From Synechococcus sp. PCC 7502 (GTDB taxonomy: Bacteria > Cyanobacteriota > Cyanobacteriia > Pseudanabaenales > Pseudanabaenaceae), in assembly GCF_000317085.1 (NCBI RefSeq), contig NC_019702.1, forward strand, positions 1,332,394 through 1,396,393: 64,000 nucleotides of DNA. Reading direction: 5' to 3'. Position numbers and translations under genes: made by a program. Below, in pieces: positions 1-64,000 of the stretch (positions are counted from its first letter, which is position 1; the number at the start of each line of letters is the position of its first letter). Under the pieces are notes generated by a model. It ran no database searches and was not told the origin of the DNA. It worked only from the letters and a program-made list of their open reading frames with translations.

Positions 1-1
1 T

Positions 2-166
2 TTGGCTGTGGTGTCTAAGTACGTGGAGCTAGATGAAGATGGCTTGGATGTGACACTAGAATCTGACAATCGCATGACCGCCCTAATTGCCAATTTGCCC
101 ATTCGTAAAGTTAGAAATCCCATAACCGAAGAAACCAGTGCAGAAATTGAGGCTATTATCGAGTAA
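2..166 (+). CDS. C-terminal end of an unidentified protein (partial)
   Basis: An open frame enters from the left edge and ends at TAA 164-166, giving 54 residues. The tail is acidic (several Asp/Glu in the first 20 residues, ending in EAIIE). It lies 37 bp upstream of thiE on the same strand, so the two may be co-transcribed. I do not recognise the family from this fragment, and the start lies outside the window. Confidence 0.6.
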
Positions 167-203
167 ACCTACCATCTAAAAATCCTCTTGTTAAAAGTGC
201 TTT

Positions 204-1223
204 GTGAAAACTGTCTATAGAATTTTGGATGCTAATCTTGATCGGGCGCGGGAAGGACTGCGTGTGATTGAAGAATGGTGTCGCTTTGGTTTAGAAAACG
301 CTAATCTGACTGCTCAATGTAAACAACTACGGCAGGAATTAGGCTCTTGGCATCAAGATGAATTTAAGCTAGCTAGAAATACGATTACGGATGTTGGTAC
401 AGCAATTAGTCATCCTTTGGAAATCCAGAGAGAGGATGTTCATGGGGTTTTAGGGGCAAATTTGGCAAGGGTGCAAGAGGCGTTAAGAGTTTTAGAGGAA
501 TATAGCAAGATTGACCAACCTGCTATGAGTGCGGCTATCAAGCAAATACGGTACCAAGTTTATATAATTGAAAGTGCCTTAATCGGTAAAAGACAAAAAA
601 ACCTACAAAAATTAAATGAGTCCCTGCTGTATTTAGTGACCATGCCCAGCCCTAATCTATTGGAAACGGTGGAAAGTTGTCTCAAGGCTGGGTTATCTCT
701 AGTTCAGTATCGAGATAAGGATATTAATGATTCCGAACGGATGGCGATCGCTACTCAATTATGTGAACTTTGCCATAGTTATAATGCGCTGTTTTTGGTG
801 AATGATCGGGTGGATATAGCCTTGGCAGTGGGTGCCGATGGAGTTCATTTAGGGCAGACTGATTTTCCCATTGCGATCGCTCGAAAATTACTAGGATCAG
901 ATGCCATTATCGGACAATCTACAACTAGTCCCCAAGAATTAGAAATTGCTTTGAATAACGATGTGGACTATGTAGGTGTAGGTCCAGTATTTGCCACGCC
1001 AACTAAACCGGGTAAAGCTGCGGCAGGTTTTGAATATGTCAGCTATGCTGCTCAAAAGTTAACTATTCCTTGGTATGCGATTGGGGGAATTGATGCCGAT
1101 AATTTAGCTGACGTGATTAAGGCTGGTGCCAAAAGAGTGGCAGTGGTGCGATCGCTAATTCAAGCCTCAAGCCCAAATCTGACGACTCAAAATCTTCTTA
1201 ATCAACTGCGATCGGCTACTTAG
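204..1223 (+). CDS. thiE: Thiamine phosphate synthase, cyanobacterial form with N-terminal extension
   Basis: ThiE joins hydroxymethylpyrimidine diphosphate and thiazole phosphate to make thiamine monophosphate in the cytoplasm. The 339-residue protein is longer than the usual ~210. The ThiE barrel covers about residues 140-335 and shows VQYRDKD, NDRVDIA, GADGVHLGQ, IIGQST, GVGPVFATPTKP and IGGI, which form the substrate and phosphate sites. The first 120 residues are an added helical domain with two related segments, DANLDRAREGLRVIEEW (about 8) and GANLARVQEALRVLEEY (about 83), suggesting an internal duplication. Such extensions are known in cyanobacterial ThiE. The start is GTG at 204; no strong ribosome-binding site is visible. 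Confidence in the function is high. Confidence 0.95.
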   Translation: MKTVYRILDANLDRAREGLRVIEEWCRFGLENANLTAQCKQLRQELGSWHQDEFKLARNTITDVGTAISHPLEIQREDVHGVLGANLARVQEALRVLEEYSKIDQPAMSAAIKQIRYQVYIIESALIGKRQKNLQKLNESLLYLVTMPSPNLLETVESCLKAGLSLVQYRDKDINDSERMAIATQLCELCHSYNALFLVNDRVDIALAVGADGVHLGQTDFPIAIARKLLGSDAIIGQSTTSPQELEIALNNDVDYVGVGPVFATPTKPGKAAAGFEYVSYAAQKLTIPWYAIGGIDADNLADVIKAGAKRVAVVRSLIQASSPNLTTQNLLNQLRSAT

Positions 1224-1244
1224 TTATTTTTAAAAGTGTTAATT

Positions 1245-2900
1245 TTAAGTGGATGGCGTGTAACCTGGAATTTTTGTTAAATCGACATCATCAATTTGAT
1301 CGGTAGCAATAAACTCTTCAGCGTACTTGAGATAAACTTTCTCGTTAATAAATAAATCAAATAGGTCGGGATCGATATGGGAATTAAGCTTCATTTTGCC
1401 AAGGATGTGCAAGCATTCAGTTAAGGTTTTCCCTTTTTTATAGGGGCGATCTGTGGCACTTAATGCCTCAAAGATGTCAGCAATCCCCATCATCCGCGCA
1501 GGAATAGACATTTGCTCCCTAGTTAATCCTCTCGGATAGCCCTTGCCATCCATCCGTTCATGGTGTCCGCTTGCATACTCCGGGACACGGCGTAGGTTCT
1601 TGGGATAGGGTAATGCCTCTAACATTTCAATGGTCACTTTCATGTGATCGTTAATAATCTGTCGCTCTTCATTGGTCAGCGTACCGAAGGTAATATCAAG
1701 GTTATAAAATTCATCCTCAGTTAAAAATGGGACATCTTCACCATGCTCATTGATCCATCGGTATTTCTGCATTTCTCGCAATCTAGCTTTATCCTGATCT
1801 GACATTCTTTCGCTGCCAATATTACAAAATCGGAGAAACTGGCGATCGCTCTCTAGCTGCTGTAGATAGTTTTGATGATTTATCTCTAGTTCAGATAGGG
1901 TTTCAGTTAGGGGTGTGGTCTGGTCATGCCCTTCTAAAATTGCTATTTTTTCCTTTAAGTATTTGATCTCGGCATCTCGCTTTAAAACCTCAAATCTTGT
2001 ATCAATTAAGTGAATGCGATCGTAAATGGTTTCTAATTTTGTTGCCTTATCGACAATATGCACAGGAGTGACCACCTTACCGCAGTCATGGAGCAATCCC
2101 GCAATTTTAAGTTCGTACAGTTCTTCCTCGGTCATCTTAAAATCTTTAAAAATGCCTTGATCAGTCTCACAGGCAGCTTGGGCTAAAAGCATAGTTAAGA
2201 CTGGAACGCGCCGACAGTGACCACCTGTATAGGGAGATTTATCGTCGATCGCCTTAGCAATTAAGCCAATGAAAGACTCAAACAGTAATCTAAATTCTTC
2301 CACTAGTTCTCGATTAGTTAAAGCCACTGCCGCTTGGGAAGCCAGTGATTCTGCTAGGTGTTGTGACTGTTGGGAAAAGGGAATAATTTCTTGGGTATTT
2401 GGATCAATGGCATTAATTAATTGCAGTACACCAATGATTTCATTTTCATGATTTTTCATGGGTACGGTTAAAAAAGATTTAGAGCGATAGCCAGTTTGCT
2501 GATCAAAGGCTCTAGTTCCCGAAAAGTCAAAACCTTCAGCCGTATAAGCATCGGGAATATTAATAGTTTTGCGGTGAATGGCACTATAGGCAGCAATCAT
2601 AGAACTATTGGGGGTGCGATCGCCGTGATAGAGAGGAATTGGTCCAAGGGGAATGGATTTGCCAGTGGTTCCGCCCATTTTAATCCCAAGGGAGTCGGTA
2701 ATCATGATCTCAAATTTAAGTTTCCGTTCTAGGGCATCTTGATCTTTTGTCACCATGTATAGGGTACCGCCATCAGCATTCGTCAGACTTTTTGCTCCCA
2801 TGACGATCATTTCAATTAATGATTTTGGATCTGTCTCTGCAGAGAGGGCAATCCCGATCGCATTTAATTTTGCAAAACGTTCTATATAGTCTTCATTCAT
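1245..2900 (-). CDS. GAF-domain HD-GYP phosphohydrolase (putative c-di-GMP phosphodiesterase)
   Basis: The 551-residue protein has an N-terminal GAF sensor domain (about residues 5-195) and a C-terminal HD-GYP domain. HD-GYP signatures present are GGHCRRV (about 227), LLHDCGK (about 270) and HHERMDGKGYPRGL (about 450), so the metal ligands and the GYP triad are retained. HD-GYP proteins typically hydrolyse cyclic di-GMP; the GAF domain may bind a small ligand. Oddly, about 130 residues rich in charged helices separate the HD block from the block reading FGTLTNEERQIINDH, where typical HD-GYP domains run straight through. The gene converges on thiE with a 21-bp gap. The start is ATG. Substrate is inferred from the family. 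Confidence 0.88.
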   Translation of the reverse strand: MNEDYIERFAKLNAIGIALSAETDPKSLIEMIVMGAKSLTNADGGTLYMVTKDQDALERKLKFEIMITDSLGIKMGGTTGKSIPLGPIPLYHGDRTPNSSMIAAYSAIHRKTINIPDAYTAEGFDFSGTRAFDQQTGYRSKSFLTVPMKNHENEIIGVLQLINAIDPNTQEIIPFSQQSQHLAESLASQAAVALTNRELVEEFRLLFESFIGLIAKAIDDKSPYTGGHCRRVPVLTMLLAQAACETDQGIFKDFKMTEEELYELKIAGLLHDCGKVVTPVHIVDKATKLETIYDRIHLIDTRFEVLKRDAEIKYLKEKIAILEGHDQTTPLTETLSELEINHQNYLQQLESDRQFLRFCNIGSERMSDQDKARLREMQKYRWINEHGEDVPFLTEDEFYNLDITFGTLTNEERQIINDHMKVTIEMLEALPYPKNLRRVPEYASGHHERMDGKGYPRGLTREQMSIPARMMGIADIFEALSATDRPYKKGKTLTECLHILGKMKLNSHIDPDLFDLFINEKVYLKYAEEFIATDQIDDVDLTKIPGYTPST

Positions 2901-3006
2901 GATCTTTGTTATTACCCTAATCCTTAGACTACCGATCTATTTCCAAATTTCTGCTACCTTTGTATATCTTAATTTTGTTAATTTTTTAGGCTGCTTTTAA
3001 ATACTA

Positions 3007-3768
3007 TTAATTAAGGCTTGGCATAACTGCATATCCAGTATTTGCTCCCTGTAGATTAACCTTAGTCAGATCGGTATAACTCAGATTGGCTTTGAGTAAG
3101 TTTGCCCACCGCAGATCAGTTTTGTAAAAAATAGCCCCACTCAGGTTAGCAGCAACTAAATTAGCGTGACATAAATGGGTTTGCCACAGCTTTGTTTTAC
3201 TTAAATTAGCCTTATACATATTAGTACTACTCAATTCAGCTTGGTATAGGTTTGCCCCAGTCAGATTAGTTTCCGCAAAATTGGCGGCGATCGCCACGGA
3301 GTTACTCAAATCAGTACGAGTTAAGTCCGCATCCATGAGGTCAGCATCCCTTAGGTTCGTATCACTGAGGTCAGTGCCAATTAGGTTAGCACCGCTCAGA
3401 TCAGCATCTTGAAGATTGGCATATTTAAGACTGGCTCCAATCAGGTTAGTACTGCGGCAATTAACCTTGGTTAAATCAGCATGATCGAGATTGGCATTAA
3501 TAAGTTCAGCAGCTTGAAAATTAGCATTAATCAGTTTGGCACCATTGAGGTTTACCTGTGTAAGTGCAGCATGACTAAGATTAGCAGCAATTAAAATTGT
3601 GTTTTGGAGATTTGCCCGTACAAGGTTAACTCCCTGAAGATTAGCACCGCGCAAATTAACTCCACTTAAATCAGCATCACTCAGATCGGGAATAATGTCT
3701 GGATTTTGCGATCGCCACTTCAACCAAGTTACTGCCCCCCGCTGTAATATTGCCAAGTGTTGTGCCAT
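3007..3768 (-). CDS. Pentapeptide-repeat protein
   Basis: The 253-residue protein is almost wholly A(D/N)Lxx pentapeptides from about residue 28 to the end, predicted to fold as a right-handed quadrilateral beta-helix. The first 28 residues (with AVTWLKWRSQNPDIIPDLS) form a short N-terminal cap common in cyanobacterial members. There is no signal peptide or membrane segment, so it is probably cytoplasmic. It begins 3 bp after the ccmP stop codon and is presumably co-transcribed with ccmP. No specific function can be assigned from the repeats. Confidence 0.88.
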   Translation of the reverse strand: MAQHLAILQRGAVTWLKWRSQNPDIIPDLSDADLSGVNLRGANLQGVNLVRANLQNTILIAANLSHAALTQVNLNGAKLINANFQAAELINANLDHADLTKVNCRSTNLIGASLKYANLQDADLSGANLIGTDLSDTNLRDADLMDADLTRTDLSNSVAIAANFAETNLTGANLYQAELSSTNMYKANLSKTKLWQTHLCHANLVAANLSGAIFYKTDLRWANLLKANLSYTDLTKVNLQGANTGYAVMPSLN

Positions 3769-3771
3769 GAC

Positions 3772-4413
3772 CTATTCCCTACGCATGGTTCCCATATTTT
3801 CTCTACCCGGTGCATTAGCGATCGCATCTAGGGCAGCCCTCGATCCCGCAATAATATCTCGCTCTTCACCCCCTAGGTAAAGCCGACCAAAGCTACCAAC
3901 GGCGGAAATTTGCAAAATATTAATTAAAGCCCCCTTCTCAGCTTCATTGGCGGCTAAAGCAGCATAGGCAGCAGGTTCTACTTCTAACACATATAAAGTT
4001 TGCCCCGCTAAAATCATCTGTCCCCGACGGCTACGATTAATTAATTGGGTTTGGTGAGCATCAATATTCCGAATAATCTGGCTAGAAATCACCCGTGGCT
4101 TGATGCAGTCTTGGCGACTAACGCCGATCGCTTCTAAAATTGCTTTACCTGCGGCATGAACTTCTCCTTGACGACTGGCATGAACTTCCATTAAGCCATA
4201 GAGTCTTTCGACAAACTGAACACCCGGACGGACAGCAGCAGACTTCAGAGCAATATCCATAATCCGCATAATTTCAATGCCGGGGGAAATCTCAATCCAT
4301 AAAGAGGCATCACCGGGTAGAGGTAAAAAACCCTGTGCTTCAGTTCCCAAATAGGCGGCATGCTGGGGCTGTAAATTATCCAAATAAACGTAGCTACGGA
4401 GGTCTATACCCAC
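3772..4413 (-). CDS. ccmP: Carboxysome shell protein CcmP (tandem BMC domain)
   Basis: The 213-residue length and the sequence match CcmP, the double-BMC-domain pseudohexamer-forming trimer of the beta-carboxysome shell (CsoS1D in alpha-carboxysomes). Recognisable segments are [19 protein letters not shown] at the N-terminus, [46 protein letters not shown] and [15 protein letters not shown] near the C-terminus. The family forms gated pores thought to pass larger metabolites such as RuBP and 3-PGA. The gene lies away from any ccmKLMN operon, as is usual for ccmP satellite loci. Translation starts at GTG 4413; the pentapeptide-repeat gene follows 3 bp downstream. Confidence 0.93.
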
Positions 4414-4509
4414 AAAATCACAGATTACAAACGTTAGGTTACCCCAGTATATATTAGTTCAGCTATCAGATACGGACAGGGCAACCCATCATAAACCTCA
4501 GCTTAGAGC

Positions 4510-4725
4510 CTAGATTTGATTTTTTAGATTCACACTTTCTTGACTCACCAATAAATCATTAACCTCAAAATATTCAGGTAGTAATTCCCGTTGCTGGACT
4601 TGTCCCAGTTCAAGCTCGATCGCCGCACTACTCTCTATACAATCACTACCACTACCATTAATTACCCTTTCTGTAATCTTGCCATCGGGAGCAATCAAAT
4701 ACTCAATTTTTAGATATTTAGTCAT
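4510..4725 (-). CDS. DUF2997 family small protein
   Basis: This 71-residue acidic protein begins MTKYLKIEYLIAPDGKITERV and contains DCIESSAAIELELGQV. The pattern (beta-strand, I-x-PDG-x-I, conserved Cys then a helix with a run of Glu/Ile) fits the DUF2997 family, found mainly in cyanobacteria and plastid relatives, where it often neighbours ycf35-type DUF1257 genes. No DUF1257 gene is seen next to it here. The function is unknown. The start is ATG with no strong ribosome-binding site. Confidence 0.75.
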   Translation of the reverse strand: MTKYLKIEYLIAPDGKITERVINGSGSDCIESSAAIELELGQVQQRELLPEYFEVNDLLVSQESVNLKNQI

Positions 4726-4881
4726 AAATTACCTATGAATTTCTAGTTTACCCTTGACTGTGGTTGAAGATTTGAGTGAGGCACTTTTAGATTTTACGAA
4801 CTTGTTTAATTTAAATGTTTGGTTAGCAGGTAGATGAATTAAACCCTTAGCTAATTTTGTGCAAAATAATTGTTCTATTTG

Positions 4882-5511
4882 CTAGAGATAGATCGTTCCA
4901 GTCTGAAAAATCTGAGTAGCGGTGAGATTTAATTCGGGAAAGGTTTGAGAAATTAGGCGATCGCTACCTTGAAATTTACTAACTTGATATTCTGCATCCA
5001 CTAAGTTACACACTGAGATAGTCGGTTGTTTGGGATTACCAATAAAATTACGTCCACCTAGGGCGGCATAATCAATAATCCAATATTCAGGAATTCCCAT
5101 TTCCTCAAAATCGGCATATTTTAAGTAGTAATCATCTCGCCAGTTGGTGGAGACAATTTCAATAGCTAAGGGGATTGATGCAGCCTGACTTAGAATCGAT
5201 TCTTTTTTCCATAATTTTTCGTTATGCAGATTGGCACGATTTACCACCAATAAATCTGGAAAATATCCTGAATCTTTACCTTCAGGTCTGACTATAACCT
5301 GGTTAGGAATACCAAAAGGTAATCCCAATCGCTTAACTTCAACAGAAATTTCGACGGTCAAAAATCCTTTGATTTCTTCGTGATCGCCAACTGGTTGAGC
5401 CATTTCAATAATATTTCCGTTACGAAGTTCGTAACGTACTCCAGTGTTTTCGGGGAGCCAATCGACAAATTCCGCAAAGGTGGTAACTTTAGGTAGGGTT
5501 TGGAGGATCAT
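4882..5511 (-). CDS. Uma2 family (DUF820) PD-(D/E)XK nuclease-fold protein
   Basis: The 209-residue protein follows the Uma2 pattern: N-terminal TFAEFVDWLPENTGVRYELRNG, a FPDLLVV strand carrying the acidic residue, then LAIEIVSTNWRDDYYLKYADFEEMGIPEYWIID, which contains the E and K positions of a restriction-nuclease fold. Uma2 proteins are hugely expanded in cyanobacteria; their cellular role and substrate are not established. The gene is monocistronic as far as can be seen, lying between the DUF2997 gene and the large WD40 gene on the same strand. Confidence 0.85.
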   Translation of the reverse strand: MILQTLPKVTTFAEFVDWLPENTGVRYELRNGNIIEMAQPVGDHEEIKGFLTVEISVEVKRLGLPFGIPNQVIVRPEGKDSGYFPDLLVVNRANLHNEKLWKKESILSQAASIPLAIEIVSTNWRDDYYLKYADFEEMGIPEYWIIDYAALGGRNFIGNPKQPTISVCNLVDAEYQVSKFQGSDRLISQTFPELNLTATQIFQTGTIYL

Positions 5512-5602
5512 GGCTTTTGAGGATTGTTAAGGATAAGAGAAGTGATTTCCTTAGCTTCGTATATACTATCTAATTTTTCTGAGTGATCTGTAAAAAAACG
5601 GA

Positions 5603-8600
5603 TTAGGTTATTTCTACTGCTCCCAGACCTTTTAGAGTAGCTTGTTGGGCAGATGTAATTCCAGTTGCTCCCGTAATATTCATCCCCTCATAAATACGTT
5701 GGGGGCGCAATACCTTAAGACATTCGCCAGTGTCAGTATTCCATAACCGAATTGTATCGTCATAACTACAGCTAGCTAATTGATGAAGCTGAGCAGGATC
5801 ATAGGCAATACCAGTAACTGAGCCTATATGCCCCTCTAAAATTCTGATGCATTCCCCAGTAGCTACCTCCCAAATACGGATAGTAAGATCATTACTGGAG
5901 CTAGATAAATAGGCTCCATCGGGGCTAAATTTTACGGCATTAATCGTACTCGCGTGACCTTTCAAAACTTGAAGACATTCACCAGTTTCAATATGCCAAA
6001 GACGGATGGTCTTATCTTCACTACCACTGGCTAAAATCTCGCCTTGGGGATGAAAATCAACCGACCAGATGTGACTAGAATGCCCTTGGAGCGTTTGATG
6101 ACAAGTTCCAGTTTTGATATCCCAAACTCTAAGATCGGTAGAATCGTGGCAAGCACTAGCAAGTAAGTGCCCTTGGGGATGAAAGTCTAAATTAACGATG
6201 ATGCTTCCTTGAACTGTCATAAAAGATTGCACCAGTTCCCTAGTCCGATAGTTCCAGAGGCGAATCATGGCATCGCTACTACCACTAGCAAGGATATCTT
6301 CATGGAAGGCGATCGCCACAATAAATGCGAAGTCTTTTTGTAATGGAGGTGGCAGTTCTTGGATATGGTTATTATTTACTACATTCCACAACTTGAGTGT
6401 ACCGTCTGTACTGCAACTAGCTATTATATTGCCTTGGGGAGGAAATACTATACGCCATATAGACATGGCATGACCTGTAATAGTACTCAAACATTGATTG
6501 CTGGTAATATCCCATAACCGAATTTTGCGATCGTCACCACTGCTAGCTAAGAGATTTCCTTCTGAATGAAAAGCCAGAGTTTTAAATGCTTTGGGAATAC
6601 TATTAAGGGTTCTCAGGGCTTGCCCAGACTCAACATCCCAAAATTTTAGCTCCCCTCCATAGTCGCCACTAATCAGAATTTTGCCCGTGGAATCTAAGGC
6701 GATCGCACCAATATTATTGAGTCTCTGTAGAACTCTAGAACATTGCCAATTGTCTTGTGGGGCTATCTCCCAAAACTTTATGGTTGAGTCAAAAGAGCCA
6801 CTAATAATAAGTTGATCGTCAGGACTGAATATTACCCCGCTAATAACGGCAGTATGTGCCTGGATGGTTTGGATGCAGGAAGCAGTTTGCACATCCCAAA
6901 CTTTCATTAACTGATCAAAGCTACCACTGACCAACTTTGTACCTTCAGCATTAAAAGAGAGCGACCACACGACTTGAGTATGTCCAATCAAAGTCTCAAT
7001 ACATTCACCAGTAGTTAGATCCCATATTTTAATTGTCAAGTCAAAACTGCTACTTGCTAATAGTGTGCCATAGGGTTGAAACGCTATATCTCTTACCTGT
7101 GCAGTATGACCCGTCAACTTTTGCAGCAGTCGCTTGGTAGCCAAATCCCAGAGTAAGATTGATCCATCTTCACCACTATAGGCAAGTATTTTGCCATCAC
7201 TACTGAGGGCAATCCCATAAATATCTGCTGAAGACTGCCATGATTCCAAGCATTCGCCAGTGCTAATATCCCAGATTTTAATATGTTTATCGAAGCTACC
7301 ACTAATTAATCTGCGGCTATCAGGGGTAAAAACAAGTCCAATCACATAACTATCATGGGCTTTAAGATTCAGTACATTTTGACCACTGCCCACTTGCCAG
7401 ATGGAAATGCTACCGTCATTACAAGAATTAGCTACCAGTCGATCATCTGGGCTGACAACTATTTTATGAATTTCCCCGATCGCTTCGGCAAACATAGAAG
7501 TCGCAAGATTAGCGTGAGATAGATTAACCTGATGTAGTGAAACATCTCTTAGATCGGCTTGACGAATACTTAGCCCCGATACATCTAAGCCCGTTAAATC
7601 TGCTTGCAGATGACAGAGCAAATTTAAGCAGTTTCCCGCGCCATAGCTTGTAGCAGAAGATGAATTAGAAGATAAATTTTGCAGGATTTGTTTAATGGTC
7701 AGAGCGATCGCCTGTTCTCCACCCAAGTCTTCTTGGAGCATCACCAACAGAGGCTGCATGATCATGCGAATTTGACTTTCGCGCACATAATCCTTAGCCT
7801 GAGCTTTGATTAGGGCATAGCGTAGAAACAATTGAGGTGTTTGGTTACTTATTTCAGTCCTTACCGCAGTTAATAGCTTTTCGATCATGTATTCCATCAC
7901 CACGGGTTGCTGGGTAAACTTCCCTTTGTTCTTTTCGATCAGCGATCGCCCTTGCAAGTATTCTAAAGATTCTAGAAGCCGAGGTGTAGAGATGGTAGGG
8001 GAAAAATCCCCTTGAAGCTCTACCACAGATACCCATTCTCGATTAATTGCCAACCCAAACATAATCTGCTTTTCCACATCTGAAAGGCGATCTAACTGCC
8101 GATCCAGTAACTTTCTGATGCCATTAAAGACGGCTGCACCTTGGTTAAAGAATTCTGAAATCTGACCATCAAACAATTCCAAAATAGAAGTCGAAATTAT
8201 CTTTAAAGCAAGGGGATTTCCTGCATATAAATCAATTAATTGCTGCCCTTTATCCATCGTTAGAGGTAATCCTTTATCTTCCAAAATTGCCATCCCTTCT
8301 GCGATCGCTAGTCCCCGCAATGGCAACACCCGAATCGGTAAACTTTCCCCTGCCAAAATCGCTACTTCTTCAATTTGTTCACGACTGGTTAATAAAACAC
8401 AGCTTTGATGGGAGCGTTCAGAAACCTCTCTAAATAAGTCTCCGTAAGCTTCATAACCTTCTAAATATTGGCGTGGTTTAGCACTGAGTAAAATTGACTC
8501 CACATTATCTAAAATCAATAAACAGCGATGTTGTTGCAAATAGTGAATCAGTCTGGGAATATGAGTAGTGGGCGCAATTTGGATTTCTTGTTGTTTGGAG

Positions 8601-9151
8601 AGTAAAGCAATAATTTCCGCTAATAGAAGCTCAAATATTGGAGCATTTCGCAGCGATCGCCAAATCACATATTCAAATTCACCCTGAAGCTGTTCAGCTA
8701 GCTTTAACGACAGCGCAGTTTTACCAATGCCCCCGATGCCTAAGATTGTGACTACCCGAGAGCGATCGCGTTCAATCCATTGGTTCAGTTTTTGTAATTC
8801 TGCCTTGCGTCCATAAAACTGGGAAATATCGATCGCCTCTCCCCAACTTATATTTTGGTGGGCAGAATTTACGGGTAAAGAGACATTTTTATCTTTTTGG
8901 CGCTCGGCATATCTTTTTAATACGCCATGAATATTACTTTTGGTGACTTTTTCATTTAAGGCTGTAGAAAGCGATCGCCAAAGTTCCGAACCAACATCTT
9001 TAATATAACTAGGATCATATCCTGCATTTACAGAAATATTTAGGTAGGTCTGTCCTTCCCAAGTCTGACGGAATACAATCTCTTGAACTTTTGTTAAACG
9101 TCCTCGCTCTAATAATTGCTCAACTAGGGCGATCGCTTCTCCAATTCTCAT
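5603..9151 (-). CDS. STAND-type NB-ARC ATPase with pentapeptide linker and 14 WD40 repeats
   Basis: The 1182-residue protein has four parts. Residues 1-90 form a helix-turn-helix-like N-terminal domain often found on cyanobacterial STAND proteins. Residues 110-400 are an NB-ARC NTPase with a Walker A loop GIGGIGKT at 138-145 and Walker B LLILDN at about 209. About 515-550 carry short pentapeptide-like repeats (ADLTGLD, QADLRD, HANLAT). From about 560 to 1150 I count 14 WD40 blades ending in W(D/N/E/H), enough for two seven-bladed propellers. STAND proteins act as ligand-triggered switches in signalling, immunity or cell death. There is no obvious catalytic effector domain, so the output is unknown. 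The start is ATG 9151. Confidence 0.9.
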   Translation of the reverse strand: MRIGEAIALVEQLLERGRLTKVQEIVFRQTWEGQTYLNISVNAGYDPSYIKDVGSELWRSLSTALNEKVTKSNIHGVLKRYAERQKDKNVSLPVNSAHQNISWGEAIDISQFYGRKAELQKLNQWIERDRSRVVTILGIGGIGKTALSLKLAEQLQGEFEYVIWRSLRNAPIFELLLAEIIALLSKQQEIQIAPTTHIPRLIHYLQQHRCLLILDNVESILLSAKPRQYLEGYEAYGDLFREVSERSHQSCVLLTSREQIEEVAILAGESLPIRVLPLRGLAIAEGMAILEDKGLPLTMDKGQQLIDLYAGNPLALKIISTSILELFDGQISEFFNQGAAVFNGIRKLLDRQLDRLSDVEKQIMFGLAINREWVSVVELQGDFSPTISTPRLLESLEYLQGRSLIEKNKGKFTQQPVVMEYMIEKLLTAVRTEISNQTPQLFLRYALIKAQAKDYVRESQIRMIMQPLLVMLQEDLGGEQAIALTIKQILQNLSSNSSSATSYGAGNCLNLLCHLQADLTGLDVSGLSIRQADLRDVSLHQVNLSHANLATSMFAEAIGEIHKIVVSPDDRLVANSCNDGSISIWQVGSGQNVLNLKAHDSYVIGLVFTPDSRRLISGSFDKHIKIWDISTGECLESWQSSADIYGIALSSDGKILAYSGEDGSILLWDLATKRLLQKLTGHTAQVRDIAFQPYGTLLASSSFDLTIKIWDLTTGECIETLIGHTQVVWSLSFNAEGTKLVSGSFDQLMKVWDVQTASCIQTIQAHTAVISGVIFSPDDQLIISGSFDSTIKFWEIAPQDNWQCSRVLQRLNNIGAIALDSTGKILISGDYGGELKFWDVESGQALRTLNSIPKAFKTLAFHSEGNLLASSGDDRKIRLWDITSNQCLSTITGHAMSIWRIVFPPQGNIIASCSTDGTLKLWNVVNNNHIQELPPPLQKDFAFIVAIAFHEDILASGSSDAMIRLWNYRTRELVQSFMTVQGSIIVNLDFHPQGHLLASACHDSTDLRVWDIKTGTCHQTLQGHSSHIWSVDFHPQGEILASGSEDKTIRLWHIETGECLQVLKGHASTINAVKFSPDGAYLSSSSNDLTIRIWEVATGECIRILEGHIGSVTGIAYDPAQLHQLASCSYDDTIRLWNTDTGECLKVLRPQRIYEGMNITGATGITSAQQATLKGLGAVEIT

Positions 9152-9348
9152 TTATAAGTACCAGAACGCAAGCTTTTTGACCATATTCCCATAAATATTC
9201 TCAAAAATATCTGATTATATTAAGAAATTTTGCGCAAATATCCTACTTTTTTCCTACCCATGCAATTGATGGGCTGTAGTTAAATAATCCATAGAATCGG
9301 ACTTTAAATATACCTAATTAACCTCAAGCAAAATAGAGAAGTTAAATC

Positions 9349-9489
9349 ATGGCGCTGGTAAGTTTTAGCAAAAAAGCTGTTGATGAATATTTAGATACAT
9401 TTACAGATCATGTCAATGAGGGATCAAGTCCCTATGACGAGAATAATAGTAATTCCAGCCAAAACGAAGTGATCGAAACTGAAGAGTAA
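9349..9489 (+). CDS. Small acidic protein, 46 residues, unknown
   Basis: An ATG-started frame of 46 residues begins MALVSFSKKAVDEYLDTF and ends in a Ser/Asn/Glu-rich acidic tail (EVIETEE). A weak purine-rich stretch (AGAGAAG) lies about 8 bp upstream and a hairpin terminator follows 27 bp after the stop, so it looks like a complete transcription unit diverging from the NB-ARC/WD40 gene. It has no membrane segment, cysteine pair or known motif. I do not recognise it. Confidence 0.5.
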   Translation: MALVSFSKKAVDEYLDTFTDHVNEGSSPYDENNSNSSQNEVIETEE

Positions 9490-9516
9490 ATAAATTTCTG
9501 TTTAGTAAAACTTTTA

Positions 9517-9547
9517 GGGGCTTTAACACATAAAAAGCCCCATTTAT
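9517..9547. terminator. Hairpin terminator between convergent genes
   Basis: GGGGCTTT (9517-9524) pairs perfectly with AAAGCCCC (9534-9541) across a 9-nt loop. The stem is followed by T-rich sequence on the plus strand and preceded by A-rich sequence that serves the minus strand. It lies between the small ORF (plus) and the sugar nucleotidyltransferase gene (minus) and could serve both. Confidence 0.7.
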
Positions 9548-9583
9548 CTTGTTTAGGAATAGCAATCTTAAATTTGATCCGAA

Positions 9584-10540
9584 CTAAAGCAGCATAGAAC
9601 CATTGGCATAAATTCCCGAACTAATACCACGATTAACTAAGCAATTTGCCCCAATAACTGTATTAGCTGGAATCATGGCATTACTTAAAATATAACTGCG
9701 ATCGCCAATAAAACATGGAGACTCTAACTTGGCATCGGGATGAACTTCGGCTCGATTAGCTATCCAAATCCCCGCACTCGGACTATGGGCGATCGATCCT
9801 AAATCGTAGGGAATTAATTCCTGTAAAATATCGATATGAGCTTGATAATATTTTTGCGGCGTACCCAAATCCATCCAATAGCCATCAGAGACAAAGCCCA
9901 TCATTTTTAAGCCCTGTTTCAAAGCCTCTGGAAATACTACTCTTTCAAAACTAAGAGGCTCACCCACGGGATAATCGGTAAAAACCCTAGGCTCAATGAC
10001 ATAGGTGCCAGCATTGATCGTATTAATTCCTTTTGCAAGAAAATCTACAGCTTGCGCGGGGGTTGGTTTTTCTCGAAATGCTAAGACTTGTGAATTTTGA
10101 TCTAATTCGACTAAACCAAAGGGGGTAATGTCCTCAACAGTCTTAAGCGCAAGGGTAACAGCAGCTTGGTTAGTTTGGTGAAATTTAATCAACTCCGCTA
10201 AATTTAAATCTGTGAGAATATCGGCATTAAAAATAATTAGGGACTCACCCGTGAAATATGGTTCTGCTAATTTAATTGCCCCTGCGGTATCTAAAGGTGT
10301 AGATTCTTCAATGTAGCGAATTTGGACTCCAAAGCGATCGCCATCCCTAAAATAATTAACCACTTGATGCGCTTGGTAATGCACATTGATCAAAATATCC
10401 GTAATACCCACAGCCCTGCAGCGACTGACCATCCATTCTAAAAATGGGCGATCTAAAAGAGGTAACATGGGCTTAGGGCATCCAAAGGTTAGGGGCTTTA
10501 GCCTTGTACCTTTACCACCAGCAATAATTATGGCTTGCAT
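9584..10540 (-). CDS. Sugar-phosphate nucleotidyltransferase
   Basis: The 318-residue protein opens with the nucleotidyltransferase signature AIIIAGGKGTRLKPLT, followed by PKPMLPLLDRPFLEW and FNADILTD (metal-binding Asp). The C-terminal 60 residues resemble a short left-handed beta-helix (CFIGDRSYILSNAMIPANTVIGANC). This matches the NDP-sugar pyrophosphorylase family, close to mannose-1-phosphate guanylyltransferase or glucose-1-phosphate transferases; the exact sugar cannot be read from sequence. It would supply activated sugars for surface polysaccharide or glycoconjugates, in line with the glycosyltransferase cluster elsewhere in the window. The start is ATG 10540. Confidence 0.85.
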   Translation of the reverse strand: MQAIIIAGGKGTRLKPLTFGCPKPMLPLLDRPFLEWMVSRCRAVGITDILINVHYQAHQVVNYFRDGDRFGVQIRYIEESTPLDTAGAIKLAEPYFTGESLIIFNADILTDLNLAELIKFHQTNQAAVTLALKTVEDITPFGLVELDQNSQVLAFREKPTPAQAVDFLAKGINTINAGTYVIEPRVFTDYPVGEPLSFERVVFPEALKQGLKMMGFVSDGYWMDLGTPQKYYQAHIDILQELIPYDLGSIAHSPSAGIWIANRAEVHPDAKLESPCFIGDRSYILSNAMIPANTVIGANCLVNRGISSGIYANGSMLL

Positions 10541-10653
10541 ACTTTAGGGTATTCAAAGGATATTGGGAGGGTAGGTTCTTCAAATAGCTTACTACCCATT
10601 AGCTTCAAGATTTTCTCACAAAACTTCTTGTAAAGCTTCTATTTGCTCCATAT

Positions 10654-11583
10654 TCATTTTTTAGGACTTAGAGCCGTTATTTGTAATTCAGGAGTCGAGA
10701 TAATTGAATTTGCCGATTTAGGCGTGAATACCAATGGAAGAGTCAAATCTTGATCTGGAGCTAATTTCCATAAACCCAAGACTGGAGCAACGCCTAATAA
10801 CAAGCCTAGCAATACGGGGATATAAATTCCTGCGGATAAGCTCAATACCAAAGCAAAGGTAAAGTTACCCAGATACATAACTACGGGGAAAGTAAGTTGT
10901 TGCTTAGTTAATACGGGCTGAGAATCCTTACCACCCATAATTGCGGCAACAGTCATAAATAAGGCACCTGTTCCCATCCATCCCGCAAAGTTTTGCAAAG
11001 GCATACCAAAAAATGCGCCATACTGTCCCCATTCCCAGAAAGGATAACGGGCTTGGCTCATGGCTGGATCAAGCACAAAATCCCAAGAAGTTAACATCAA
11101 TGCCCCAAGGGCGATCGCCTCTAATCTGTGCATCCAATGATTACCGTAACGCAAAGACACATTGGCAATTACAAAGCACACAAACCCCATATAAAACCAC
11201 GAAAGCGGAATCGTAAATGGCACTAAATCATTAATTTTTGCCCCCAGTCCACTGAGATAACCATACTTACCAAAGGGAAAGCCTGTACTTGTTCCCAGTA
11301 ATTCGCTGGTCAAAGAAATACCGACAGAGGGAATTAAAAATGTTAGTAGTCGCTTTGCCCCTAGGGTTTTCCACCCATAGATTGAAACTGCGATCGCCCC
11401 CACAATCATATAAAAAGCACCGCCACCTGACATCCCAAAGGAGAAAATTTGTAAGCCTAATTCAGAGAGATTTTCAATAAATTCAGGATGGGGCAGCACT
11501 AACAGTAACCCTGCCAGACCAAAAAGCATAGCTGATAGGTGAATCGATAAAGCCAGCCATTGTGTTGTTACGCGCCTCATCAC
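10654..11583 (-). CDS. cruF: Carotenoid 1',2'-hydratase CruF
   Basis: The 309-residue integral membrane protein belongs to the CruF/DUF422 family, which hydrates the psi-end of gamma-carotene derivatives on the way to myxoxanthophyll. I see seven or eight hydrophobic segments and the family signature GTSTGFPFGKYGYL (about 100), then VPFTIPLSWFYMGF and LTSWDFVLDPAM with a conserved Trp-Asp. In other cyanobacteria cruF is often followed by the glycosyltransferase cruG; no cruG is adjacent here, although the nucleotidyltransferase gene lies just downstream on the same strand. The start is ATG 11583. Confidence 0.88.
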   Translation of the reverse strand: MMRRVTTQWLALSIHLSAMLFGLAGLLLVLPHPEFIENLSELGLQIFSFGMSGGGAFYMIVGAIAVSIYGWKTLGAKRLLTFLIPSVGISLTSELLGTSTGFPFGKYGYLSGLGAKINDLVPFTIPLSWFYMGFVCFVIANVSLRYGNHWMHRLEAIALGALMLTSWDFVLDPAMSQARYPFWEWGQYGAFFGMPLQNFAGWMGTGALFMTVAAIMGGKDSQPVLTKQQLTFPVVMYLGNFTFALVLSLSAGIYIPVLLGLLLGVAPVLGLWKLAPDQDLTLPLVFTPKSANSIISTPELQITALSPKK

Positions 11584-11776
11584 ACAAACTCCATGAGATT
11601 AATAGTTTTAATGGTTATAATTCTAGTCTCAACTAATTGTTTAGATTTACTAATGGTTTAGATCATTCTAGGCACTAGATACTAACTAGATTACTTATGA
11701 GTATAAACGACTAACTTTTAGTTGGCACCCTTGATTGTAAATACGCTCAAGCTTAATCTAAAGTTTTAATCTAAAG

Positions 11777-13006
11777 TTAAATGGCATTAATTACAGTTTG
11801 GACATCCTTATCTCCTCGCCCTGAACAATTAAGTACCACCTTAAGATCAGAACTTAACTGCGGCATTAGAGTCTCTAGGTAGGCGATCGCATGGGCAGTT
11901 TCTAGGGCAGGAATAATTCCTTCTAACTTAGATAAACGCTGAAAAGCATCTAGTGCCTCACGATCGGTAACACTGTAATACTCAGCCCGACCTAAGTCCT
12001 TGAGATAACTATGTTCTGGTCCCACGCCCGGATAATCTAAGCCTGCACTAATCGAATGTGCCTCTTGGACTTGACCATCTTGATCTTGCAGTAAATAGCT
12101 CATTGCTCCATGCAGAACCCCAACTCGACCTTGGGTTAAAGTTGCAGCGTGCATATCTGTGTTTACCCCCTGTCCTGCTGCCTCAATACCGATTAATCTC
12201 ACCGTAGACTCATCCACAAATTCATGGAACAAGCCCATAGCATTAGAGCCACCGCCCACACAGGCAATCAATATATTAGGTAAGCCCTGCCATTTTTCCC
12301 AACATTGCTGACGGGTTTCTCGACCAATTACAGCATGGAAATCACGAACTAGCATCGGATAGGGATGAGGTCCTGCCACTGAGCCAAGAATATAGTGGGT
12401 GGTTTCTACGTTAGTAACCCAATCTCGAATTGCTTCCGAGGTTGCATCCTTAAGGGTACCAGTTCCTGATGCCACAGGTGATACCGTTGCTCCCATTAAG
12501 CGCATTCTAAAGACATTTAATGCCTGACGCTCCATGTCATGGACACCCATGTAGATCACGCACTCTAGTCCAAATCTAGCGCAAACCGTTGCTGTTGCTA
12601 CGCCATGCTGTCCCGCCCCTGTTTCAGCAATGATCCGCTTTTTTCCCATTCTGACTGCTAAAAGAGCCTGAGCGAGGGCATTATTAATTTTATGTGCGCC
12701 TGTGTGATTCAGGTCTTCTCGTTTGAGATAAATCTGAGCCGTACCGTAGTGAGCCGTTAGGCGTTCTGCTAAATATAAGGGGCTAGGTCTGCCCACATAA
12801 TCCTTTAAATAACCATCTAGCTCTTTGATAAAATCGGGGTCTTGTTGATAATGCTTAGCTGCTATTTCTAACTCACTGAGAGCACTCATCAGGGTTTCAG
12901 GTACATATTTACCACCAAATTTGCCAAATCTGCCTAAGCGATCAGGGCGACTTCCTAATATCTCGGTTGCTGGTTTGGAGGTAGGAGCAAGAGGGGTTAT
13001 GGTCAT
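11777..13006 (-). CDS. trpB: Tryptophan synthase beta chain
   Basis: TrpB condenses indole and serine to tryptophan using pyridoxal phosphate and works as an alpha2beta2 complex with TrpA. The 409-residue protein has the usual length. It shows [14 protein letters not shown], the PLP-lysine segment [22 protein letters not shown], the PLP-phosphate loop GGGSNAMG, and the C-terminal [10 protein letters not shown]. trpA is not adjacent, as is typical in cyanobacteria. A hairpin at 13108-13134 lies in its upstream region. Confidence 0.97.
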
Positions 13007-13107
13007 GATTATGTAAGTTTTTTGTTTGAATATTATAACTGAACCAAATTTTTTTGCCTCTCAAATACAGTCTTTTATTACAGAGTACAGGGGCATAGTC
13101 CACCCAC

Positions 13108-13134
13108 TCCCAGCACTATAATCTTTCGCTGGGA
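13108..13134. promoter_or_regulatory. Perfect 7-bp hairpin upstream of trpB
   Basis: TCCCAGC (13108-13114) and GCTGGGA (13128-13134) form a perfect inverted repeat with a 13-nt loop, about 100 bp upstream of the trpB start. No T-tract follows on either strand, so it is more likely a leader structure or a protein site than a terminator. I see no leader peptide with Trp codons. Confidence 0.4.
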
Positions 13135-13148
13135 AGGGAGTAATAGCC

Positions 13149-13199
13149 AAAAAAATTCCACAACCGATCAGCTTGTTCGAGCTTGACATCGTGTGGAAT
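13149..13199 (-). terminator. Strong intrinsic terminator after the DUF3155 gene
   Basis: ATTCCACA (13155-13162) and TGTGGAAT (13192-13199) form a perfect 8-bp outer stem, with inner pairings CGAT/ATCG and GCT/AGC. Read on the minus strand the stem runs straight into a seven-T tract. It lies 66 bp after the stop of the minus-strand DUF3155 gene and isolates it from trpB. Confidence 0.8.
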
Positions 13200-13264
13200 A
13201 TGAAAAATATAAAAGTAAAATAATATGGATTAACTTAGATATTAATGTAGTCGAGCAGTAAAAC

Positions 13265-13579
13265 TTAGCGCATACTCGCCACCATCTCAAATTCTTCTCT
13301 TTCTTCAGGAGGCTTTAAGCTGGGGAATAAAAAATGATTTTCTTCAACATACTGCGCCCCAAATAGTCCCTTTTCCGCCCAGAAATAGCGATCAGTGGTA
13401 TGTTCGTTACGTCTTACCAAAAGTAGTGCTGGTGGCAATATTCCCGCCGAGTGGATAAACTTACGAGCCGCAGTAACTGGCTTGTCTTCACCACTGTCAA
13501 TATTAAACTGAGGAATATGCTCCAGAATCTTACGCCCTTCTTGGCGACGTCTGCTTTTGCGCTTGCGTCTTCTTGCCAA
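13265..13579 (-). CDS. DUF3155 family protein
   Basis: This small basic-to-acidic protein begins ARRRKRKSRRRQEGRKILE and contains PQFNIDSGEDKPVTAARKF, LLVRRNEHTTDRYFWAEKG and QYVEENHFLFPSL, matching my memory of the cyanobacterial DUF3155 family. Its function is unknown; the arginine-rich N-terminus suggests nucleic-acid contact. Start choice: an ATG at 13585 sits only 2 nt after the GGAGG ribosome-binding site, whereas a TTG at 13579 is 8 nt away and gives the N-terminus usual in relatives (first residues MARRRKRK). I prefer TTG 13579, giving 104 residues. A strong terminator follows. Confidence 0.8.
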   Translation of the reverse strand: MARRRKRKSRRRQEGRKILEHIPQFNIDSGEDKPVTAARKFIHSAGILPPALLLVRRNEHTTDRYFWAEKGLFGAQYVEENHFLFPSLKPPEEREEFEMVASMR

Positions 13580-13714
13580 CTTCATTACCTCCTATTACAA
13601 CTCTTGTATGTGATTAGGATTACAAAACCGAGTGCATTATACTGAACTTTTCCCTGAAATTTCAAACTTTCTTTACAAATGTTAGTTTGTCTACGCTTAG
13701 TCTATGGGCAAAAT

Positions 13715-14629
13715 TTACGAAAGACTCGTTTGCTTTTTAGGCTGAGATGGCACTCTAATCCTGATGGAACCAGTTTCAGGCAAAGGGGTATATTGCCCAC
13801 CCACAAAGTCTTTGCTTACCCGTAACCTTTGGCTATTAATAGCTATACCATTTTCCCGTACTAGCACCACTGAAATCCAGCGATCGCCCTCAGTATAAGG
13901 AGCCTGTCCAATTTTGAATATGCCTCCCGATCTCAATGCTTCTAAGTCAATGGTGGTATCCTTAATATAGTTGGACGGATTAACTTTTTCCTCAACTACA
14001 GCACCTAATAATAAACTAGCTTCTAAGGGTTCGGTCACGATCGCATCGAGGGCATACTGTCTACCAATACCAATTACTTCAGGTAAGCGTAGTTCCACGG
14101 AAGGTGGCTTTTCCCCAGAGGTTAAAGAACTTTTTTCTGAGAGAATATCTTGGTGTACGATTTGCCAGCCATCACTTTTGTTTTGATAGACTTGAACTGA
14201 AGTTAAATTTGCCAACAGCTTAAATTGCGACTGCCCCTGTCCTTGAATTCCTCTAATTTGCGTATTAGTTTCTACTCTATAGGTTTCCCCCTTAGGTTCA
14301 ATCTTAATGATTTCGGTGCGGTATTGCAGGTCTTTATATCTTTGCCACAATGCTTCTAGGGATTCTCGCAACTTTTGCTTTGTCAGCCCATCCCCGTGGG
14401 TAAATTCATCGGGATAGTATTTCATCACTGCACCTATGTCTCGTTTGTTGGCAGCACTATCAAGGTTAGAGATCGCATTGACCAAGCCCTGAGGAGCAGT
14501 AATAGATTTAATGGGAGCAGCAGAAACAGAATTATCTAGGGAATTAAATACGGGATTAATAAAAATACAAGAAATACTAGCGATCGCAGCAGAAGCAACT
14601 AGGATTTGAATTGGAATCAGTTTAGGCAT
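13715..14629 (-). CDS. Exported or membrane-anchored NTF2/SnoaL-like protein, unknown role
   Basis: The 304-residue protein starts with a short basic N-terminus and a hydrophobic stretch (IPIQILVASAAIASISCIFI), a signal peptide or anchor. Residues about 48-165 resemble an NTF2-like fold (VNAISNLDSAANKRDIGAVMKYYPDEFTHGDG, then SQFKLLANLTSVQVYQNKSDGWQIVHQD). The last 130 residues are a separate beta-rich domain (LPEVIGIGRQYALDAIVTEPL). It faces the lumen or periplasm if secreted. NTF2-like proteins bind small molecules or act as protein partners; no function can be assigned. The gene diverges from gapN. Confidence 0.65.
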   Translation of the reverse strand: MPKLIPIQILVASAAIASISCIFINPVFNSLDNSVSAAPIKSITAPQGLVNAISNLDSAANKRDIGAVMKYYPDEFTHGDGLTKQKLRESLEALWQRYKDLQYRTEIIKIEPKGETYRVETNTQIRGIQGQGQSQFKLLANLTSVQVYQNKSDGWQIVHQDILSEKSSLTSGEKPPSVELRLPEVIGIGRQYALDAIVTEPLEASLLLGAVVEEKVNPSNYIKDTTIDLEALRSGGIFKIGQAPYTEGDRWISVVLVRENGIAINSQRLRVSKDFVGGQYTPLPETGSIRIRVPSQPKKQTSLS

Positions 14630-14806
14630 CTATTTTTAGGACAGATTGAGACAGATTTTAGACAGGACCATTTTTAGTGCAGATGCGATCTAGGGTAACG
14701 CATAATTCTATTTTAGACCATGAACTATTTAGTCAACCTTAAAGACTGGGTTAGTTATAAATATAGATGGGAATATCTAAATGCAGTCTTAGTAAAATGA
14801 TCAGTC

Positions 14807-16426
14807 ATGAAGTTAGATCAAATTCAATCAATATTTCCAGACGAAGCAACTATTCCTCCTGAATTTCAGCTTGGTACACCGATTACCCAAAGAGAATACC
14901 TGATTAATGGTGAACTCCGCTATTGGCAGGGCGATTTACAGCAAGCCCGATCACCTATTTATGTTAAAACCGCCGCAGGACTATCATCAAAAATTATTGG
15001 CGAGTTTCCTTCCCTAACCGCAAGAGAGTCACTACAAGCCTTAGATGCTGCTGTTAATGCCTACAATTCAGGTCGAGGGGTTTGGCCCACCATGTCCGTA
15101 GCGCAGAGAATCGAGCATATTCAAGAGTTTACCTATCGCATGGGTGAAAAAAGAACGGAAATTGTCAAATTATTAATGTGGGAAATTGGTAAGTCCTATC
15201 AGGATTCAGCCAAGGAATTTGATCGAACCATTGATTATATAGGTGCCACCATCGATGCCCTTAAGGATTTAGACAGAGCGTCGTCACGGTTTGTGATTGA
15301 AGAGGGAATTATTGGACAAATTCGGCGATCGCCCCTAGGCGTAGCTTTATGTATGGGTCCTTGCAACTATCCCCTGAATGAAACCTTTAGTATTTTTATT
15401 CCTGCCTTAATCATGGGCAACACGGTGGTATTCAAGCCACCCAGACCTGGGGTCATGCTTTACTATCCTTTATTAGAAGCTTTTCGGGATTGTTTCCCCC
15501 CCGGTGTAGTCAATACAGTTTATGGACAGGGCAGTGTGATCATTCCGCCACTTATGCCTACGGGTAAAGTTGATATTCTCGGATTTATTGGTTCGAGTCG
15601 AGCCGCAAATGACCTAAAAAAGCTGCATCCCCGTTTACACCGCCTCCGTTGCGCCTTGGGTTTAGAAGCTAAAAATCCTGGTGTGGTTCTAGCAGATGCC
15701 GATTTAGAGCTAGCGGTCAAGGAATGTCTGCTAGGTACTCTTTCTTATAATGGACAACGATGTACAGCCTTAAAAATCCTATTTGTGCACCGAGATATTG
15801 TCGATGCGTTCCTAGAAAAATTTACCGATGGTGTGCAGAAGCTCAAATGTGGAATGCCGTGGGAGAAGGGGGTAGCAATTACGCCTTTACCAGAGGGTAA
15901 GACTAAGTATTTTACAGAACTGGTGGAAGATGCTAAGTCTCATGGGGCTGAGGTCATTAATGAAGATGGTGGAGCCGTGAATGAAACCTTTTTCTATCCT
16001 GCGGTGCTGTATCCCGCCAATGAAAATATGAAGCTATACCGAGAAGAGCAGTTTGGTCCAGTTATTCCCATTATTCCCTTTGATGATTTAGAGACCCCAA
16101 TTCAATACATTGTTAATTCTGATTATGGTCAGCAGGTGAGTATTTTTGGTACCGATGCTGATTTAATTGCGAGCTTAGTTGATCCTTTGGTTAATCAAGT
16201 CTGTCGAGTTAATATTAATAGCCAATGTCAGAGGGGACCAGATAGTTTTCCCTTTAATGGTAGGAAAGATTCGGCTGAAGGAACTCTATCCGTAAGTGAT
16301 GCTCTAAGAGCTTTTTCCATTCGGACGATTGTGGCAGCCAAAGATGCAACGGCAAATAAGGCAATGATCTCAAATATTGTCAGGGGACACAAGTCTAATT
16401 TCTTATCCACTAATTTTATTTTGTAG
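14807..16426 (+). CDS. gapN: NADP-dependent non-phosphorylating glyceraldehyde-3-phosphate dehydrogenase
   Basis: The 539-residue aldehyde dehydrogenase has the catalytic Cys in YNGQRCTALK and the general-base Glu in LGLEAKNPG, plus ALCMGPCNYPLNETF. The signature INSQCQRGPDSFPF near the C-terminus fits the GapN branch, which oxidises glyceraldehyde-3-phosphate to 3-phosphoglycerate with NADP and makes no ATP. This gives NADPH to the cytosol without going through 1,3-bisphosphoglycerate. It is longer than bacterial GapN (about 475) through an N-terminal segment of about 50 residues. A hairpin terminator follows. Substrate is inferred from the family. Confidence 0.85.
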   Translation: MKLDQIQSIFPDEATIPPEFQLGTPITQREYLINGELRYWQGDLQQARSPIYVKTAAGLSSKIIGEFPSLTARESLQALDAAVNAYNSGRGVWPTMSVAQRIEHIQEFTYRMGEKRTEIVKLLMWEIGKSYQDSAKEFDRTIDYIGATIDALKDLDRASSRFVIEEGIIGQIRRSPLGVALCMGPCNYPLNETFSIFIPALIMGNTVVFKPPRPGVMLYYPLLEAFRDCFPPGVVNTVYGQGSVIIPPLMPTGKVDILGFIGSSRAANDLKKLHPRLHRLRCALGLEAKNPGVVLADADLELAVKECLLGTLSYNGQRCTALKILFVHRDIVDAFLEKFTDGVQKLKCGMPWEKGVAITPLPEGKTKYFTELVEDAKSHGAEVINEDGGAVNETFFYPAVLYPANENMKLYREEQFGPVIPIIPFDDLETPIQYIVNSDYGQQVSIFGTDADLIASLVDPLVNQVCRVNINSQCQRGPDSFPFNGRKDSAEGTLSVSDALRAFSIRTIVAAKDATANKAMISNIVRGHKSNFLSTNFIL

Positions 16427-16447
16427 ATTTAGGTAGAAATTATTTTC

Positions 16448-16475
16448 AGGTGGGGGCTGCTTCCACCTTTTTTTA
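16448..16475 (+). terminator. Intrinsic terminator after gapN
   Basis: AGGTGG (16448-16453) pairs with CCACCT (16463-16468) and runs into a seven-T tract. It starts 21 bp after the gapN stop. Confidence 0.8.
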
Positions 16476-16529
16476 TTGGGCTTCTAGTTGAGATTTTAGT
16501 TACAGCCAAAATTATCGGTAATTAAATTA

Positions 16530-17738
16530 TTAAATTAAACGTAAAAACTTCTTTTTCCCCACCTGTAGAACTTTTCCTGTTAACTCTTGGGCGGAGCTAA
16601 AACTAAATTCAGGATTTTGGATTTTTTGACCAGCTAAGCGCACGGCACCATTATTAATCTGGCTAAGGCTTTCACTATTACTTTTGCACAAATTACTGAC
16701 TTTGAGAAGATAAAACAAAGGAACGGGGAATGTGATGCGATCAAGAGCAAATTCAGGAATTTCGCCTAGGTCTGTGGTATTGCCGGCAAGGACTATTTTT
16801 TCGGCATCCTGTTGAGCTTGGAGAGCCACTTCGAGACTGTGATATTGACTAACTATGGTTAAAGCAAGTTTTTTCTGATTTTCCCTAGGGTTAGAGGATA
16901 GGGAAGTTATATCAATATCAGTTAGTAACTCAAAGTAACTTTTAACTAAAGCGTCTGGCACTTTTTCCAGCTTGGAATACATGGATAAAGGGTCTTCGGT
17001 TAATCCCACATAGTTATCTAGGGATTTGGACATTTTCTGGACGCCATCTAAGCCTACTAATAATGGCAGTAACATCCCCAATTGTCCTTGTTTGTGTTCT
17101 TTAATTTGCAGATCACGACCGACAAGGATATTAAATTTTTGGTCAGTTCCACCTAGTTCCACATCGGAGGCGATCGCTACGGAATCATAGCCTTGCATCA
17201 ACGGATAGAGAAATTCATGGAGATAAATCGGAGTTCCTTTTTCATATCTTTCTGCAAATCCTTCCTTTGCCAACATCTGTCCTACGGTCATGCTAGAGAG
17301 CAGAGTTGTAATATCTTGGAGATTAAGTTTGCCTAGCCAATCACTGTTATATCTAAGTTCTAGGCGATCGCTACTAAAATCTAAAACTTTTTTTGCCTGC
17401 TCTAAATAGGTTTGGGCATTGTGAGTTACTTCATCAGGGATAAGTCTGGGACGGGCTTCGGATTTGCCTGTGGGATCACCAATTTGGGCAGTAAAATCCC
17501 CGATAATTAAAACGGCAATATGTCCTGCATCTTGAAATTGACGTAATTTTCTTAAGGCAACGGTATGTCCTAAGTGTAAGTCGGGACGGGTGGGATCAAT
17601 ACCAAGTTTAATTCTGAGGGGACGATTACCTTCGTTATGCGTTCCGCCGCTCTCACTAATTCTTGCCGCTAGATTTTCATTAGCATTGTTAGGAAATACT
17701 TCGACTACACCACGTTGTAATAAATTTAGAGAATCCAT
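16530..17738 (-). CDS. tyrS: Tyrosyl-tRNA synthetase
   Basis: The 402-residue class I synthetase charges tRNA-Tyr. It shows the HIGH-type motif [32 protein letters not shown], and the KMSKS loop [11 protein letters not shown]. An S4-like RNA-binding domain follows at the C-terminus ([12 protein letters not shown], ending GKKKFLRLI). The length is normal for the bacterial TyrZ-like form. It converges on gapN. Confidence 0.95.
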
Positions 17739-17853
17739 ATAACCAGACTAAACAACAAAATAACCCTGTGACATGAAGCTTTATTTTAATCCTAAACAAT
17801 GCCAGTCTTGAACTAAATAATCGAAGCTCAAAACTATCCTTAAATCATAATAA

Positions 17854-19296
17854 TTATTGAGGTCGTACTATCTTTAACGGTAATGGTATTACTTTAATTT
17901 TTTGATTTAGATCCGATGATTCAATAGATTTCTGAGTTACGGGTACATTTTTCAATTGAAATAAAACAGATATTTTTTCGAGTGTGAAAGGTAAGGCAGA
18001 AACAAGAATAGAGATGAACATTGCAATTAGAGCTACTAGAGTAGACATCATACCCGTATGCAAAGCTGGAGTAACCGTAAGTGATTGAAGAAGCTCAAAT
18101 GACTGATCAGTCAAATTATGAATAGCCAAATAAAACTTGTTTAAGTTTTCTGGTTTATTTTTAAATACTCTAAATAATTTGTCATTTCCAGTAACTATTA
18201 ACTTGGATTCGGTAATTTCTAAGCGAAATGGAGATGGGGTAGAAAATTGATCCTGATGAGTAGATATTCCCTCTTGATTACAATAAATAGATGGCAAGTT
18301 ATAAAATCCATTCTCTGATTTCTCAAAATCCGAATATGCTTGAATAATTGCTTTGAAAATTGGTAAATAAAGTTTGTATTTTACAATTCTTTCAAGGCTT
18401 CTTTGGAGAGATGTAGCATATCCTATTGCTTTACCCCAAACAAATGGGTTAAGAGTCCACTTTAAAAGAGGAACTTCATGAAAGAGGCTATTTTGAATCA
18501 TCAATACATCATCTCTAATTGATTTAAGCCTCTCTTCAAGATAGTTAAGATAGCGAAGAGTTTCCCAATCATGAGCAACAACTTGCCTTAAATGGGATTT
18601 ATCCCCAATGAGAAAGTAGTATGTTTCACCTTGGCTATATGTTTGAACTGGCATTGTCAAAGTAACTAAATTTTGATCAATTAGAGATATGGAAAAAATA
18701 AGATGCTGTATTTGAAATCCTCCACTTAACTGAAATTTATTATCACAAAAATCAACTGAATTTGATGTAAATATCCATTCACAAAATGCAGAAATCTTTT
18801 CTGAAAATTTTTTACTTACAGATGTTGAAGGTGAGCCAGTTTGGACATTATTTAATAAATATGATGTCTCAGATTCCTTTTTTATAAATTCTATTGCTTT
18901 TTCAACAGAATAAGAGTCATTTGATATATTTTGTTCAGAAATAAAAATTAAGCCGTCAAACTCTGTCCTTATATTTGTTACAATGTGAGTATAAGCTATA
19001 AATTTTGGTAATCCAATCACTGATGGACTATCAATTATCTCAATATTTCTAAACTCTTTAGTTAGCTCTAATTCATTCTTTAAATTAATTAGCTCATTAT
19101 ATTTTTGTTTATAGATATAGTTGATTCTTTTTAAGTAGCTGTGAATTGGTATATCTAAAGCTGGATCATTCTGATATTTAGAAATAAATGAGTAAGCATC
19201 CTCCTCAAATGGAGTAGTTACAATAAATTCATCTCCATAGTAAATACGAAATCCTAATCTCCAAATTTCTTTGACATTAATAGGCTTAATTTCCAT
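17854..19296 (-). CDS. AT-rich orphan gene, possible C-terminal membrane anchor
   Basis: The 480-residue protein matches no family I know. Residues 1-400 are soluble-looking, with helical stretches around 55-85 (RINYIYKQKYNELINLKNELE) and 255-340. A hydrophobic segment at about 415-437 (STLVALIAMFISILVSALPF) suggests a single membrane span near the C-terminus, with a 40-residue tail. The coding region is visibly richer in A/T than its neighbours and contains no GCGATCGC octamer in 1.44 kb, while nearby genes carry them. Both points suggest recent acquisition. It lies 64 bp downstream of the CysA-type gene on the same strand. Confidence 0.7.
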   Translation of the reverse strand: MEIKPINVKEIWRLGFRIYYGDEFIVTTPFEEDAYSFISKYQNDPALDIPIHSYLKRINYIYKQKYNELINLKNELELTKEFRNIEIIDSPSVIGLPKFIAYTHIVTNIRTEFDGLIFISEQNISNDSYSVEKAIEFIKKESETSYLLNNVQTGSPSTSVSKKFSEKISAFCEWIFTSNSVDFCDNKFQLSGGFQIQHLIFSISLIDQNLVTLTMPVQTYSQGETYYFLIGDKSHLRQVVAHDWETLRYLNYLEERLKSIRDDVLMIQNSLFHEVPLLKWTLNPFVWGKAIGYATSLQRSLERIVKYKLYLPIFKAIIQAYSDFEKSENGFYNLPSIYCNQEGISTHQDQFSTPSPFRLEITESKLIVTGNDKLFRVFKNKPENLNKFYLAIHNLTDQSFELLQSLTVTPALHTGMMSTLVALIAMFISILVSALPFTLEKISVLFQLKNVPVTQKSIESSDLNQKIKVIPLPLKIVRPQ

Positions 19297-19360
19297 ACTC
19301 TTTATAATCGTTCACCTTTTTATATAGATTATGATCATTTCAAGATGAATTAGTATTGTT

Positions 19361-20347
19361 TTAAATAGAATAACTAAGCGGGAAAGACTTGGTATCCCTC
19401 GATTCAACAAACACCTGTTGCTGTGGTTGCAGGTTTAAGATGTCAAACTGATCACGGGTTAAATGTGCCATTAATACCTGTCCATCTCCTAAAACCAGTT
19501 CAACTTGAATTTCCCAGCCCAGATGAATTAGGCGATTAATCCTTGCTGGCAGAGAATTAGGTTGGGGTGTTAACTCAATTAAAATGTCTTGGGGACGGAT
19601 GAATACTTGATCTTGAGTGCCGTTGGGAGCCACAATATTTACAGGTCCAATAAAGCTCATGACAAAGGCGGTGGCGGGGCGATCATAAATTTCCTGAGGT
19701 GTGCCAATTTGTTCTACTCTGCCGTGGTTCATGATCACAATTTCATCAGAAACTTCCATTGCTTCTTCTTGATCATGGGTGACAAAGACACTAGTAACGT
19801 GAACTTCATCATGCAGTCGTCGTAACCATGCCCGTAATTCTTTGCGAACTTTGGCATCTAATGCTCCAAAGGGTTCATCTAAAAGCAAAACCTTGGGCTC
19901 TACAGCTAAAGCTCTAGCCAATGCGACTCTTTGTCTCTGTCCACCTGAGAGTTGGTTGGGATAGCGATCACCCAGTCCTTTTAACTGCACTAAATCTAAT
20001 AATTCATCAACTTTGGCTTTAATGATATTCTTGGCAACCTTACGAATTTCCATCCCAAAGGCAATATTTTTGCGCACCGTTAAGTGCTTAAACAGAGCAT
20101 AATGCTGAAAAACAAAACCAATGTTGCGATCTTGAACATCTTGAAAGGTAGCATCTTCACCCGTGAGAATAATTCTGCCTTGATCTGGAACTTCTAACCC
20201 TGCAATCATGCGGAGTAGAGTTGATTTACCCGATCCTGATGGTCCTAAAAGTGCAACTAGGGAACCAGTTTTAACTTCAACACTGACTTGATCTAATGCT
20301 TGAAAATTACCAAATCGCTTTGAAATGTTGTCAACAATTATACCCAC
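19361..20347 (-). CDS. cysA: Sulfate/thiosulfate-type ABC transporter ATP-binding protein (CysA family)
   Basis: The 328-residue ATPase shows Walker [10 protein letters not shown], signature LSGGQRQR, Walker [17 protein letters not shown] and the H-loop [10 protein letters not shown]. The spacing and the C-terminal regulatory region ([27 protein letters not shown]) match CysA of the sulfate importer. It would power the CysTW permease in the inner membrane, but no permease or binding-protein genes are adjacent, so the transported substrate is inferred from similarity alone. The start is GTG 20347. It follows the DUF362 gene by 55 bp. Confidence 0.82.
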
Positions 20348-20402
20348 TTATGCCAATTTCCAGTTACTACTTATATGTGCGGATAATTTTACTCCAGAAT
20401 CC

Positions 20403-21350
20403 CTAGCTTTTAGCATAGGTTGCCATTGGTTCCTTAATAAACTTGATATATAAGTGTCTGAAGGTGGATTTAACAACCCGTGGAAAGCCAAAGTCAATGG
20501 GAATAATAGTTGTAGGTAGTTGCCAATCATGAATTTGCAGATTTTGAATTGATGTGCCAGCGATCGCAATTTGATTGAGATTTTGATACTTACCCACTCG
20601 CAGGGTCGGCACAAGTTCGGGATTAACCCCTAAAACTTCGATTACCACACGATCTAAGGCAAATACGTCCGTTGAAGCAGCCAGCATTCCGATGTATTTA
20701 GGTTCACCATTACTAGGTCCATTGCCTTCATGCCCAATAATGCCATCCATAATTGTTAACGATGGTGCGATCGCCTCAGCAGTTGCCACTAACATCCGTG
20801 CAAATTTACCAACATCTTTACCTGCTTCAAGGTGCCACCAAGCTTTCATTTTTCCCGGTACACATCCAAATAGATTTTTGACCCCCATCGTTACGGTTAA
20901 CTGCACATGGGATTTAACCTTGGGTAAGTTAATCACAACATCGGCATCCATTGCTTCTTTACTTAGGCGCAGGTGCTGAAAATCACTTTCGGTTTGGTAA
21001 CGCTGTCCATGAAATTCAACAATGGGAATATTTAACTCTTCAGCGATCGCTATTAAACCATTTGCCTTGGCGACTCCTTTAGCAGTTCCAAAGGCGGGGC
21101 TATCTCCTAAGAAAGGCTTACCTCCTACTGCTTGTACCATTTTTGCCACACAATAAATAATTTCGGGACGGGTTGTACATTCCTTTGTGGGTCGGGAACC
21201 AGTGAGCAAGTTGGGTTTTAATAGCACCCGATCGCCAGCTTTAACAATATTCGCCATGCCACCGAGCGGTTCCAATAATTGCTCTAAAGCGATTTGCAAG
21301 GACTCTAATTCATAACTAGAGGCAGACAACAGGCTAACAGTAGGTTTCAT
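20403..21350 (-). CDS. DUF362 family protein
   Basis: The 315-residue protein shows the DUF362 pattern: GDRVLLKPNLL near residue 40, ECTTRPEIIYCVAKMV, GDSPAFG, and INLPKVKSHVQLTVTMGVKNLFGCVPGKMKAWWH in the middle. No ferredoxin-like CxxCxxC cluster is fused, unlike many bacterial members. The function of DUF362 proteins is unsettled; some are predicted Fe-S-associated or quinone-related. It stands upstream of the cysA-type gene on the same strand. Confidence 0.85.
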   Translation of the reverse strand: MKPTVSLLSASSYELESLQIALEQLLEPLGGMANIVKAGDRVLLKPNLLTGSRPTKECTTRPEIIYCVAKMVQAVGGKPFLGDSPAFGTAKGVAKANGLIAIAEELNIPIVEFHGQRYQTESDFQHLRLSKEAMDADVVINLPKVKSHVQLTVTMGVKNLFGCVPGKMKAWWHLEAGKDVGKFARMLVATAEAIAPSLTIMDGIIGHEGNGPSNGEPKYIGMLAASTDVFALDRVVIEVLGVNPELVPTLRVGKYQNLNQIAIAGTSIQNLQIHDWQLPTTIIPIDFGFPRVVKSTFRHLYIKFIKEPMATYAKS

Positions 21351-21397
21351 AGCAATAGTTAGAATAAGGAATATGGAGCTAGTTTACTTTAATTATC

Positions 21398-21907
21398 TTA
21401 AATCGGTAAATTTCGACTTACCTTGGCAGGGGCAAGAATGCGATCGCCAACACAATAACCCACAAACCGAATATAAACTTTTTCACCAACTCGCATATCA
21501 GCCGTATCTGCTTGGTGATATTTAGGATCAAAATATACTTGTTCCCAAGGCGTGCCGATAGTTTCATATTTCCAAGACTGGATCAAGTTGTCTAAGGGGA
21601 CAAATAAACCCATAATATGCTTTGCAGGGAAATCGGGCTGAACTTCAAGAATTTTTTTGAGACTAGGATACTGGGTTAATAAAGTTTGCAGTTGTTCAAA
21701 GGTAATCAGCTTATATTCCGTGGCAATTAACTGTCGTTGTGCCTCGATTTGTTCTTTTAATCTGGCAGCATCTTGTTTTAAAGCCTCAATTTCTGCTCGC
21801 AGGGATGATAATAATTTTCTTGAGGTTCTTGTCCAAAGCAAATTCGAGGTTAAATCTAATACTAAAAGAATAGCGATCGCACCTAGGAGCCAATAGGGAT
21901 CATTCAT
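21398..21907 (-). CDS. Membrane-anchored GrpE-like protein
   Basis: From ATG 21907 the protein has 169 residues. It opens with a membrane span (PYWLLGAIAILLVLDLTSNLLW), then a coiled coil (about 30-60: LRAEIEALKQDAARLKEQIEAQ), then a C-terminal block PWEQVYFDPKYHQADTADM, VGEKVYIRFVGYCVGDRIL, PAKV. This resembles the beta-domain of GrpE (FDPxxH, GYxxGDRxLRPAxV), but the long GrpE dimerisation helix is shorter and a membrane anchor is added. I infer a DnaK-linked or degenerate nucleotide-exchange role at the membrane. An upstream in-frame ATG at 22009 lies inside the HIT gene and is unlikely to be used. Confidence 0.65.
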   Translation of the reverse strand: MNDPYWLLGAIAILLVLDLTSNLLWTRTSRKLLSSLRAEIEALKQDAARLKEQIEAQRQLIATEYKLITFEQLQTLLTQYPSLKKILEVQPDFPAKHIMGLFVPLDNLIQSWKYETIGTPWEQVYFDPKYHQADTADMRVGEKVYIRFVGYCVGDRILAPAKVSRNLPI

Positions 21908-21929
21908 AGTAAATACTTTAACTAGAAGC

Positions 21930-22328
<399 letters not shown>

Positions 22329-22359
22329 TCAGGAGACTCTGCCTTATGCGGATTTTAGG

Positions 22360-24738
22360 TTAAGGTTCCGTATCTTCAACATCTTTATCTGAATAGAAGC
22401 TTTCCGCTTTTTTAGCATCAGCATCGGCTTTCAGCATGTCTCCAAGTTGCTTATATACCTCACTTCTAAAATAGTATGCTTCACTAGATTTAGGTTGGAG
22501 TTTAATGGCTTGGTTGGAGTCTGCCAAAGCTTGTGAGTAATTTTTATTGTCCAAGTAAAACTGCCCTCGGCTTAAAAATATGGCAGCATTTTGAGGCTTT
22601 AGTTTTAATGCCTGATTAAAATCTGCTAATGCCTTTGTTGAATTACCTATCTGAGCGTAAGCATGACCACGGATAAGATAATAGCTAATATCTTGGGGAT
22701 TGGTTTGTAGTTTTGAACTGGCAAGATCAATCTGCTTTTGAGCGTAGAGCGTTTGAAAGATTTTGTAATCTGCTTCCTCGCCTTTAGTGTCCTTCAACAT
22801 TCGCCGAATCTGTCCCCGTAAGGCATAACTATGTTCGGATTTAGGATCGAGTTTAATCGCTTGGTTGGCATCGGCTAGAGCTTGGGGGAGGTTCTTTAGC
22901 ATAAGATAGGCACTGCTGCGATCTTGGTATGCCTTGGCATCTTTAGGGTTGGCTTGAAGCTTGCGATTTGCTTCCTCGATTCTTGATTGCGATTCCTGTT
23001 GCACGATCACTTTGGCATCTTTGCCGATATAACTCAAGTATTTAGCCATCCCTGCCCAAGCCTGAGGATTTGGGAAAATCGCATATAGTCCCCCGATCGC
23101 TCCTCCAATCAGACTAATAATATAGATAGCACTGAGCCCAAGTCTGGTGTACCAATGGGCGGATTTTTCCCTTTGAATATCAAGAATACCTTTAGCAATA
23201 AGACTTTTTTGGGCAAAGGCAAACCTATTGTAAGGTGGCTGTTGCAGGTTTTCAAAAATATGGCGGATTAGTTCTGGTCGCTCGGTGGGTGGATTATTTT
23301 GGAAATTCTCTTGTAATCGTTTCTGTAACCTTGCTACGCGAAAACTGTGGGGAACGGATAGGGCAATTAAAAACGCAAAAGCTAGAAATAATGGTTGTTT
23401 TAAGCCAATTAGAATGAATAGTCCTACGCCTAAGCTTTTATACAATACACTCAAGTAGGGATTACTAGAAAATAATAATAGGTCAGCAACTTGTCCACCA
23501 TCAAGGGGATAAACTGGCAGCAAATTAAATAAATTCAGTCCAATTAGGGTGAATGTTAAAGTGTGAATCCATGAATCATTTGCAAATCCAGAAATACCAT
23601 GATCGACATTAAAAAAAGCGATCGCTAACCCAGTACCTATAATTAATCCGGGTAACGGACCCGCCAAAGATATCCAGACTTTTTCCGTAAGGGAAGCATT
23701 ATCTTTTCTTGCCGTTGCCAAGGCTCCGAGAAATGGAATAAATAGCATTGTTACATCCCGATATCCAAACCATTTCATCGCCAGTACATGACCACCCTCA
23801 TGGAATAAGAGTACGCCGACAAAAATTAGCATTCCTTGCCATGAAAACCACGCAGCATAAACCACCATAAATATCGCTAACGTTCCCAACGCTAAAGCCC
23901 GTTGCAATTTGGGAGAGAGTTTTGCGGGCTTCTGTTCTAGTTGAGCTTGAAATTGACTGATTTCTAGTTCGAGGCTTGGCACCTGATTCAATTTAGAAGT
24001 TCCACCTGCAAAATTCGCAAATATCGCAGACCACACCATAGGGGTATAAATTAAAGCCGATCGCAATATCAGCAACCAACCGTAACGATAGGATTTGTCT
24101 GGCTCCACCCACACCATTTCTTTGGTAGAAACCAAGCGACTGACTTCGATCGCTGCATTTCGTTCTATAGTTTCTTGATAGGCTTCAGGATCAAGGGTAA
24201 GGATTTCACGAGTTAAGGATTGTTCTTGGAGGATGTCTTGATGCTTTTGCCACAGATCGGGAATGGTAGCAAATCCCAGATGTTGAATACGACTGATCTC
24301 TGGCTTAGGTTGACTGACAATAGCCTTGAGTTTTGGGTCAAGCTTAAGGTTAATCGTAGAAACATAGCCACCATCAGCAAAAAAGCTGGAGAAGGCAATG
24401 TTAACAGGTGGATTATCTAAAATAGTAACTTCAGGAATTGAACCTCCAACATATACTTGATGTGATTCATCACAAAACAGCACCCCCCAGTCTGATTTAT
24501 CAGCATTCAGATTGGCTTTTTCAATTTCGTAATAGCCTAAAAACTTAAATCCTAATGATTGGAGTTCAGAAATCGTGGACTGTAATGTATTTTTAACAAA
24601 TTCTGGTGGTTCGGTAGTGGCTGGGATAACGTGACGCACCGAGCGCAAAGTTATTTTGGCAATATTCCAGCACATCAAGAAAAATGGTATTACTGCGATC
24701 GCCAGAATTACCAGAAATATTTGTAACCAAGTATTCAT
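22360..24738 (-). CDS. Site-2-type M50 metalloprotease fused to TPR repeats
   Basis: From ATG 24738 the protein has 792 residues; a TTG 11 codons upstream is possible. About residues 280-480 form an M50 intramembrane zinc protease: HEGGH supplies the HExxH ligands and NLFNLLPVYPLDGGQ the LDG motif with the third ligand. Hydrophobic spans flank both. After a further span (IYIISLIGGAIGGLYAIF) come about four TPR units (DRSSAYLMLKNLPQALADANQAIKL and similar) to the C-terminus. M50 proteases cut membrane-embedded substrates in regulated proteolysis; the TPR tail probably recruits a partner or substrate. Transcribed alone, 85 bp from the HIT gene. Confidence 0.88.
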   Translation of the reverse strand: MNTWLQIFLVILAIAVIPFFLMCWNIAKITLRSVRHVIPATTEPPEFVKNTLQSTISELQSLGFKFLGYYEIEKANLNADKSDWGVLFCDESHQVYVGGSIPEVTILDNPPVNIAFSSFFADGGYVSTINLKLDPKLKAIVSQPKPEISRIQHLGFATIPDLWQKHQDILQEQSLTREILTLDPEAYQETIERNAAIEVSRLVSTKEMVWVEPDKSYRYGWLLILRSALIYTPMVWSAIFANFAGGTSKLNQVPSLELEISQFQAQLEQKPAKLSPKLQRALALGTLAIFMVVYAAWFSWQGMLIFVGVLLFHEGGHVLAMKWFGYRDVTMLFIPFLGALATARKDNASLTEKVWISLAGPLPGLIIGTGLAIAFFNVDHGISGFANDSWIHTLTFTLIGLNLFNLLPVYPLDGGQVADLLLFSSNPYLSVLYKSLGVGLFILIGLKQPLFLAFAFLIALSVPHSFRVARLQKRLQENFQNNPPTERPELIRHIFENLQQPPYNRFAFAQKSLIAKGILDIQREKSAHWYTRLGLSAIYIISLIGGAIGGLYAIFPNPQAWAGMAKYLSYIGKDAKVIVQQESQSRIEEANRKLQANPKDAKAYQDRSSAYLMLKNLPQALADANQAIKLDPKSEHSYALRGQIRRMLKDTKGEEADYKIFQTLYAQKQIDLASSKLQTNPQDISYYLIRGHAYAQIGNSTKALADFNQALKLKPQNAAIFLSRGQFYLDNKNYSQALADSNQAIKLQPKSSEAYYFRSEVYKQLGDMLKADADAKKAESFYSDKDVEDTEP

Positions 24739-24941
24739 AACTGCTAAATAGAGTTGTTGAGCAAAAACCAAGAACTATCGAACTGTCTTCTAGTAAGAGT
24801 TTTAGGGATTTTACTCGTTACATCCTTGCAGGTCTATTTTTTAAAGATAGAAATTAATGAATGTTACTGAAAGTCACCTTATCTAACCTAATTTAAGGTA
24901 ATTGCCCATTCAAAGTAAATATGAGCAAATATAATGTTTTT

Positions 24942-25601
24942 CTATTTTTGATTTAAATGTCCAACTTTGACATAAATTAAACAACCTAATTGACTAAAGG
25001 GAGTATGCTTACTACCCTTGGGATTACGCAGCCAACTACCCTTGGGATAAGCCCCAAACTCATCTTCAAAGATGCCATCCAGTACAAAGATTTCTTCTCC
25101 ACCTAAATGAATATGGTGTTGAAACTGGGTACCAACATCCCACTTAACTAGGGCAACATTTTCAGTTTTATGGCTATGGAGAGGCATTACCTGTAATCCC
25201 TTGACTAAGCCATTAAGCCAAGCTGTTTGGGTAGTAGCGATCGCCACCCGTTCCTGATCATCGGGTTCCATTTGCCAGAGCTTAACTAAAATTGTGCAGC
25301 CTTCCTTACTAAAAGGCGTATGTGTTGATCCAACAGGATTACGGACGTAAGTCCCCGCAGGATAATCACCGTATTCATCAGAAAAAGTACCTTCAAGGAC
25401 AAAAAACTCTTCACCACCACCGTGGGTATGTGCAGAGAAATGACTATTGGGAGCATAGCGGACGATTGAAGTTGCCCTTGCGACCTCTTCGCCATCACGT
25501 TCTAACATCCGACGCTGCACCCCAATCATGGGCGAATCAACCCAATTTAAGGCTTCACTATCAACGACCACACGCTGACTAAAATCTGCATGAAGTTTCA
25601 T
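24942..25601 (-). CDS. Double cupin, ChrR-type anti-sigma-like domain
   Basis: The 219-residue protein contains two similar cupin units. Each has an HxH...E pattern and a closing LRNPxGSxHTPFS-like block: SAHTHGGGEEFFVLEGTFSDE with YVRNPVGSTHTPFS, and FQHHIHLGGEEIFVLDGIFEDE with WLRNPKGSKHTPFS. The sequence fits the ChrR cupin family, in which the cupin alone occurs in metal-binding and detoxification proteins. There is no N-terminal anti-sigma domain here. It is last in a three-gene operon with PNPOx and GST genes (2-bp gap to the PNPOx gene), suggesting a response to reactive or toxic compounds. Confidence 0.82.
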   Translation of the reverse strand: MKLHADFSQRVVVDSEALNWVDSPMIGVQRRMLERDGEEVARATSIVRYAPNSHFSAHTHGGGEEFFVLEGTFSDEYGDYPAGTYVRNPVGSTHTPFSKEGCTILVKLWQMEPDDQERVAIATTQTAWLNGLVKGLQVMPLHSHKTENVALVKWDVGTQFQHHIHLGGEEIFVLDGIFEDEFGAYPKGSWLRNPKGSKHTPFSQLGCLIYVKVGHLNQK

Positions 25602-25603
25602 AG

Positions 25604-26197
25604 TTATTTCTTCTTAGCCTCACTAAGCAAGTTTTCCAACTCAGTAATTCTAGTCTGCATTGCTTCGACTTCTGCTTGGGAATAGCGAATCGGTATATGC
25701 TGCGGACAGTTCCAACTATATGCCTCAATCTTAAAAATGATTGCTCTTTCTACTACTGCCGAATAGTCTGAATCAATTACTTGGCTAATCAGACTTTTAT
25801 CCGCTTCGGTGTAGTATGCCCTTCCCCATAATTTGAGGCGACGACGATGACGATAGTCCATTAAAAACAGAAAAGCTTTATCGTTATCATCCATATTGCC
25901 CACAGACACATACTGCACATTCCCTCTGTAGTCAGCAAACCCAATCGTTTTTGGATCAAGAACCTTGAGAAATCCTTTTTGTCCGCCGCGAAACTGAATG
26001 TAAGGATAGCCATTTGATCCAGTTGTTCCCAAGTAGGCACCATCCATACTGGCAATAAATTCCGCAATTTCAGGGGTAATTGTATCATTGGCAGCACCTT
26101 TAGCAATATAGCGATCGTAGGTCTCACGGGAACCCATGCGCTCCTGTACGGCTTTAACGGCAGGGGTAAAGGCAATCTCTCCAAATTTACTGGGCAT
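25604..26197 (-). CDS. Pyridoxamine-5'-phosphate-oxidase-fold flavoprotein
   Basis: The 197-residue protein has the split-barrel flavin-binding pattern: EIAEFIASMDGAYLGTTGSNGYPYIQFRGG, VLDPKTIGFADYRGN, and a C-terminal coiled segment (SQAEVEAMQTRITELENLLSEAKKK). Members typically bind FMN or F420. The sequence RHRRRLKLWGRAYY in the middle is typical of the pyridoxamine-oxidase-related group seen next to GST genes. It is the middle gene of the operon with the upstream GST gene (49-bp gap) and the downstream cupin. The substrate is unknown. Confidence 0.85.
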   Translation of the reverse strand: MPSKFGEIAFTPAVKAVQERMGSRETYDRYIAKGAANDTITPEIAEFIASMDGAYLGTTGSNGYPYIQFRGGQKGFLKVLDPKTIGFADYRGNVQYVSVGNMDDNDKAFLFLMDYRHRRRLKLWGRAYYTEADKSLISQVIDSDYSAVVERAIIFKIEAYSWNCPQHIPIRYSQAEVEAMQTRITELENLLSEAKKK

Positions 26198-26246
26198 AGA
26201 TTTCTCATCCTCAACTTGTTTGCATATCTTTAATTTTCTATGAATT

Positions 26247-26846
26247 TTAAATTCCTACCATTGCTACAAATCCAGATAACTGTTTAACCCGTTCAATCCA
26301 AGCTAAAACATGGGAATAGGGTTTAATATCAATCTTGCCACCAGCAGCTAGGGCAATGTACGGGAAAATAGCAATATCAGCAATTGTCGGGTGTTCAAAT
26401 TCTAACCAATTCCTTGTACTTAGATGTTGATCCAGTTGATTGAGGATAAATCCAGATTTTTGCGTAGCCAGTTCAATATTGATATTAGTCGCCCCAAATA
26501 GGTAATAGAGTCGCGCATTTTCTGTCCCCTGCCGTACTTCTCCCGCAGCCGTAGATAGCCAACGTACTACTTGTGCTAAGGCTACAGCATCTAAGGGGAG
26601 CCAGCGATCGCCTCCATATTTTCGTGCCAAATAGACCAGAATGGATTGGGCATCAGCTAAAGTAACGTCACCATCGATCAACACAGGAACTTGACCAAAG
26701 GGATTTCGAGCTAAATGTTGCTCACCTTTATGTTCCCCTTGCATTAAATCAACTTTTATCCATTCATATTCAAGATGAAGTAGGGAAAGAAGCAATTTAA
26801 CTTTGTAGCTGTTACCCGAAAGTTCATGTCCGTAGAGCTTAATCAT
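26247..26846 (-). CDS. Glutathione S-transferase family protein
   Basis: The 199-residue protein follows the GST fold: an N-terminal thioredoxin domain with IKLYGHELSGNSYKVKLLL (candidate Ser/Asn catalytic residues), NPFGQVPVLIDGD with the cis-Pro, and DAQSILVYLARKYG, then an all-helical C-terminal domain (TIADIAIFPYIALA). It conjugates or reduces with glutathione in the cytosol. It is first in the operon GST-PNPOx-cupin. Two TetR-type palindromes sit 40-90 bp upstream, so it is probably repressed by a TetR regulator whose gene has been lost here. Confidence 0.9.
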   Translation of the reverse strand: MIKLYGHELSGNSYKVKLLLSLLHLEYEWIKVDLMQGEHKGEQHLARNPFGQVPVLIDGDVTLADAQSILVYLARKYGGDRWLPLDAVALAQVVRWLSTAAGEVRQGTENARLYYLFGATNINIELATQKSGFILNQLDQHLSTRNWLEFEHPTIADIAIFPYIALAAGGKIDIKPYSHVLAWIERVKQLSGFVAMVGI

Positions 26847-26887
26847 AGGTTTAATTTTGGATTGGATTTTTTAAGAGTTAAACAATT

Positions 26888-26907
26888 TGTACCGATCGTT
26901 CGATACA
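26888..26907. promoter_or_regulatory. TetR-type operator 1
   Basis: The 20-bp sequence TGTACCGATCGTTCGATACA matches its own reverse complement at 16 of 20 positions. Its core resembles TACCGATCG-type operators of AcrR/TetR repressors. It lies 42 bp upstream of the GST start and close to a second similar site, suggesting tandem binding. Confidence 0.6.
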
Positions 26908-26915
26908 CAAATATT

Positions 26916-26933
26916 GTACCGATCATTTGGTAT
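26916..26933. promoter_or_regulatory. TetR-type operator 2
   Basis: GTACCGATCATTTGGTAT is a looser palindrome with TACC and GGTA arms, and shares the half-site TACCGATC with the first operator. The two centres are 27 bp apart, about 2.6 helical turns. The plus strand also carries a TATAAT-like box at its right edge. Confidence 0.5.
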
Positions 26934-27006
26934 AATGTCAATGACTTACTTATATTCCATTTTTACTTAACCTATTTCGGCAATATGTCTATGACGCCTT
27001 AGTAAA

Positions 27007-27072
27007 ATCTCTGAAGCCACTGGACTCGGTAAAGCCAGTCTTTATGGAACGCATGTGCGATCGCAGTGCTAA
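27007..27072 (+). pseudogene. Remnant of a TetR-family regulator
   Basis: A plus-strand frame reads ISEATGLGKASLYG and then stops. This is the classic HTH core of TetR regulators (xIAxATGLGKxSLYxHF). No start, ligand domain or remainder of the gene is present; upstream in-frame stops lie within 20 bp. Its position, divergent from the GST operon and next to the two palindromes, suggests the regulator of that operon has decayed in place. Confidence 0.6.
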
Positions 27073-27243
27073 AACTTTTTATCAGCAAGACTTACATGAC
27101 CAGAGTTGAGGGTGAAAACTCTCGGTTACGCCACTATCTTGCTAGATTGCACTGTGAGATTTTCTGTTATTCTAAGTCTTTGGATATGTTGCGCTACTCT
27201 GTTTAATTTTAGCTTTCTAGCTCTTTTAACTACTTTTAAATAA

Positions 27244-28320
27244 ATGACCTTACTCGATGCTGCGGCAATTTTTAAAGCTCTGACTCCTATCCAAGAACCA
27301 GAATCACGCAAGAGCTTAGTTGAACTTAACATGATTCGAGATATCAATATCAAACCATCAGGGATTGTTGGTTTTACCCTTGTTCTAGGTGGTAATACAG
27401 CACCTGCCGTTAAGCAATCCCTCATAGATCAATGTAAAACTGTAGTTAAGTCCCTGCCAGATGTTAAAGATGTGTGGGTTAAAGTGGATATGCCTGAAAA
27501 ACCACCAGTCCCATCTTCCCCAGTTTCTAGTCTGACTCCTGTGCAAGGAGTTAAGCATATCGTAGCAATTTCTAGCGGTAAAGGCGGTGTGGGTAAAACC
27601 AGTGTATCAGTGAATGTAGCAGTAGCTTTAGCAGAAATGGGAGCTAAAGTGGGCATTTTAGACGCAGATATTTATGGTCCTAATGTGCCTTTAATGCTCG
27701 GTATGGATGCTGCTCGTATGGAAGTGATTAAAGATGCGAGTGGTAAGGATATAGTTCAGCCTGCATTTAACCACGGTGTCAAGATGATTTCTATGGCATT
27801 TTTAGTAGATAAGGATCAGCCCATCGTCTGGAGAGGTCCCATGTTAAATGGCGTAATCAGACAGTTTTTATATCAAGCTAATTGGGGAGAACTAGATTAT
27901 TTAATTGTAGATATGCCTCCAGGTACAGGGGACGCTCAGTTAACTTTAGTACAGTCTGTGCCACTGGCTGGTGCGGTAATTGTGACTACGCCTCAAACCG
28001 TATCCCTCTTAGATGCGCGCAAAGGTCTAAAAATGTTTGAGCAAATGGGAGTACCTGTCTTAGGAATTGTGGAAAATATGAGTTACTTTATCCCGCCAGA
28101 TTTACCCGATCGCCAGTATGATATTTTTGGTTCTGGGGGAGGTTCTAAAACTGCCTCAGAGTTACAAGTACCTTTATTAGGCTGTGTACCTTTAGAAATT
28201 GATTTAAGAAAAGGTAGCGATCGCGGCATACCGATAGTATTAGATCATCCAGAATCTGCCTCAGCTAAAGCTCTAATTAGTATTGCTAAAGCGATTGCCG
28301 CCACAATCAATTCATACTAA
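27244..28320 (+). CDS. mrp: Mrp/NBP35-type Fe-S cluster carrier ATPase
   Basis: The 358-residue protein has an N-terminal MIP18/DUF59-like domain (about 1-85) and a deviant-Walker P-loop ATPase: GKGGVGKT at 112-119, [19 protein letters not shown] and [18 protein letters not shown]. Mrp proteins carry and transfer Fe-S clusters to apo-proteins. The C-terminal CxxC cluster ligands seen in many homologs are missing; the segment reads [20 protein letters not shown], and only two other cysteines exist. Related cyanobacterial proteins may also lack them. The last bases overlap the end of the convergent dnaJ-like gene by 4 bp. Confidence 0.9.
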
Positions 28321-29273
28321 ACCCTGCCCAAATATTCCCTTGGATCATAGGTTTGGATTTTTAGTAACTGTTCATAAAGTTCCCGTTCTCGTCCCGTAGG
28401 ATTCTTGGGAACTACAATCTGCACTTCTACATATTGATCACCAAAACTGCGGGCATCCTTAGGAAAACCCTTTCCTGCCAAACGTAACTTCTGTCCCGAT
28501 TGCACCCCCGGTGGAACTTTAAGTTTGACCACTCCGCTTAGGGTGGGGACTTCGACTTGTACCCCTAAAACTGATTCACTAGGAGATACGGGTAACTGAC
28601 AACGGATATCATAACCCTCAAGGGTAAAAAATGGGTGGGCTTGTAAGCTAATTTTGAGGAACAGATCTCCTCCCGCAGGACCCTGCCCTTTGAGACGAAT
28701 GCGTTGTCCAGTCATTACTCCTGGGGGCATATTTACTTCTAGCGATCGCCCATCTTCTAATCTAATTCTCTCTCTTCCCCCCACATAGGCTCTTTCCAAA
28801 GGCAGAGTTAATAAAGCTTCGGTATCACGGCGAGTGGCAGTTCTAGGAGCAGCACTGGGAGGACGATAGTTATAATTTGGTTCGGGCTTGCGTGCCTCAT
28901 TGGTTCTAAACTTGCCTAAAAGTTGATCAACAAACTCTTGAAAATCACTAAATTGGCTAAAATCAACCTCGTTATTTTGATTAAAGTCCGCCCCATCATC
29001 GTACCTTGATCTACCGCCTTGAAACCCTCCTTGCTTCCAAAACTGACCAAACTGATCGTATTGTTGTCTTTTAGTGGGATCAGATAAAACCTCGTATGCT
29101 TCACCAATTTCTTTAAACCGATCTTCAGCAGTTTTGTCCCCGGGATTAACATCGGGGTGGTACCTCCGCGCTAAGCTGCGATAGGCAGCCTTAATTTCGT
29201 CTGCGGATGCGGTTTTTGGTAGATTTAGGATTTCGTAGTAGTTACGGAAATTTTGCATAATTTGTGAAGTCAA
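28317..29273 (-). CDS. DnaJ-family co-chaperone without zinc finger (CbpA-like)
   Basis: The 318-residue protein begins with a J domain (residues 8-75) containing [16 protein letters not shown], so the HPD motif that stimulates DnaK is intact. A Gly/Arg-rich and Gln/Asn-rich linker follows (about 80-130), then two beta-sandwich substrate domains ([32 protein letters not shown]). No CxxCxGxG zinc repeats occur, which marks the type II/CbpA form. It works with Hsp70 in the cytosol. The gene is followed by convergent mrp. Confidence 0.92.
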
Positions 29274-29285
29274 CAGTCAGAACAG

Positions 29286-29423
29286 TCAGCTCAACCCTAG
29301 GTTGCATAATAACCCAATTGCGAGTTTAAGCCATTGAGGAAAACCGTAAAAATAAAGCCACCCCAGCAATGTTGCCAGAGCAGCCCATATTTTAGTTTCT
29401 GATGAATATATGATGTAACCCAA
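29286..29423 (-). CDS. Possible small membrane protein, 45 residues
   Basis: Between rbp and the dnaJ-like gene, a minus-strand frame from TTG 29423 reads GYIIYSSETKIWAALATLLGW and continues LYFYGFPQWLKLAIGLLCN. It is rich in Trp, Tyr and Leu with one or two hydrophobic spans and starts 8 bp after the rbp stop. No good ribosome-binding site is seen and the only start is TTG, so translation would depend on coupling to rbp. I cannot name a family. Confidence 0.3.
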   Translation of the reverse strand: MGYIIYSSETKIWAALATLLGWLYFYGFPQWLKLAIGLLCNLGLS

Positions 29424-29431
29424 AAGATAAC

Positions 29432-29722
29432 TTAGTAACGGTTTCTGCCGCCACCTCGATTACCGCCACCACCACGTTCTTCACGGGGCTTAGCTTTGTT
29501 TACCTTTAGATCACGCCCCATCCATTCGGCTCCGTCCAGAGCTTCAATTGCGGCTGTTTCTTGGGAATCTTCTTCCATATCGACAAAAGCAAATCCACGC
29601 ATCCGACCAGTTTCGCGATCGGTGGGGAGTTGTACTCGCTTAACCTTACCGTAGTCATTAAAAACTTCCATTAAGTCTTCTTGACTGGCTTGGTATGACA
29701 AGTTACCTACATAAATAGTCAC
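29432..29722 (-). CDS. rbp: Glycine-rich RRM RNA-binding protein (cyanobacterial Rbp)
   Basis: The protein has one RRM with RNP2 IYVGNLSY and RNP1 RGFAFVDM, followed by a short Arg/Gly tail ([13 protein letters not shown]). The start is GTG 29722: the ribosome-binding site GGAGAG lies 8 nt upstream and homologs begin at this point, giving 96 residues; an ATG 22 codons further up is in the leader. Cyanobacterial Rbp proteins are often cold-induced and bind mRNA. The 450-bp upstream region probably includes a long 5' leader. Confidence 0.93.
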
Positions 29723-30176
29723 TGTAAAATCTCTCCAAAACTGAAAATTCGTTGTTGTAACGCCAGACTTCGGAAAGAGCTTGATCAATCATGAAATTGT
29801 GCAAATCTTGAACCCGAACCTCGACTAGAAGTTATTGTAGCTGTTCTGGTTAAAAAATTGGTAAATACAAATACAAAGATTGCTTAAGAATTGCATCAAT
29901 TTACTGGTTCAGGTAAAAATTAGGTAAAGAAATCCTTGCTTAAAGTCTTACTTACAGTATATATGTGATTTATGTCACTAGTTATAGAATAAAAAACTGG
30001 AATAATTACGATTCAGGGTTTATTAGCTTATTACATTGTTAGGATAGGCTAACGATAAAGTAATGTCATAAGCTAAGAACATTATTGGTTTACATCGCTT
30101 TTAGAGCGTTTTTAGAATACCGGAATATAATCCAATTTAATTACCAGTTACTACCTCAGTTAATATAAAAATATTT
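29723..30176. other. Intergenic region, divergent rbp / MBL gene promoters
   Basis: No convincing ORF is present in these 454 bp. The region is AT-rich and holds a CRP-like palindrome at 29964-29979. The rbp side (29723-29960) may hold a long cold-shock-type leader, but I see no clear structured element. Confidence 0.4.
29964..29979. promoter_or_regulatory. CRP-like binding site
   Basis: TGTGATTTATGTCACT fits the consensus TGTGA-N6-TCACA at 9 of 10 arm positions. Cyanobacterial SyCRP1-type regulators bind this consensus with cAMP. It lies about 240 bp upstream of rbp and about 200 bp upstream of the MBL hydrolase gene, so which gene it serves is unclear. Confidence 0.55.
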
Positions 30177-31031
30177 ATGCCTATCAGTGAAAAAGAGTTT
30201 TCAGTCCACTTTTGGGGTGTAAGAGGTAGCATTGCCACTCCGGGGGTGGGAACTGTGCGCTATGGTGGCAATACTCCCTGCGTGGAAATTCGCTGTCACG
30301 GTAAACGTCTTATTATGGATGGGGGAACTGGAATCAGGGCATTAGGACAGTATCTGCTCAAAGAAATGCCTGTGGAGGGACACATCTTTTTTACCCATAG
30401 TCATTGGGATCATATTCAAGGCTTTCCTTTTTTTATTCCTGCATTTATTAAAGGTAATACTTTTGACATTTATGGCAGAATTGCCCCCAATGGAGCTACC
30501 TTACAAGAACGGCTAGAAGATCAAATGCATCACCCTAATTTTCCTGTACCTTTGAGAATTATGGGTTCCACGATGAAATTTCACAATATTGAAATTGGCG
30601 AAAAAATTGATCTTGGTGATGGCGTGATTGTGGAAACGGGGATGCTTAACCATCCAGGTGAGGCTACGGGCTATAGAGTTTGTTGGGATAACTATGCGAT
30701 CGTCTATGCTACGGATACTGAACATTTTGCTGACGGAATTGATCAAAATTTAGTTAATCTGGCACGTAATGCTGATGTTTTAATTTTGGATGCTACTTAC
30801 AGCGATGAGCAGTATTGGTCAAAAGTCTCACCTAAGGTGGGATGGGGACATTCAACTTGGCAGGAGGCAATTAAGGTGGCAGAGAGCGCAAACGTTAAGA
30901 CCTTAGTAATCTATCATCACGATCCCCTCCATGATGATGATTATTTGGATGAGGTGGGTAAAAAAGCAAAAGAGCAATTTCCGGGCGCAATTATGGCAAG
31001 GGAAGGTATGGTTTTATCTTTAACTGCTTGA
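30177..31031 (+). CDS. MBL-fold metallohydrolase
   Basis: The 284-residue protein opens HFWGVRGSIATPG, has the metal-binding THSHWDHIQGFPFF (HxHxDH), and later LNHPGEATGYRV, YATDTEH, LILDATYSD and GHSTWQEA, with a closing YHHDPLHDDD. The pattern fits the metallo-beta-lactamase superfamily branch that includes phosphodiesterase-like and PqsE-like hydrolases. The substrate is unknown. It is transcribed alone, divergent from rbp and convergent with ruvA. Confidence 0.88.
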   Translation: MPISEKEFSVHFWGVRGSIATPGVGTVRYGGNTPCVEIRCHGKRLIMDGGTGIRALGQYLLKEMPVEGHIFFTHSHWDHIQGFPFFIPAFIKGNTFDIYGRIAPNGATLQERLEDQMHHPNFPVPLRIMGSTMKFHNIEIGEKIDLGDGVIVETGMLNHPGEATGYRVCWDNYAIVYATDTEHFADGIDQNLVNLARNADVLILDATYSDEQYWSKVSPKVGWGHSTWQEAIKVAESANVKTLVIYHHDPLHDDDYLDEVGKKAKEQFPGAIMAREGMVLSLTA

Positions 31032-31058
31032 CTTTAGGTGATTAAGGTAAAAGGTGAT

Positions 31059-31691
31059 TTAACAACTATTTTGACTTAACCAGTTAATTGCTACTTTTAG
31101 CCATGTTTCTAGATCTTGATTATTGATAAGTAGGGGTGATGTGGCGATCGCTCCTAATGCCTGATTAATTTCTTTAGGACTATATCCTAGTGCGAGTAGG
31201 GTCATTTCTAAATCTTCTTGCACTGCCACAATAAAAGTGCTAGCCGTTCCTACTTGGGAAAGTCGCCAATCTGCTAATTTTGATTTTAGCTCTAAGGCTA
31301 TTCTTTCAGCAGTTTTAGTACCGACTCCGGGGGTAAGGCTAAGAATGCGGGTATTACTGGTAACGATCGCTTTGACTAAGTCTTCTATGCCTAGGGTATT
31401 AATTAAAGCGATCGCCATTTGGGTCCCAATACCTGAAACCGCAATTAACTCCCTAAATAAATCCCGTTCACTAATAGATAAAAAACCAAATAATCCTAAT
31501 CGATCTTCTCTGACTTGGAGATAGGTATATAGTTTTAATGATTCGTCAATGGCAGGTAATTTACTCAGAGAATTGGCAGTAACTTGTACCTCATAGCCAA
31601 TGCCTTGAATATCAAGGGTAATAGTTGGGATCGATTTTTTCAAATCACCTGTTTTAATTTCAACTAACGTACCTCGTAAATAGCCAATCAT
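31059..31691 (-). CDS. ruvA: Holliday junction branch migration protein RuvA
   Basis: The 210-residue protein shows the three RuvA regions: an OB-like N-terminal fold (MIGYLRGTLVEI), two helix-hairpin-helix motifs (FRELIAVSGIGTQMAIAL, ILSLTPGVGTKTAERIALEL) and a C-terminal three-helix domain (LALGYSPKEINQAL). It binds four-way junctions and loads the RuvB motor. The start ATG overlaps the upstream coiled-coil gene's stop by 4 bp (ATGA), so the two are translationally coupled. Confidence 0.96.
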   Translation of the reverse strand: MIGYLRGTLVEIKTGDLKKSIPTITLDIQGIGYEVQVTANSLSKLPAIDESLKLYTYLQVREDRLGLFGFLSISERDLFRELIAVSGIGTQMAIALINTLGIEDLVKAIVTSNTRILSLTPGVGTKTAERIALELKSKLADWRLSQVGTASTFIVAVQEDLEMTLLALGYSPKEINQALGAIATSPLLINNQDLETWLKVAINWLSQNSC

Positions 31692-32389
31692 CGAGGTTTA
31701 AGTGGGGCAAACTGAGGTAATTTAATGGTAGGAGACTTGGGCTTCTCTTCAGATATAGCTTTAGCTGCTAAAACTTCATGGGGCTTGTGGGCTGAAGTTG
31801 AAGGCTTAGCTGGAGGTTTGATATCAGATAACTGCTGATTTGAAGACTGGATTGAATGCTGACTTGAATGACTTGGATTCCCCATGTCTTGCAAGAACTT
31901 AGGCGAATCAATGGGATGGGGAACTAGACCAACCCCATGATGGCTTTGGGAAGAAACCGCAGATTTTTCTTCTCTTTCAGGTAAGAGGTGGGAAGAATTA
32001 TGGGTAAGTTTACGGGCTTGAGTGAATACTTGCTTTGCTTCTTCGGGGGATAAATGGGAAGTATCTAAACATCTATGCAATGCGGCTTTATATTGCGAAG
32101 CATTATGTTTTTCTGATTTGATCCGCCGTCGTAGTTCTTCATGCTCAGAGCTAACGAGTGCAAGTTGCTCAGACTTAAGTTTTAGTTCATGCTCAAGGGC
32201 TATGATTTGCTTTTCTTTCGTCTTAGAGAATTCTTGGTACTGGCTAAGTAAATCTTGAGTGACGTTGAGCTTATTACAAATCTCAGCCAAAAAGAGATGA
32301 GCCTGATTACATTGGGTTTGACAGTTATGTAACTCATGTTTGAGCTTTTCTAATAACTGATCACTCTGCTCGGGATCAACTTGACTCAT
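31688..32389 (-). CDS. Coiled-coil protein upstream of ruvA, unknown
   Basis: The 233-residue protein is a coiled coil over about residues 5-115 (QLLEKLKHELHNCQTQ, KEKQIIALEHELKLKSEQLA) with a Pro/Ser/His-rich, disordered-looking second half. There is no signal peptide or membrane span. A family is not recognised; the shared ATGA overlap with ruvA suggests a linked role or merely shared expression. Confidence 0.75.
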   Translation of the reverse strand: MSQVDPEQSDQLLEKLKHELHNCQTQCNQAHLFLAEICNKLNVTQDLLSQYQEFSKTKEKQIIALEHELKLKSEQLALVSSEHEELRRRIKSEKHNASQYKAALHRCLDTSHLSPEEAKQVFTQARKLTHNSSHLLPEREEKSAVSSQSHHGVGLVPHPIDSPKFLQDMGNPSHSSQHSIQSSNQQLSDIKPPAKPSTSAHKPHEVLAAKAISEEKPKSPTIKLPQFAPLKPR

Positions 32390-32540
32390 GACTACTCTAC
32401 CTAAACAACGCTAGAATGAGATTATGGATTCTTCCATCGTAGCTTAAAATTTAGTTCTATTCATATCAAGATATACAAAACCTCGATTTAGAGTAAAAAC
32501 TTAAACCCTAGAAATTTAAACCTAGAAAATTAATAAGTTA

Positions 32541-34331
32541 ATGCAACCGCCAATTCTTTCGGGTTCTATCCTGCGCGATCGCTACATTATCAAAAATATC
32601 TTAGGTCAAGGAGGTATGGGGCGAACCTACATGGCGGAGGATATGGAAAGGTTTAATGAGCCCTGTGTTCTTAAGGAGTTTATTCCCTACAGCCCTACTC
32701 CCGAAGCAATCAAAAAAGCAAAGGAATTATTTCAACGGGAAGCCAGTATTCTTTATCAGATTAAACACCCGCAGGTTCCCCAATTTAGAGCCACCTTTGA
32801 AGCGTCTGGACGTTTATTTTTGGTGCAGGATTATGTGGATGGAAAAACCTTTAGGGATATTTTAATTGAGTGCGTTAAGCGTAAAACTACATTTAGTGAA
32901 GCTGAGGTGACAGAGTTATTACTTACGGTTTTACCGATTCTGGTGTATTTACATAGTCACCATATTATCCACAGGGATATTTCTCCCGAAAATTTAATTT
33001 TACGTAACAGCGATCGCCTACCAGTATTAATTGATTTTGGCGTAGTTAAAGAAACTGCCACTAAACTTTTATCTCACTCTTCTCATTCTACAGTTGTGGG
33101 TAAACTGGGCTATGCTCCCCCTGAACAAATGCAATCGGGACGCGCCTATCCTAATAGTGATCTCTATGCTTTAGCAGCAACAGCAGTGGTTTTACTAACG
33201 GGGAAAGAACCTCAAGAACTATTTGATGATGTGAGTTTAACTTGGCATTGGGAGCAGTTTGCCTCGGTTAGTGCAGGACTCAAGCAAGTATTAGACAAAA
33301 TGTTGAGTTTTAAGCCTAATGACCGCTATAGTAATGCCCAAGAGGTATTAGCAGCCCTAGAGTTTGCCCAAGCCTCTTTATCGCAGGTCAAGACTTTTAT
33401 GGTAGGGGCGCAACCCTCTGTATCTAACAATCAAAATCTATCTACACAACTATCAACGCAACTGGCAACACAGAAGTTTGTGAAATCTCAAAAAAGTAAT
33501 CTATCAGGAATTTTATTAGGAATTGGTCTAGTCGTTATTTCAGGAATTGGGGCATGGGCGATCGCTTCATTGGTTTTAAATTACAAAGACATCCCAAGGA
33601 CGACAATTGTTCCCCCTCCGCCATCGATACCAACTAACATCAATAAGGGACTGGATTTACAAAATAATCAAGCTAAAGTTAGCGATAGTATTACTGCCGA
33701 TCAAACTATTACCTATCGACTTGATGGGAAGAAGGGGCAAACCCTAACGGCGGCATTGACTGGGTCTGGCTTGGTGATGACTTTGATTTATGTTGATCAA
33801 AAGCCCATAGATAATTATTCTAGCAACCTTACCATTGGCTACTGGAGAGGGAAGCTGCCAGCTACGGGGGCATACTTTATTATCATTAAAACCGCTAGTG
33901 GCACTACCGAAAGTAACTATGATTTGGAAGTACAACTAGAGGAACCTGTGATTCCTAAGCCTAAACCTACACCAACGCCTATTCCCACCCCTGATCCCAC
34001 TGCCAATCCAAATAATTCAAACAATCCTGAAATTTCTAAAACCTTAGAATTCCCGCCCGGATTATTGAGTACCTCCGTGGGTGGCAATGTCAAACCTCAG
34101 CAACAAATTCGCTATAGTGTGAATGTGTTAGATGGACAAACCCTAGAAGTAGGAATTATTGGTAATATTTTTGCTGAAATCATTAATCCTGACGGGGTGG
34201 TGGTTTGGGATTCTAATAATATTAATCCTCCTAAGATCACCAAAACCCTGAGTGGCAATTATCAAATCTTAGTGAGGACTAAAGGAGATACTGAGGCTCC
34301 ATATAAGTTAGATGTTGCTACCAGTAATTAG
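32541..34331 (+). CDS. Ser/Thr protein kinase with membrane span and PPC-like domains
   Basis: The 596-residue protein has an N-terminal Hanks-type kinase domain: glycine loop [13 protein letters not shown] (catalytic Lys), catalytic loop [16 protein letters not shown] and APPEQM. Here the HRD loop carries Ser in place of the usual Lys after Asp-Ile, common in cyanobacterial kinases. A membrane span lies at about 320-345 ([22 protein letters not shown]). Outside are two beta-rich domains (about 365-460 and 495-595) separated by a Pro-rich linker ([12 protein letters not shown]), resembling PPC (pre-peptidase C-terminal) domains. It probably senses an extracytoplasmic signal and phosphorylates cytosolic targets. 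Confidence 0.9.
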
Positions 34332-35245
34332 GGTAACTCCACCGAAGTTGGCTTAGAAATATGGGGTAAGCCCCAGCCTAGTTTTTCCCTAAGTACCCGC
34401 AAAAACTCTCCTCGTTCTAAGCGAATAAATCGGGCTGCGTAGGGCGATCGCTCCACCTTAACGTGATAGTCAGGATAAACATAACATCCAGCGTTACCAT
34501 CCACCACCAAAACTAAACGGTGTTGATTTGCAGGCTTAACGATGACTTTTTCCGTATTAGAAAAAACCAATGCCCTTGAAGCCATGGAATGTGGGCAAAT
34601 TGGCACCAACTGTAAAACAGGAATTCCGGGTTCTATCACTGGACCGCCCGCTGATAGAGCATAGGCGGTGGAACCCGTGGGCGTAGAAATAATTACCCCA
34701 TCCGCCGCCACATCTACGGGAGTATGCTTGCCAATCGTAATTTCAAAATGGCACATACTAGTTAATGGTTCTCGATGCAACACCATTTCATTTAACGATA
34801 AAGCTTCCCAAATTAGCCCAACTCGATCAAATACTTGGACGGCAATCATTGATCGTTGTTCAACCACATAGCTGCCACTGATCATCTGTTCTAGAGCCTC
34901 ATGCAAGTGGGAAAGATAAATTTCCGTTAAAAAGCCCATGTGTCCAGTATTAATGGTTAAGAGGGGAATACCTTTAGGGGCAATTTGCCTAAATGCTGAC
35001 AGGACAGTTCCATCTCCGCCTAGGGAAATAGCAAAGGACATATCTTGATCAAAGCCTGATGGCACTAAGCTCTTAATCGGTGTATGACAGGCGGGACTGT
35101 TGGGTTTACCATAGCCCAAAATACCTCCCTGCCCAGTTGTAATCAGTACTTCCCAGCCTTGATTAGTTAACCATGATTTGATCTCTAGGGCTGCTTTTTC
35201 GGCAACTGGTTTGGAATCGTTGAATATAATGCCTGCTTTTGGCAC
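34328..35245 (-). CDS. nadK: NAD(+) kinase
   Basis: The 305-residue protein phosphorylates NAD to NADP. The family signature [11 protein letters not shown] with the catalytic Asp, [31 protein letters not shown] and [13 protein letters not shown] are all present. Cyanobacteria often have two NAD kinases; this is one of them. It overlaps the kinase gene's stop by 4 bp on the opposite strand. Confidence 0.95.
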
Positions 35246-35464
35246 AAATCGTCCGCCTAAATTAATTATTAAAATTTTTATAATATTGAAGAATTATAAG
35301 GCTTTAAGCAAAAGTAAATAAACTCATATTTTGATTGATGCTGCTGCTTGTCAAAAGCAAGTAATTTTACTAGATAGCCCTTCCTAGGCTTCACCGATCT
35401 AAAAATATGAAAATATCTAGCAAAACGGTACAATCTGGTAGATAAAAAGACTGGGGAAAAAACT

Positions 35465-35872
35465 GTGGGCTGGCGAGTGAGAGGAGTAAGAGGGGCAACA
35501 ACCGTAGAAGCAAATACGGTAGAGGCAGTGAGTGCGGCTGTACTAGAACTGATGACGGCGATCGAAGAAAAAAATCAAATTGATCCCAAGGAAATTGTGA
35601 GCGTTACTTTCTCAGTTACCCCTGATATTGATGTTATCTTTCCTGCTCAAATTGCTCGTTCTCGCAGGGATTGGGAATATGTACCTTTGATTGATGTACA
35701 GCAAATGTATGTAAAAGGTGGGCTGAGTAAGTGTATTCGTGTATTGCTTCACGTTAATAGCTGTTTAGAACAATCAAAAATTCAGCATATTTATCTAAAT
35801 GGGGCGAGAGATTTACGTCCCGATCTGGCATCAATAAATTCCACACATAAACCTGAGCTTAATACGGGGTAA
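35465..35872 (+). CDS. aroH: Chorismate mutase, AroH type
   Basis: The 135-residue protein converts chorismate to prephenate for Phe and Tyr synthesis. The AroH class is shown by RGVRGATTVEANTVEAV at the start, FSVTPDIDVIFPAQIAR, and CIRVLLHVNSC with the catalytic Arg/Cys region and YLNGARDLRPDL at the end. The start is GTG 35465. A small membrane-protein gene follows 4 bp later. Confidence 0.93.
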   Translation: MGWRVRGVRGATTVEANTVEAVSAAVLELMTAIEEKNQIDPKEIVSVTFSVTPDIDVIFPAQIARSRRDWEYVPLIDVQQMYVKGGLSKCIRVLLHVNSCLEQSKIQHIYLNGARDLRPDLASINSTHKPELNTG

Positions 35873-35876
35873 ATAT

Positions 35877-36215
35877 ATGGGTAAGAAACCAAACAACCTA
35901 AAACTAGAAATTTCCTCTCGACAAAAAGTATTTATGTATTCATGTTTAGTTCCAGTTTTTGGGACTCTTCCTGCCCTCATGGCATTGATCAGTAGCCGTG
36001 GTAGTAAGCAACTTAAGGAGATTGCTCAAGTTTCTTTAATACTCCTTTTAATTTGGCTTTCTGGCTATACGATGCTTGGAGAAAGTAGTCAGATTACCCA
36101 AGGGCTATCTAAGGCGACTTTAACTTCAACTTATTTTGTCCTAAATTTGTACTTGATGTGGCGATTAGCTCAAGGTAAGAAAATTTCTCTGTGGCGCTGG
36201 GATCGTTTTAAGTAA
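35877..36215 (+). CDS. Small membrane protein, unknown
   Basis: The 112-residue protein has a basic N-terminus and three hydrophobic segments (about 18-42, 50-70, 80-100), ending in the basic tail AQGKKISLWRWDRFK. It starts 4 bp after aroH and is probably co-transcribed. No family is recognised. Confidence 0.75.
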   Translation: MGKKPNNLKLEISSRQKVFMYSCLVPVFGTLPALMALISSRGSKQLKEIAQVSLILLLIWLSGYTMLGESSQITQGLSKATLTSTYFVLNLYLMWRLAQGKKISLWRWDRFK

Positions 36216-36219
36216 TTCT

Positions 36220-37395
36220 TCACCTTAATACTTTTTGATAGCCTTCTAGGGTTGCTAGGGCAGTTTTTTCCCATGAGAAGGCTTTAGCTCTTTCCTGTCC
36301 TTTTGTAATTAGTTCATTTCTGAAATTGCGATCGCTAATTACTTTTAAAATACTTTCAGCTAATTCTTCAGAATTATTAGGATCAATTAATACTGCTGCA
36401 TTTCCTCCCACCTCTGGCATTGACGAAACATTAGATGTAATCACTGGTGCACCCAACGTCATAGCTTCTAAAATCGGTAAGCCAAATCCTTCATAGTGAG
36501 ACGGATAAACAAAAACATCTGCTTTAGCATAGAAAGCTGCGACTAATTCGTCGGAAAGATAGTCTAGGTGATAAATATTGTGTGTGTATGCAGAGTTAGC
36601 GATCGCCTCAAATATAGGTGTATAGTTCCAACCCTTTTGTCCAATTAAAACTAGGTTATGCTCAATCTTATATTTTTGCTTTAGTGAGTTAAAGGCTGTA
36701 ATTAAAGCCTTAATATTTTTTCGAGGTTCGATAGTGCTGACAAATAAGATATATGGTTTAGTAAAATCGTAATTGGCGAATGATGAAGTCAATATCTCAG
36801 GCTTAAAATTTTCAATAAATTTATGATTATATCTACTAGCTAAAGGGGTAACATGGATGCGTTCTGCGGGAAAACTTAAGTATTCAATAATATCTTGCTT
36901 AATACTCTCAGAACTAGAAATTATTAAATCAGTCCAAGTAAGACATTGCTTAACAACTGCAAAATATTTGCCAACAACAGCATCAACATACTCAGGATAC
37001 TTAATAAAGGTTAAATCATAAATATTTAATATCTTAAGACTTCTTTTAAATGGATAAACTAAATAATTTGTCCCATGAATTATATCTGGATAACCTAGAG
37101 TAGGTTCAAAACAATTGCAAAATAATGTTGGAGCATATAGTAAAAATGGATTCACTAATCTAACAGGAATAGGTAAGCTATAAAGATTGGGATAAGAATT
37201 AATAAGGTCAGGAAAAATCTGCTTACCTTTAAGCCAATTTTTTAATCCAGGTTGATAGGATATTCCCATTTCATAGCTAAAATTAAGAGAATTTCTATCT
37301 TGTAAGATATATAACCAATGGATTAAATTCAATAAATGCAAACCTACTCCACTGGGATTAGATTTAATAGGTGTACCATCAATTAAAATTCTCAT
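36220..37395 (-). CDS. Glycosyltransferase family 4 protein
   Basis: The 391-residue protein has a GT-B fold. The C-terminal half shows ILFVSTIEPRKNIKALI, LVLIGQKGWNY, and the E-x7-E nucleotide-sugar region YEGFGLPILEAMTLGAPVI. GT4 enzymes transfer sugars with retention of configuration. The N-terminus (MRILIDGTPIKSNPSGVG) matches the usual acceptor domain. It is the last gene of a four-gene operon (2-bp gap to the GT2 gene). Confidence 0.9.
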   Translation of the reverse strand: MRILIDGTPIKSNPSGVGLHLLNLIHWLYILQDRNSLNFSYEMGISYQPGLKNWLKGKQIFPDLINSYPNLYSLPIPVRLVNPFLLYAPTLFCNCFEPTLGYPDIIHGTNYLVYPFKRSLKILNIYDLTFIKYPEYVDAVVGKYFAVVKQCLTWTDLIISSSESIKQDIIEYLSFPAERIHVTPLASRYNHKFIENFKPEILTSSFANYDFTKPYILFVSTIEPRKNIKALITAFNSLKQKYKIEHNLVLIGQKGWNYTPIFEAIANSAYTHNIYHLDYLSDELVAAFYAKADVFVYPSHYEGFGLPILEAMTLGAPVITSNVSSMPEVGGNAAVLIDPNNSEELAESILKVISDRNFRNELITKGQERAKAFSWEKTALATLEGYQKVLR

Positions 37396-37397
37396 TT

Positions 37398-38270
37398 TTA
37401 ATTATTTCTGTTGTTGAGATTAAATTTATTAGATTGATAAATTCTATTAAAGCTTTGGTTAAATATACTAATAACGTTAATAATATTTTGACGATTAGCT
37501 GCTAATAAATTAGCTTCTTTTGTTAGTTGTTCAGTTTTAATGATTAATTCTTGCAATTTAATCACTCTTTGTTTTTTCCAATAGTCAGTTTGATAAACTA
37601 ATGCTTTATCCTGAATAGCCCATACTTCTGGGAAGACTTTACGAAAATCACTGGATAACCCGCCTCGATAAAATGAAGAAATTATTCTTGGATAATAAAA
37701 TAAATAGACATTTTGTGCATTTAAAATTCTGGTGTACCATTCATAATCAGAAGCAATTCTATAATTTTCACTAAAATTACCAAATCTCGTGAATAATTCA
37801 GCTTTAAAAAATGATGCTGCTTGAATCGGAAAATCTCCTAAAATTAGCATTTCATCAAGAATCTTCTTAGGCTCCACTGGTTCATAGACTGATAATATTC
37901 CCAGAGGTGATCGAGTTTGGCAGTTACCATAGATGAATTCAGATTTCGGATTTTTAGTAATAAAATTTACAACATCACTAATTACTCGTTCATCGAAAAT
38001 ATAGTCATCAGAGTTTAAAAAATATAAAAAATCTCCTGATGCCAACCTAAGACCTTTATTCATGGCTTCATATAGACTATGATCTGGCTCACTTTTAAAA
38101 GCGTGAATATGGTTTTTATATTTATTAATTATTTCACAAGTTTTATCGTCAGAAGCTCCATCTATAATTATATATTCAATGTTTTTATAGGTTTGAGAAA
38201 TTACGCTTTGAATGGATTTTTCAATATGATTTTGGGAATTTTTACATACAGTAATAATTGAAATTTTCAT
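37398..38270 (-). CDS. Glycosyltransferase family 2 protein (copy 1)
   Basis: The 290-residue GT-A enzyme starts MKISIITVCKNSQNHIEKSI and shows IDGASDDKT and FLNSDDYIFDE (metal-binding DD). It is closely similar throughout to the next gene upstream, including FLYFxNSDDYIFDE and the block before the C-terminus (YQTDYWKKQ versus YQSDFWIAR), so the two are tandem paralogs. It likely adds a sugar to a lipid- or protein-linked acceptor. A helical tail of about 50 residues follows the catalytic domain. Confidence 0.9.
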   Translation of the reverse strand: MKISIITVCKNSQNHIEKSIQSVISQTYKNIEYIIIDGASDDKTCEIINKYKNHIHAFKSEPDHSLYEAMNKGLRLASGDFLYFLNSDDYIFDERVISDVVNFITKNPKSEFIYGNCQTRSPLGILSVYEPVEPKKILDEMLILGDFPIQAASFFKAELFTRFGNFSENYRIASDYEWYTRILNAQNVYLFYYPRIISSFYRGGLSSDFRKVFPEVWAIQDKALVYQTDYWKKQRVIKLQELIIKTEQLTKEANLLAANRQNIINVISIFNQSFNRIYQSNKFNLNNRNN

Positions 38271-38284
38271 GGTTAATAACTGAT

Positions 38285-39139
38285 TTAGCTTTTTAATGCC
38301 TTTATAGCTTTTTTTACTGAAAGTAATAATTTACCTAAGGTTGATGCTTCAATAAAAGCAAAACGTTCATCAGCTAGTGTGCGTGCTTCTAATAATTCCT
38401 CGTATTTACATGCATATATTTTCTGAATAGCTACTAGCCGCCTTGCAATCCAGAAATCAGATTGATATATAGGAACATTATTTTGAATCTCAAACATTTC
38501 AGTAAGATTTTCTTTGATATTACCAGACAATCCACCTGAGAAAAATGAAGCAATTACTCTTGGCATATAAAATAATTTAAGAGTTTGATCTTGCATTAAT
38601 TTAGTTACCCATTCGTAATCAGAGCCAATTTTATAGTTTTCGTTATAAAGACCGATTTTTTCAAATAAATAAGGTTTTATAAAACTACCTGCATGGGGAA
38701 TACTACAGCCAATAACCATAGATTCAACGATTTCGATTGGATAAGGAGACTTTTGAATAACTGGTTTATGGGGTGGTGTCCTAACTTCAATATCACCATA
38801 GACAAAATCAGCATCAGGTCTTTCTTTAATAAAAGTAACGACATCACCAATGACATTTTCGTCAAAGATATAGTCATCTGAATTTATAAAGTATAAAAAA
38901 TCTCCTGTTGCGAGTTTAATCCCTTTATTCATGGCTTCCCATAGACATTTATCGGGTTCACTCACAAATTTGCTAATGCGATCGCCGTAGCTTAAGACTA
39001 TATCTTTGGTTCTATCTTTCGAGTTTCCATCAATAATAATGTACTCAATATCTTTGTATGTCTGAGAAACTACGCTTTTGATAGTTGTTTCAATAGTTTT
39101 CTCAGAATTTCTACAAACAGTAATAATCGAAATTTTCAT
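38285..39139 (-). CDS. Glycosyltransferase family 2 protein (copy 2)
   Basis: The 284-residue paralog of the downstream GT2 opens MKISIITVCRNSEKTIETTI and shows IDGNSKDRT, SEPDKCLWEAMNKG, FINSDDYIFDE and IGSDYEW. Sequence and length agree along the whole protein, so it arose by tandem duplication. The two probably act on different sugar positions in one glycan. The gap to copy 1 is 14 bp. Confidence 0.9.
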   Translation of the reverse strand: MKISIITVCRNSEKTIETTIKSVVSQTYKDIEYIIIDGNSKDRTKDIVLSYGDRISKFVSEPDKCLWEAMNKGIKLATGDFLYFINSDDYIFDENVIGDVVTFIKERPDADFVYGDIEVRTPPHKPVIQKSPYPIEIVESMVIGCSIPHAGSFIKPYLFEKIGLYNENYKIGSDYEWVTKLMQDQTLKLFYMPRVIASFFSGGLSGNIKENLTEMFEIQNNVPIYQSDFWIARRLVAIQKIYACKYEELLEARTLADERFAFIEASTLGKLLLSVKKAIKALKS

Positions 39140-39172
39140 AATTAGATTGATTAGAATTTTGCTAAACGGAAT

Positions 39173-40963
39173 TTATCTCTGAAAAGTTGTAGCGGTTGAA
39201 CAAGATTGAATACTTCGGAACCCATCATGTAGATCAGAGCTTCGCAGCATAGTCTCACCATAATAAAAAGGAGAACAAGGAACATCAGAGTACCAACATA
39301 ATTGATTCTTAATTGGTTGAAATACATTAAATCCACAAGCACGTCTCAATGTTAAAGTCGCCTTTGGATAGCCATTTGGTTTGCGATAACTAGCACTAAC
39401 AAAAAAGTCTTTTGAAGGCATAATACCTGCCCCTAATGGCTGCCACTGAAATGATGCCGAGTAAAGCATAATTGGTAAAAGAGCAATTAAGAGAGTAATC
39501 GATATCCCAGTATATGCTTGAGGATGAAATAAAAGAATTGGTTGATTTGATGCAAGGCTTAATAGGATGGGCGGAACAAGTAATAAAAGAATAAATCCCC
39601 AGAGAAACCCAAATCCAAAGCGAATGTAGGGAGCAGCGTTGAACCAATACAAAAGCCCAACAAAACTAGTTATATAGAGTACACCATACTTAAATACTAT
39701 CTGCGTTTGTTTTTGTTTCCAAATAACTAATCCGATAAGACATATGCTTATGGAAATAATTAAACCTAAGGCAATGGGACTAGAACAGAACGTATTTATC
39801 CAAGATGGAAACCAGTACTGAATACCTCTACTAAGAACTAACTTTTTATCAACAAAGCGTAGCCTAGCCCAAGATTGAATCCATTCCATCTCAGCAATAA
39901 CGAAGGATTTAGGCATTTTCCAGTCAGGATTGAAAATATCTAAATATGGAAAGGGATAAAGTAAATAACCAGTTAAAATTAATGTCCGTAGAGCCTTAGG
40001 GATTAAAAATTCTGCGAGAACACCACCCTGTAATATTAGCCAGGTAAAGTCTCTTTTATTGTAGCTAGTCCACAATACATAAAGCGTACAGAGTAAAATT
40101 GGGATTGAGCTAAGCTTGATCGTAACTGCGTAAACTGAAAAGGTAGCGATCGCTATCCCAATTAAATTACTTAAATTAGTGGATTCTTCTGCTTGCGTTT
40201 CAATAAACTGTGCAGTCAAAACTAAAACCAACAATACAAAAATAGCAGATGGTTCATCAGTAGATGGAGAAGTTAAATTACTACATAGCTCTAATAAAGG
40301 TATTAGGGTTAAGACATGCAAAACTAAACTGAAGGATGGCTGTGTATGATTTAGGATAAAATCTTTTACTCGTCCTAGAACTAAATATATTGACCAACAG
40401 ATGGTTAGCCCTATAACTTTGTGCAAAGGGTTATCTAAAAGAAAGGCAAAGCCAAAAAGAGCATTAGTCTGGAACCATATAGAATCTATACCTAAGGGTG
40501 CAAATAAATTGACGAGTCCAGGTACAACACCATAGGTCTCAATCCATCGAATTGAAGGGAGATGATAAAAGCCACTATCGTAATGAAAGAAAATATTAGT
40601 AGAGCATTTTATCGCTAGGATAACTTGAATAATAACTAGAATTAAGTTGAATAGAGGAGGAGTGAATTTGACCTGCTTAATTATGCGATTAACTTCGTCT
40701 AGGCAAATTTGTCTCTGAAATCCAAAAAAAATCACTGGAACTAAAGTAGTCAGTACAACTGCCAATGCCCCGATATTAATAAATAGCGATAGCACTGTAC
40801 TTAAAGCTGAAACTTCAGCTAGTCCCAATAAGCACACCAGACTAAATGGCAGCTGGATACCTTCACCTTTTAACTCTAACTTTTGTAGTAACTTCAGTAA
40901 TATAAAACCATAGGCATAGCAGATGAGAGTTATATAAAGCCAGTTAATAAGGATTAGAACCAT
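39173..40963 (-). CDS. Polytopic membrane protein, glycan-assembly operon
   Basis: The 596-residue protein has about 12-14 hydrophobic spans. It resembles the LIC_10190-type or ArnT/GT39-like large membrane proteins that occur beside glycosyltransferases: N-terminal helices, a loop with FFHYDSGFYHLPSIRWIETYG after about 130 residues (the acidic first loop of GT-C enzymes), and a soluble tail with CWYSDVPCSPFYYG. It is the first gene of the operon with the two GT2 genes and the GT4 gene. Function is inferred: a lipid-linked sugar transferase or polymerase. Confidence 0.75.
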   Translation of the reverse strand: MVLILINWLYITLICYAYGFILLKLLQKLELKGEGIQLPFSLVCLLGLAEVSALSTVLSLFINIGALAVVLTTLVPVIFFGFQRQICLDEVNRIIKQVKFTPPLFNLILVIIQVILAIKCSTNIFFHYDSGFYHLPSIRWIETYGVVPGLVNLFAPLGIDSIWFQTNALFGFAFLLDNPLHKVIGLTICWSIYLVLGRVKDFILNHTQPSFSLVLHVLTLIPLLELCSNLTSPSTDEPSAIFVLLVLVLTAQFIETQAEESTNLSNLIGIAIATFSVYAVTIKLSSIPILLCTLYVLWTSYNKRDFTWLILQGGVLAEFLIPKALRTLILTGYLLYPFPYLDIFNPDWKMPKSFVIAEMEWIQSWARLRFVDKKLVLSRGIQYWFPSWINTFCSSPIALGLIISISICLIGLVIWKQKQTQIVFKYGVLYITSFVGLLYWFNAAPYIRFGFGFLWGFILLLLVPPILLSLASNQPILLFHPQAYTGISITLLIALLPIMLYSASFQWQPLGAGIMPSKDFFVSASYRKPNGYPKATLTLRRACGFNVFQPIKNQLCWYSDVPCSPFYYGETMLRSSDLHDGFRSIQSCSTATTFQR

Positions 40964-41073
40964 AGAACTTTATTTAGTTATACGCATAAGTGCCTTATAG
41001 GAGTTAAATAATCTTCGTAAATTCTAGTTTTTAGGGTAACTGTAAATGCTTACTTTGTCTTAGGATTACAAAT

Positions 41074-41436
41074 TTATGCTTGATTAGTTTTTTCTTCTGA
41101 TTCCACATCAATTACTGATGCTGTAGATGTTGATGAGGTCAAAATTTTATTCCGCTCTTCCACTTGAATTGATAGTTCTGATACTTTTCTTTGTAGGTTT
41201 TGAATTTGTTTGTTTTTCCCCACAGTGGCGATCGCATTTTGAATACCTGTCCATACACTAAATACCCAAGCGATCGTAGCTCCAATTCCCATAGCAACAA
41301 TTAGTTCTACACTAAGGGGAGCATCAAATGTGGTGCCAGGGATGATTTGAATTGTGGCTGCCCCTGTATTCTCTAGGGCAAATAGAACCAATGCCATGGT
41401 GAACAAAAATAGTACTAAAAAGTTAATTTGTTTCAT
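41074..41436 (-). CDS. lapA: LapA-domain membrane protein
   Basis: The 120-residue protein has two membrane spans: FLVLFLFTMALVLFALENTG and VELIVAMGIGATIAWVFSVW, then a coiled coil (NLQRKVSELSIQVEERNK). The pattern, including the short charged and polar loop with PGTTFDAPLS, fits the LapA (lipopolysaccharide assembly protein A, DUF1049) domain. It lies between the NFACT gene and the glycosyltransferase operon on the same strand. An envelope role is inferred. Confidence 0.7.
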   Translation of the reverse strand: MKQINFLVLFLFTMALVLFALENTGAATIQIIPGTTFDAPLSVELIVAMGIGATIAWVFSVWTGIQNAIATVGKNKQIQNLQRKVSELSIQVEERNKILTSSTSTASVIDVESEEKTNQA

Positions 41437-41476
41437 AGCTAATCTCCTAATGATTTTTGAATTGTTGGAATTATAC

Positions 41477-43255
41477 CTACAAAAGCGGTACTACATCGGC
41501 AGGTTGTCCCCAAACAATTTGCTCCTGTCGATAAATGACCATTCCGGGTTTAGCGCCTTTGGGCTTAAAGACATGCTTGGGCTTTGTAAACACTACAGGT
41601 ACTTGATCGCTTTGCCGAGCTTGACTATAGTATGCTGCCAGATTTGCGGCTGTTTGCAAGTCTTGAGCTTCGGCTACCGTTCCGGGTTCTAGTCGTAAAA
41701 GGACATGGCTACCCGGAATTTCTTGGGTGTGTAGCCATAGATCATAGTCGTTGGCGAGTTTGAAGGTGAGTTGATCATTTTGATAGTTATTTCGTCCAAC
41801 CCAAATTTCAAAGCCACTGGGACTCTTGAAGCGATGACAGTTAAGAACCGTTTCCGCTTTTTGCCTAGATTTCTGATTTTTACCTTGGGATTTGATATTT
41901 TGATGAGTAGAGCGATCGCTTGTCAAATATCCTTGTTGAACTAACTCTTGATGTACTTCTTGGAGAGATTTTAAATCCCCTGCTTCTAAATGAGATACAG
42001 CCGTATATACCTGTTGGAGATAATGAATTTCTTGATTGACTGCCTCTAGTAATGGAGCGATCGCTAATTTTGCCCGTTTTTGTTTTTGATATTTTTTATA
42101 TAGTGACTGGGCATTTTGAATGATATTTTGCTGCGGGTCTAGGGGAATTGTCACGGGTGCAAGGCTATGAAAGTCCTTAATCGTAATTGAGGTATCTCCC
42201 TGTTCCCAGTCGACAATATGAGCCATGAGTAAATCAGCATGGGTTTTAATCAGTTCAGCTTGATCAGATTGCTCTAGGCGTTCTTGAAATGACTGTGCCT
42301 TAGCATTTAATTTTTTGAAATGAGTTTGTAGAATTTGATTAACTTGATCGTAAAGCTGCTGAAATTCTTGTTTTGTCGTAATTTTGCCGTAATAGTCTTG
42401 CACTAACTCATTAACGCTTTCGTACTTTTCATACTTTAAATTTTCATAGCTTAAATCAGAAAAATTATAAGTCCCGATCACTGTGTAACCATCTGTAGTT
42501 AGCTCAGGGAAAAATTGCTTGGATTCTAAACACTGTAGCCATTGCTGCCAAGCTTGATAGAGATTTTGCCAGTCCTGAGGACTAAGTTTATCTGTACTGG
42601 TATTACTATCAATTCCTGCTATGGTCAATAGCGATCGCCCCAAGGATGAACTGACACCACGATAATTAGTCACCAAACTTCTCAAAATTGGCTGGGGAAT
42701 TAATCTTAAGCGATCGCCCCATAATTCTAGCGACTCCGATAGGGTGGGAATATCTTCAACCAAGGCAGGGGGTAACTCGTAGCGATCGCCCGTTTGAATT
42801 GGACGTACCCGTGATTGCTTGCTACTAACTTGATGGGAAGCAGTAACAATATCTCCATCCCCATTCACTAAAATGACATTGCTGTACTTACCCATAATTT
42901 CAATGTACAGGTGCGCTTGGATCGGATCATGAGGGCGTTTAGCAAATTGCAAATCAATAACTCTTTCCCACGGACTAACTGGGGCGATCGCTACCAATGC
43001 CAACCCTGTAACTTGGTGCCAAATCTGTTGGCTAAAGGTAAATGTATCGGGGTATGGTGGTGGCGGTAAACTTAGGTGAATTCTGGCGGTTTGGGGATGC
43101 CAAGAAATTAGTAACCATAGTTTCTGTTCTAAAGTTCTTAGTGCCAAATAAATAGTGTGGCGATCGCTTTGATAAACCTGCTCTAACTTAGCGGGTAGAG
43201 AGTTTTGAAGTTCATGACAAATTGCCACTAAAGTGGTTAGATCAACGGGCTGCAT
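41477..43255 (-). CDS. rqcH: NFACT/RqcH family ribosome quality control protein
   Basis: The 592-residue protein has the NFACT-N domain (about 1-190: LVAICHELQNSLPAKLEQVYQ), a coiled coil (about 290-445) and the C-terminal NFACT-R (DUF814) domain with ANDYDLWLHTQEIPGSHVLLR, containing the conserved D-x-W-x-H and GSHV motifs. RqcH adds alanine tails to nascent chains stalled on 50S subunits. Older annotations call it fibronectin-binding protein. It lies 52 bp downstream of a small cyanobacterial protein gene. Confidence 0.92.
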   Translation of the reverse strand: MQPVDLTTLVAICHELQNSLPAKLEQVYQSDRHTIYLALRTLEQKLWLLISWHPQTARIHLSLPPPPYPDTFTFSQQIWHQVTGLALVAIAPVSPWERVIDLQFAKRPHDPIQAHLYIEIMGKYSNVILVNGDGDIVTASHQVSSKQSRVRPIQTGDRYELPPALVEDIPTLSESLELWGDRLRLIPQPILRSLVTNYRGVSSSLGRSLLTIAGIDSNTSTDKLSPQDWQNLYQAWQQWLQCLESKQFFPELTTDGYTVIGTYNFSDLSYENLKYEKYESVNELVQDYYGKITTKQEFQQLYDQVNQILQTHFKKLNAKAQSFQERLEQSDQAELIKTHADLLMAHIVDWEQGDTSITIKDFHSLAPVTIPLDPQQNIIQNAQSLYKKYQKQKRAKLAIAPLLEAVNQEIHYLQQVYTAVSHLEAGDLKSLQEVHQELVQQGYLTSDRSTHQNIKSQGKNQKSRQKAETVLNCHRFKSPSGFEIWVGRNNYQNDQLTFKLANDYDLWLHTQEIPGSHVLLRLEPGTVAEAQDLQTAANLAAYYSQARQSDQVPVVFTKPKHVFKPKGAKPGMVIYRQEQIVWGQPADVVPLL

Positions 43256-43307
43256 ATCTAGCTAGATAATTATTAATCGATCATTAAGCGAGACTAAATA
43301 ACCGAAA

Positions 43308-43622
43308 CTAATCGGAAATGTCTGGTCGGTGCTTAATTTGCTCAGACTCTGGACATTCGTCGGAAGTTAAAATATCTTGAGATGAAACATATCCCCTCGG
43401 TACAGAAGCTAATTTTTGGGTTACAGCTCCAATACTTTCCAGCCTTACCATTTCTTCCCACGAAGATACTTCATCTTCATCTTCGGTTTCGTAGCGTAGA
43501 GTAACTATGTCACCCTCTATATCTAAAATTTTTGCTCTTTCTAACCAACGCCCTTGATCCCTTAGATAAATCCACACATCGCTTTTGGCTTCGCACAGTT
43601 GATAGATTTTGCGATGTAGCAT
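43308..43622 (-). CDS. Small cyanobacterial protein, DUF6679-like
   Basis: The 104-residue acidic protein reads LHRKIYQLCEAKSDVWIYLRDQGRWLERAKILD and DIVTLRYETEDEDEVSSWEEMVRLESIGAV, then a polar tail. This small beta-barrel-like sequence looks like the cyanobacterial DUF6679 family, but I am not certain of the family number. It lies 52 bp upstream of rqcH; a shared transcript is plausible. Confidence 0.6.
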   Translation of the reverse strand: MLHRKIYQLCEAKSDVWIYLRDQGRWLERAKILDIEGDIVTLRYETEDEDEVSSWEEMVRLESIGAVTQKLASVPRGYVSSQDILTSDECPESEQIKHRPDISD

Positions 43623-43682
43623 TTGCTTTATTCCTCTGCAGATACATCTATATTTATTAAGTTAAGAGCATACCAGTTATTT

Positions 43683-43718
43683 GCTAACTTATTCGCTAAC
43701 TTATTGGTTAACTTATTC
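43683..43718. repeat. Three tandem copies of a 12-bp repeat
   Basis: GCTAACTTATTC, GCTAACTTATTG and GTTAACTTATTC follow each other directly upstream of the 43308-43622 gene, with only two or three differences. They are in a promoter-proximal position on the minus strand. They could be a regulator array or simply a slippage product. Confidence 0.6.
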
Positions 43719-43825
43719 CTTACCTTTAAAATGGTATGTGTTCTAAACAACACTATTGTATTGTATTTATGATTGCTATTTAAGCAAATTTACTAAATAT
43801 CAAGAAAAAAAAGAAATAGTACTGA

Positions 43826-44764
43826 TTAATAGCTAGTGTGCCAATAGCTTAAAAGTCCAGTATCCCCATCTAATTGAGCTTCAGCCCCAATTACTAAAGG
43901 TACATTTGTGCCATCATGCCCAAAGGGTAAATCCACAACTATCGGAATATTTAGGTCTTCGAGGCGATCGCGCCAAACTTCCTGCATAGAGAAACTGGGA
44001 TAATTGGGAAATGGTTCAGAACGACTAAACCGACCAATGGCAATACCTTTAACTTTTTCTAATAGTCCTAACATGCGCCATTGGGTGAGCATTCGATCAA
44101 CTTTATAGGGCGACTCTGCCACATCCTCGAAGGCAAGGATCACATTGTCTAAGTCTGGAAATACCGAAGTGCCAATTAAATGGGTGGCAATATTCAAATT
44201 TCCTGCTAATAAGACACCCGTAGCTTTGCCTAATCCCCAACCTGTACCACCAAGGGTAATTGTTTGTACTTTTCCCTCTAGCCAATCAAATAACTTTTGG
44301 GTTGACCAATCTGGCTCTGCGGCTAAGGTAGTCAATACGGCACCATGCACACTGGCAATTCCTAAGTTTACCGCCAGCCCCCATAGCAAAGCCGTAATAT
44401 CAGAAAACCCAATTAACCATTTAGGATTAGGGTTTAAATCTTGCCAAACCAATTTTTCTAGGAGACGAGTGCAACCATAGCCCCCACGAGCAGTAATAAT
44501 TGCCGCACATTCAGGATCATTCCATGCTTGGATAAATTGTTGCAGGCGATCGCTATCTGTCCCTGCCAAGTAGCCCCAATTTCGATCAATATTTTCTGGA
44601 ACTTGGAGTTTATAGCCCCGCTCTCGCCAAATCTCTAAACCTTGGGCAAATCGTTCTGGTTCCCGCAACGCTCCGCTGGGAGCAATTACACAAATTTTCT
44701 GCCCTGAGCTTGCTTCTGCATTTAAACCCGAACTTAAAGCTGGTGGGATTAATAATGGTTGCAT
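43826..44764 (-). CDS. ldcA: LD-carboxypeptidase, S66 family
   Basis: The 312-residue peptidase of family S66 removes the terminal D-Ala from tetrapeptide stem peptides in murein recycling. The catalytic Ser lies in WLIGFSDITALLW, the Glu in AFEDVAESPYKVDRML and the His in PFGHDGTNVPLVIG. AIITARGGYGCTRLLEKL contributes the substrate site. It works in the cytosol. The gene diverges from the aminotransferase gene, with an 88-bp gap. Confidence 0.9.
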   Translation of the reverse strand: MQPLLIPPALSSGLNAEASSGQKICVIAPSGALREPERFAQGLEIWRERGYKLQVPENIDRNWGYLAGTDSDRLQQFIQAWNDPECAAIITARGGYGCTRLLEKLVWQDLNPNPKWLIGFSDITALLWGLAVNLGIASVHGAVLTTLAAEPDWSTQKLFDWLEGKVQTITLGGTGWGLGKATGVLLAGNLNIATHLIGTSVFPDLDNVILAFEDVAESPYKVDRMLTQWRMLGLLEKVKGIAIGRFSRSEPFPNYPSFSMQEVWRDRLEDLNIPIVVDLPFGHDGTNVPLVIGAEAQLDGDTGLLSYWHTSY

Positions 44765-44852
44765 AGGAACATAATATATTAATCAGTTTGATACAATGCG
44801 GTACTAATTATTTACCACAGATCATCATGTGGGTATTTTTTGGAAGTGTAAA

Positions 44853-46022
44853 ATGAATTTGGCAAATCGAGTCGGTCTAGTTACGCCCTCTTTGACCTTA
44901 GCAATTGATGCCAAGGCGAAATCCTTACGGGCAAGTGGTGTAGATGTATGTAGCTTTGCCGCAGGGGAGCCAGACTTTGATACCCCAAATCATATAAAAG
45001 CAGCTGCTAAACTAGCATTAGATCAAGGTAAAACTAAATATACCGCCGCCGCAGGGATTATCGAACTCCGACAGGCGATCGCTGACAAACTGCTTCGAGA
45101 TAATCAATTAAGCTATACCCCAGACCAAATTATTGTCACCAATGGTGGTAAGCATTCCCTTTATAACTTGATGATGGCTTTGTTGAATGCAGGAGATGAG
45201 GTAATTATTCCTGTCCCGTTTTGGGTGAGCTATCCAGAGATGGTGAAGTTAGCACAGGGCATCCCGAAACTGATCCTAACCAATGAGGCTAATGGCTATA
45301 AGATTACACCTGAACAACTTGAGGCAGCAATTACGCCGAGAACTAAGCTATTTGTGCTTAATTCGCCTTCAAATCCTACGGGTATGGTCTATAGCCCTGA
45401 AGAGATTAAGGCATTAGCAGAAGTATTATTGCGGCATGAGCAGGTATTTGTCGTATCTGACGAAATTTATGAAAAGATTATTTACGATGAAGCCAAGCAC
45501 TTTAGCATTGGGGCAGTTAGTCCCGAAATTTTTGCCCGTACGATTATTAGTAGTGGTTTTGCCAAAGCTTATTCCATGACTGGCTGGCGAGTGGGGTACT
45601 TGGCGGGAGCTAAAGAAATTATTAAGGCAGCAACTTTAATCCAAGGACATAGCACCTCTAATATTTGTACCTTTGCTCAGTACGGGGCGATCGCTGCTTT
45701 GAACGAATCCCAAGACTGTGTGGAAGAGATGCGTCTATCTTTTGCCGCTAAACGGGAAGTGATGTATCAAGGGTTAATGCAAATCCCTAACCTGACTTGT
45801 TTAAAGCCCGATGGTGCTTTTTATCTGTTTCCTAACACTACCAAACTTGGCTTGAGTTCTATGGAATTTGCTGAAAAACTATTAGAGCAACAACAGGTGG
45901 CAATTATTCCTGGGATTGCTTTTGGGGTTGATACTAATGTTAGGCTTTCCTATGCTACGGATGTTGAGACGATCAAAAAGGGCTGCGATCGCATTAGTAA
46001 ATTCGTACAGTCCATTACTTAA
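44853..46022 (+). CDS. aspC: Aspartate aminotransferase, class I/II
   Basis: The 389-residue PLP enzyme shows [15 protein letters not shown] at the start, [12 protein letters not shown], and the PLP-lysine region [17 protein letters not shown], followed by RLSYAT near the C-terminus. These fit cyanobacterial aspartate aminotransferase (AspAT type Ib, also active with prephenate in some members). Start: ATG 44853 has the ribosome-binding site GGAAG 6 nt upstream; a GTG eight codons further up is less likely. Confidence 0.9.
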
Positions 46023-46126
46023 CCAATTACTTCAAAAATCTCAAGTCAACTCTCTTTTTAGCATTAGGTTAGCATTGGGATAGTAGCGAGAGGCAATAGC
46101 AAATAACGAATATCTAACAAATACCT

Positions 46127-46903
46127 ATGGAAGTCCATCTTTTACCTGTTTTGAAGGACAACTATATCTTTCTCCTCCATAATCCTGAAACTCATACCGC
46201 TATTGTTGTCGATCCAGCGATCGCTGCTCCTGTTATTACAAAAATTACCGAACTTGGGGCAACTCTCATTGCTATTCTCAATACCCATCACCATTCTGAC
46301 CATATAGGGGGCAATACTGAACTATTAAATGTATTTCCAGATTTAAAAATCTACGGGGGTAAACTTGATCGAGGACGGATTCCCCATCAACAGGTCTTTC
46401 TCAAAGATGGCGATCGCCTAGATTTTGATGGACAGTTTGGACATAATTCTGCCCAAGTTTTATTTATCCCCGGTCATACCCATGCCCATATTGCCTATTA
46501 TTTTGCCGAGAGTAATAATCTATTCTGTGGTGATACCCTCTTTGGTTGTGGTTGTGGCAGATTATTTGAAGGTACGCCCGCTCAGATGTTAAGCTCACTG
46601 CAAAAACTTGCCCACCTACCCGATCAAACCCTAGTATGGTGTGCCCATGAATATACCATCGACAACCTCAAATTTGCCCTGACCATAGATATTGAGAATT
46701 TAGCATTACAAGCACGGATGAGATCGGCAACTCAAACCAGAGCTAATCACCAACCCACAATTCCCACTAATATCGGGCTAGAGAAACAAACTAATCCTTT
46801 TTTACGCTGCGATCGCCCTGAAATTCAAACAAAAATTGGCTTTACTGAGCCTGTTAGGGTGTTTACAAAATTACGGGGGATGAAAGACCTATATAGGGCA
46901 TAG
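46127..46903 (+). CDS. gloB: Hydroxyacylglutathione hydrolase (glyoxalase II)
   Basis: The 258-residue MBL-fold enzyme splits S-lactoylglutathione to lactate and glutathione. The dinuclear metal site is shown by NTHHHSDHIGG, PGHTHAHIAY and CGDTLFGCGCGRLFEG; the C-terminal domain carries the glutathione-binding region (VWCAHEYTIDNLKFAL and NPFLRCD). The length is normal. Confidence 0.95.
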   Translation: MEVHLLPVLKDNYIFLLHNPETHTAIVVDPAIAAPVITKITELGATLIAILNTHHHSDHIGGNTELLNVFPDLKIYGGKLDRGRIPHQQVFLKDGDRLDFDGQFGHNSAQVLFIPGHTHAHIAYYFAESNNLFCGDTLFGCGCGRLFEGTPAQMLSSLQKLAHLPDQTLVWCAHEYTIDNLKFALTIDIENLALQARMRSATQTRANHQPTIPTNIGLEKQTNPFLRCDRPEIQTKIGFTEPVRVFTKLRGMKDLYRA

Positions 46904-47013
46904 CACTTTGATTAAATCTTGATCTATTTTTGATCTATATAAGCACAAAATATCTGGCAAAAATCTCACTTAAATCCTTTTTGCCCAAAATTTAGGATAA
47001 ACTACAATAATAT

Positions 47014-47027
47014 GTATTCAATGATAC
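47014..47027. promoter_or_regulatory. NtcA box 1 (GTA-N8-TAC)
   Basis: GTATTCAATGATAC is a perfect GTA-N8-TAC palindrome about 105 bp upstream of the ntcA start. NtcA is known to activate its own gene through such boxes. A TAnnnT element at 47045-47050 is a candidate -10. Confidence 0.75.
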
Positions 47028-47063
47028 AAACGACTATTTGTTAGTAAGTTTAAGTGGAAATAA

Positions 47064-47077
47064 GTAGTTTTGAATAC
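47064..47077. promoter_or_regulatory. NtcA box 2 (GTA-N8-TAC)
   Basis: GTAGTTTTGAATAC is a second perfect GTA-N8-TAC site, 50 bp (about five helical turns) from box 1 start to start, so both lie on the same face of the DNA. It lies about 42 bp upstream of the start codon, close enough to overlap a promoter or act as a repressor site. Confidence 0.7.
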
Positions 47078-47118
47078 CAAACAACTTAAATTATTTTAGA
47101 TAGGTTTTGGAGATCGTA

Positions 47119-47793
47119 GTGGTAGCAGTTCCTAATAAGCCTCTAGTCGAGGTATTTCGTGAAATGAATGGAGGCTCATTCCCGCCAGTAGTTGAAACCT
47201 TTGAACGAGGTAAAACGATCTTCTTTCCGGGTGATCCTGCCGAACGATTTTATTTTTTGGTGCGTGGAGCCGTAAAGCTTTCCCGAGTGTATGAAGCGGG
47301 AGAAGAAATTACCGTGGCATTACTGCGTGAAAATAGTGTGTTTGGGGTTTTATCTTTAATAACTGGTAACCGTTCCGATCGCTTTTATCATGCCGTTGCG
47401 TTTACGACACCAGTTGAACTGCTATCTGTCCCAATTGAGCAAGTAGAAAAAGCATTAAAGGAAGACCCTGAATTACCAATGTTTTTACTCAGAGGCTTGT
47501 CTTCACGGATATTGCAAACAGAGATGATGATTGAGACCTTGGCACATCGAGATATGGGTTCTCGGTTAGTTAGTTTTCTCCTAATTTTGTGTCGTGATTT
47601 TGGTATTCCCTCGGCGGATGGGGTTACGATTGATTTAAAGCTTTCCCATCAGGCGATCGCTGAAGCAATTGGTTCTACACGAGTTACGGTCACCAGATTA
47701 CTTGGGGATTTACGGAATCAAAAAAGAATATCCATCTCTAAAAAGCGGATCACAGTTCATAACCCGATTGAACTCAGCCAGCAGTTTGCCTAA
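47119..47793 (+). CDS. ntcA: Global nitrogen regulator NtcA
   Basis: This CRP-family activator responds to 2-oxoglutarate and controls nitrogen assimilation. Recognisable segments are [69 protein letters not shown] and the DNA-binding helix [20 protein letters not shown]. The frame extends up to TTG 47107, but GTG 47119 has GGAG 6 nt upstream, so I place the start there, giving 224 residues. Two NtcA boxes upstream imply autoregulation. Identity is very secure. Confidence 0.97.
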
Positions 47794-47834
47794 TTTATTA
47801 ATTTATTTGCTAAATGCAAGGCTTATGACATTAT

Positions 47835-47872
47835 GGGCTTAAGTTTTAGTTAAATCTCATAAGTTTAAGCCC
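47835..47872. terminator. Bidirectional hairpin between ntcA and metK
   Basis: GGGCTTAA (47835-47842) pairs with TTAAGCCC (47865-47872) around a 22-nt loop. It lies between the convergent ntcA and metK genes. No long T-tract follows, so efficiency is uncertain. Confidence 0.45.
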
Positions 47873-47895
47873 CACACAACTCCTCTTAACTTGTG

Positions 47896-49137
47896 TCAGA
47901 GAGCGTTTCTTAGGATATCAACCTTATCCGTTTTTTCCCAAGGCAAATCTAAATCAGTCCGACCTAAATGTCCGTAAGCAGCTAGATTTTGATAAAAACG
48001 ACCTCCTCGCTCTTTTGGCAGATTTCTCAGATTAAAGGTTTTAATAATTCCTGCGGGTCTCAAGTCAAAGTTATCTTGCACTAGTTTAAGCAATACCTGA
48101 TCGGGAACCTTGCCTGTACCGAAGGTATCGACATTAATACTAGTAGGTCGAGCTACTCCGATCGCATAACTAATTTGGATTTCACACTTAGTTGCTAAGC
48201 CAGCCGCCACAATGTTTTTTGCTACATACCGACAGGCATAGGCAGCACTGCGATCGACCTTAGTGGGGTCTTTACCTGAAAATGCGCCACCCCCATGACG
48301 GGCATAGCCACCATAGGTATCAACAATAATTTTACGACCTGTTAAACCAGAATCACCTTGAGGTCCCCCAACCACAAATTTCCCCGTAGGATTAACTAAG
48401 AATCGAGTTTCCGCAGTTGGCTTAAAAGCTGCATCCTCAGCAAATATGGGCAGAATTACCTGCTCCCAAAGGTCAGATTTAATTAGCTCTTGGATTTTTT
48501 TCTCATCCGTAATTCCATTAATCGAGGCGGTGTGCTGGGTTGAAATTAAAATCGTATCAATGCCAACAGGCTTATTATTTTCGTATGCGATCGTTACTTG
48601 AGTTTTGCCATCAGGCCGCAGATAGGGCAGGGTACCATCTTTTCTGACATGGGCTAATTGCCGTGCAAATCGGTGGGCAAGAGAAATTGGAATTGGCATT
48701 AACTCAGGAGTCTCATCACAGGCAAAGCCAAACATTAAACCCTGATCTCCCGCCCCGATCGCCTCAATTGCCGAATCCGAGTCCTCACCCTCTCGCTTTT
48801 CCATAGCCTCATTTACACCTTGGGCAATATCTGGAGACTGTTCATCAAGGGCAACTAAAACGGCGCAGCTATTAGCAGAAAAACCATTTTCCGAGTCAGT
48901 GTAGCCAATTTCCGCAATTTTTTTACGCGCTAAATCCGAAATATTGACATAGGCTTCGGTTGTGACTTCACCCGTAATTAATACTAAGCCAGTGCTAACA
49001 ACTACCTCTGCCGCCACCCTAGACTTGGGATCGTTAGTTAGTAGGGCATCGAGGATAGTATCTGAAATTTGATCACAGATTTTGTCAGGGTGACCTTCCG
49101 TAACCGATTCAGATGTGAATAAATAACGACCAGACAG
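47896..49137 (-). CDS. metK: S-adenosylmethionine synthetase
   Basis: MetK makes S-adenosylmethionine from ATP and methionine. Core motifs are [20 protein letters not shown] (translated from upstream of the first standard start), [38 protein letters not shown] and [16 protein letters not shown]. The first standard in-frame start (GTG 49017) would cut off the conserved ATP-binding N-terminus. The frame is open further up to TGA, and the only plausible codon at the homologs' start is CTG 49137, 7 nt after a strong GGAGG. It gives 413 residues, a normal length. No ATG, GTG or TTG lies between. Confidence 0.9.
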
Positions 49138-49203
49138 ATGTTTTCCTCCAACGTAACTAGATGAGTTTAAGTATTGATGATTGTAGAATAAATACCTAAC
49201 TAT

Positions 49204-49229
49204 GATTCAGAGATTCAGCCAAGATTCAG
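49204..49229. repeat. Three GATTCAG repeats upstream of metK
   Basis: GATTCAG occurs at 49204-49210, 49212-49218 and 49223-49229, in the 125-bp gap between selO and metK. They are short direct repeats in a possible metK leader. Significance is uncertain. Confidence 0.35.
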
Positions 49230-49262
49230 AGACCCTAGACATTTAATTATAGATTGCTTTAA

Positions 49263-50708
49263 TTAAGCCTGAATTTCTGTAATTAATTCGTAAAATGGCT
49301 GCCAATTATCATCGGTGGTAATTTTTTCCCAGACCGTCTCAATTTCGGGGCGTAACAAAATTTTGCTGGGGTTATATGTATGCAGCTTTAAGCTCACTTC
49401 AGATATTTGCTCCATTGGGATTTGGCTTAGGAATTTATGGTAAAGCAATCGCCAATTTCCCAGAAGTTGAGTTTGCTCCTCATTCAGATTGCCCTCAAAT
49501 CCTAAAACTATATTTGCTAAATCTTCGCGCCAGTTCGGACTAAAGCTATTTTTAAGCTGAATAAAAAAGTCATGGTATCCCATTTGGGTTGTTGCCAAAA
49601 ATTCCAAGGTCAAAGTAATCAATTCTTCTAATGCTTGAATGGCGATCGCCGACTCAGGGGGTAAAAGTGGCTCTAATCCTAATCTTAAGGACATTTTATC
49701 GATGTATTCTTGGCGGTAAGAATCCTTAAATTTTGCTAATCCCAAATCCAGATCGGCAGCAGCCATCACCAGTTTAAGTGGGTATTGCAGCATTTCTAAA
49801 TTCCAGTAACATACAGCCGGTTGATTAGCATAGGCATAGCGACGGTAATAATCAAAGTATGCAGCCGTAAATTTAGGATCATAGTTGGGAATAAAAGCAT
49901 AAGGTCCATAGTCAAAGCTCTCACCCGTAATCGACATATTATCTGTATTTAAGACCCCATGACAAAAACCTGCCACCATCCACTGGGCAGCCAGTTGTGC
50001 CACTCTTTGCACTAATTCGGCATAAAAATTAGGATCTCGTTCCTCTGAATTAAAGGCTAATAAGTGCGGATAGTAAACCCCAATGACGTGATCTAAAAGC
50101 TTGCGAATTAAATCTGGACGGTTCAGGTAATGTAATCTCTCAAATGTCCCAAACCGAATATGTGATCGGCTAAACCGCACCATTACCGATGATCGTGTGG
50201 GCGAGGGTTCATCCCCCCGATACAACTGCTCTCCTGTTTCAATTAGGCTTAGACATCTGGATGTTTTAACTCCTAAGCGATGTAATGCCTCCGCTGCCAA
50301 AACTTCTCTAACGCCACCTTTTAGGGTTAATCTGCCATCGGCAGTGCGTGAATAGGGTGTGCGTCCCGATCCTTTCGTCCCAAAGTCATAGAGTTCTCCA
50401 TCTATGCCCCGCACCTGTCCATATAAAAAACCTCTACCATCGCCAAGATTTGGATTATATTCACCAAACTGATAGCCGTGATAACGTAATGCCAAAAATG
50501 GTCTCACCGATGCAAATGTGCCAAAGGCTTCGATAAAATCATGATCTGTAACCTGATTGGGGTCTAAGCCCAGTTGTGATAAGACCTGAGCATTACGCCA
50601 ACGCAGAGTATGGATCGGAAATTTGGCGGCGGTAACGATATCAAAATAATCTTCACCCAGATTTTCTAAGGCTGGTTCGTAGTTAAGTTCAAAAAATGGA
50701 TTGGTCAT
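49263..50708 (-). CDS. selO: Protein adenylyltransferase SelO (YdiU family)
   Basis: The 481-residue pseudokinase-fold enzyme AMPylates proteins. It shows [57 protein letters not shown], and the metal and nucleotide motifs [20 protein letters not shown]. Members protect against oxidative stress in other bacteria. The length equals that of E. coli YdiU. It lies upstream of metK on the same strand. Confidence 0.93.
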
Positions 50709-50862
50709 TATTAAAATGCTTAAGTGCTTAGTATAATTCCAAGAAATATTTTGGGAATGTTTTTAGAGAATATTTAGAGATGCGATTGGTGTAGTTATTG
50801 CCCGTAATTGCTAGTATAGGTTTGATCAAGATGAGAATTTAATTTTTATTCATTAAATCATT

Positions 50863-51318
50863 ATGTCTCTAGAAATCGGTAAACCTGCGCCAGACTTTAC
50901 TCTCCCTAGTGATCGCGGTGATATAACCCTTAGCCGCTATCAAGGTAAAACCAATGTCCTACTTGCCTTTTATCCAGCAGATTTTAGCCCCCTTTGCACT
51001 TTGGAAATGCAGTGCTTTGCCAATGATTGGACTAAATTTAGAGAGCTAGGTGCGGAAATTTTAGGTATAAATTCTGATCCCATAGAAAAACATAGTGAGT
51101 TCTCAAAAAAATTAGGTTTGGAGTTTCCCCTATTAAGCGATCGCTCCAAGGAAGTTGCGAAAAAGTATGGAGTCGATGATTTATTACTAGGAACAAAGCG
51201 TGCCTATTTCATTATTGATATTCAAGGCATCTTGAGATATAAACACATTGAGTTTTTACCAGTATTTAAGCGAGATGATACGGAACTACTGGTAGAACTG
51301 CGTAAATTAGCTACCTGA
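50863..51318 (+). CDS. Peroxiredoxin (AhpC/TSA family)
   Basis: The 151-residue thioredoxin-fold peroxidase has the N-terminal PAPDFTLPSDRGD and the peroxidatic Cys in FYPADFSPLCTLEMQCF. A second Cys lies six residues later, close to the spacing of PrxQ-type resolving cysteines but not identical. It probably reduces hydrogen peroxide or alkyl hydroperoxides. It is the last core gene before the accessory island. Confidence 0.9.
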   Translation: MSLEIGKPAPDFTLPSDRGDITLSRYQGKTNVLLAFYPADFSPLCTLEMQCFANDWTKFRELGAEILGINSDPIEKHSEFSKKLGLEFPLLSDRSKEVAKKYGVDDLLLGTKRAYFIIDIQGILRYKHIEFLPVFKRDDTELLVELRKLAT

Positions 51319-51365
51319 AGTGGACTGCACTAAACATCGGTAATGTGTCACATTTGTTGGAGAGT

Positions 51366-51851
51366 TCAAGAAGATTGAAATGAGAACTCATATTTGTTGA
51401 TAAACAAACCGATGACAATATCATGCATCACAATAGATTTAGAAAAGCAAATCGTCTTTCTGGCTAAACGCTTAATCCTCGTTCTCAAAGTTAGATGTTT
51501 ACGTTCAATCTTCTGAGTATTTTTCTTGCCGATCAAGTGAGTGTCAGGGTCAAGAATCCTTTCGTATGATCCCCAAGCATCAGTGAAAAAACGTTTGATG
51601 CCAAATGGTTTTAGCAGATTCACTAGCTTAACTAAGGCTTGGTCTTGATGTGGTGCTAAGACATAAGCTAAGAGTCCTCCAGTTACATGGTCAATGGCGT
51701 GCCATAACCATCTTTGTTGTTTTTTGCTGCCAACAAAACTCTACATCTCATCCATCTCTGCTTCTTCAACCGCATACAGGTCAACATCAAGTGTTTCTAA
51801 ATCAAGCTGTTCTAGCAGAGGATAGTTGACGGCTTCAATGTCTTCCTCTTT
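51366..51851 (-). pseudogene. insB: InsB transposase of IS1 copy A, nonsense mutation
   Basis: The frame meets insA at an A8 run (51849-51856) and reads DIEAVNYPLLEQLDLE, then DEM-stop-SFVGSKKQQRWLWHAID, GIKRFFTDAWGSYE and ERKHLTLRTRIKRLARKT. The stop (TAG at 51741-51743) replaces the Trp of the IS1 motif DE(L/M)WSFVG, probably a TGG to TAG change. The frame offset relative to insA is +1 rather than the -1 of active IS1 elements, so the A-run may also have changed length. Confidence 0.85.
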
Positions 51852-52122
51852 TTTTTAACTCCTTGATTACAGTATTGGGACTAATCTTCAATACTCGACC
51901 TGTATCCCTGATGCCACTGCCATTGATTGCCATCTCTGCAATTTGTTCTTCTTCTGGGCGATACCCTTGATAGGTGTAATCAAGAATAAGTGTCTTTCGC
52001 ATACAGTTCGTATTTAGGCAAATGTATCTTTTCTTGCTTGTGGCACTTTGTCCATGTCTGTGGATATCTACTCCTCCACAAGTTGCACATTCGAGTGCTT
52101 CAAATACCATCTTTTCTTTCAC
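51835..52122 (-). CDS. insA: InsA protein of IS1 copy A
   Basis: The 95-residue protein carries the CxxC zinc motif CATCGGVDIHRHGQ and C-terminal NGSGIRDTGRVLKISPNTVIKELKKRG, the helix-turn-helix of IS1 InsA. It ends after the A8 slippage run. On its own InsA binds the IS ends and represses. Confidence 0.85.
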   Translation of the reverse strand: MKEKMVFEALECATCGGVDIHRHGQSATSKKRYICLNTNCMRKTLILDYTYQGYRPEEEQIAEMAINGSGIRDTGRVLKISPNTVIKELKKRGRH

Positions 52123-52555
52123 TAACTATTTGCTACATACGGTATTATACCTTCCAACAATTGTGACACACTACCGTAAATTCTATCTACTAAAGGTAAA
52201 GCATATTGTAAAAGTTCTGTGGTGTCGTTGGAAGTTCTATTGATAGAGAAGCCGAATGTAGATCGTCTTTGAATGGACTGGAACGGGCAAATACTGGGAG
52301 GAAGATCGCTATCTGGTTTAGGTGGCAATGTTCCCGGAAGGGATAGGCTATTTTTTCTAAGTTCGATCTGCCTTAAGCCTTTGATTAGCTTCGACTATTA
52401 ATTGTTCAATTGGTTATGCCATAGTCCACGCTGCCTGAATAGTGGACTCAATTATAGAGCTTTATATACCTTTTATGCCGATTATTCCTGAGTAGTTTTA
52501 AGACAGGATGAAGCCCTGATTGAGTCTCAAGGCTGAATGTATTGGTCAGTATGTA

Positions 52556-52603
52556 AGCCCTCAATGGGATTTGAACCGATGACCTTCTCCTTACCAAGGA
52601 GAT
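52556..52603 (-). tRNA. 3' fragment of tRNA-Thr(GGU), likely attachment site
   Basis: On the minus strand the sequence gives a perfect 5-bp anticodon stem TCTCC/GGAGA with loop TTGGTAA (anticodon GGT), then a variable loop, a T arm with TTCAAAT, and the 3' acceptor half TGAGGGCT. The matching 5' half (D arm and acceptor 5') is not present upstream: the sequence there is unrelated. A 3' tRNA piece alone is the typical scar left by integration of an island into a tRNA gene. It is not a working tRNA. Confidence 0.75.
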
Positions 52604-52769
52604 TTGATATTCTTGATACTATTGCTGCGTCTTTATTTGAGGGTTTGGTCATCTTTTGTGCCCCCATTACGCCCCCATTTATGTCAAACATGCCTTGATT
52701 TTATCGAAATTGAGTCTATTAATTCTTTACATCTTGTTCAATTCAACCAGATTAGAGATCAGCAAATAA

Positions 52770-52901
52770 CTATTTAGCTTGTCTAAGGTAAATCCAAGGG
52801 CGTATCTGCTCAGATTGCCATACCCCAAACTTATTAGCGATCGCCACCTTCTCAGCATTTATTAAAACTGTCTTTTGGGTAGGGCATGAGCCATAAGTAT
52901 A
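52770..52901 (-). pseudogene. Truncated C-terminal coding fragment, unidentified
   Basis: A minus-strand open frame runs from the edge of the IS5 fragment to TAG 52770, giving 43 residues (ending FGVWQSEQIRPWIYLRQAK). The frame carries a HIP1 octamer and looks like real coding sequence cut at its 5' side by the IS. No family is recognised. Confidence 0.35.
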
Positions 52902-53133
52902 GAGGCTGTTTCATATCTCATGAGTAGCAATTCTTTTTAGCATCAAACGAATAAAGCAAAGATTGAGTTTAGCTGTAGCATTAACGAGAGTTCTCTCAAA
53001 GTTCTTAACTAAGATTTTGCATCTTTCAACCCAAGCATTTGACCTTTCAATTACCCACCTTGTCGGCACAACTACAAACCCAGACAGACCTTTTTCTACC
53101 TTCTGTTGCTTTGATACCTTAGGAGAAATTTCA
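52902..53133 (-). mobile_element. IS5-family element fragment (left end)
   Basis: This 232-bp segment is about 97% identical by eye to 61051-61270, the end of the full IS5 element. It includes the terminal repeat (GAGGCTGTTTCATATCTC) and the transposase C-terminus ending at 52911 (WVERCKILVKNFERT, LMLKRIATHEI). Unlike the full copy it keeps 16 bp that the full copy has lost. The rest of the element is gone where IS1 copy B begins. Confidence 0.85.
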
Positions 53134-53192
53134 GGTAGTGATCAAGAGGGCATGATAGATAAAAAAAGGGGTAAAACAAAATAGAAGTAACT

Positions 53193-53495
53193 ATGGAAGT
53201 AAAATGTCCTTACTGTGAAAGTGACCAGATAGTTAAGAATGGCATAACCCGTCACAAAAAACAAAACTACAAATGTAAAAAGTGTAATCGTCAATTTGTG
53301 ATTAATCCCAAAAACCAGCCAATAGCTGAATCCACAATTAAATTAGTCGATAATCTGCTGCTAGAACGTATATCCATGCGAGGGATTAAGCGTGTTGCCA
53401 AGGTGTCATTACAGTGGTTACAGAGTTATGTAAATGGTAAGTCTGTCAGTGTAGAGCCGCAAGTTAAGGTAATCCCTAAAAAAAAGCACGCCTGA
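53193..53495 (+). CDS. insA: InsA protein of IS1 copy B
   Basis: The 100-residue protein has CPYCESDQIVKNGITRHKKQ (zinc CxxC) and YKCKKCNRQFVINPKN (second CxxC), then a helix-turn-helix region (ERISMRGIKRVAKVSLQWLQSY). It ends after an A8 run (53478-53485) where a -1 shift leads into insB, as in IS1. Confidence 0.88.
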   Translation: MEVKCPYCESDQIVKNGITRHKKQNYKCKKCNRQFVINPKNQPIAESTIKLVDNLLLERISMRGIKRVAKVSLQWLQSYVNGKSVSVEPQVKVIPKKKHA

Positions 53496-53925
53496 CCATT
53501 GAGTGCGATGAACTATGGTCATTTGTAGGGGATAAAAAATGTAAGGTATGGATTTGGTTAGCAATTGACCGAAATACTAGAGAAATTGTTGGAGTGTTTG
53601 TTGGTAGTCGAGACCAAGAACAGCCTTGGGGTTATGGCAATCTTTACCAACCGTTTATCGACAATGTGCTGTTTGTTATACTGACTTCTGGCAAGCTTAT
53701 AGCTGTATTTTGCCTAAAAAACGCCATAAGGCTGTGGGCAAAGAGTCTGGACAGACTAATCATATTGAAAGGTTCAATTGTACTTTAAGGCAAAGAATTT
53801 CTCGCCTTGTTAGAAAAACTCTTTCTTTTTCTAAGAAATTAGAAAATCATATCGGTGCTATTTGGATATTTATCCATCACTACAATTCTGAAATTCACTC
53901 TAAGTTCTGCATCATGCCCTCTTGA
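53480..53925 (+). pseudogene. insB: InsB transposase of IS1 copy B, frameshifted
   Basis: In the -1 frame after the A8 run the protein reads TIECDELWSFVGDKKCKVWIW and AIDRNTREIVGVFVGSRDQ, so the first catalytic Asp region is present. Near 53605-53625 the frame breaks, and the rest (GLWQSLPTVYRQCAVCYTDFW, NHIERFNCTLRQRISRLV) continues in another frame, consistent with a 1-nt deletion. This second shift is not part of the IS1 mechanism, so the transposase is inactive. Confidence 0.85.
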
Positions 53926-54073
53926 TCACTACCGTAAATTTTTCATTTGCATTACCTGCTTGAAAGTATTATGAGTTTACTTATATTTGAATGATGCTGG
54001 AATTTATATGAGATTTTAACTATTTCAAAGAATTTGCAATTTCTAAATACAATTTCTAAATTATTGGGAAGAG

Positions 54074-54643
54074 ATGCTAACAATACAACAACGCCTCAAT
54101 AAACTAGATCTAGAATTACGGAAACCTCAGTTAATTGAGAATCGGGGTATTGGTAACGAGATTGGCTTTTATATTTTTGACTACGATCCAGAGCATGAGC
54201 CTGTTGTCCAAGAGTTTCTACCGACTTTGAAGGTTAACCTAAAGAGGATTGGTTTTAAAGTTACAGAATTTAATCTGTATCAGATTATTCTCAATATTTT
54301 GGAAGAAAGGCAGTTATTGCAGAAAGCGTTTGAGTTGGAGTCTAAGCAGGGTAGTTTAGGGCTTGAAAGATCTATAAGACCTTTAGTACGTCCAGAACAA
54401 GCGATCGCCTATATGCAAAAGCAGATTCAAAATGATGAAGATTTAATATTTATTACTGGGGTTGGGGAAAGTTACCCATTGATGCGATCGCATTTAATTT
54501 TAAACAATCTGCATTCCGTCTTGGATCGTAAGCCATTAGTGATGTTTTTCCCCGGAGCTTATGATGGCCAAGAGTTAAAGCTATTTAATGCTTTTAGGGA
54601 TGATAATTACTACAGAGCTTTCTCAATTGTGGGTAGATCGTAA
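54074..54643 (+). CDS. brxB: BREX system protein BrxB (DUF1788)
   Basis: The 189-residue protein has the DUF1788 pattern: RLNKLDLELRKPQLIENRGIGNEIGFYIFDYDPEHE at the start, EDLIFITGVGESYPLMRSHLILNNL, and the closing PLVMFFPGAYDGQELKLF followed by YYRAFSIVGR. BrxB is an essential small component of type 1 BREX phage defence. The start is ATG 54074, directly after a GGAAGAG site. It is intact. brxA, which normally precedes it, is missing; IS1 copy B lies 140 bp upstream. Confidence 0.9.
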   Translation: MLTIQQRLNKLDLELRKPQLIENRGIGNEIGFYIFDYDPEHEPVVQEFLPTLKVNLKRIGFKVTEFNLYQIILNILEERQLLQKAFELESKQGSLGLERSIRPLVRPEQAIAYMQKQIQNDEDLIFITGVGESYPLMRSHLILNNLHSVLDRKPLVMFFPGAYDGQELKLFNAFRDDNYYRAFSIVGRS

Positions 54644-54700
54644 GTTTTGATCGGCGATCCAAACTTTAATAACTAAACCAAAAACTAATCTGGTTAATGT

Positions 54701-57700
54701 ATGCAAATAGCTGAACTGTTCAATAAAGATATCAGACGTAATATCAACGGCGTAATTAAAGTTGGGTAACAGGATGACGCAAGCATACGCCAAGAATTAG
54801 AGGAGTATGTTGTTACCAAGGAGTTGGATAAACATTTCCGTACTTTTTTTGATCGTCATACTAGTTCTCTAGATACGCCTACAGACAAAATGGGTGTTTG
54901 GATTGCCGGATTTTTTGGGTCTGGGAAGTCCTACTTTTTGAAAATCTTGGCATATTTATTAGAAAATCGCTTAATCGATCATAAACATGCCATTGATTTT
55001 TTTGATAGCGATCGCATTGCCGATCCATTATTAAGAGCGAATATCCAGCGATCCGTAAATATATCTGCTGATGTAATTTTGTTTAATATTGACTCGAAGT
55101 CTGATGCCAGTGGCAAAACCCAAAAAGATAGTATTGTCAAAGTTTTTCAGAAGGTTTTTGATGAGAAATTAGGGTATTTTGGGGCTGTACCAGCGATCGC
55201 TGAATTTGAAAGACAGCTAGATCAAAAAGGTAGCTATATTCCTTTCAAAAATGCATTTCAGTCAATTCATGGCAAGTCTTGGGAAGCTGAACGGGATGCT
55301 TGGGGATTTTGCCAAGAGAATATTGCTGAAGCTTTGCATATGAGTTTAGGTATGGGGAAGGATGAGGCAAATCGGTTAATAGATCGTTTTAATCAGCAGA
55401 TAGCTTTGACTCCTGAAAAATTTGCCCAAACGGTAAAAAGCTATTTAGATCGTCAAGGCAAGCAACACCAAGTTCTATTTATGGTAGACGAGGTGGGACA
55501 GTATATTGGCGAAAATAGCGACCTTATGCTCAACCTGCAAACTGTGGTAGAAGATTTGGGGGTTTACTGTCATGGTCGGGCTTGGGTAGTTGTGACATCC
55601 CAAGAGGCTATGGATGAAATTACTAAGAATCGCCTTAAAGGTAATGATTTTTCTAAAATTGTCGGTCGCTTTGGTCGTCCTCTTAGCCTTTCTTCAGCAA
55701 ATACCGATGATGTGATTCGGCTGAGATTATTGGTTAAAACCGATGTAGCTGGTGTTTACCTAAAAGGACTATATGCCCAGAAGGAGGCTATTCTTAAAAA
55801 TCAAATTGCCTTTAGCCAAGACTGTGCGGAGTTGCCTGGGTATAGGAGTGCTGAAGAATTTGCCTCGACTTATCCATTTATTCCGTACCAATTTACCCTA
55901 CTGCAAAAGGTATTTGAACAAATTCGGGTGATCGGGGCAGCAGGTAAACATTTAGCAATGGGAGAGCGATCGCTGTTGGATGCCTTTCAAATTGCAGCAA
56001 AGTCTTTTGCCGAGCATGAGATCGGGATTTTAGTGCCGTTTCAGAGATTTTATGATGCTATTGAAGGATTTCTAGATACTTCAGTAAAACGGGCGATCGC
56101 ACAGGCTGAGGAAAATTCACAGTTACAACAGGGCGATCTTGACTTACTTAAGACTCTGTTTATGGTCAAGTACATTAAAGAGATTCGTGCCAATTTAGAT
56201 AACCTAACTACGCTTTCATTAAGTAGCATCGATCAGGATAAATTAGCTTTGCGAGATCGCGTCCAAGCATCGTTAGAAAGATTGGAAAAACAAACCTTAA
56301 TTCAACGGGCTGAAGACCTGTATGTATTTCTCACCCAAGAGGAACAAGACATCGGACGCGAAATTAAGAATACGCCTATCAATCCTAGTGATGTAACGGA
56401 AGAACTACAGAAATTGGTATGGGGGTCAATCTTTACTGATAAAAAATATAAGTACGATGCTCGTCACCAGTATGATTTCAACAAAAAATTAGACGATCAT
56501 GGACATCAGGTAAATGATATTAGTTTGCATATCGTTACCCCCTATGCCGATCGCTATCGAGAGCTACAAGCAGATGAAACTTGTTTGATGGCAACTGGAT
56601 CGGGGCAGGAAGTATTGGTCAGGTTGCCAGACGATCCGCGCCTTATTGATGAAGCAAATGAGTTAGTGCAAACGGCTGAATACATTCGCACTAAAAATAC
56701 TCGCAATCTTAGTGCTTCGATTCAAAGAATTTTAAGCGATAGAAGCGATCTAAATAGCAAGCGAAAAGATCGTTTGACAAGTCTGATGCGATCGCTAATT
56801 GCCGAAGCCGATGTATTTGCCTGTGGTAGTAAAGTGCAGGTGACGAGTAGGGAGGCGCGAACGGTTTTGAATGATGGAATGCGCTATTTAGTTGAAAATG
56901 TTTATACCAAGTTGGGCTATATCCAGAGTGGCTTTGATGATGAAGCTGGAATTACCAATGCCCTAATTAGCGATATTGAAGTGCAAGATTTGAGTGGCAA
57001 TCATGCTAATGCCGCCGCCCATAGTGACATTCAACTATACCTTGCCGATGAGGCGCGATCGCATAGGAGAGTGAGCATTCGCAATGTGCGGGACAAGTTT
57101 GCAGGTCGTCCCTATGGTTGGGCGGAGTTGGATACTCTAGGGGCGATCGCTGAGTTAGTTAATAAAGGTAAGGTAGAGTTACGTCGCGCCCAAGAAATAG
57201 TTAACACCAGGGAGAAAGGTTTGGTAGCGAAGTTACGCTTGAAGTCTGGACTCGATGAGTATTTAGTAAGACTAACGGAAGAAGTCGATCCTACCAGCTT
57301 TAAGATTGCAAGAGATTTAGCAAATGAGCTATTGGAGACTGCCCCACCCACTGATTTTCAAAAGCTGCGTGAAGAATATATTAAGGCGTTTAATGCTCAA
57401 ATTCAGAAGCTGCAAGGTTGGCTAACTGTGGCAGAACGAGATAGTTTACCTTTTATTGATAAGCTGCGATCGCATATTGAGTTATTAGGGAAATTGCAAA
57501 ATACTGATGGTGTAGCTATTTTCTTTAAGGCTATCAAGGGCGATCGCGAGGCTTTAGAAACATACATTGACGATCGCGATAAACTTACCTCTTTCTTTAC
57601 CAGCCAATTGGTTATTTTTCAGAAGGCGATCGCTGAACTCAAAACCCTAGAACCCGACCTGCAACATATTAAAGAAGATACTTTGCTGGCACGGGTAGAA

Positions 57701-58252
57701 ACAGTAAAACAAATTTTGGCAATGCCAGATCCGACAGGACGTATTCCTGAATTAATGATGTTATTAAAGCCGATTCAGGATAAAGTACGGGAAATTTTAC
57801 AGGCGCAGGTTAATCAGGTACAACAGCAAAGCCTCAGACTACGAGAGAAAGTTCAAGAATATGTGACTCAAGCTCATGGGGATGTATACGATCGCCTAAA
57901 TCTGTCAACTCTTGATGTGGATATAAATCGGATTGTAGTAACTGCTAACCAATCAAGCACTATTGATTCCGCGATCGCCCGTCAGAGTGAGTTGTCGGGT
58001 TTATATAACGTATTAGTGTCACGCCTTGATGCTGAAGCGATCACTATCCAAACCGCTCAACAACAGGAGATGGGTAATTCAGTTACTCTACCTGTAGTGC
58101 CTGTGGTGAAGCCAATCGCAGTAATTAAGACAACGCGATCGATAAGTAAGCCAATTTTAGAAACAGAGGCAGATGTGAAAGAGTATCTACAGGCTCTGGG
58201 TAGAGAAATTATGAAGAAAATTAAGCAAGGTAAACGAGTAAGATTAGAATAA
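54701..58252 (+). pseudogene. brxC: BREX ATPase BrxC with premature stop at codon 23
   Basis: The frame encodes 1183 residues plus one internal stop. It starts MQIAELFNKDIRRNINGVIKV and meets TAA at 54767-54769, then continues QDDASIRQELEEYVVTKELD. The stop probably replaced a Gln codon (CAA to TAA). The rest is open: P-loop GFFGSGKS at about residues 70-77, FMVDEVGQYIG, HLAMGERSLLDAF and helical regions to the C-terminus. BrxC is the large ATPase of BREX. The next start downstream is TTG 54824 with AAGGAG directly touching it, a poor arrangement; that product would lose 41 residues. The reading frame is otherwise free of damage, so the stop is recent. Confidence 0.88.
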
Positions 58253-58287
58253 TGGCTTGATTTTAGCTGGGAAAGGAGTAAATCAAA

Positions 58288-58332
58288 ATGGTAGAAACGA
58301 GTACTGCAATTACTGATTTCTCCTGTAATTAA
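58288..58332 (+). CDS. Tiny ORF with strong ribosome-binding site (14 residues)
   Basis: AAAGGAGTAAATCAAAATG is the best ribosome-binding site arrangement in the island, but the frame codes only MVETSTAITDFSCN. It may be the front of a gene lost here or a leader peptide. It lies 35 bp after brxC and 80 bp before the MNT gene. Confidence 0.25.
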   Translation: MVETSTAITDFSCN

Positions 58333-58413
58333 TAGGATTAAGTTTATTTCTTGTGGGTTAACAACAGTGGAAATAAGCGCTACTAGCTAAATATAGATTT
58401 TTGGGAATAGTGT

Positions 58414-58764
58414 ATGCAAAGCTATATTCTGACTGCAAGGGCAAAGGAACAGGCAAACAGTAAAGCCTTAGAGTATAGGCGATCGCAAGCAATGGAAGTG
58501 GCTCAGGAAGCAGCAAAAATTCTGCGTTCTCAGTTTGGGGCAACTCGTGTTGTATTATTTGGGTCAGTTTTGAGCGATCCTGCTAATTATGGTTTTCACC
58601 AAGGCTCGGACATTGATTTGGCAGTTTGGGGTATCAGCGATCGCTTATATTTTAAGGCTGTAGGCAAGGTGCAAGGACTGAGCGAATTTGCAATTGATGT
58701 GGTTGAGCCAGAGGATGCGCCATCCTATATTTTGGAAGCGATCGCGAAAGGAGTAGAGCTATGA
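58414..58764 (+). CDS. mntA: MNT-type nucleotidyltransferase antitoxin
   Basis: The 116-residue protein has a minimal nucleotidyltransferase domain: VVLFGSVLSD (GS), then SDIDLAVWG with the catalytic DxD. The spacing between GS and DID is 14 residues, four more than the usual GSX10DXD. MNT antitoxins inactivate their HEPN toxin partner by AMPylating its Tyr. The stop overlaps the HEPN start by 4 bp. It lies between brxC and pglX in a BREX locus. Confidence 0.85.
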   Translation: MQSYILTARAKEQANSKALEYRRSQAMEVAQEAAKILRSQFGATRVVLFGSVLSDPANYGFHQGSDIDLAVWGISDRLYFKAVGKVQGLSEFAIDVVEPEDAPSYILEAIAKGVEL

Positions 58765-59240
58765 GCCGTTATGGGGTATTAGTGGCTAGATTACAAAATG
58801 AACTGAGTAATGTTCGCAATGCTATGAGATCGGCTGTATCCCAGTCTGAGAAAGCTAAAAGAACGGAGGACAATGATTTTTGGCTGGCGGCAGCTTTTAG
58901 TTTGCAAAATTTCTATATGGGGACAGAGCGCATTTTTGAAGATGTTGCCAAGCAGATCGATAATGCCTTACCATCTGGGGCAAATTCCCATCGTGAGCTT
59001 TTAGAACAAATGGCGTTAAATATAGCTGATACTCGCCCACCTGTAATTTTGCAGGATACACTGGAACGCTTACAAGATTATCGAGGGTTTCGGCACGTAG
59101 CTATTCATCGGTATGGGTTTGAGCTTCGACCAGATCGCATTCGTGAGTTGGTGGAAATTCTCCCAGATACCGTAGAGATGTTGTCTAGAGACGTTAAGTC
59201 ATTTTGTGAGTTTTTGATAGCCCTAGAGAAAAATATATGA
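58761..59240 (+). CDS. hepT: HEPN toxin, HepT-like
   Basis: The 159-residue all-helical protein carries the HEPN RNase motif RX4HXY at residues 111-118 (R111, H116, Y118), exactly the form in which the MNT partner modifies the Tyr. Long helices (LVARLQNELSNVRNAMRSAV) and an ERIFEDVAKQID stretch fit the fold. Active HEPN toxins cut RNA. The gene overlaps mntA by 4 bp upstream and pglX by 4 bp downstream. Intact. Confidence 0.85.
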   Translation: MSRYGVLVARLQNELSNVRNAMRSAVSQSEKAKRTEDNDFWLAAAFSLQNFYMGTERIFEDVAKQIDNALPSGANSHRELLEQMALNIADTRPPVILQDTLERLQDYRGFRHVAIHRYGFELRPDRIRELVEILPDTVEMLSRDVKSFCEFLIALEKNI

Positions 59241-61050
59241 ACCGTACTGCCATCCGTAATTTTGCAACATGGGCGAGAACAACTTTGCTATTTCAGGTGC
59301 GATCGCGCCTTAATACCTATGGCATAAGCGAAAAGGGGATTGTAGAGCCACAGGTGGTGGTAGGGGGCATAACGGTAAATGGGCTGACTTTGAATGATGA
59401 TGAAGCAAAACATTACCAGCAGCTAAGATCGCAAATTGGCGGCAATATAAATATAGAAGTAATCGCCAAAATCACGGAAGAGATTGCCTATAAATGGTTT
59501 AACCGTTTGGTTGCCTTGCGCTTTATGGAGGTAAATGGCTATTTAAGCTATCGCTGTTTGAGTAGTAGCGATCCGCAGTTGGTCGATCCCGATTTGTTGC
59601 GCGAGGTGGGGGCGATCGCAGAAGGTGGAGATTTTGATGATCTAAATTTGGCAAAGCTGAGTGCATGGCGGGAGTCGGCGAGTAAGCAGCCCAATCCTGA
59701 TGAGTGGCTATATCGCCAGTTATTACTTTTACAGTGTGGGGCTTTGGCAGATGCGATCGCCTGTTTGTTTGACCGCAATCACGATTACACGATGTTATTT
59801 TTGCCGCCCAATTTGCTGAATAATGATTCGATTTTACGGCGATTGGTGGGTGATATTGCGGAAGAGGATTGGCAGGATATTGAGATTGTGGGCTGGCTCT
59901 ATCAGTTTTATATTTCTGAGAAAAAGGATGAGGTAATCGGCGCAAAGTCAAAGGTAAAAGCAGAGGATATTCCAGCCGCAACGCAATTGTTTACGCCCCA
60001 TTGGATTGTGCGTTATATGGTGGAAAATTCGTTGGGTCGATTGTGGCTAGAGTCCCATCCTGAGTCAAACTTAAGGGAGAAGATGCCCTATTATTTGGAG
60101 TCTGCTCCTAGTTCTGGAGGTGTAAAAACTGTGCTGGTTCCCCAAGACCTCACGGTATGCGATCCTGCCTGTGGAAGCGGTCACATTTTGGTTTATGCCT
60201 TTGATTTGTTATTTGAAATCTACAAAGAGCAGGGATATGTAGAGCGAGATATTCCAGCTTTGATTTTGGCGCATAATTTATTCGGTTTGGATATTGATAA
60301 TCGTGCCGTGCAGTTGGCTAGTTTTGCGGTATTGATGAAGGCGAGGGCAAAGAATTCACGTTTTTTACGGAAGGTGCCGAAGTTAAATATTGTGTGGGTG
60401 CGGCATACGCGGCAGTTTTTTAGTGAGAAGGAAATTGCAAAAACCGAACAAGTAACCATTGTGAGTCATCAAATGTCTTTGGCGGGGATGGGTTTGGTCG
60501 ACCAGTTACCTTTGGGATATGTGGCTCCAACTAAAAAGACTTCGTTTGTTTCGTTTTTAACCGATCAACGTTCTATTTCTAATTCTCTTGTGGCTCTGTT
60601 ATCTGCTTTTGTGGATGCGGATAATTTGGGTAGTTTGATCGTGCCGCCTGTATTTAATGCGGATCGAATTTATGCGGAATTGAATGAACTGGAAGGGAAG
60701 TTTTCGCTGTTTGCGGATTTTGCGGTGTTGCGAGATGTGGTGAGGTAGGGAGACAGTATTTAGCGGTGGTAGCGAATCCTCCTTACATGGGAAGTAAGTC
60801 TTTTAATGACAAATTAAATGCTTTTATCGTTAGCAATTACAAAAAAGGTAAGTCTGACCTATTCGCTGCTTTTATTGAACGCTTACTACAAATGATGGAT
60901 TCATCTGGTCTAACAGCAATGGTGGTAATGCAGTCTTGGATGTTTTTAAGTAGCTATGAAGATTTACGGACTGATTTTTTAAAGAATTACGAGATTCCTT
61001 CATTAGTTCACATGGATAATTAAGTTATCCAAATTTTAAAGGAGCGTATA
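59237..61050 (+). pseudogene. pglX: BREX methyltransferase PglX, frameshifted and truncated
   Basis: The N-terminal 503 residues are open and show NRTAIRNFATWARTTLLFQVR, LVALRFMEVNGYL, WLYQFYISEKKDE, LFTPHWIVRYMVENSLGRLW, and the SAM motif CDPACGSGHIL followed by FGLDIDNRAVQLASFAV. The frame stops at 60746, while the catalytic NPPY lies at 60775-60786 in the frame two bases on (RQYLAVVANPPYMGSKSF), which fits a 1-nt deletion just before it. The second frame stops at 61021, and the sequence is cut at 61050 by an IS5 element. Normal PglX is about 1200 residues, so about half is gone. PglX methylates host DNA for BREX self-recognition. Confidence 0.9.
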
Positions 61051-61059
61051 GAGCCTGTT

Positions 61060-61594
61060 TCATATCTCATGAGTAGCAATTCTTTTTAGCATCAAGCGAA
61101 TAAAGCAAAGATTGAGTTTAGCTGTAGCATTAACGAGAGTTCTCTCAAAGTTCTTAACTAAGATTTTGCATCTTTCAACCCAAGTACCCACCTTGTCGGC
61201 ACAACTACAAACCCAGACAGACCTTTTTCTGCCTTCTGTTGCTTTGATACCTTAGGAGAAATTTCAAACCTAATCTTAGTCATAATCTCAGGATAAACCT
61301 TCTGTAAATCAGTCGTCAATTTTTCGATATGATAACCACTATCCAGCAATATCGTAGTTAGCGTAATGTCATCTGGCTTCGATTTGAAGTAATCAATGTT
61401 AATCGTTAACATTTCAATCAGTCCTTGGTCATCTGATACATTTGCTCTTGTTAAATACCCAGAGTGTCAACGGCTAAATGTCTTTTGATCCCGTTAGTTG
61501 CTTTGTAGGAGCAGAAGCCCTTGGATTCTATACTTGCATTACAAGTATTTTTCACTGCTTGTGAGTCAATGATGATTAAAGTTGTCCATTTTGA
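61060..61594 (-). pseudogene. IS5 transposase ORF B, broken by two deletions
   Basis: After the A8 run the frame reads SKWTTLIIIDSQAVKNTCNA and HLAVDTLGI, then stops where a short deletion removed bases present in homologs. The next part (LTRANVSDDQGLIEMLT, LLDSGYHIEKL) is in another frame, and a 16-bp deletion near 61180, seen by comparing with the 52902-53133 fragment, breaks the frame again before the end (TLVNATAKLNLCF). The DDE domain is thus not expressed. Confidence 0.85.
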
Positions 61595-61877
61595 TTTTTT
61601 TTGACTGTTCACGGGCTGTTGAATGCAAAGCTTCCATAATCGCAGTAAATGTACCTGTATCTTTCCACTCCTTGTAGTATCGATACACTGTAGAGAATGG
61701 TGGTAAGTCTCGGGGCATATCTCGCCAATTACAACCGTTTTTGAGTTGGTAGAGTATGCCGTCTAAAATTTGTCTTTTTGTCCAAGTTGGCGGTCTAGTT
61801 TGCTTTTTCTTTGGGAGCAATGGTTCTATAATTTCCCATTCTTTATCTGTTAGGCTACTTGAGTATGGATTTAGCAT
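61566..61877 (-). CDS. IS5 transposase ORF A
   Basis: The 103-residue protein reads LTDKEWEIIEPLLPKKKQTR, KRQILDGILYQLKNGCNWRDMP and VYRYYKEWKDTGTF, the N-terminal domain of IS5-family transposases (DUF4096-type). It ends at the A8 run. ATG start at 61877. Confidence 0.88.
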   Translation of the reverse strand: MLNPYSSSLTDKEWEIIEPLLPKKKQTRPPTWTKRQILDGILYQLKNGCNWRDMPRDLPPFSTVYRYYKEWKDTGTFTAIMEALHSTAREQSKKIKMDNFNHH

Positions 61878-62022
61878 TTTCTAAGCATCATAAATCTTGC
61901 TCATAATAGATATGAAACAGGCTCTATAAAAAGTAAGCTTAGGCTTAGCAAGAATATAAAAATATTTTAGCTATCCCATTCAAAATGCTATAGTAAAGAT
62001 TTGAGTTTGCTAAATTAAAGTT

Positions 62023-63405
62023 ATGTCCTTACCCATTGTTGCTGTTGTTGGTCGCCCGAACGTGGGTAAGTCTGCTTTAGTGAATCGCCTGACTGGGGAA
62101 AATTATGCCATTGTTTATGATCAGCCAGGTATAACTCGCGATCGCACCTATCGACCAGCTTTTTGGAATGGACATGATTTTACCATTGTTGATACGGGCG
62201 GTTTAGTTTTTGCCGATGATACGGAATTTTTACCGATGATCCGTCAACAGGCTTTTGTGGCGATCGAGCAGTCCTGTGCTGTGATTTTTGTGGTTGATGG
62301 CATGACAGGCATTACTGCCGCCGATTGGCAAATTGCCCAGTGGCTAAGGGAGCAGTCTGTCCCAGTGGTATTAGCAGTCAACAAGTGCGAATCCATGAAT
62401 TTGGGCATGGCGCAGGCAGCAGAATTCTGGCAGTTAGGACTAGGTGAGCCGATCGCTTTGTCTTCTTTGCATGGTAATGGTACGGGGGAATTATTAGATG
62501 CCCTAGTGCAGCACTTACCTGATCCAGATACGGTTGAGCCAGAGAGCGATGAAATTAAAGTGGCAATTATTGGTCGCCCCAATGTCGGTAAATCCAGCTT
62601 ACTAAATGCCTTTACGGGTGAAGAACGCTGTATTGTTAGCCCGATTGCGGGAACTACCCGTGATGCGATCGATATGATAGTCTCTCGCACTGTAAATGGA
62701 GAAGAGCGCAATTACCGTCTAATTGATACCGCAGGAATTAGGCGCAAACGTGGGGTAGAATACGGGGCTGAATTTTTTAGCATTAATCGAGCTTTTAAGG
62801 CGATCAGCAGATCGGATGTGGTGCTTTTAGTAATTGATGCGATCGATGGGGTTACAGATCAAGATCAAAAACTGGCAGGCAGAATTAACGATGAAGGTAA
62901 AGCCTGTGTGCTAGTAATTAACAAGTGGGATGCGGTAGAAAAGGATTCCTATACCATCTATGACTACACGGAACAGGTACAATCTCGGATGATGTTTGTG
63001 GACTATGCTCCAGTGATATTTGTCAGTGCTTTGACTGGGCAAAGGGTTCCTAAAATCTTGGATCAAGTTGATATTGTGGCAGAGCAGCATCGGCGCAGAG
63101 TTCCTACGGCAGTTTTAAATGAAGTTTTAACTGAGGCTGTTTCTTGGCATTCTCCTCCCACTACTCGTCAAGGGAAACAAGGTAGAATCTACTATGGTAC
63201 CCAAGTTTCAGCTTCCCCACCTGCAATTATTCTCTTTTGCAATGATCCAAAGCGATTTAATGATAGCTATCGTCGTTATGTGGAGAATCAATTTCGCACT
63301 TCCTTAGGGTTTACAGGTACCCCGTTGCGATTAATTTGGCGTGGCAAGAAAGAAAGAGAAATGGAGCGAACTGCTAATCGTGCCACTAAGGTAAAGCTCT
63401 CTTAA
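62023..63405 (+). CDS. der: Double-GTPase ribosome assembly factor Der (EngA)
   Basis: The 460-residue protein has two GTPase domains: [21 protein letters not shown] and NKCES in the first, [32 protein letters not shown] and NKWDAVEK in the second, then a KH-like domain with [21 protein letters not shown]. Der matures the 50S subunit. It is the first core gene after the island. Confidence 0.97.
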
Positions 63406-63500
63406 AACAGTGTGTAAGGCTCGGTTCTCATCCAAGTGGATTTTGATCTCGTATAAAATAATATATCGTCACTATATCTAGTAAGTAAGAGTTAAACATT

Positions 63501-63935
63501 ATGGCTATTTCAAGAGATCAAACAAAGGATCAAAACTTTGCTGTTACCAAAACTGAAGAAGAATGGAAGTCAATTTTGACCCCAGAGGAATTTCATGTGC
63601 TGCGTAAGCATGGTACGGAGAGGGCAGGTACAAGTCCATTGGATAAGGTTTATGATCCTGGAACTTACGTTTGTAAGGGTTGTGGGACTCCTTTATTTAC
63701 CTCTGATACCAAGTTTAATAGTGGTACGGGCTGGCCCAGTTTCTATGATCCCCTTGAAAATAGCGTGGAAACCACTACGGATCGGAGCTTTTTCATGACC
63801 AGAGTGGAAGTGCATTGCCGTAACTGTGGTGGACATTTAGGACATGTATTTAACGACGGTCCTGCACCTACGGGGCAACGCTACTGTATGAATGGGGTTT
63901 CTTTAAAGTTTGTGCCTGATGCTGAGGCAAGTTAA
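63501..63935 (+). CDS. msrB: Peptide-methionine (R)-S-oxide reductase
   Basis: The 144-residue enzyme repairs methionine-R-sulfoxide. It has the zinc CxxC pairs CKGCGTPLF and CRNCGGHLGHVFNDG, the GTGWPSFYDP motif, and the catalytic Cys in QRYCMNGVSLKF. The length is normal. A convergent gene overlaps its last 4 bp. Confidence 0.95.
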   Translation: MAISRDQTKDQNFAVTKTEEEWKSILTPEEFHVLRKHGTERAGTSPLDKVYDPGTYVCKGCGTPLFTSDTKFNSGTGWPSFYDPLENSVETTTDRSFFMTRVEVHCRNCGGHLGHVFNDGPAPTGQRYCMNGVSLKFVPDAEAS

Positions 63936-64000
63936 TTATCTTCTTGGGGTTGGGGATGGTTGGCGTTGATTTCACGGGAAAGCATAGTTTCTAGGCGTTG
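63932..64000 (-). CDS. C-terminal end of an unidentified protein (partial)
   Basis: A minus-strand frame runs from the right edge to TAA 63932-63934, giving 22 residues rich in Asn, Pro, Gln and acidic residues. It overlaps msrB by 4 bp. Too little is present to identify it. Confidence 0.4.
   Translation of the reverse strand, partial: QRLETMLSREINANHPQPQEDN

Follow-up and report, generated by a model that had tools for sequence, protein, structure and literature searches.

A tRNA-Thr(GGU) 3′ half in Synechococcus sp. PCC 7502 as a probable attachment-site scar of tRNA-targeting tyrosine-recombinase elements

Introduction

Genomic islands and prophages that are inserted into the 3′ ends of tRNA genes by tyrosine recombinases are a known kind of feature, as described in the excerpted text of a review (PMC2704930). 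A tRNA 3′ half was observed in a window (the whole stretch of DNA that was analysed, 64 kb in length) from Synechococcus sp. PCC 7502, a strain placed in Pseudanabaenales in the excerpt of PMC12961181, and the question raised by this locus is how half of a tRNA-Thr(GGU) gene came to stand there and what still marks its origin. A first-pass annotation had read it as the scar of an island integration. In the following, window positions are given as plain numbers, and genome positions carry the contig prefix C3.

Results

The tRNA-Thr(GGU) 3′ Half and Its Intact Partner

The fragment, which we describe as an att core, occupies 52553..52603 on the minus strand and contains the anticodon stem-loop, the variable region, the T arm with one pair broken and the 3′ acceptor strand, together with 3 bp beyond the gene. 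In the strain's own genome it is identical in 50 of 51 bases (98%, E 1e-18) to C3:1167772-1167822, the common stretch reaching from the anticodon stem as far as 3 bp outside the 3′ end of tRNA-Thr. The intact tRNA-Thr(GGU) gene was located by ARAGORN at C3:1167748-1167819, and window positions 52556-52603 (minus strand) correspond to its nucleotides 25-72. The presence of a tRNA-Thr(GGU) 3′ half, and that of a full gene elsewhere in the genome, are thereby confirmed; the 48 bp first reported are indeed tRNA, but the stretch common to both places is 51 bp, from 52553 to 52603. The sole difference between the two copies lies in the T stem, where the intact gene reads ATGGG/CCCAT and the fragment ATCGG/CCCAT, and because this one base change breaks a pair, the T arm is not perfect, as it had been called. 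No tRNA was found by ARAGORN in the 64-kb window, so the D arm and the 5′ half are missing from the fragment, in agreement with the first reading.

A 22-bp pattern of the T arm and acceptor, with ≤3 mismatches allowed, was found at two places in the 3.58-Mb genome, while the reversed control pattern was found at none, indicating that the match is not due to chance. No third copy of the 51-bp stretch was detected in the genome, either by similarity search or with the 22-bp pattern (≤3 mismatches). Both outcomes that had been named as speaking against a scar, namely copies at many unrelated sites or the lack of an intact gene, are thus excluded, with only two copies found and one of them an intact gene. 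In contrast to the simple picture of two copies that border one island, they lie 217 kb apart on opposite strands and do not flank anything as direct repeats, and the fragment is therefore classed as a scar only and not as the end of a present island.

The 5′ Flank of the Fragment

Two copies of the motif TGGGGGC are situated on the 5′ side of the core, at 52660..52666 and 52671..52677 (both on the minus strand), with their starts 63 bp and 74 bp from the core and 11 bp from each other. A pair with this spacing and ≤1 mismatch occurs once in the strain's genome, at the fragment, and within 519 kb both strands together contain 57 occurrences of the single motif and one of the exact spaced pair. 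A blind test for any repeat pair in the 150-bp 5′ flank of the fragment gave a P of about 0.06, which is weaker than the motif-specific result. The ends of the control elements described below are built alike, and the TGGGGGC repeats are putative arm-type sites of an integrase.

On the same side, which is the element side, what remains of a staphylococcal-nuclease-like (SNase) gene, a piece of its 3′ end, was observed at 52811..52895 (minus strand). Over 85 bp its DNA is 83.5% identical to L140:12642-12726, where an intact SNase gene that adjoins an integrase has its 3′ end, and both of these genes lie in a prophage-like stretch at C3:1490-1509 kb. This stretch (L140, C3:1490000-1509000) comprises two prophage-like units with three integrases, adjoining 3′ pieces of a Pro-like tRNA, and these Pro-like fragments were left out of the scoring of repeat layouts.

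A short frame starting MTKPSNKDAA had been put forward as the possible start of an integrase-linked gene on this side. The frame (52527..52652, minus strand, 41 aa) is a read-through of the att core, as 15 of its 41 residues (residues 19-33) are tRNA in frame, and the intact tRNA gives LLGKEKVMGSNPIEG in that frame. When the flank coding for the start of the frame was searched, the same-genus and same-family genomes gave no match at E≤1e-3, and the 57 relatives together only 26 bp in one genome (G045). MTKPSNKDAA was rejected as a gene on these two grounds, and as an integrase-linked start it fails in addition because the integrase relic is on the other side of the fragment.

Comparison with Elements of Known Integrase

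A scan of the genome contigs returned 12 loci, mostly integrases at other tRNAs, 8 of the 12 being examined. The element at tRNA-Asp(GUC) (C3:1410519-1426858, 16.3 kb) has a perfect 59-bp repeat of the tRNA 3′ part on the same strand and an intact integrase open reading frame after the tRNA, with the repeat TTAGGAC at the integrase start and at -90/-79 of the far copy, and TTAGGAA at -69. The corresponding island (L139, C3:1409000-1428900) harbors type I restriction genes, named by reading ORFs, and IS5 copies. An integrase at C3:1411307, 26 kb away from the scar, was considered as its partner and ruled out, since it belongs to this tRNA-Asp element. The element at tRNA-Ala(GGC) (C3:2273880-2286966, 13 kb) has a perfect 55-bp repeat and an integrase with one stop, and carries ACCCCG at the integrase start and at -88/-76 of the far copy. 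Beyond this far copy stands another, decayed start of that integrase type (L189/L190: C3:2286876-2286966, 2273880-2273934), and the arrangement is a tandem junction.

Both elements resemble the window scar in that the att core is taken from the tRNA 3′ half and a repeat pair precedes the far copy (69-90 bp), and the tRNA-Ala far copy has a decayed integrase start on its 3′ side, as the window scar probably does; unlike the window scar, both have kept their direct-repeat order. A third element was found in G020 (Pseudanabaena 'Roaring Creek'), a genome of the same family as the source genome, where an intact integrase stands directly after tRNA-Thr with repeats at 68/80 bp, and the corresponding repeats of a tRNA-Thr fragment, which lies on a different contig, are at -80/-68. 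This tRNA-Thr(GGU) element (L038/L142, L067) has the same tRNA and the same paired-repeat layout at both ends as the window, but its integrase is intact and its repeat is TGGGTAG as against TGGGGGC. The layout of the window repeats, at -74/-63 by the same count, was therefore displayed by all three examined element ends with a known integrase, two in the strain's own genome and one in G020. At a fourth fragment, that of tRNA-Thr in G008, which falls outside the set with a known integrase, no clear repeat pair was observed.

tRNA-Thr(GGU) as a Target in Related Genomes

Elements or scars at tRNA-Thr(GGU) were detected in the strain's own genome, in the same-genus genome G001, and in G005, G020 and G008. 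True tRNA-Thr 3′ fragments were found in G008 and G020 among the 57 relatives searched; the piece in G011, whose first base is base 5 of the contig, was left out of this count as it could be an intact gene truncated by the contig edge. In G001 a decayed integrase follows tRNA-Thr directly, and its start carries TGGGGGC at 68 bp from the core. In the strain's own genome and G005 the genes after the tRNA encode a small protein, with 36% identity between the two genomes, and a cytosine methyltransferase; this pair directly after tRNA-Thr(GGU) thus occurs in two genera (L018 160-1196, L051 8079-9039). The small protein had no match in Pfam or PHROGs, and is taken for a putative DNA-binding, excisionase-like protein.

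The repeat that now stands beside the strain's own intact tRNA-Thr is a CCTACC pair at +25/+36. As CCTACC differs from TGGGGGC, the scar and the sequence now behind tRNA-Thr are not a matching pair, and two different elements account for this better than a single island that was split. An empty or intact version of the arrangement was not found in any relative, the gene order being too scrambled even within the genus.

The Neighbourhood and the Distance Between the Copies

The neighbours of the fragment are a peroxiredoxin-like gene (50863-51318) and, on the other side, a BREX remnant, with two insertion elements that we take to be IS1-like and the broken end of a presumed IS5-type element intervening. 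The first IS1-like element (51338..52176, minus strand) cuts the region on the 3′ side of the fragment and has terminal inverted repeats at 51338-51361 and 52153-52176 and transposase-like ORFs at 51366-51623 and 51835-52122. The cut-off IS5-type end (52898..53122), 92% identical to 61046-61266, is interrupted by the second IS1-like element (53123..53944, plus strand; inverted repeats 53123-53156 and 53911-53944; ORFs 53193-53495 and 53626-53925). The BREX remnant, recognised by PADLOC and Pfam matches, extends over 54074..61046 on the plus strand and comprises brxB (54074-54643), brxC (54824-58252), a nucleotidyltransferase (58414-58764), a HepT-like gene (58761-59240) and pglX (59237-61046). 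A complete BREX core set includes a whole pglX and pglZ, while 54074-61046 holds only brxB, brxC and the 5′ part of pglX, which is cut by the IS5-type element at about half its length, the profile being covered only to position 589 of 1174. The rest of pglX was detected neither next to the tRNA island nor at any other place in the genome, where only weak matches at two other genes were obtained. The remnant is possibly cargo of the same island as the scar.

The element that cuts pglX is a full IS5-type copy (61047..61928, minus strand; C3:1393440-1394321), and is 96.6% identical over 915 aligned columns to a copy in opposite orientation in or beside the tRNA-Thr island (C3:1177601-1178498). 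An inversion between these two copies would yield the present strand and side of the fragment, and we infer that the scar came to its present place, 217 kb away on the other strand, in this manner, with the IS5-type copies as candidate breakpoints. The same element has 10 full-length and 4 partial copies in 519 kb (C3:990001-1509000), so its occurrence at both places is weak evidence. The IS5 target duplications, all of whose ends read TATA, were uninformative on the inversion, as were GC skew and gene-strand bias over the 519 kb and the synteny of DedA, Der and peroxiredoxin in relatives, which have other gene orders.

These observations also bear on a different reading, according to which there was one composite island at tRNA-Thr, holding both the methyltransferase genes and the BREX block, which was split when an IS5 copy inside it recombined with one 217 kb away and the far att was carried off inverted. 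The element side of the fragment does face the BREX block and its outer side the peroxiredoxin gene, and the full IS5 copies at the two places have opposite orientations. However, the many full IS5-type copies weaken the argument, the lost pglX half was not found, and the predicted neighbours DedA/Der and tRNA-Thr/peroxiredoxin do not adjoin in G001, where the order differs at every such place. The arm repeats at the two ends also differ, and we regard a single split island as possible but less likely than not.

The 3′ Flank of the Fragment

On the 3′ side, about 140 bp from the core, the probable N-terminal part, decayed and frameshifted, of an L013/L014-type tyrosine recombinase was detected by tblastn at 52215..52410 (minus strand). 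When L013 and L014 were searched against the whole 64-kb window, both matched best at 52215-52370 (minus strand), with E values of 0.005 and 0.16 as against 1.4 and 1.5 for the next best, whereas the other ten integrase queries gave no notable match at this site. The relic pieces are in collinear order in different frames, with IEQLIVEANQRLKA (52410-52369) followed by QIELRKNSLSLPGTLPPKPDS (52370-52308), and their position and direction are as expected for an integrase that follows the 3′ end of a tRNA. The similarity is weak, and with moderate confidence we regard 52215-52410 as a short integrase relic. The integrase suspected beside the fragment may thus be present in this decayed form, though not on the MTKPSNKDAA side. 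The interval from the core to the relic contained no TGGGGGC repeat, so the two sides resemble those of different integrase types, and a right end on the 5′ side together with a left end on the 3′ side suggests that the fragment is probably the junction of two tandem elements.

A simpler history would need only a single element at tRNA-Thr, with the fragment as its attR, ordinary chromosome on the 3′ side, and an integrase similarity that is due to chance or to an unrelated relic. The arms and the nuclease-gene end on the 5′ side would suffice for it, and it gains from the low similarity of the relic, but two queries that both pick exactly this site out of 64 kb, in collinear pieces and in the expected orientation, argue against coincidence, and the strain's own tRNA-Ala scar has the same arrangement with a clear relic. 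We therefore consider the single element unlikely. The order of arms, core and integrase would also fit an unused attP of a circular element, in which a right end, the core and a left end with its integrase entered the chromosome through IS recombination and not through the integrase, and the region is indeed bounded by IS1-like and IS5-like copies; since the two sides look like different integrase types, with no TGGGGGC between core and relic, this is improbable.

Discussion

The tRNA-Thr(GGU) fragment is best explained as the attachment-site scar of tRNA-targeting tyrosine-recombinase elements, probably a tandem junction and moved by a likely inversion, a reading to which we assign a probability of roughly 0.8. 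In this history, elements carrying an integrase would have inserted by recombination within the 3′ half of tRNA-Thr(GGU). As each of them would supply a copy of this half, the tRNA gene would remain complete at one end, with a surplus 3′ half at the distal end. On its 5′ side the surplus half would have the right end of one element, with the nuclease-gene end and the paired TGGGGGC putative arm sites, and on its 3′ side the left end of another, with the decayed integrase. Later decay would have broken the integrase, added the IS1-like and IS5-like insertions and let the scar drift by one base, and the scar would have been moved 217 kb onto the other strand, most likely by inversion, with IS5 copies as candidate agents. 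The island-scar interpretation of the first-pass annotation is supported in part, by the intact gene, the paired repeats, the nuclease-gene end and the decayed integrase; its reading of the MTKPSNKDAA frame is not supported, and the copies do not border one island as direct repeats. An accidental partial duplication of the tRNA by gene conversion or IS capture, for which the IS copies all around could be cited, is very improbable, because the end points resemble the att cores at the strain's own tRNA-Asp and tRNA-Ala and the distance of the paired repeats is close to that in the three control elements.

The scar belongs to a well-known kind of genome scar, and in this case a decayed integrase and paired repeats are still recognisable beside it. 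Like the tRNA islands in the excerpted text of PMC2704930, it shows a duplicated tRNA 3′ end and IS copies, together with a probable integrase by the tRNA and possible accessory cargo, and differs from those in that excerpt in its decayed integrase and in tRNA copies that are opposite and 217 kb apart.

We tentatively propose, as a wider idea that may well prove wrong, that the integrases of this cyanobacterial family bear a paired repeat which coincides with or closely precedes their start codon and recurs 63-90 bp before the far att, that the repeat serves as a lineage label, that the window scar was made by a TGGGGGC-type integrase like that of G001, and that tandem stacking and IS-driven inversion scattered one defence island over 217 kb. 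If the lineage label were true, an orphan tRNA scar could be assigned to its integrase type although the integrase itself has been lost. The match between paired repeats and an integrase type, together with a likely tandem junction, is a modest extra detail that will not surprise a specialist, though it suggests that att scars can be validated by their paired repeats once the integrase is gone. The BREX remnant adjoining the scar fits the transport of defence genes on islands integrated at tRNA genes, and tRNA-Thr(GGU) can be added to the sites at which elements have integrated repeatedly in this cyanobacterial family.

Follow-up and report, generated by a model that had tools for sequence, protein, structure and literature searches.

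A premature stop codon in brxC within an apparent type I BREX remnant of the cyanobacterium Synechococcus sp. PCC 7502

In laboratory Salmonella strains the StySA BREX system is disabled, having lost both of its activities to mutations in brxC and in one of its partners (PMC9009780). StySA carries multiple mutations in brxC and pglZ along with a wild-type pglX sequence (PMC9009780), whereas the locus described here has a nonsense codon in brxC and has lost whole genes beside insertion sequence (IS) elements. The BrxC encoded in our window, the whole stretch of 64,000 nucleotides that was analyzed, is homologous over its whole length to Acinetobacter BrxC, for which a structure is available (9zdx; PMC13326643), and has the same AAA+ core (E = 1.4e-213 to the solved chain 9zdx_C). 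Unlike the Acinetobacter protein, it is interrupted at codon 23.

The type I BREX systems of the Pseudanabaena relatives G026 (L023/L122) and G030 (L024/L123) have the same brxB-brxC-pglX order as the window, with BrxC 66-67% identical and the N-terminal part of PglX about 70-76% identical. In both relatives brxB, brxC and pglX are open and are followed by pglZ and brxL, with brxA on the other strand; the window, in contrast, has a stop in brxC, half a pglX and no pglZ, brxL or brxA. Given the shared gene run and the full gene set in these relatives, the locus is best read, on sequence comparison, as what is left of a complete type I BREX anti-phage system, here in a cyanobacterium of the Pseudanabaenaceae. 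We also considered a minimal brxB-brxC-pglX system without pglZ and rejected it, as pglZ, brxL and brxA are present further downstream in the relatives. In G026, beyond brxL and brxA (L122:6871-10233), lie a helicase gene resembling DpdE/ZorD and then a divergent WYL regulator gene, and the BREX system of that genome appears to sit in a wider defence island.

The brxC frame and its ochre codon

The brxC frame (54701..58252, forward strand, as are all features below unless stated) is a pseudogene for the BREX ATPase with one internal stop, identified by translation and by BrxC profile and structure matches. Translation yields 1183 codons, not counting the terminal stop, and confirms the earlier note in that the frame is open save for an ochre codon, the TAA of codon 23 (54767..54769), directly followed by CAG GAT GAC. 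Downstream of that stop, the frame matches PADLOC profile PDLC02471 over profile positions 24-1190 of 1190 (1277 bits) and has Pfam matches to the fourth, the wHTH and the helical domain of BrxC. With this full-length profile match and a Walker A motif (GFFGSGKS), the frame belongs to the BrxC/PglY ATPase family, interrupted as written. In a genome-wide search, 54701-58252 was the only match to this BrxC, and no second brxC able to complement it was found. The other genome of the genus (85% complete) gave no brxC match. In another genome of the family, L016 (G010:C172:29270-29362) matches the window BrxC at 65% identity over a scrap of 31 residues within a 45-residue open frame, perhaps a second, further decayed brxC copy.

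The codon-23 column was examined in an N-terminal alignment of 38 BrxC homologs belonging to its subfamily, taken from cyanobacterial, Bacillota and other genomes. All 38 have Gln (CAA or CAG) in this column and none has a stop, which bears out the suggestion that codon 23 once encoded Gln; one transition suffices to turn the Gln codon into the observed TAA. More distant BrxC (31% identity) show a two-residue gap at this position, so Gln-23 characterizes the subfamily rather than BrxC as a whole. The earlier note had named homologs starting at the equivalent of TTG 54824 as grounds for doubting the lesion. None of the 38 begins there, and we reject this alternative start; each of the 38 has a start on or close to the position that corresponds to ATG 54701. 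Given these starts and the uniform Gln column, the TAA is a genuine nonsense allele or, conceivably, an error in base calling, with a misplaced start ruled out.

The rest of the frame bears on the age of the lesion. As a test of constraint, we took the sites at which cyanobacterial BrxC does not otherwise vary and counted the changes seen in one sequence only; the window brxC has 15 at 424 such sites, compared to 5 to 35 in intact copies. Relaxed selection is rejected on this count, which lies within the intact range and gives no sign of long decay. A simple Poisson calculation, on the assumption that brxC has decayed neutrally since losing its use, equates one nonsense codon and no frameshift in 3.5 kb with roughly 0.6-0.7% neutral divergence (upper 95% bound near 3%). 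As the rest of the frame lacks relaxed constraint, brxC was under normal constraint until lately and died recently. The suggestion that the loss was recent thus fits a gene with no other lesion and no excess change at constrained sites.

The same clean frame could point to a sequencing or assembly error, in which case the true brxC would have a Gln codon and an open frame, and BREX would still be dead via pglX, pglZ, brxL and brxA. One base would account for the stop, and the 3.5-kb frame, which shows no relaxed constraint, has no other lesion, but the genome is near-complete in three contigs, the stop site lies outside a homopolymer run (GTTGGGTAACAGG), and the broken operon offers an independent reason for decay; we consider such an error unlikely.

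Missing partners and IS elements

Upstream of brxC, brxB is an intact frame (54074..54643; PDLC02463, 1.5e-67; PF08747), and of the brxB and brxC expected in type I BREX only brxC is interrupted. Downstream lie two further intact frames, one for a minimal nucleotidyltransferase (MNT-like; 58414..58764; weak PF18765/PF01909 matches) and one for a HepT-like protein (58761..59240; PF20797, 4e-31). HEPN and MNT modules have been described in BREX loci (PMC12839542). The MNT/HepT-like pair, which lies between brxC and the broken pglX, may be a toxin-antitoxin pair slowing loss of the remnant.

The earlier note saw no other lesion, which holds for brxC itself and fails for the operon, as pglX is frameshifted and truncated and pglZ, brxA and brxL were not found genome-wide. 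The 5' part of pglX (59237..60748; PDLC02521, 8e-157, profile positions 1-454 of 1174) matches intact homologs from its start. Comparison with intact PglX places a frameshift near 60748, where the frame ends, and resumption in another frame at 60751; this continuation (60751..61023, the NPPY region) is ended by a further TAA (61021-61023), and homology is gone at about 61030. At the break lies an IS5-family element (61047..61928, reverse strand) with a DUF4096 transposase in pieces and perfect 21-nt terminal inverted repeats (TATAGAGCCTGTTTCATATCT). As no remainder of pglX was found beyond this element, the break is more than a simple insertion. The next host gene, der (62023..63405, encoding a GTPase), begins 94 bp beyond the IS, leaving no room for pglZ, brxL or brxA. 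The layout of broken pglX, IS and der suggests that the deletion was IS-mediated. In G001, G005 and G014, searched for an empty site beside der, der was found with neither brx genes nor the left flank of the window adjacent to it.

The IS5-family element (882-914 bp) is present in about 40 near-full copies in the 3.6-Mb genome, and their 94-100% identity points to a recent expansion. In the window copy at 61047-61928 the transposase is split across several frames. An end fragment of the same element (52897..53135, reverse strand) is 98-99% identical to 61046-61266, and an IS1-like element with inverted repeats and an InsA zinc-ribbon lies upstream of brxB (53123..53944). This IS1-like element and a stretch of IS1-type debris (51366-52122), with open frames in pieces, both lie between a peroxiredoxin-like gene (50863-51318) and brxB.

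In searches of the whole genome (99.93% complete, three contigs), none of the four other type I components, PglZ, an intact PglX, BrxL and BrxA, was found. For PglZ, there was no PF08665 match, and the same search was positive in 9 of 10 relatives. Similarly, no PF08849 match was found for BrxA, which was detected in all four relatives searched. BrxL gave only a 21-bit partial match, of a kind that relatives also have besides their true BrxL. PglX is represented by the two broken pieces in the window, with matches elsewhere of at most 37 bits to other long open frames.

Read-through and reinitiation

A working BrxC could still be made by read-through of the UAA or by reinitiation at TTG 54824 (54824..54826, codon 42), as the earlier note proposed, or at ATG 54890 (54890..54892, codon 64), which is the earliest in-frame ATG past codon 23 and immediately precedes Walker A. 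In favour of such a bypass, the sequence beyond codon 23 is an open, constrained frame, and both restart codons are upstream of the Walker A motif. Read-through finds no support among the tRNA genes, which were identified by an Rfam tRNA search, with anticodons assigned by ARAGORN, a procedure that a divergent tRNA could escape. None of the 42 in the genome has the ochre suppressor anticodon TTA, and CTA and TCA are likewise absent, so a suppressor tRNA is rejected. Neither hallmark of a recoded gene, a cognate suppressor tRNA or a stop conserved in homologs, is thus present. Of 42 long open frames in the window, 25 end in TAA, so there is nothing unusual about it as a stop codon.

Reinitiation fares no better. 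An AAGGAG motif abuts TTG 54824 with zero spacer, no Shine-Dalgarno motif was found upstream of ATG 54890, and no homolog begins at the former. A restart at TTG 54824 would drop the invariant residues between 7 and 41, and either restart would cost residues that do not vary even in BrxC of 31% identity. The partner genes are also missing; because the surrounding BREX operon is broken, a bypass of the brxC stop would rescue nothing known. Given the above, we regard functional bypass as very improbable. Also scarcely credible is a trimmed unit retained for some function outside BREX, made up of brxB, the intact MNT/HepT pair and a BrxC restarted at ATG 54890 or TTG 54824, whose output the ochre codon would reduce. 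The stop reflects ordinary pseudogenisation, not hidden read-through.

Decay of the BREX locus

It is highly probable that a recent nonsense mutation in brxC struck a type I BREX remnant already disabled, or disabled at about the same time, by IS-associated loss of partner genes. Under this scenario, a deletion beside the IS5-family element would have removed the 3' half of pglX along with pglZ, brxL and brxA, and pglX would also have acquired its frameshift. Once PglX and PglZ were gone, the brxC product would have had no known task. Later or at about the same time, a single substitution would have converted the conserved Gln-23 codon to TAA, and translation would halt after 22 residues, with no BrxC made. 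The stop, the damage to pglX, the negative genome-wide searches for partner genes and the conservation of Gln-23 and of the start are observed; we infer that the relatives' gene set was ancestral here, the role of the IS, the order of events and the absence of BrxC protein. Some features sit less easily with this explanation: brxC apart from its stop looks intact and constrained, and the frames of brxB and of the MNT/HepT pair are uninterrupted, so decay of the locus has not been uniform.

Inactivation of brxC is best read as neutral, or perhaps mildly favoured. A variant counted inside the recent-mutation explanation holds that the nonsense codon was selected, leftover BrxB and BrxC being costly after loss of pglX and pglZ. 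E. coli grows more slowly when brxB or pglZ is deleted from an Acinetobacter BREX (PMC9122589), and poor growth has also been published for some BREX mutants that lack methylation (PMC13326643). However, the published cost arises with PglX present, and PglX is broken here; as sequence does not separate selection from drift, we hold this variant to be doubtful.

Seen beside a broken pglX and the absence of pglZ, brxL and brxA, a single stop in an otherwise clean frame is less of a puzzle than it first appears. By itself the brxC lesion matters little; the locus is a further example of a defence system at an early stage of decay. For annotators, this genome should not be scored BREX-positive from its BrxC and BrxB matches, and a lone stop of this kind needs to be judged in the context of its entire operon and genome.
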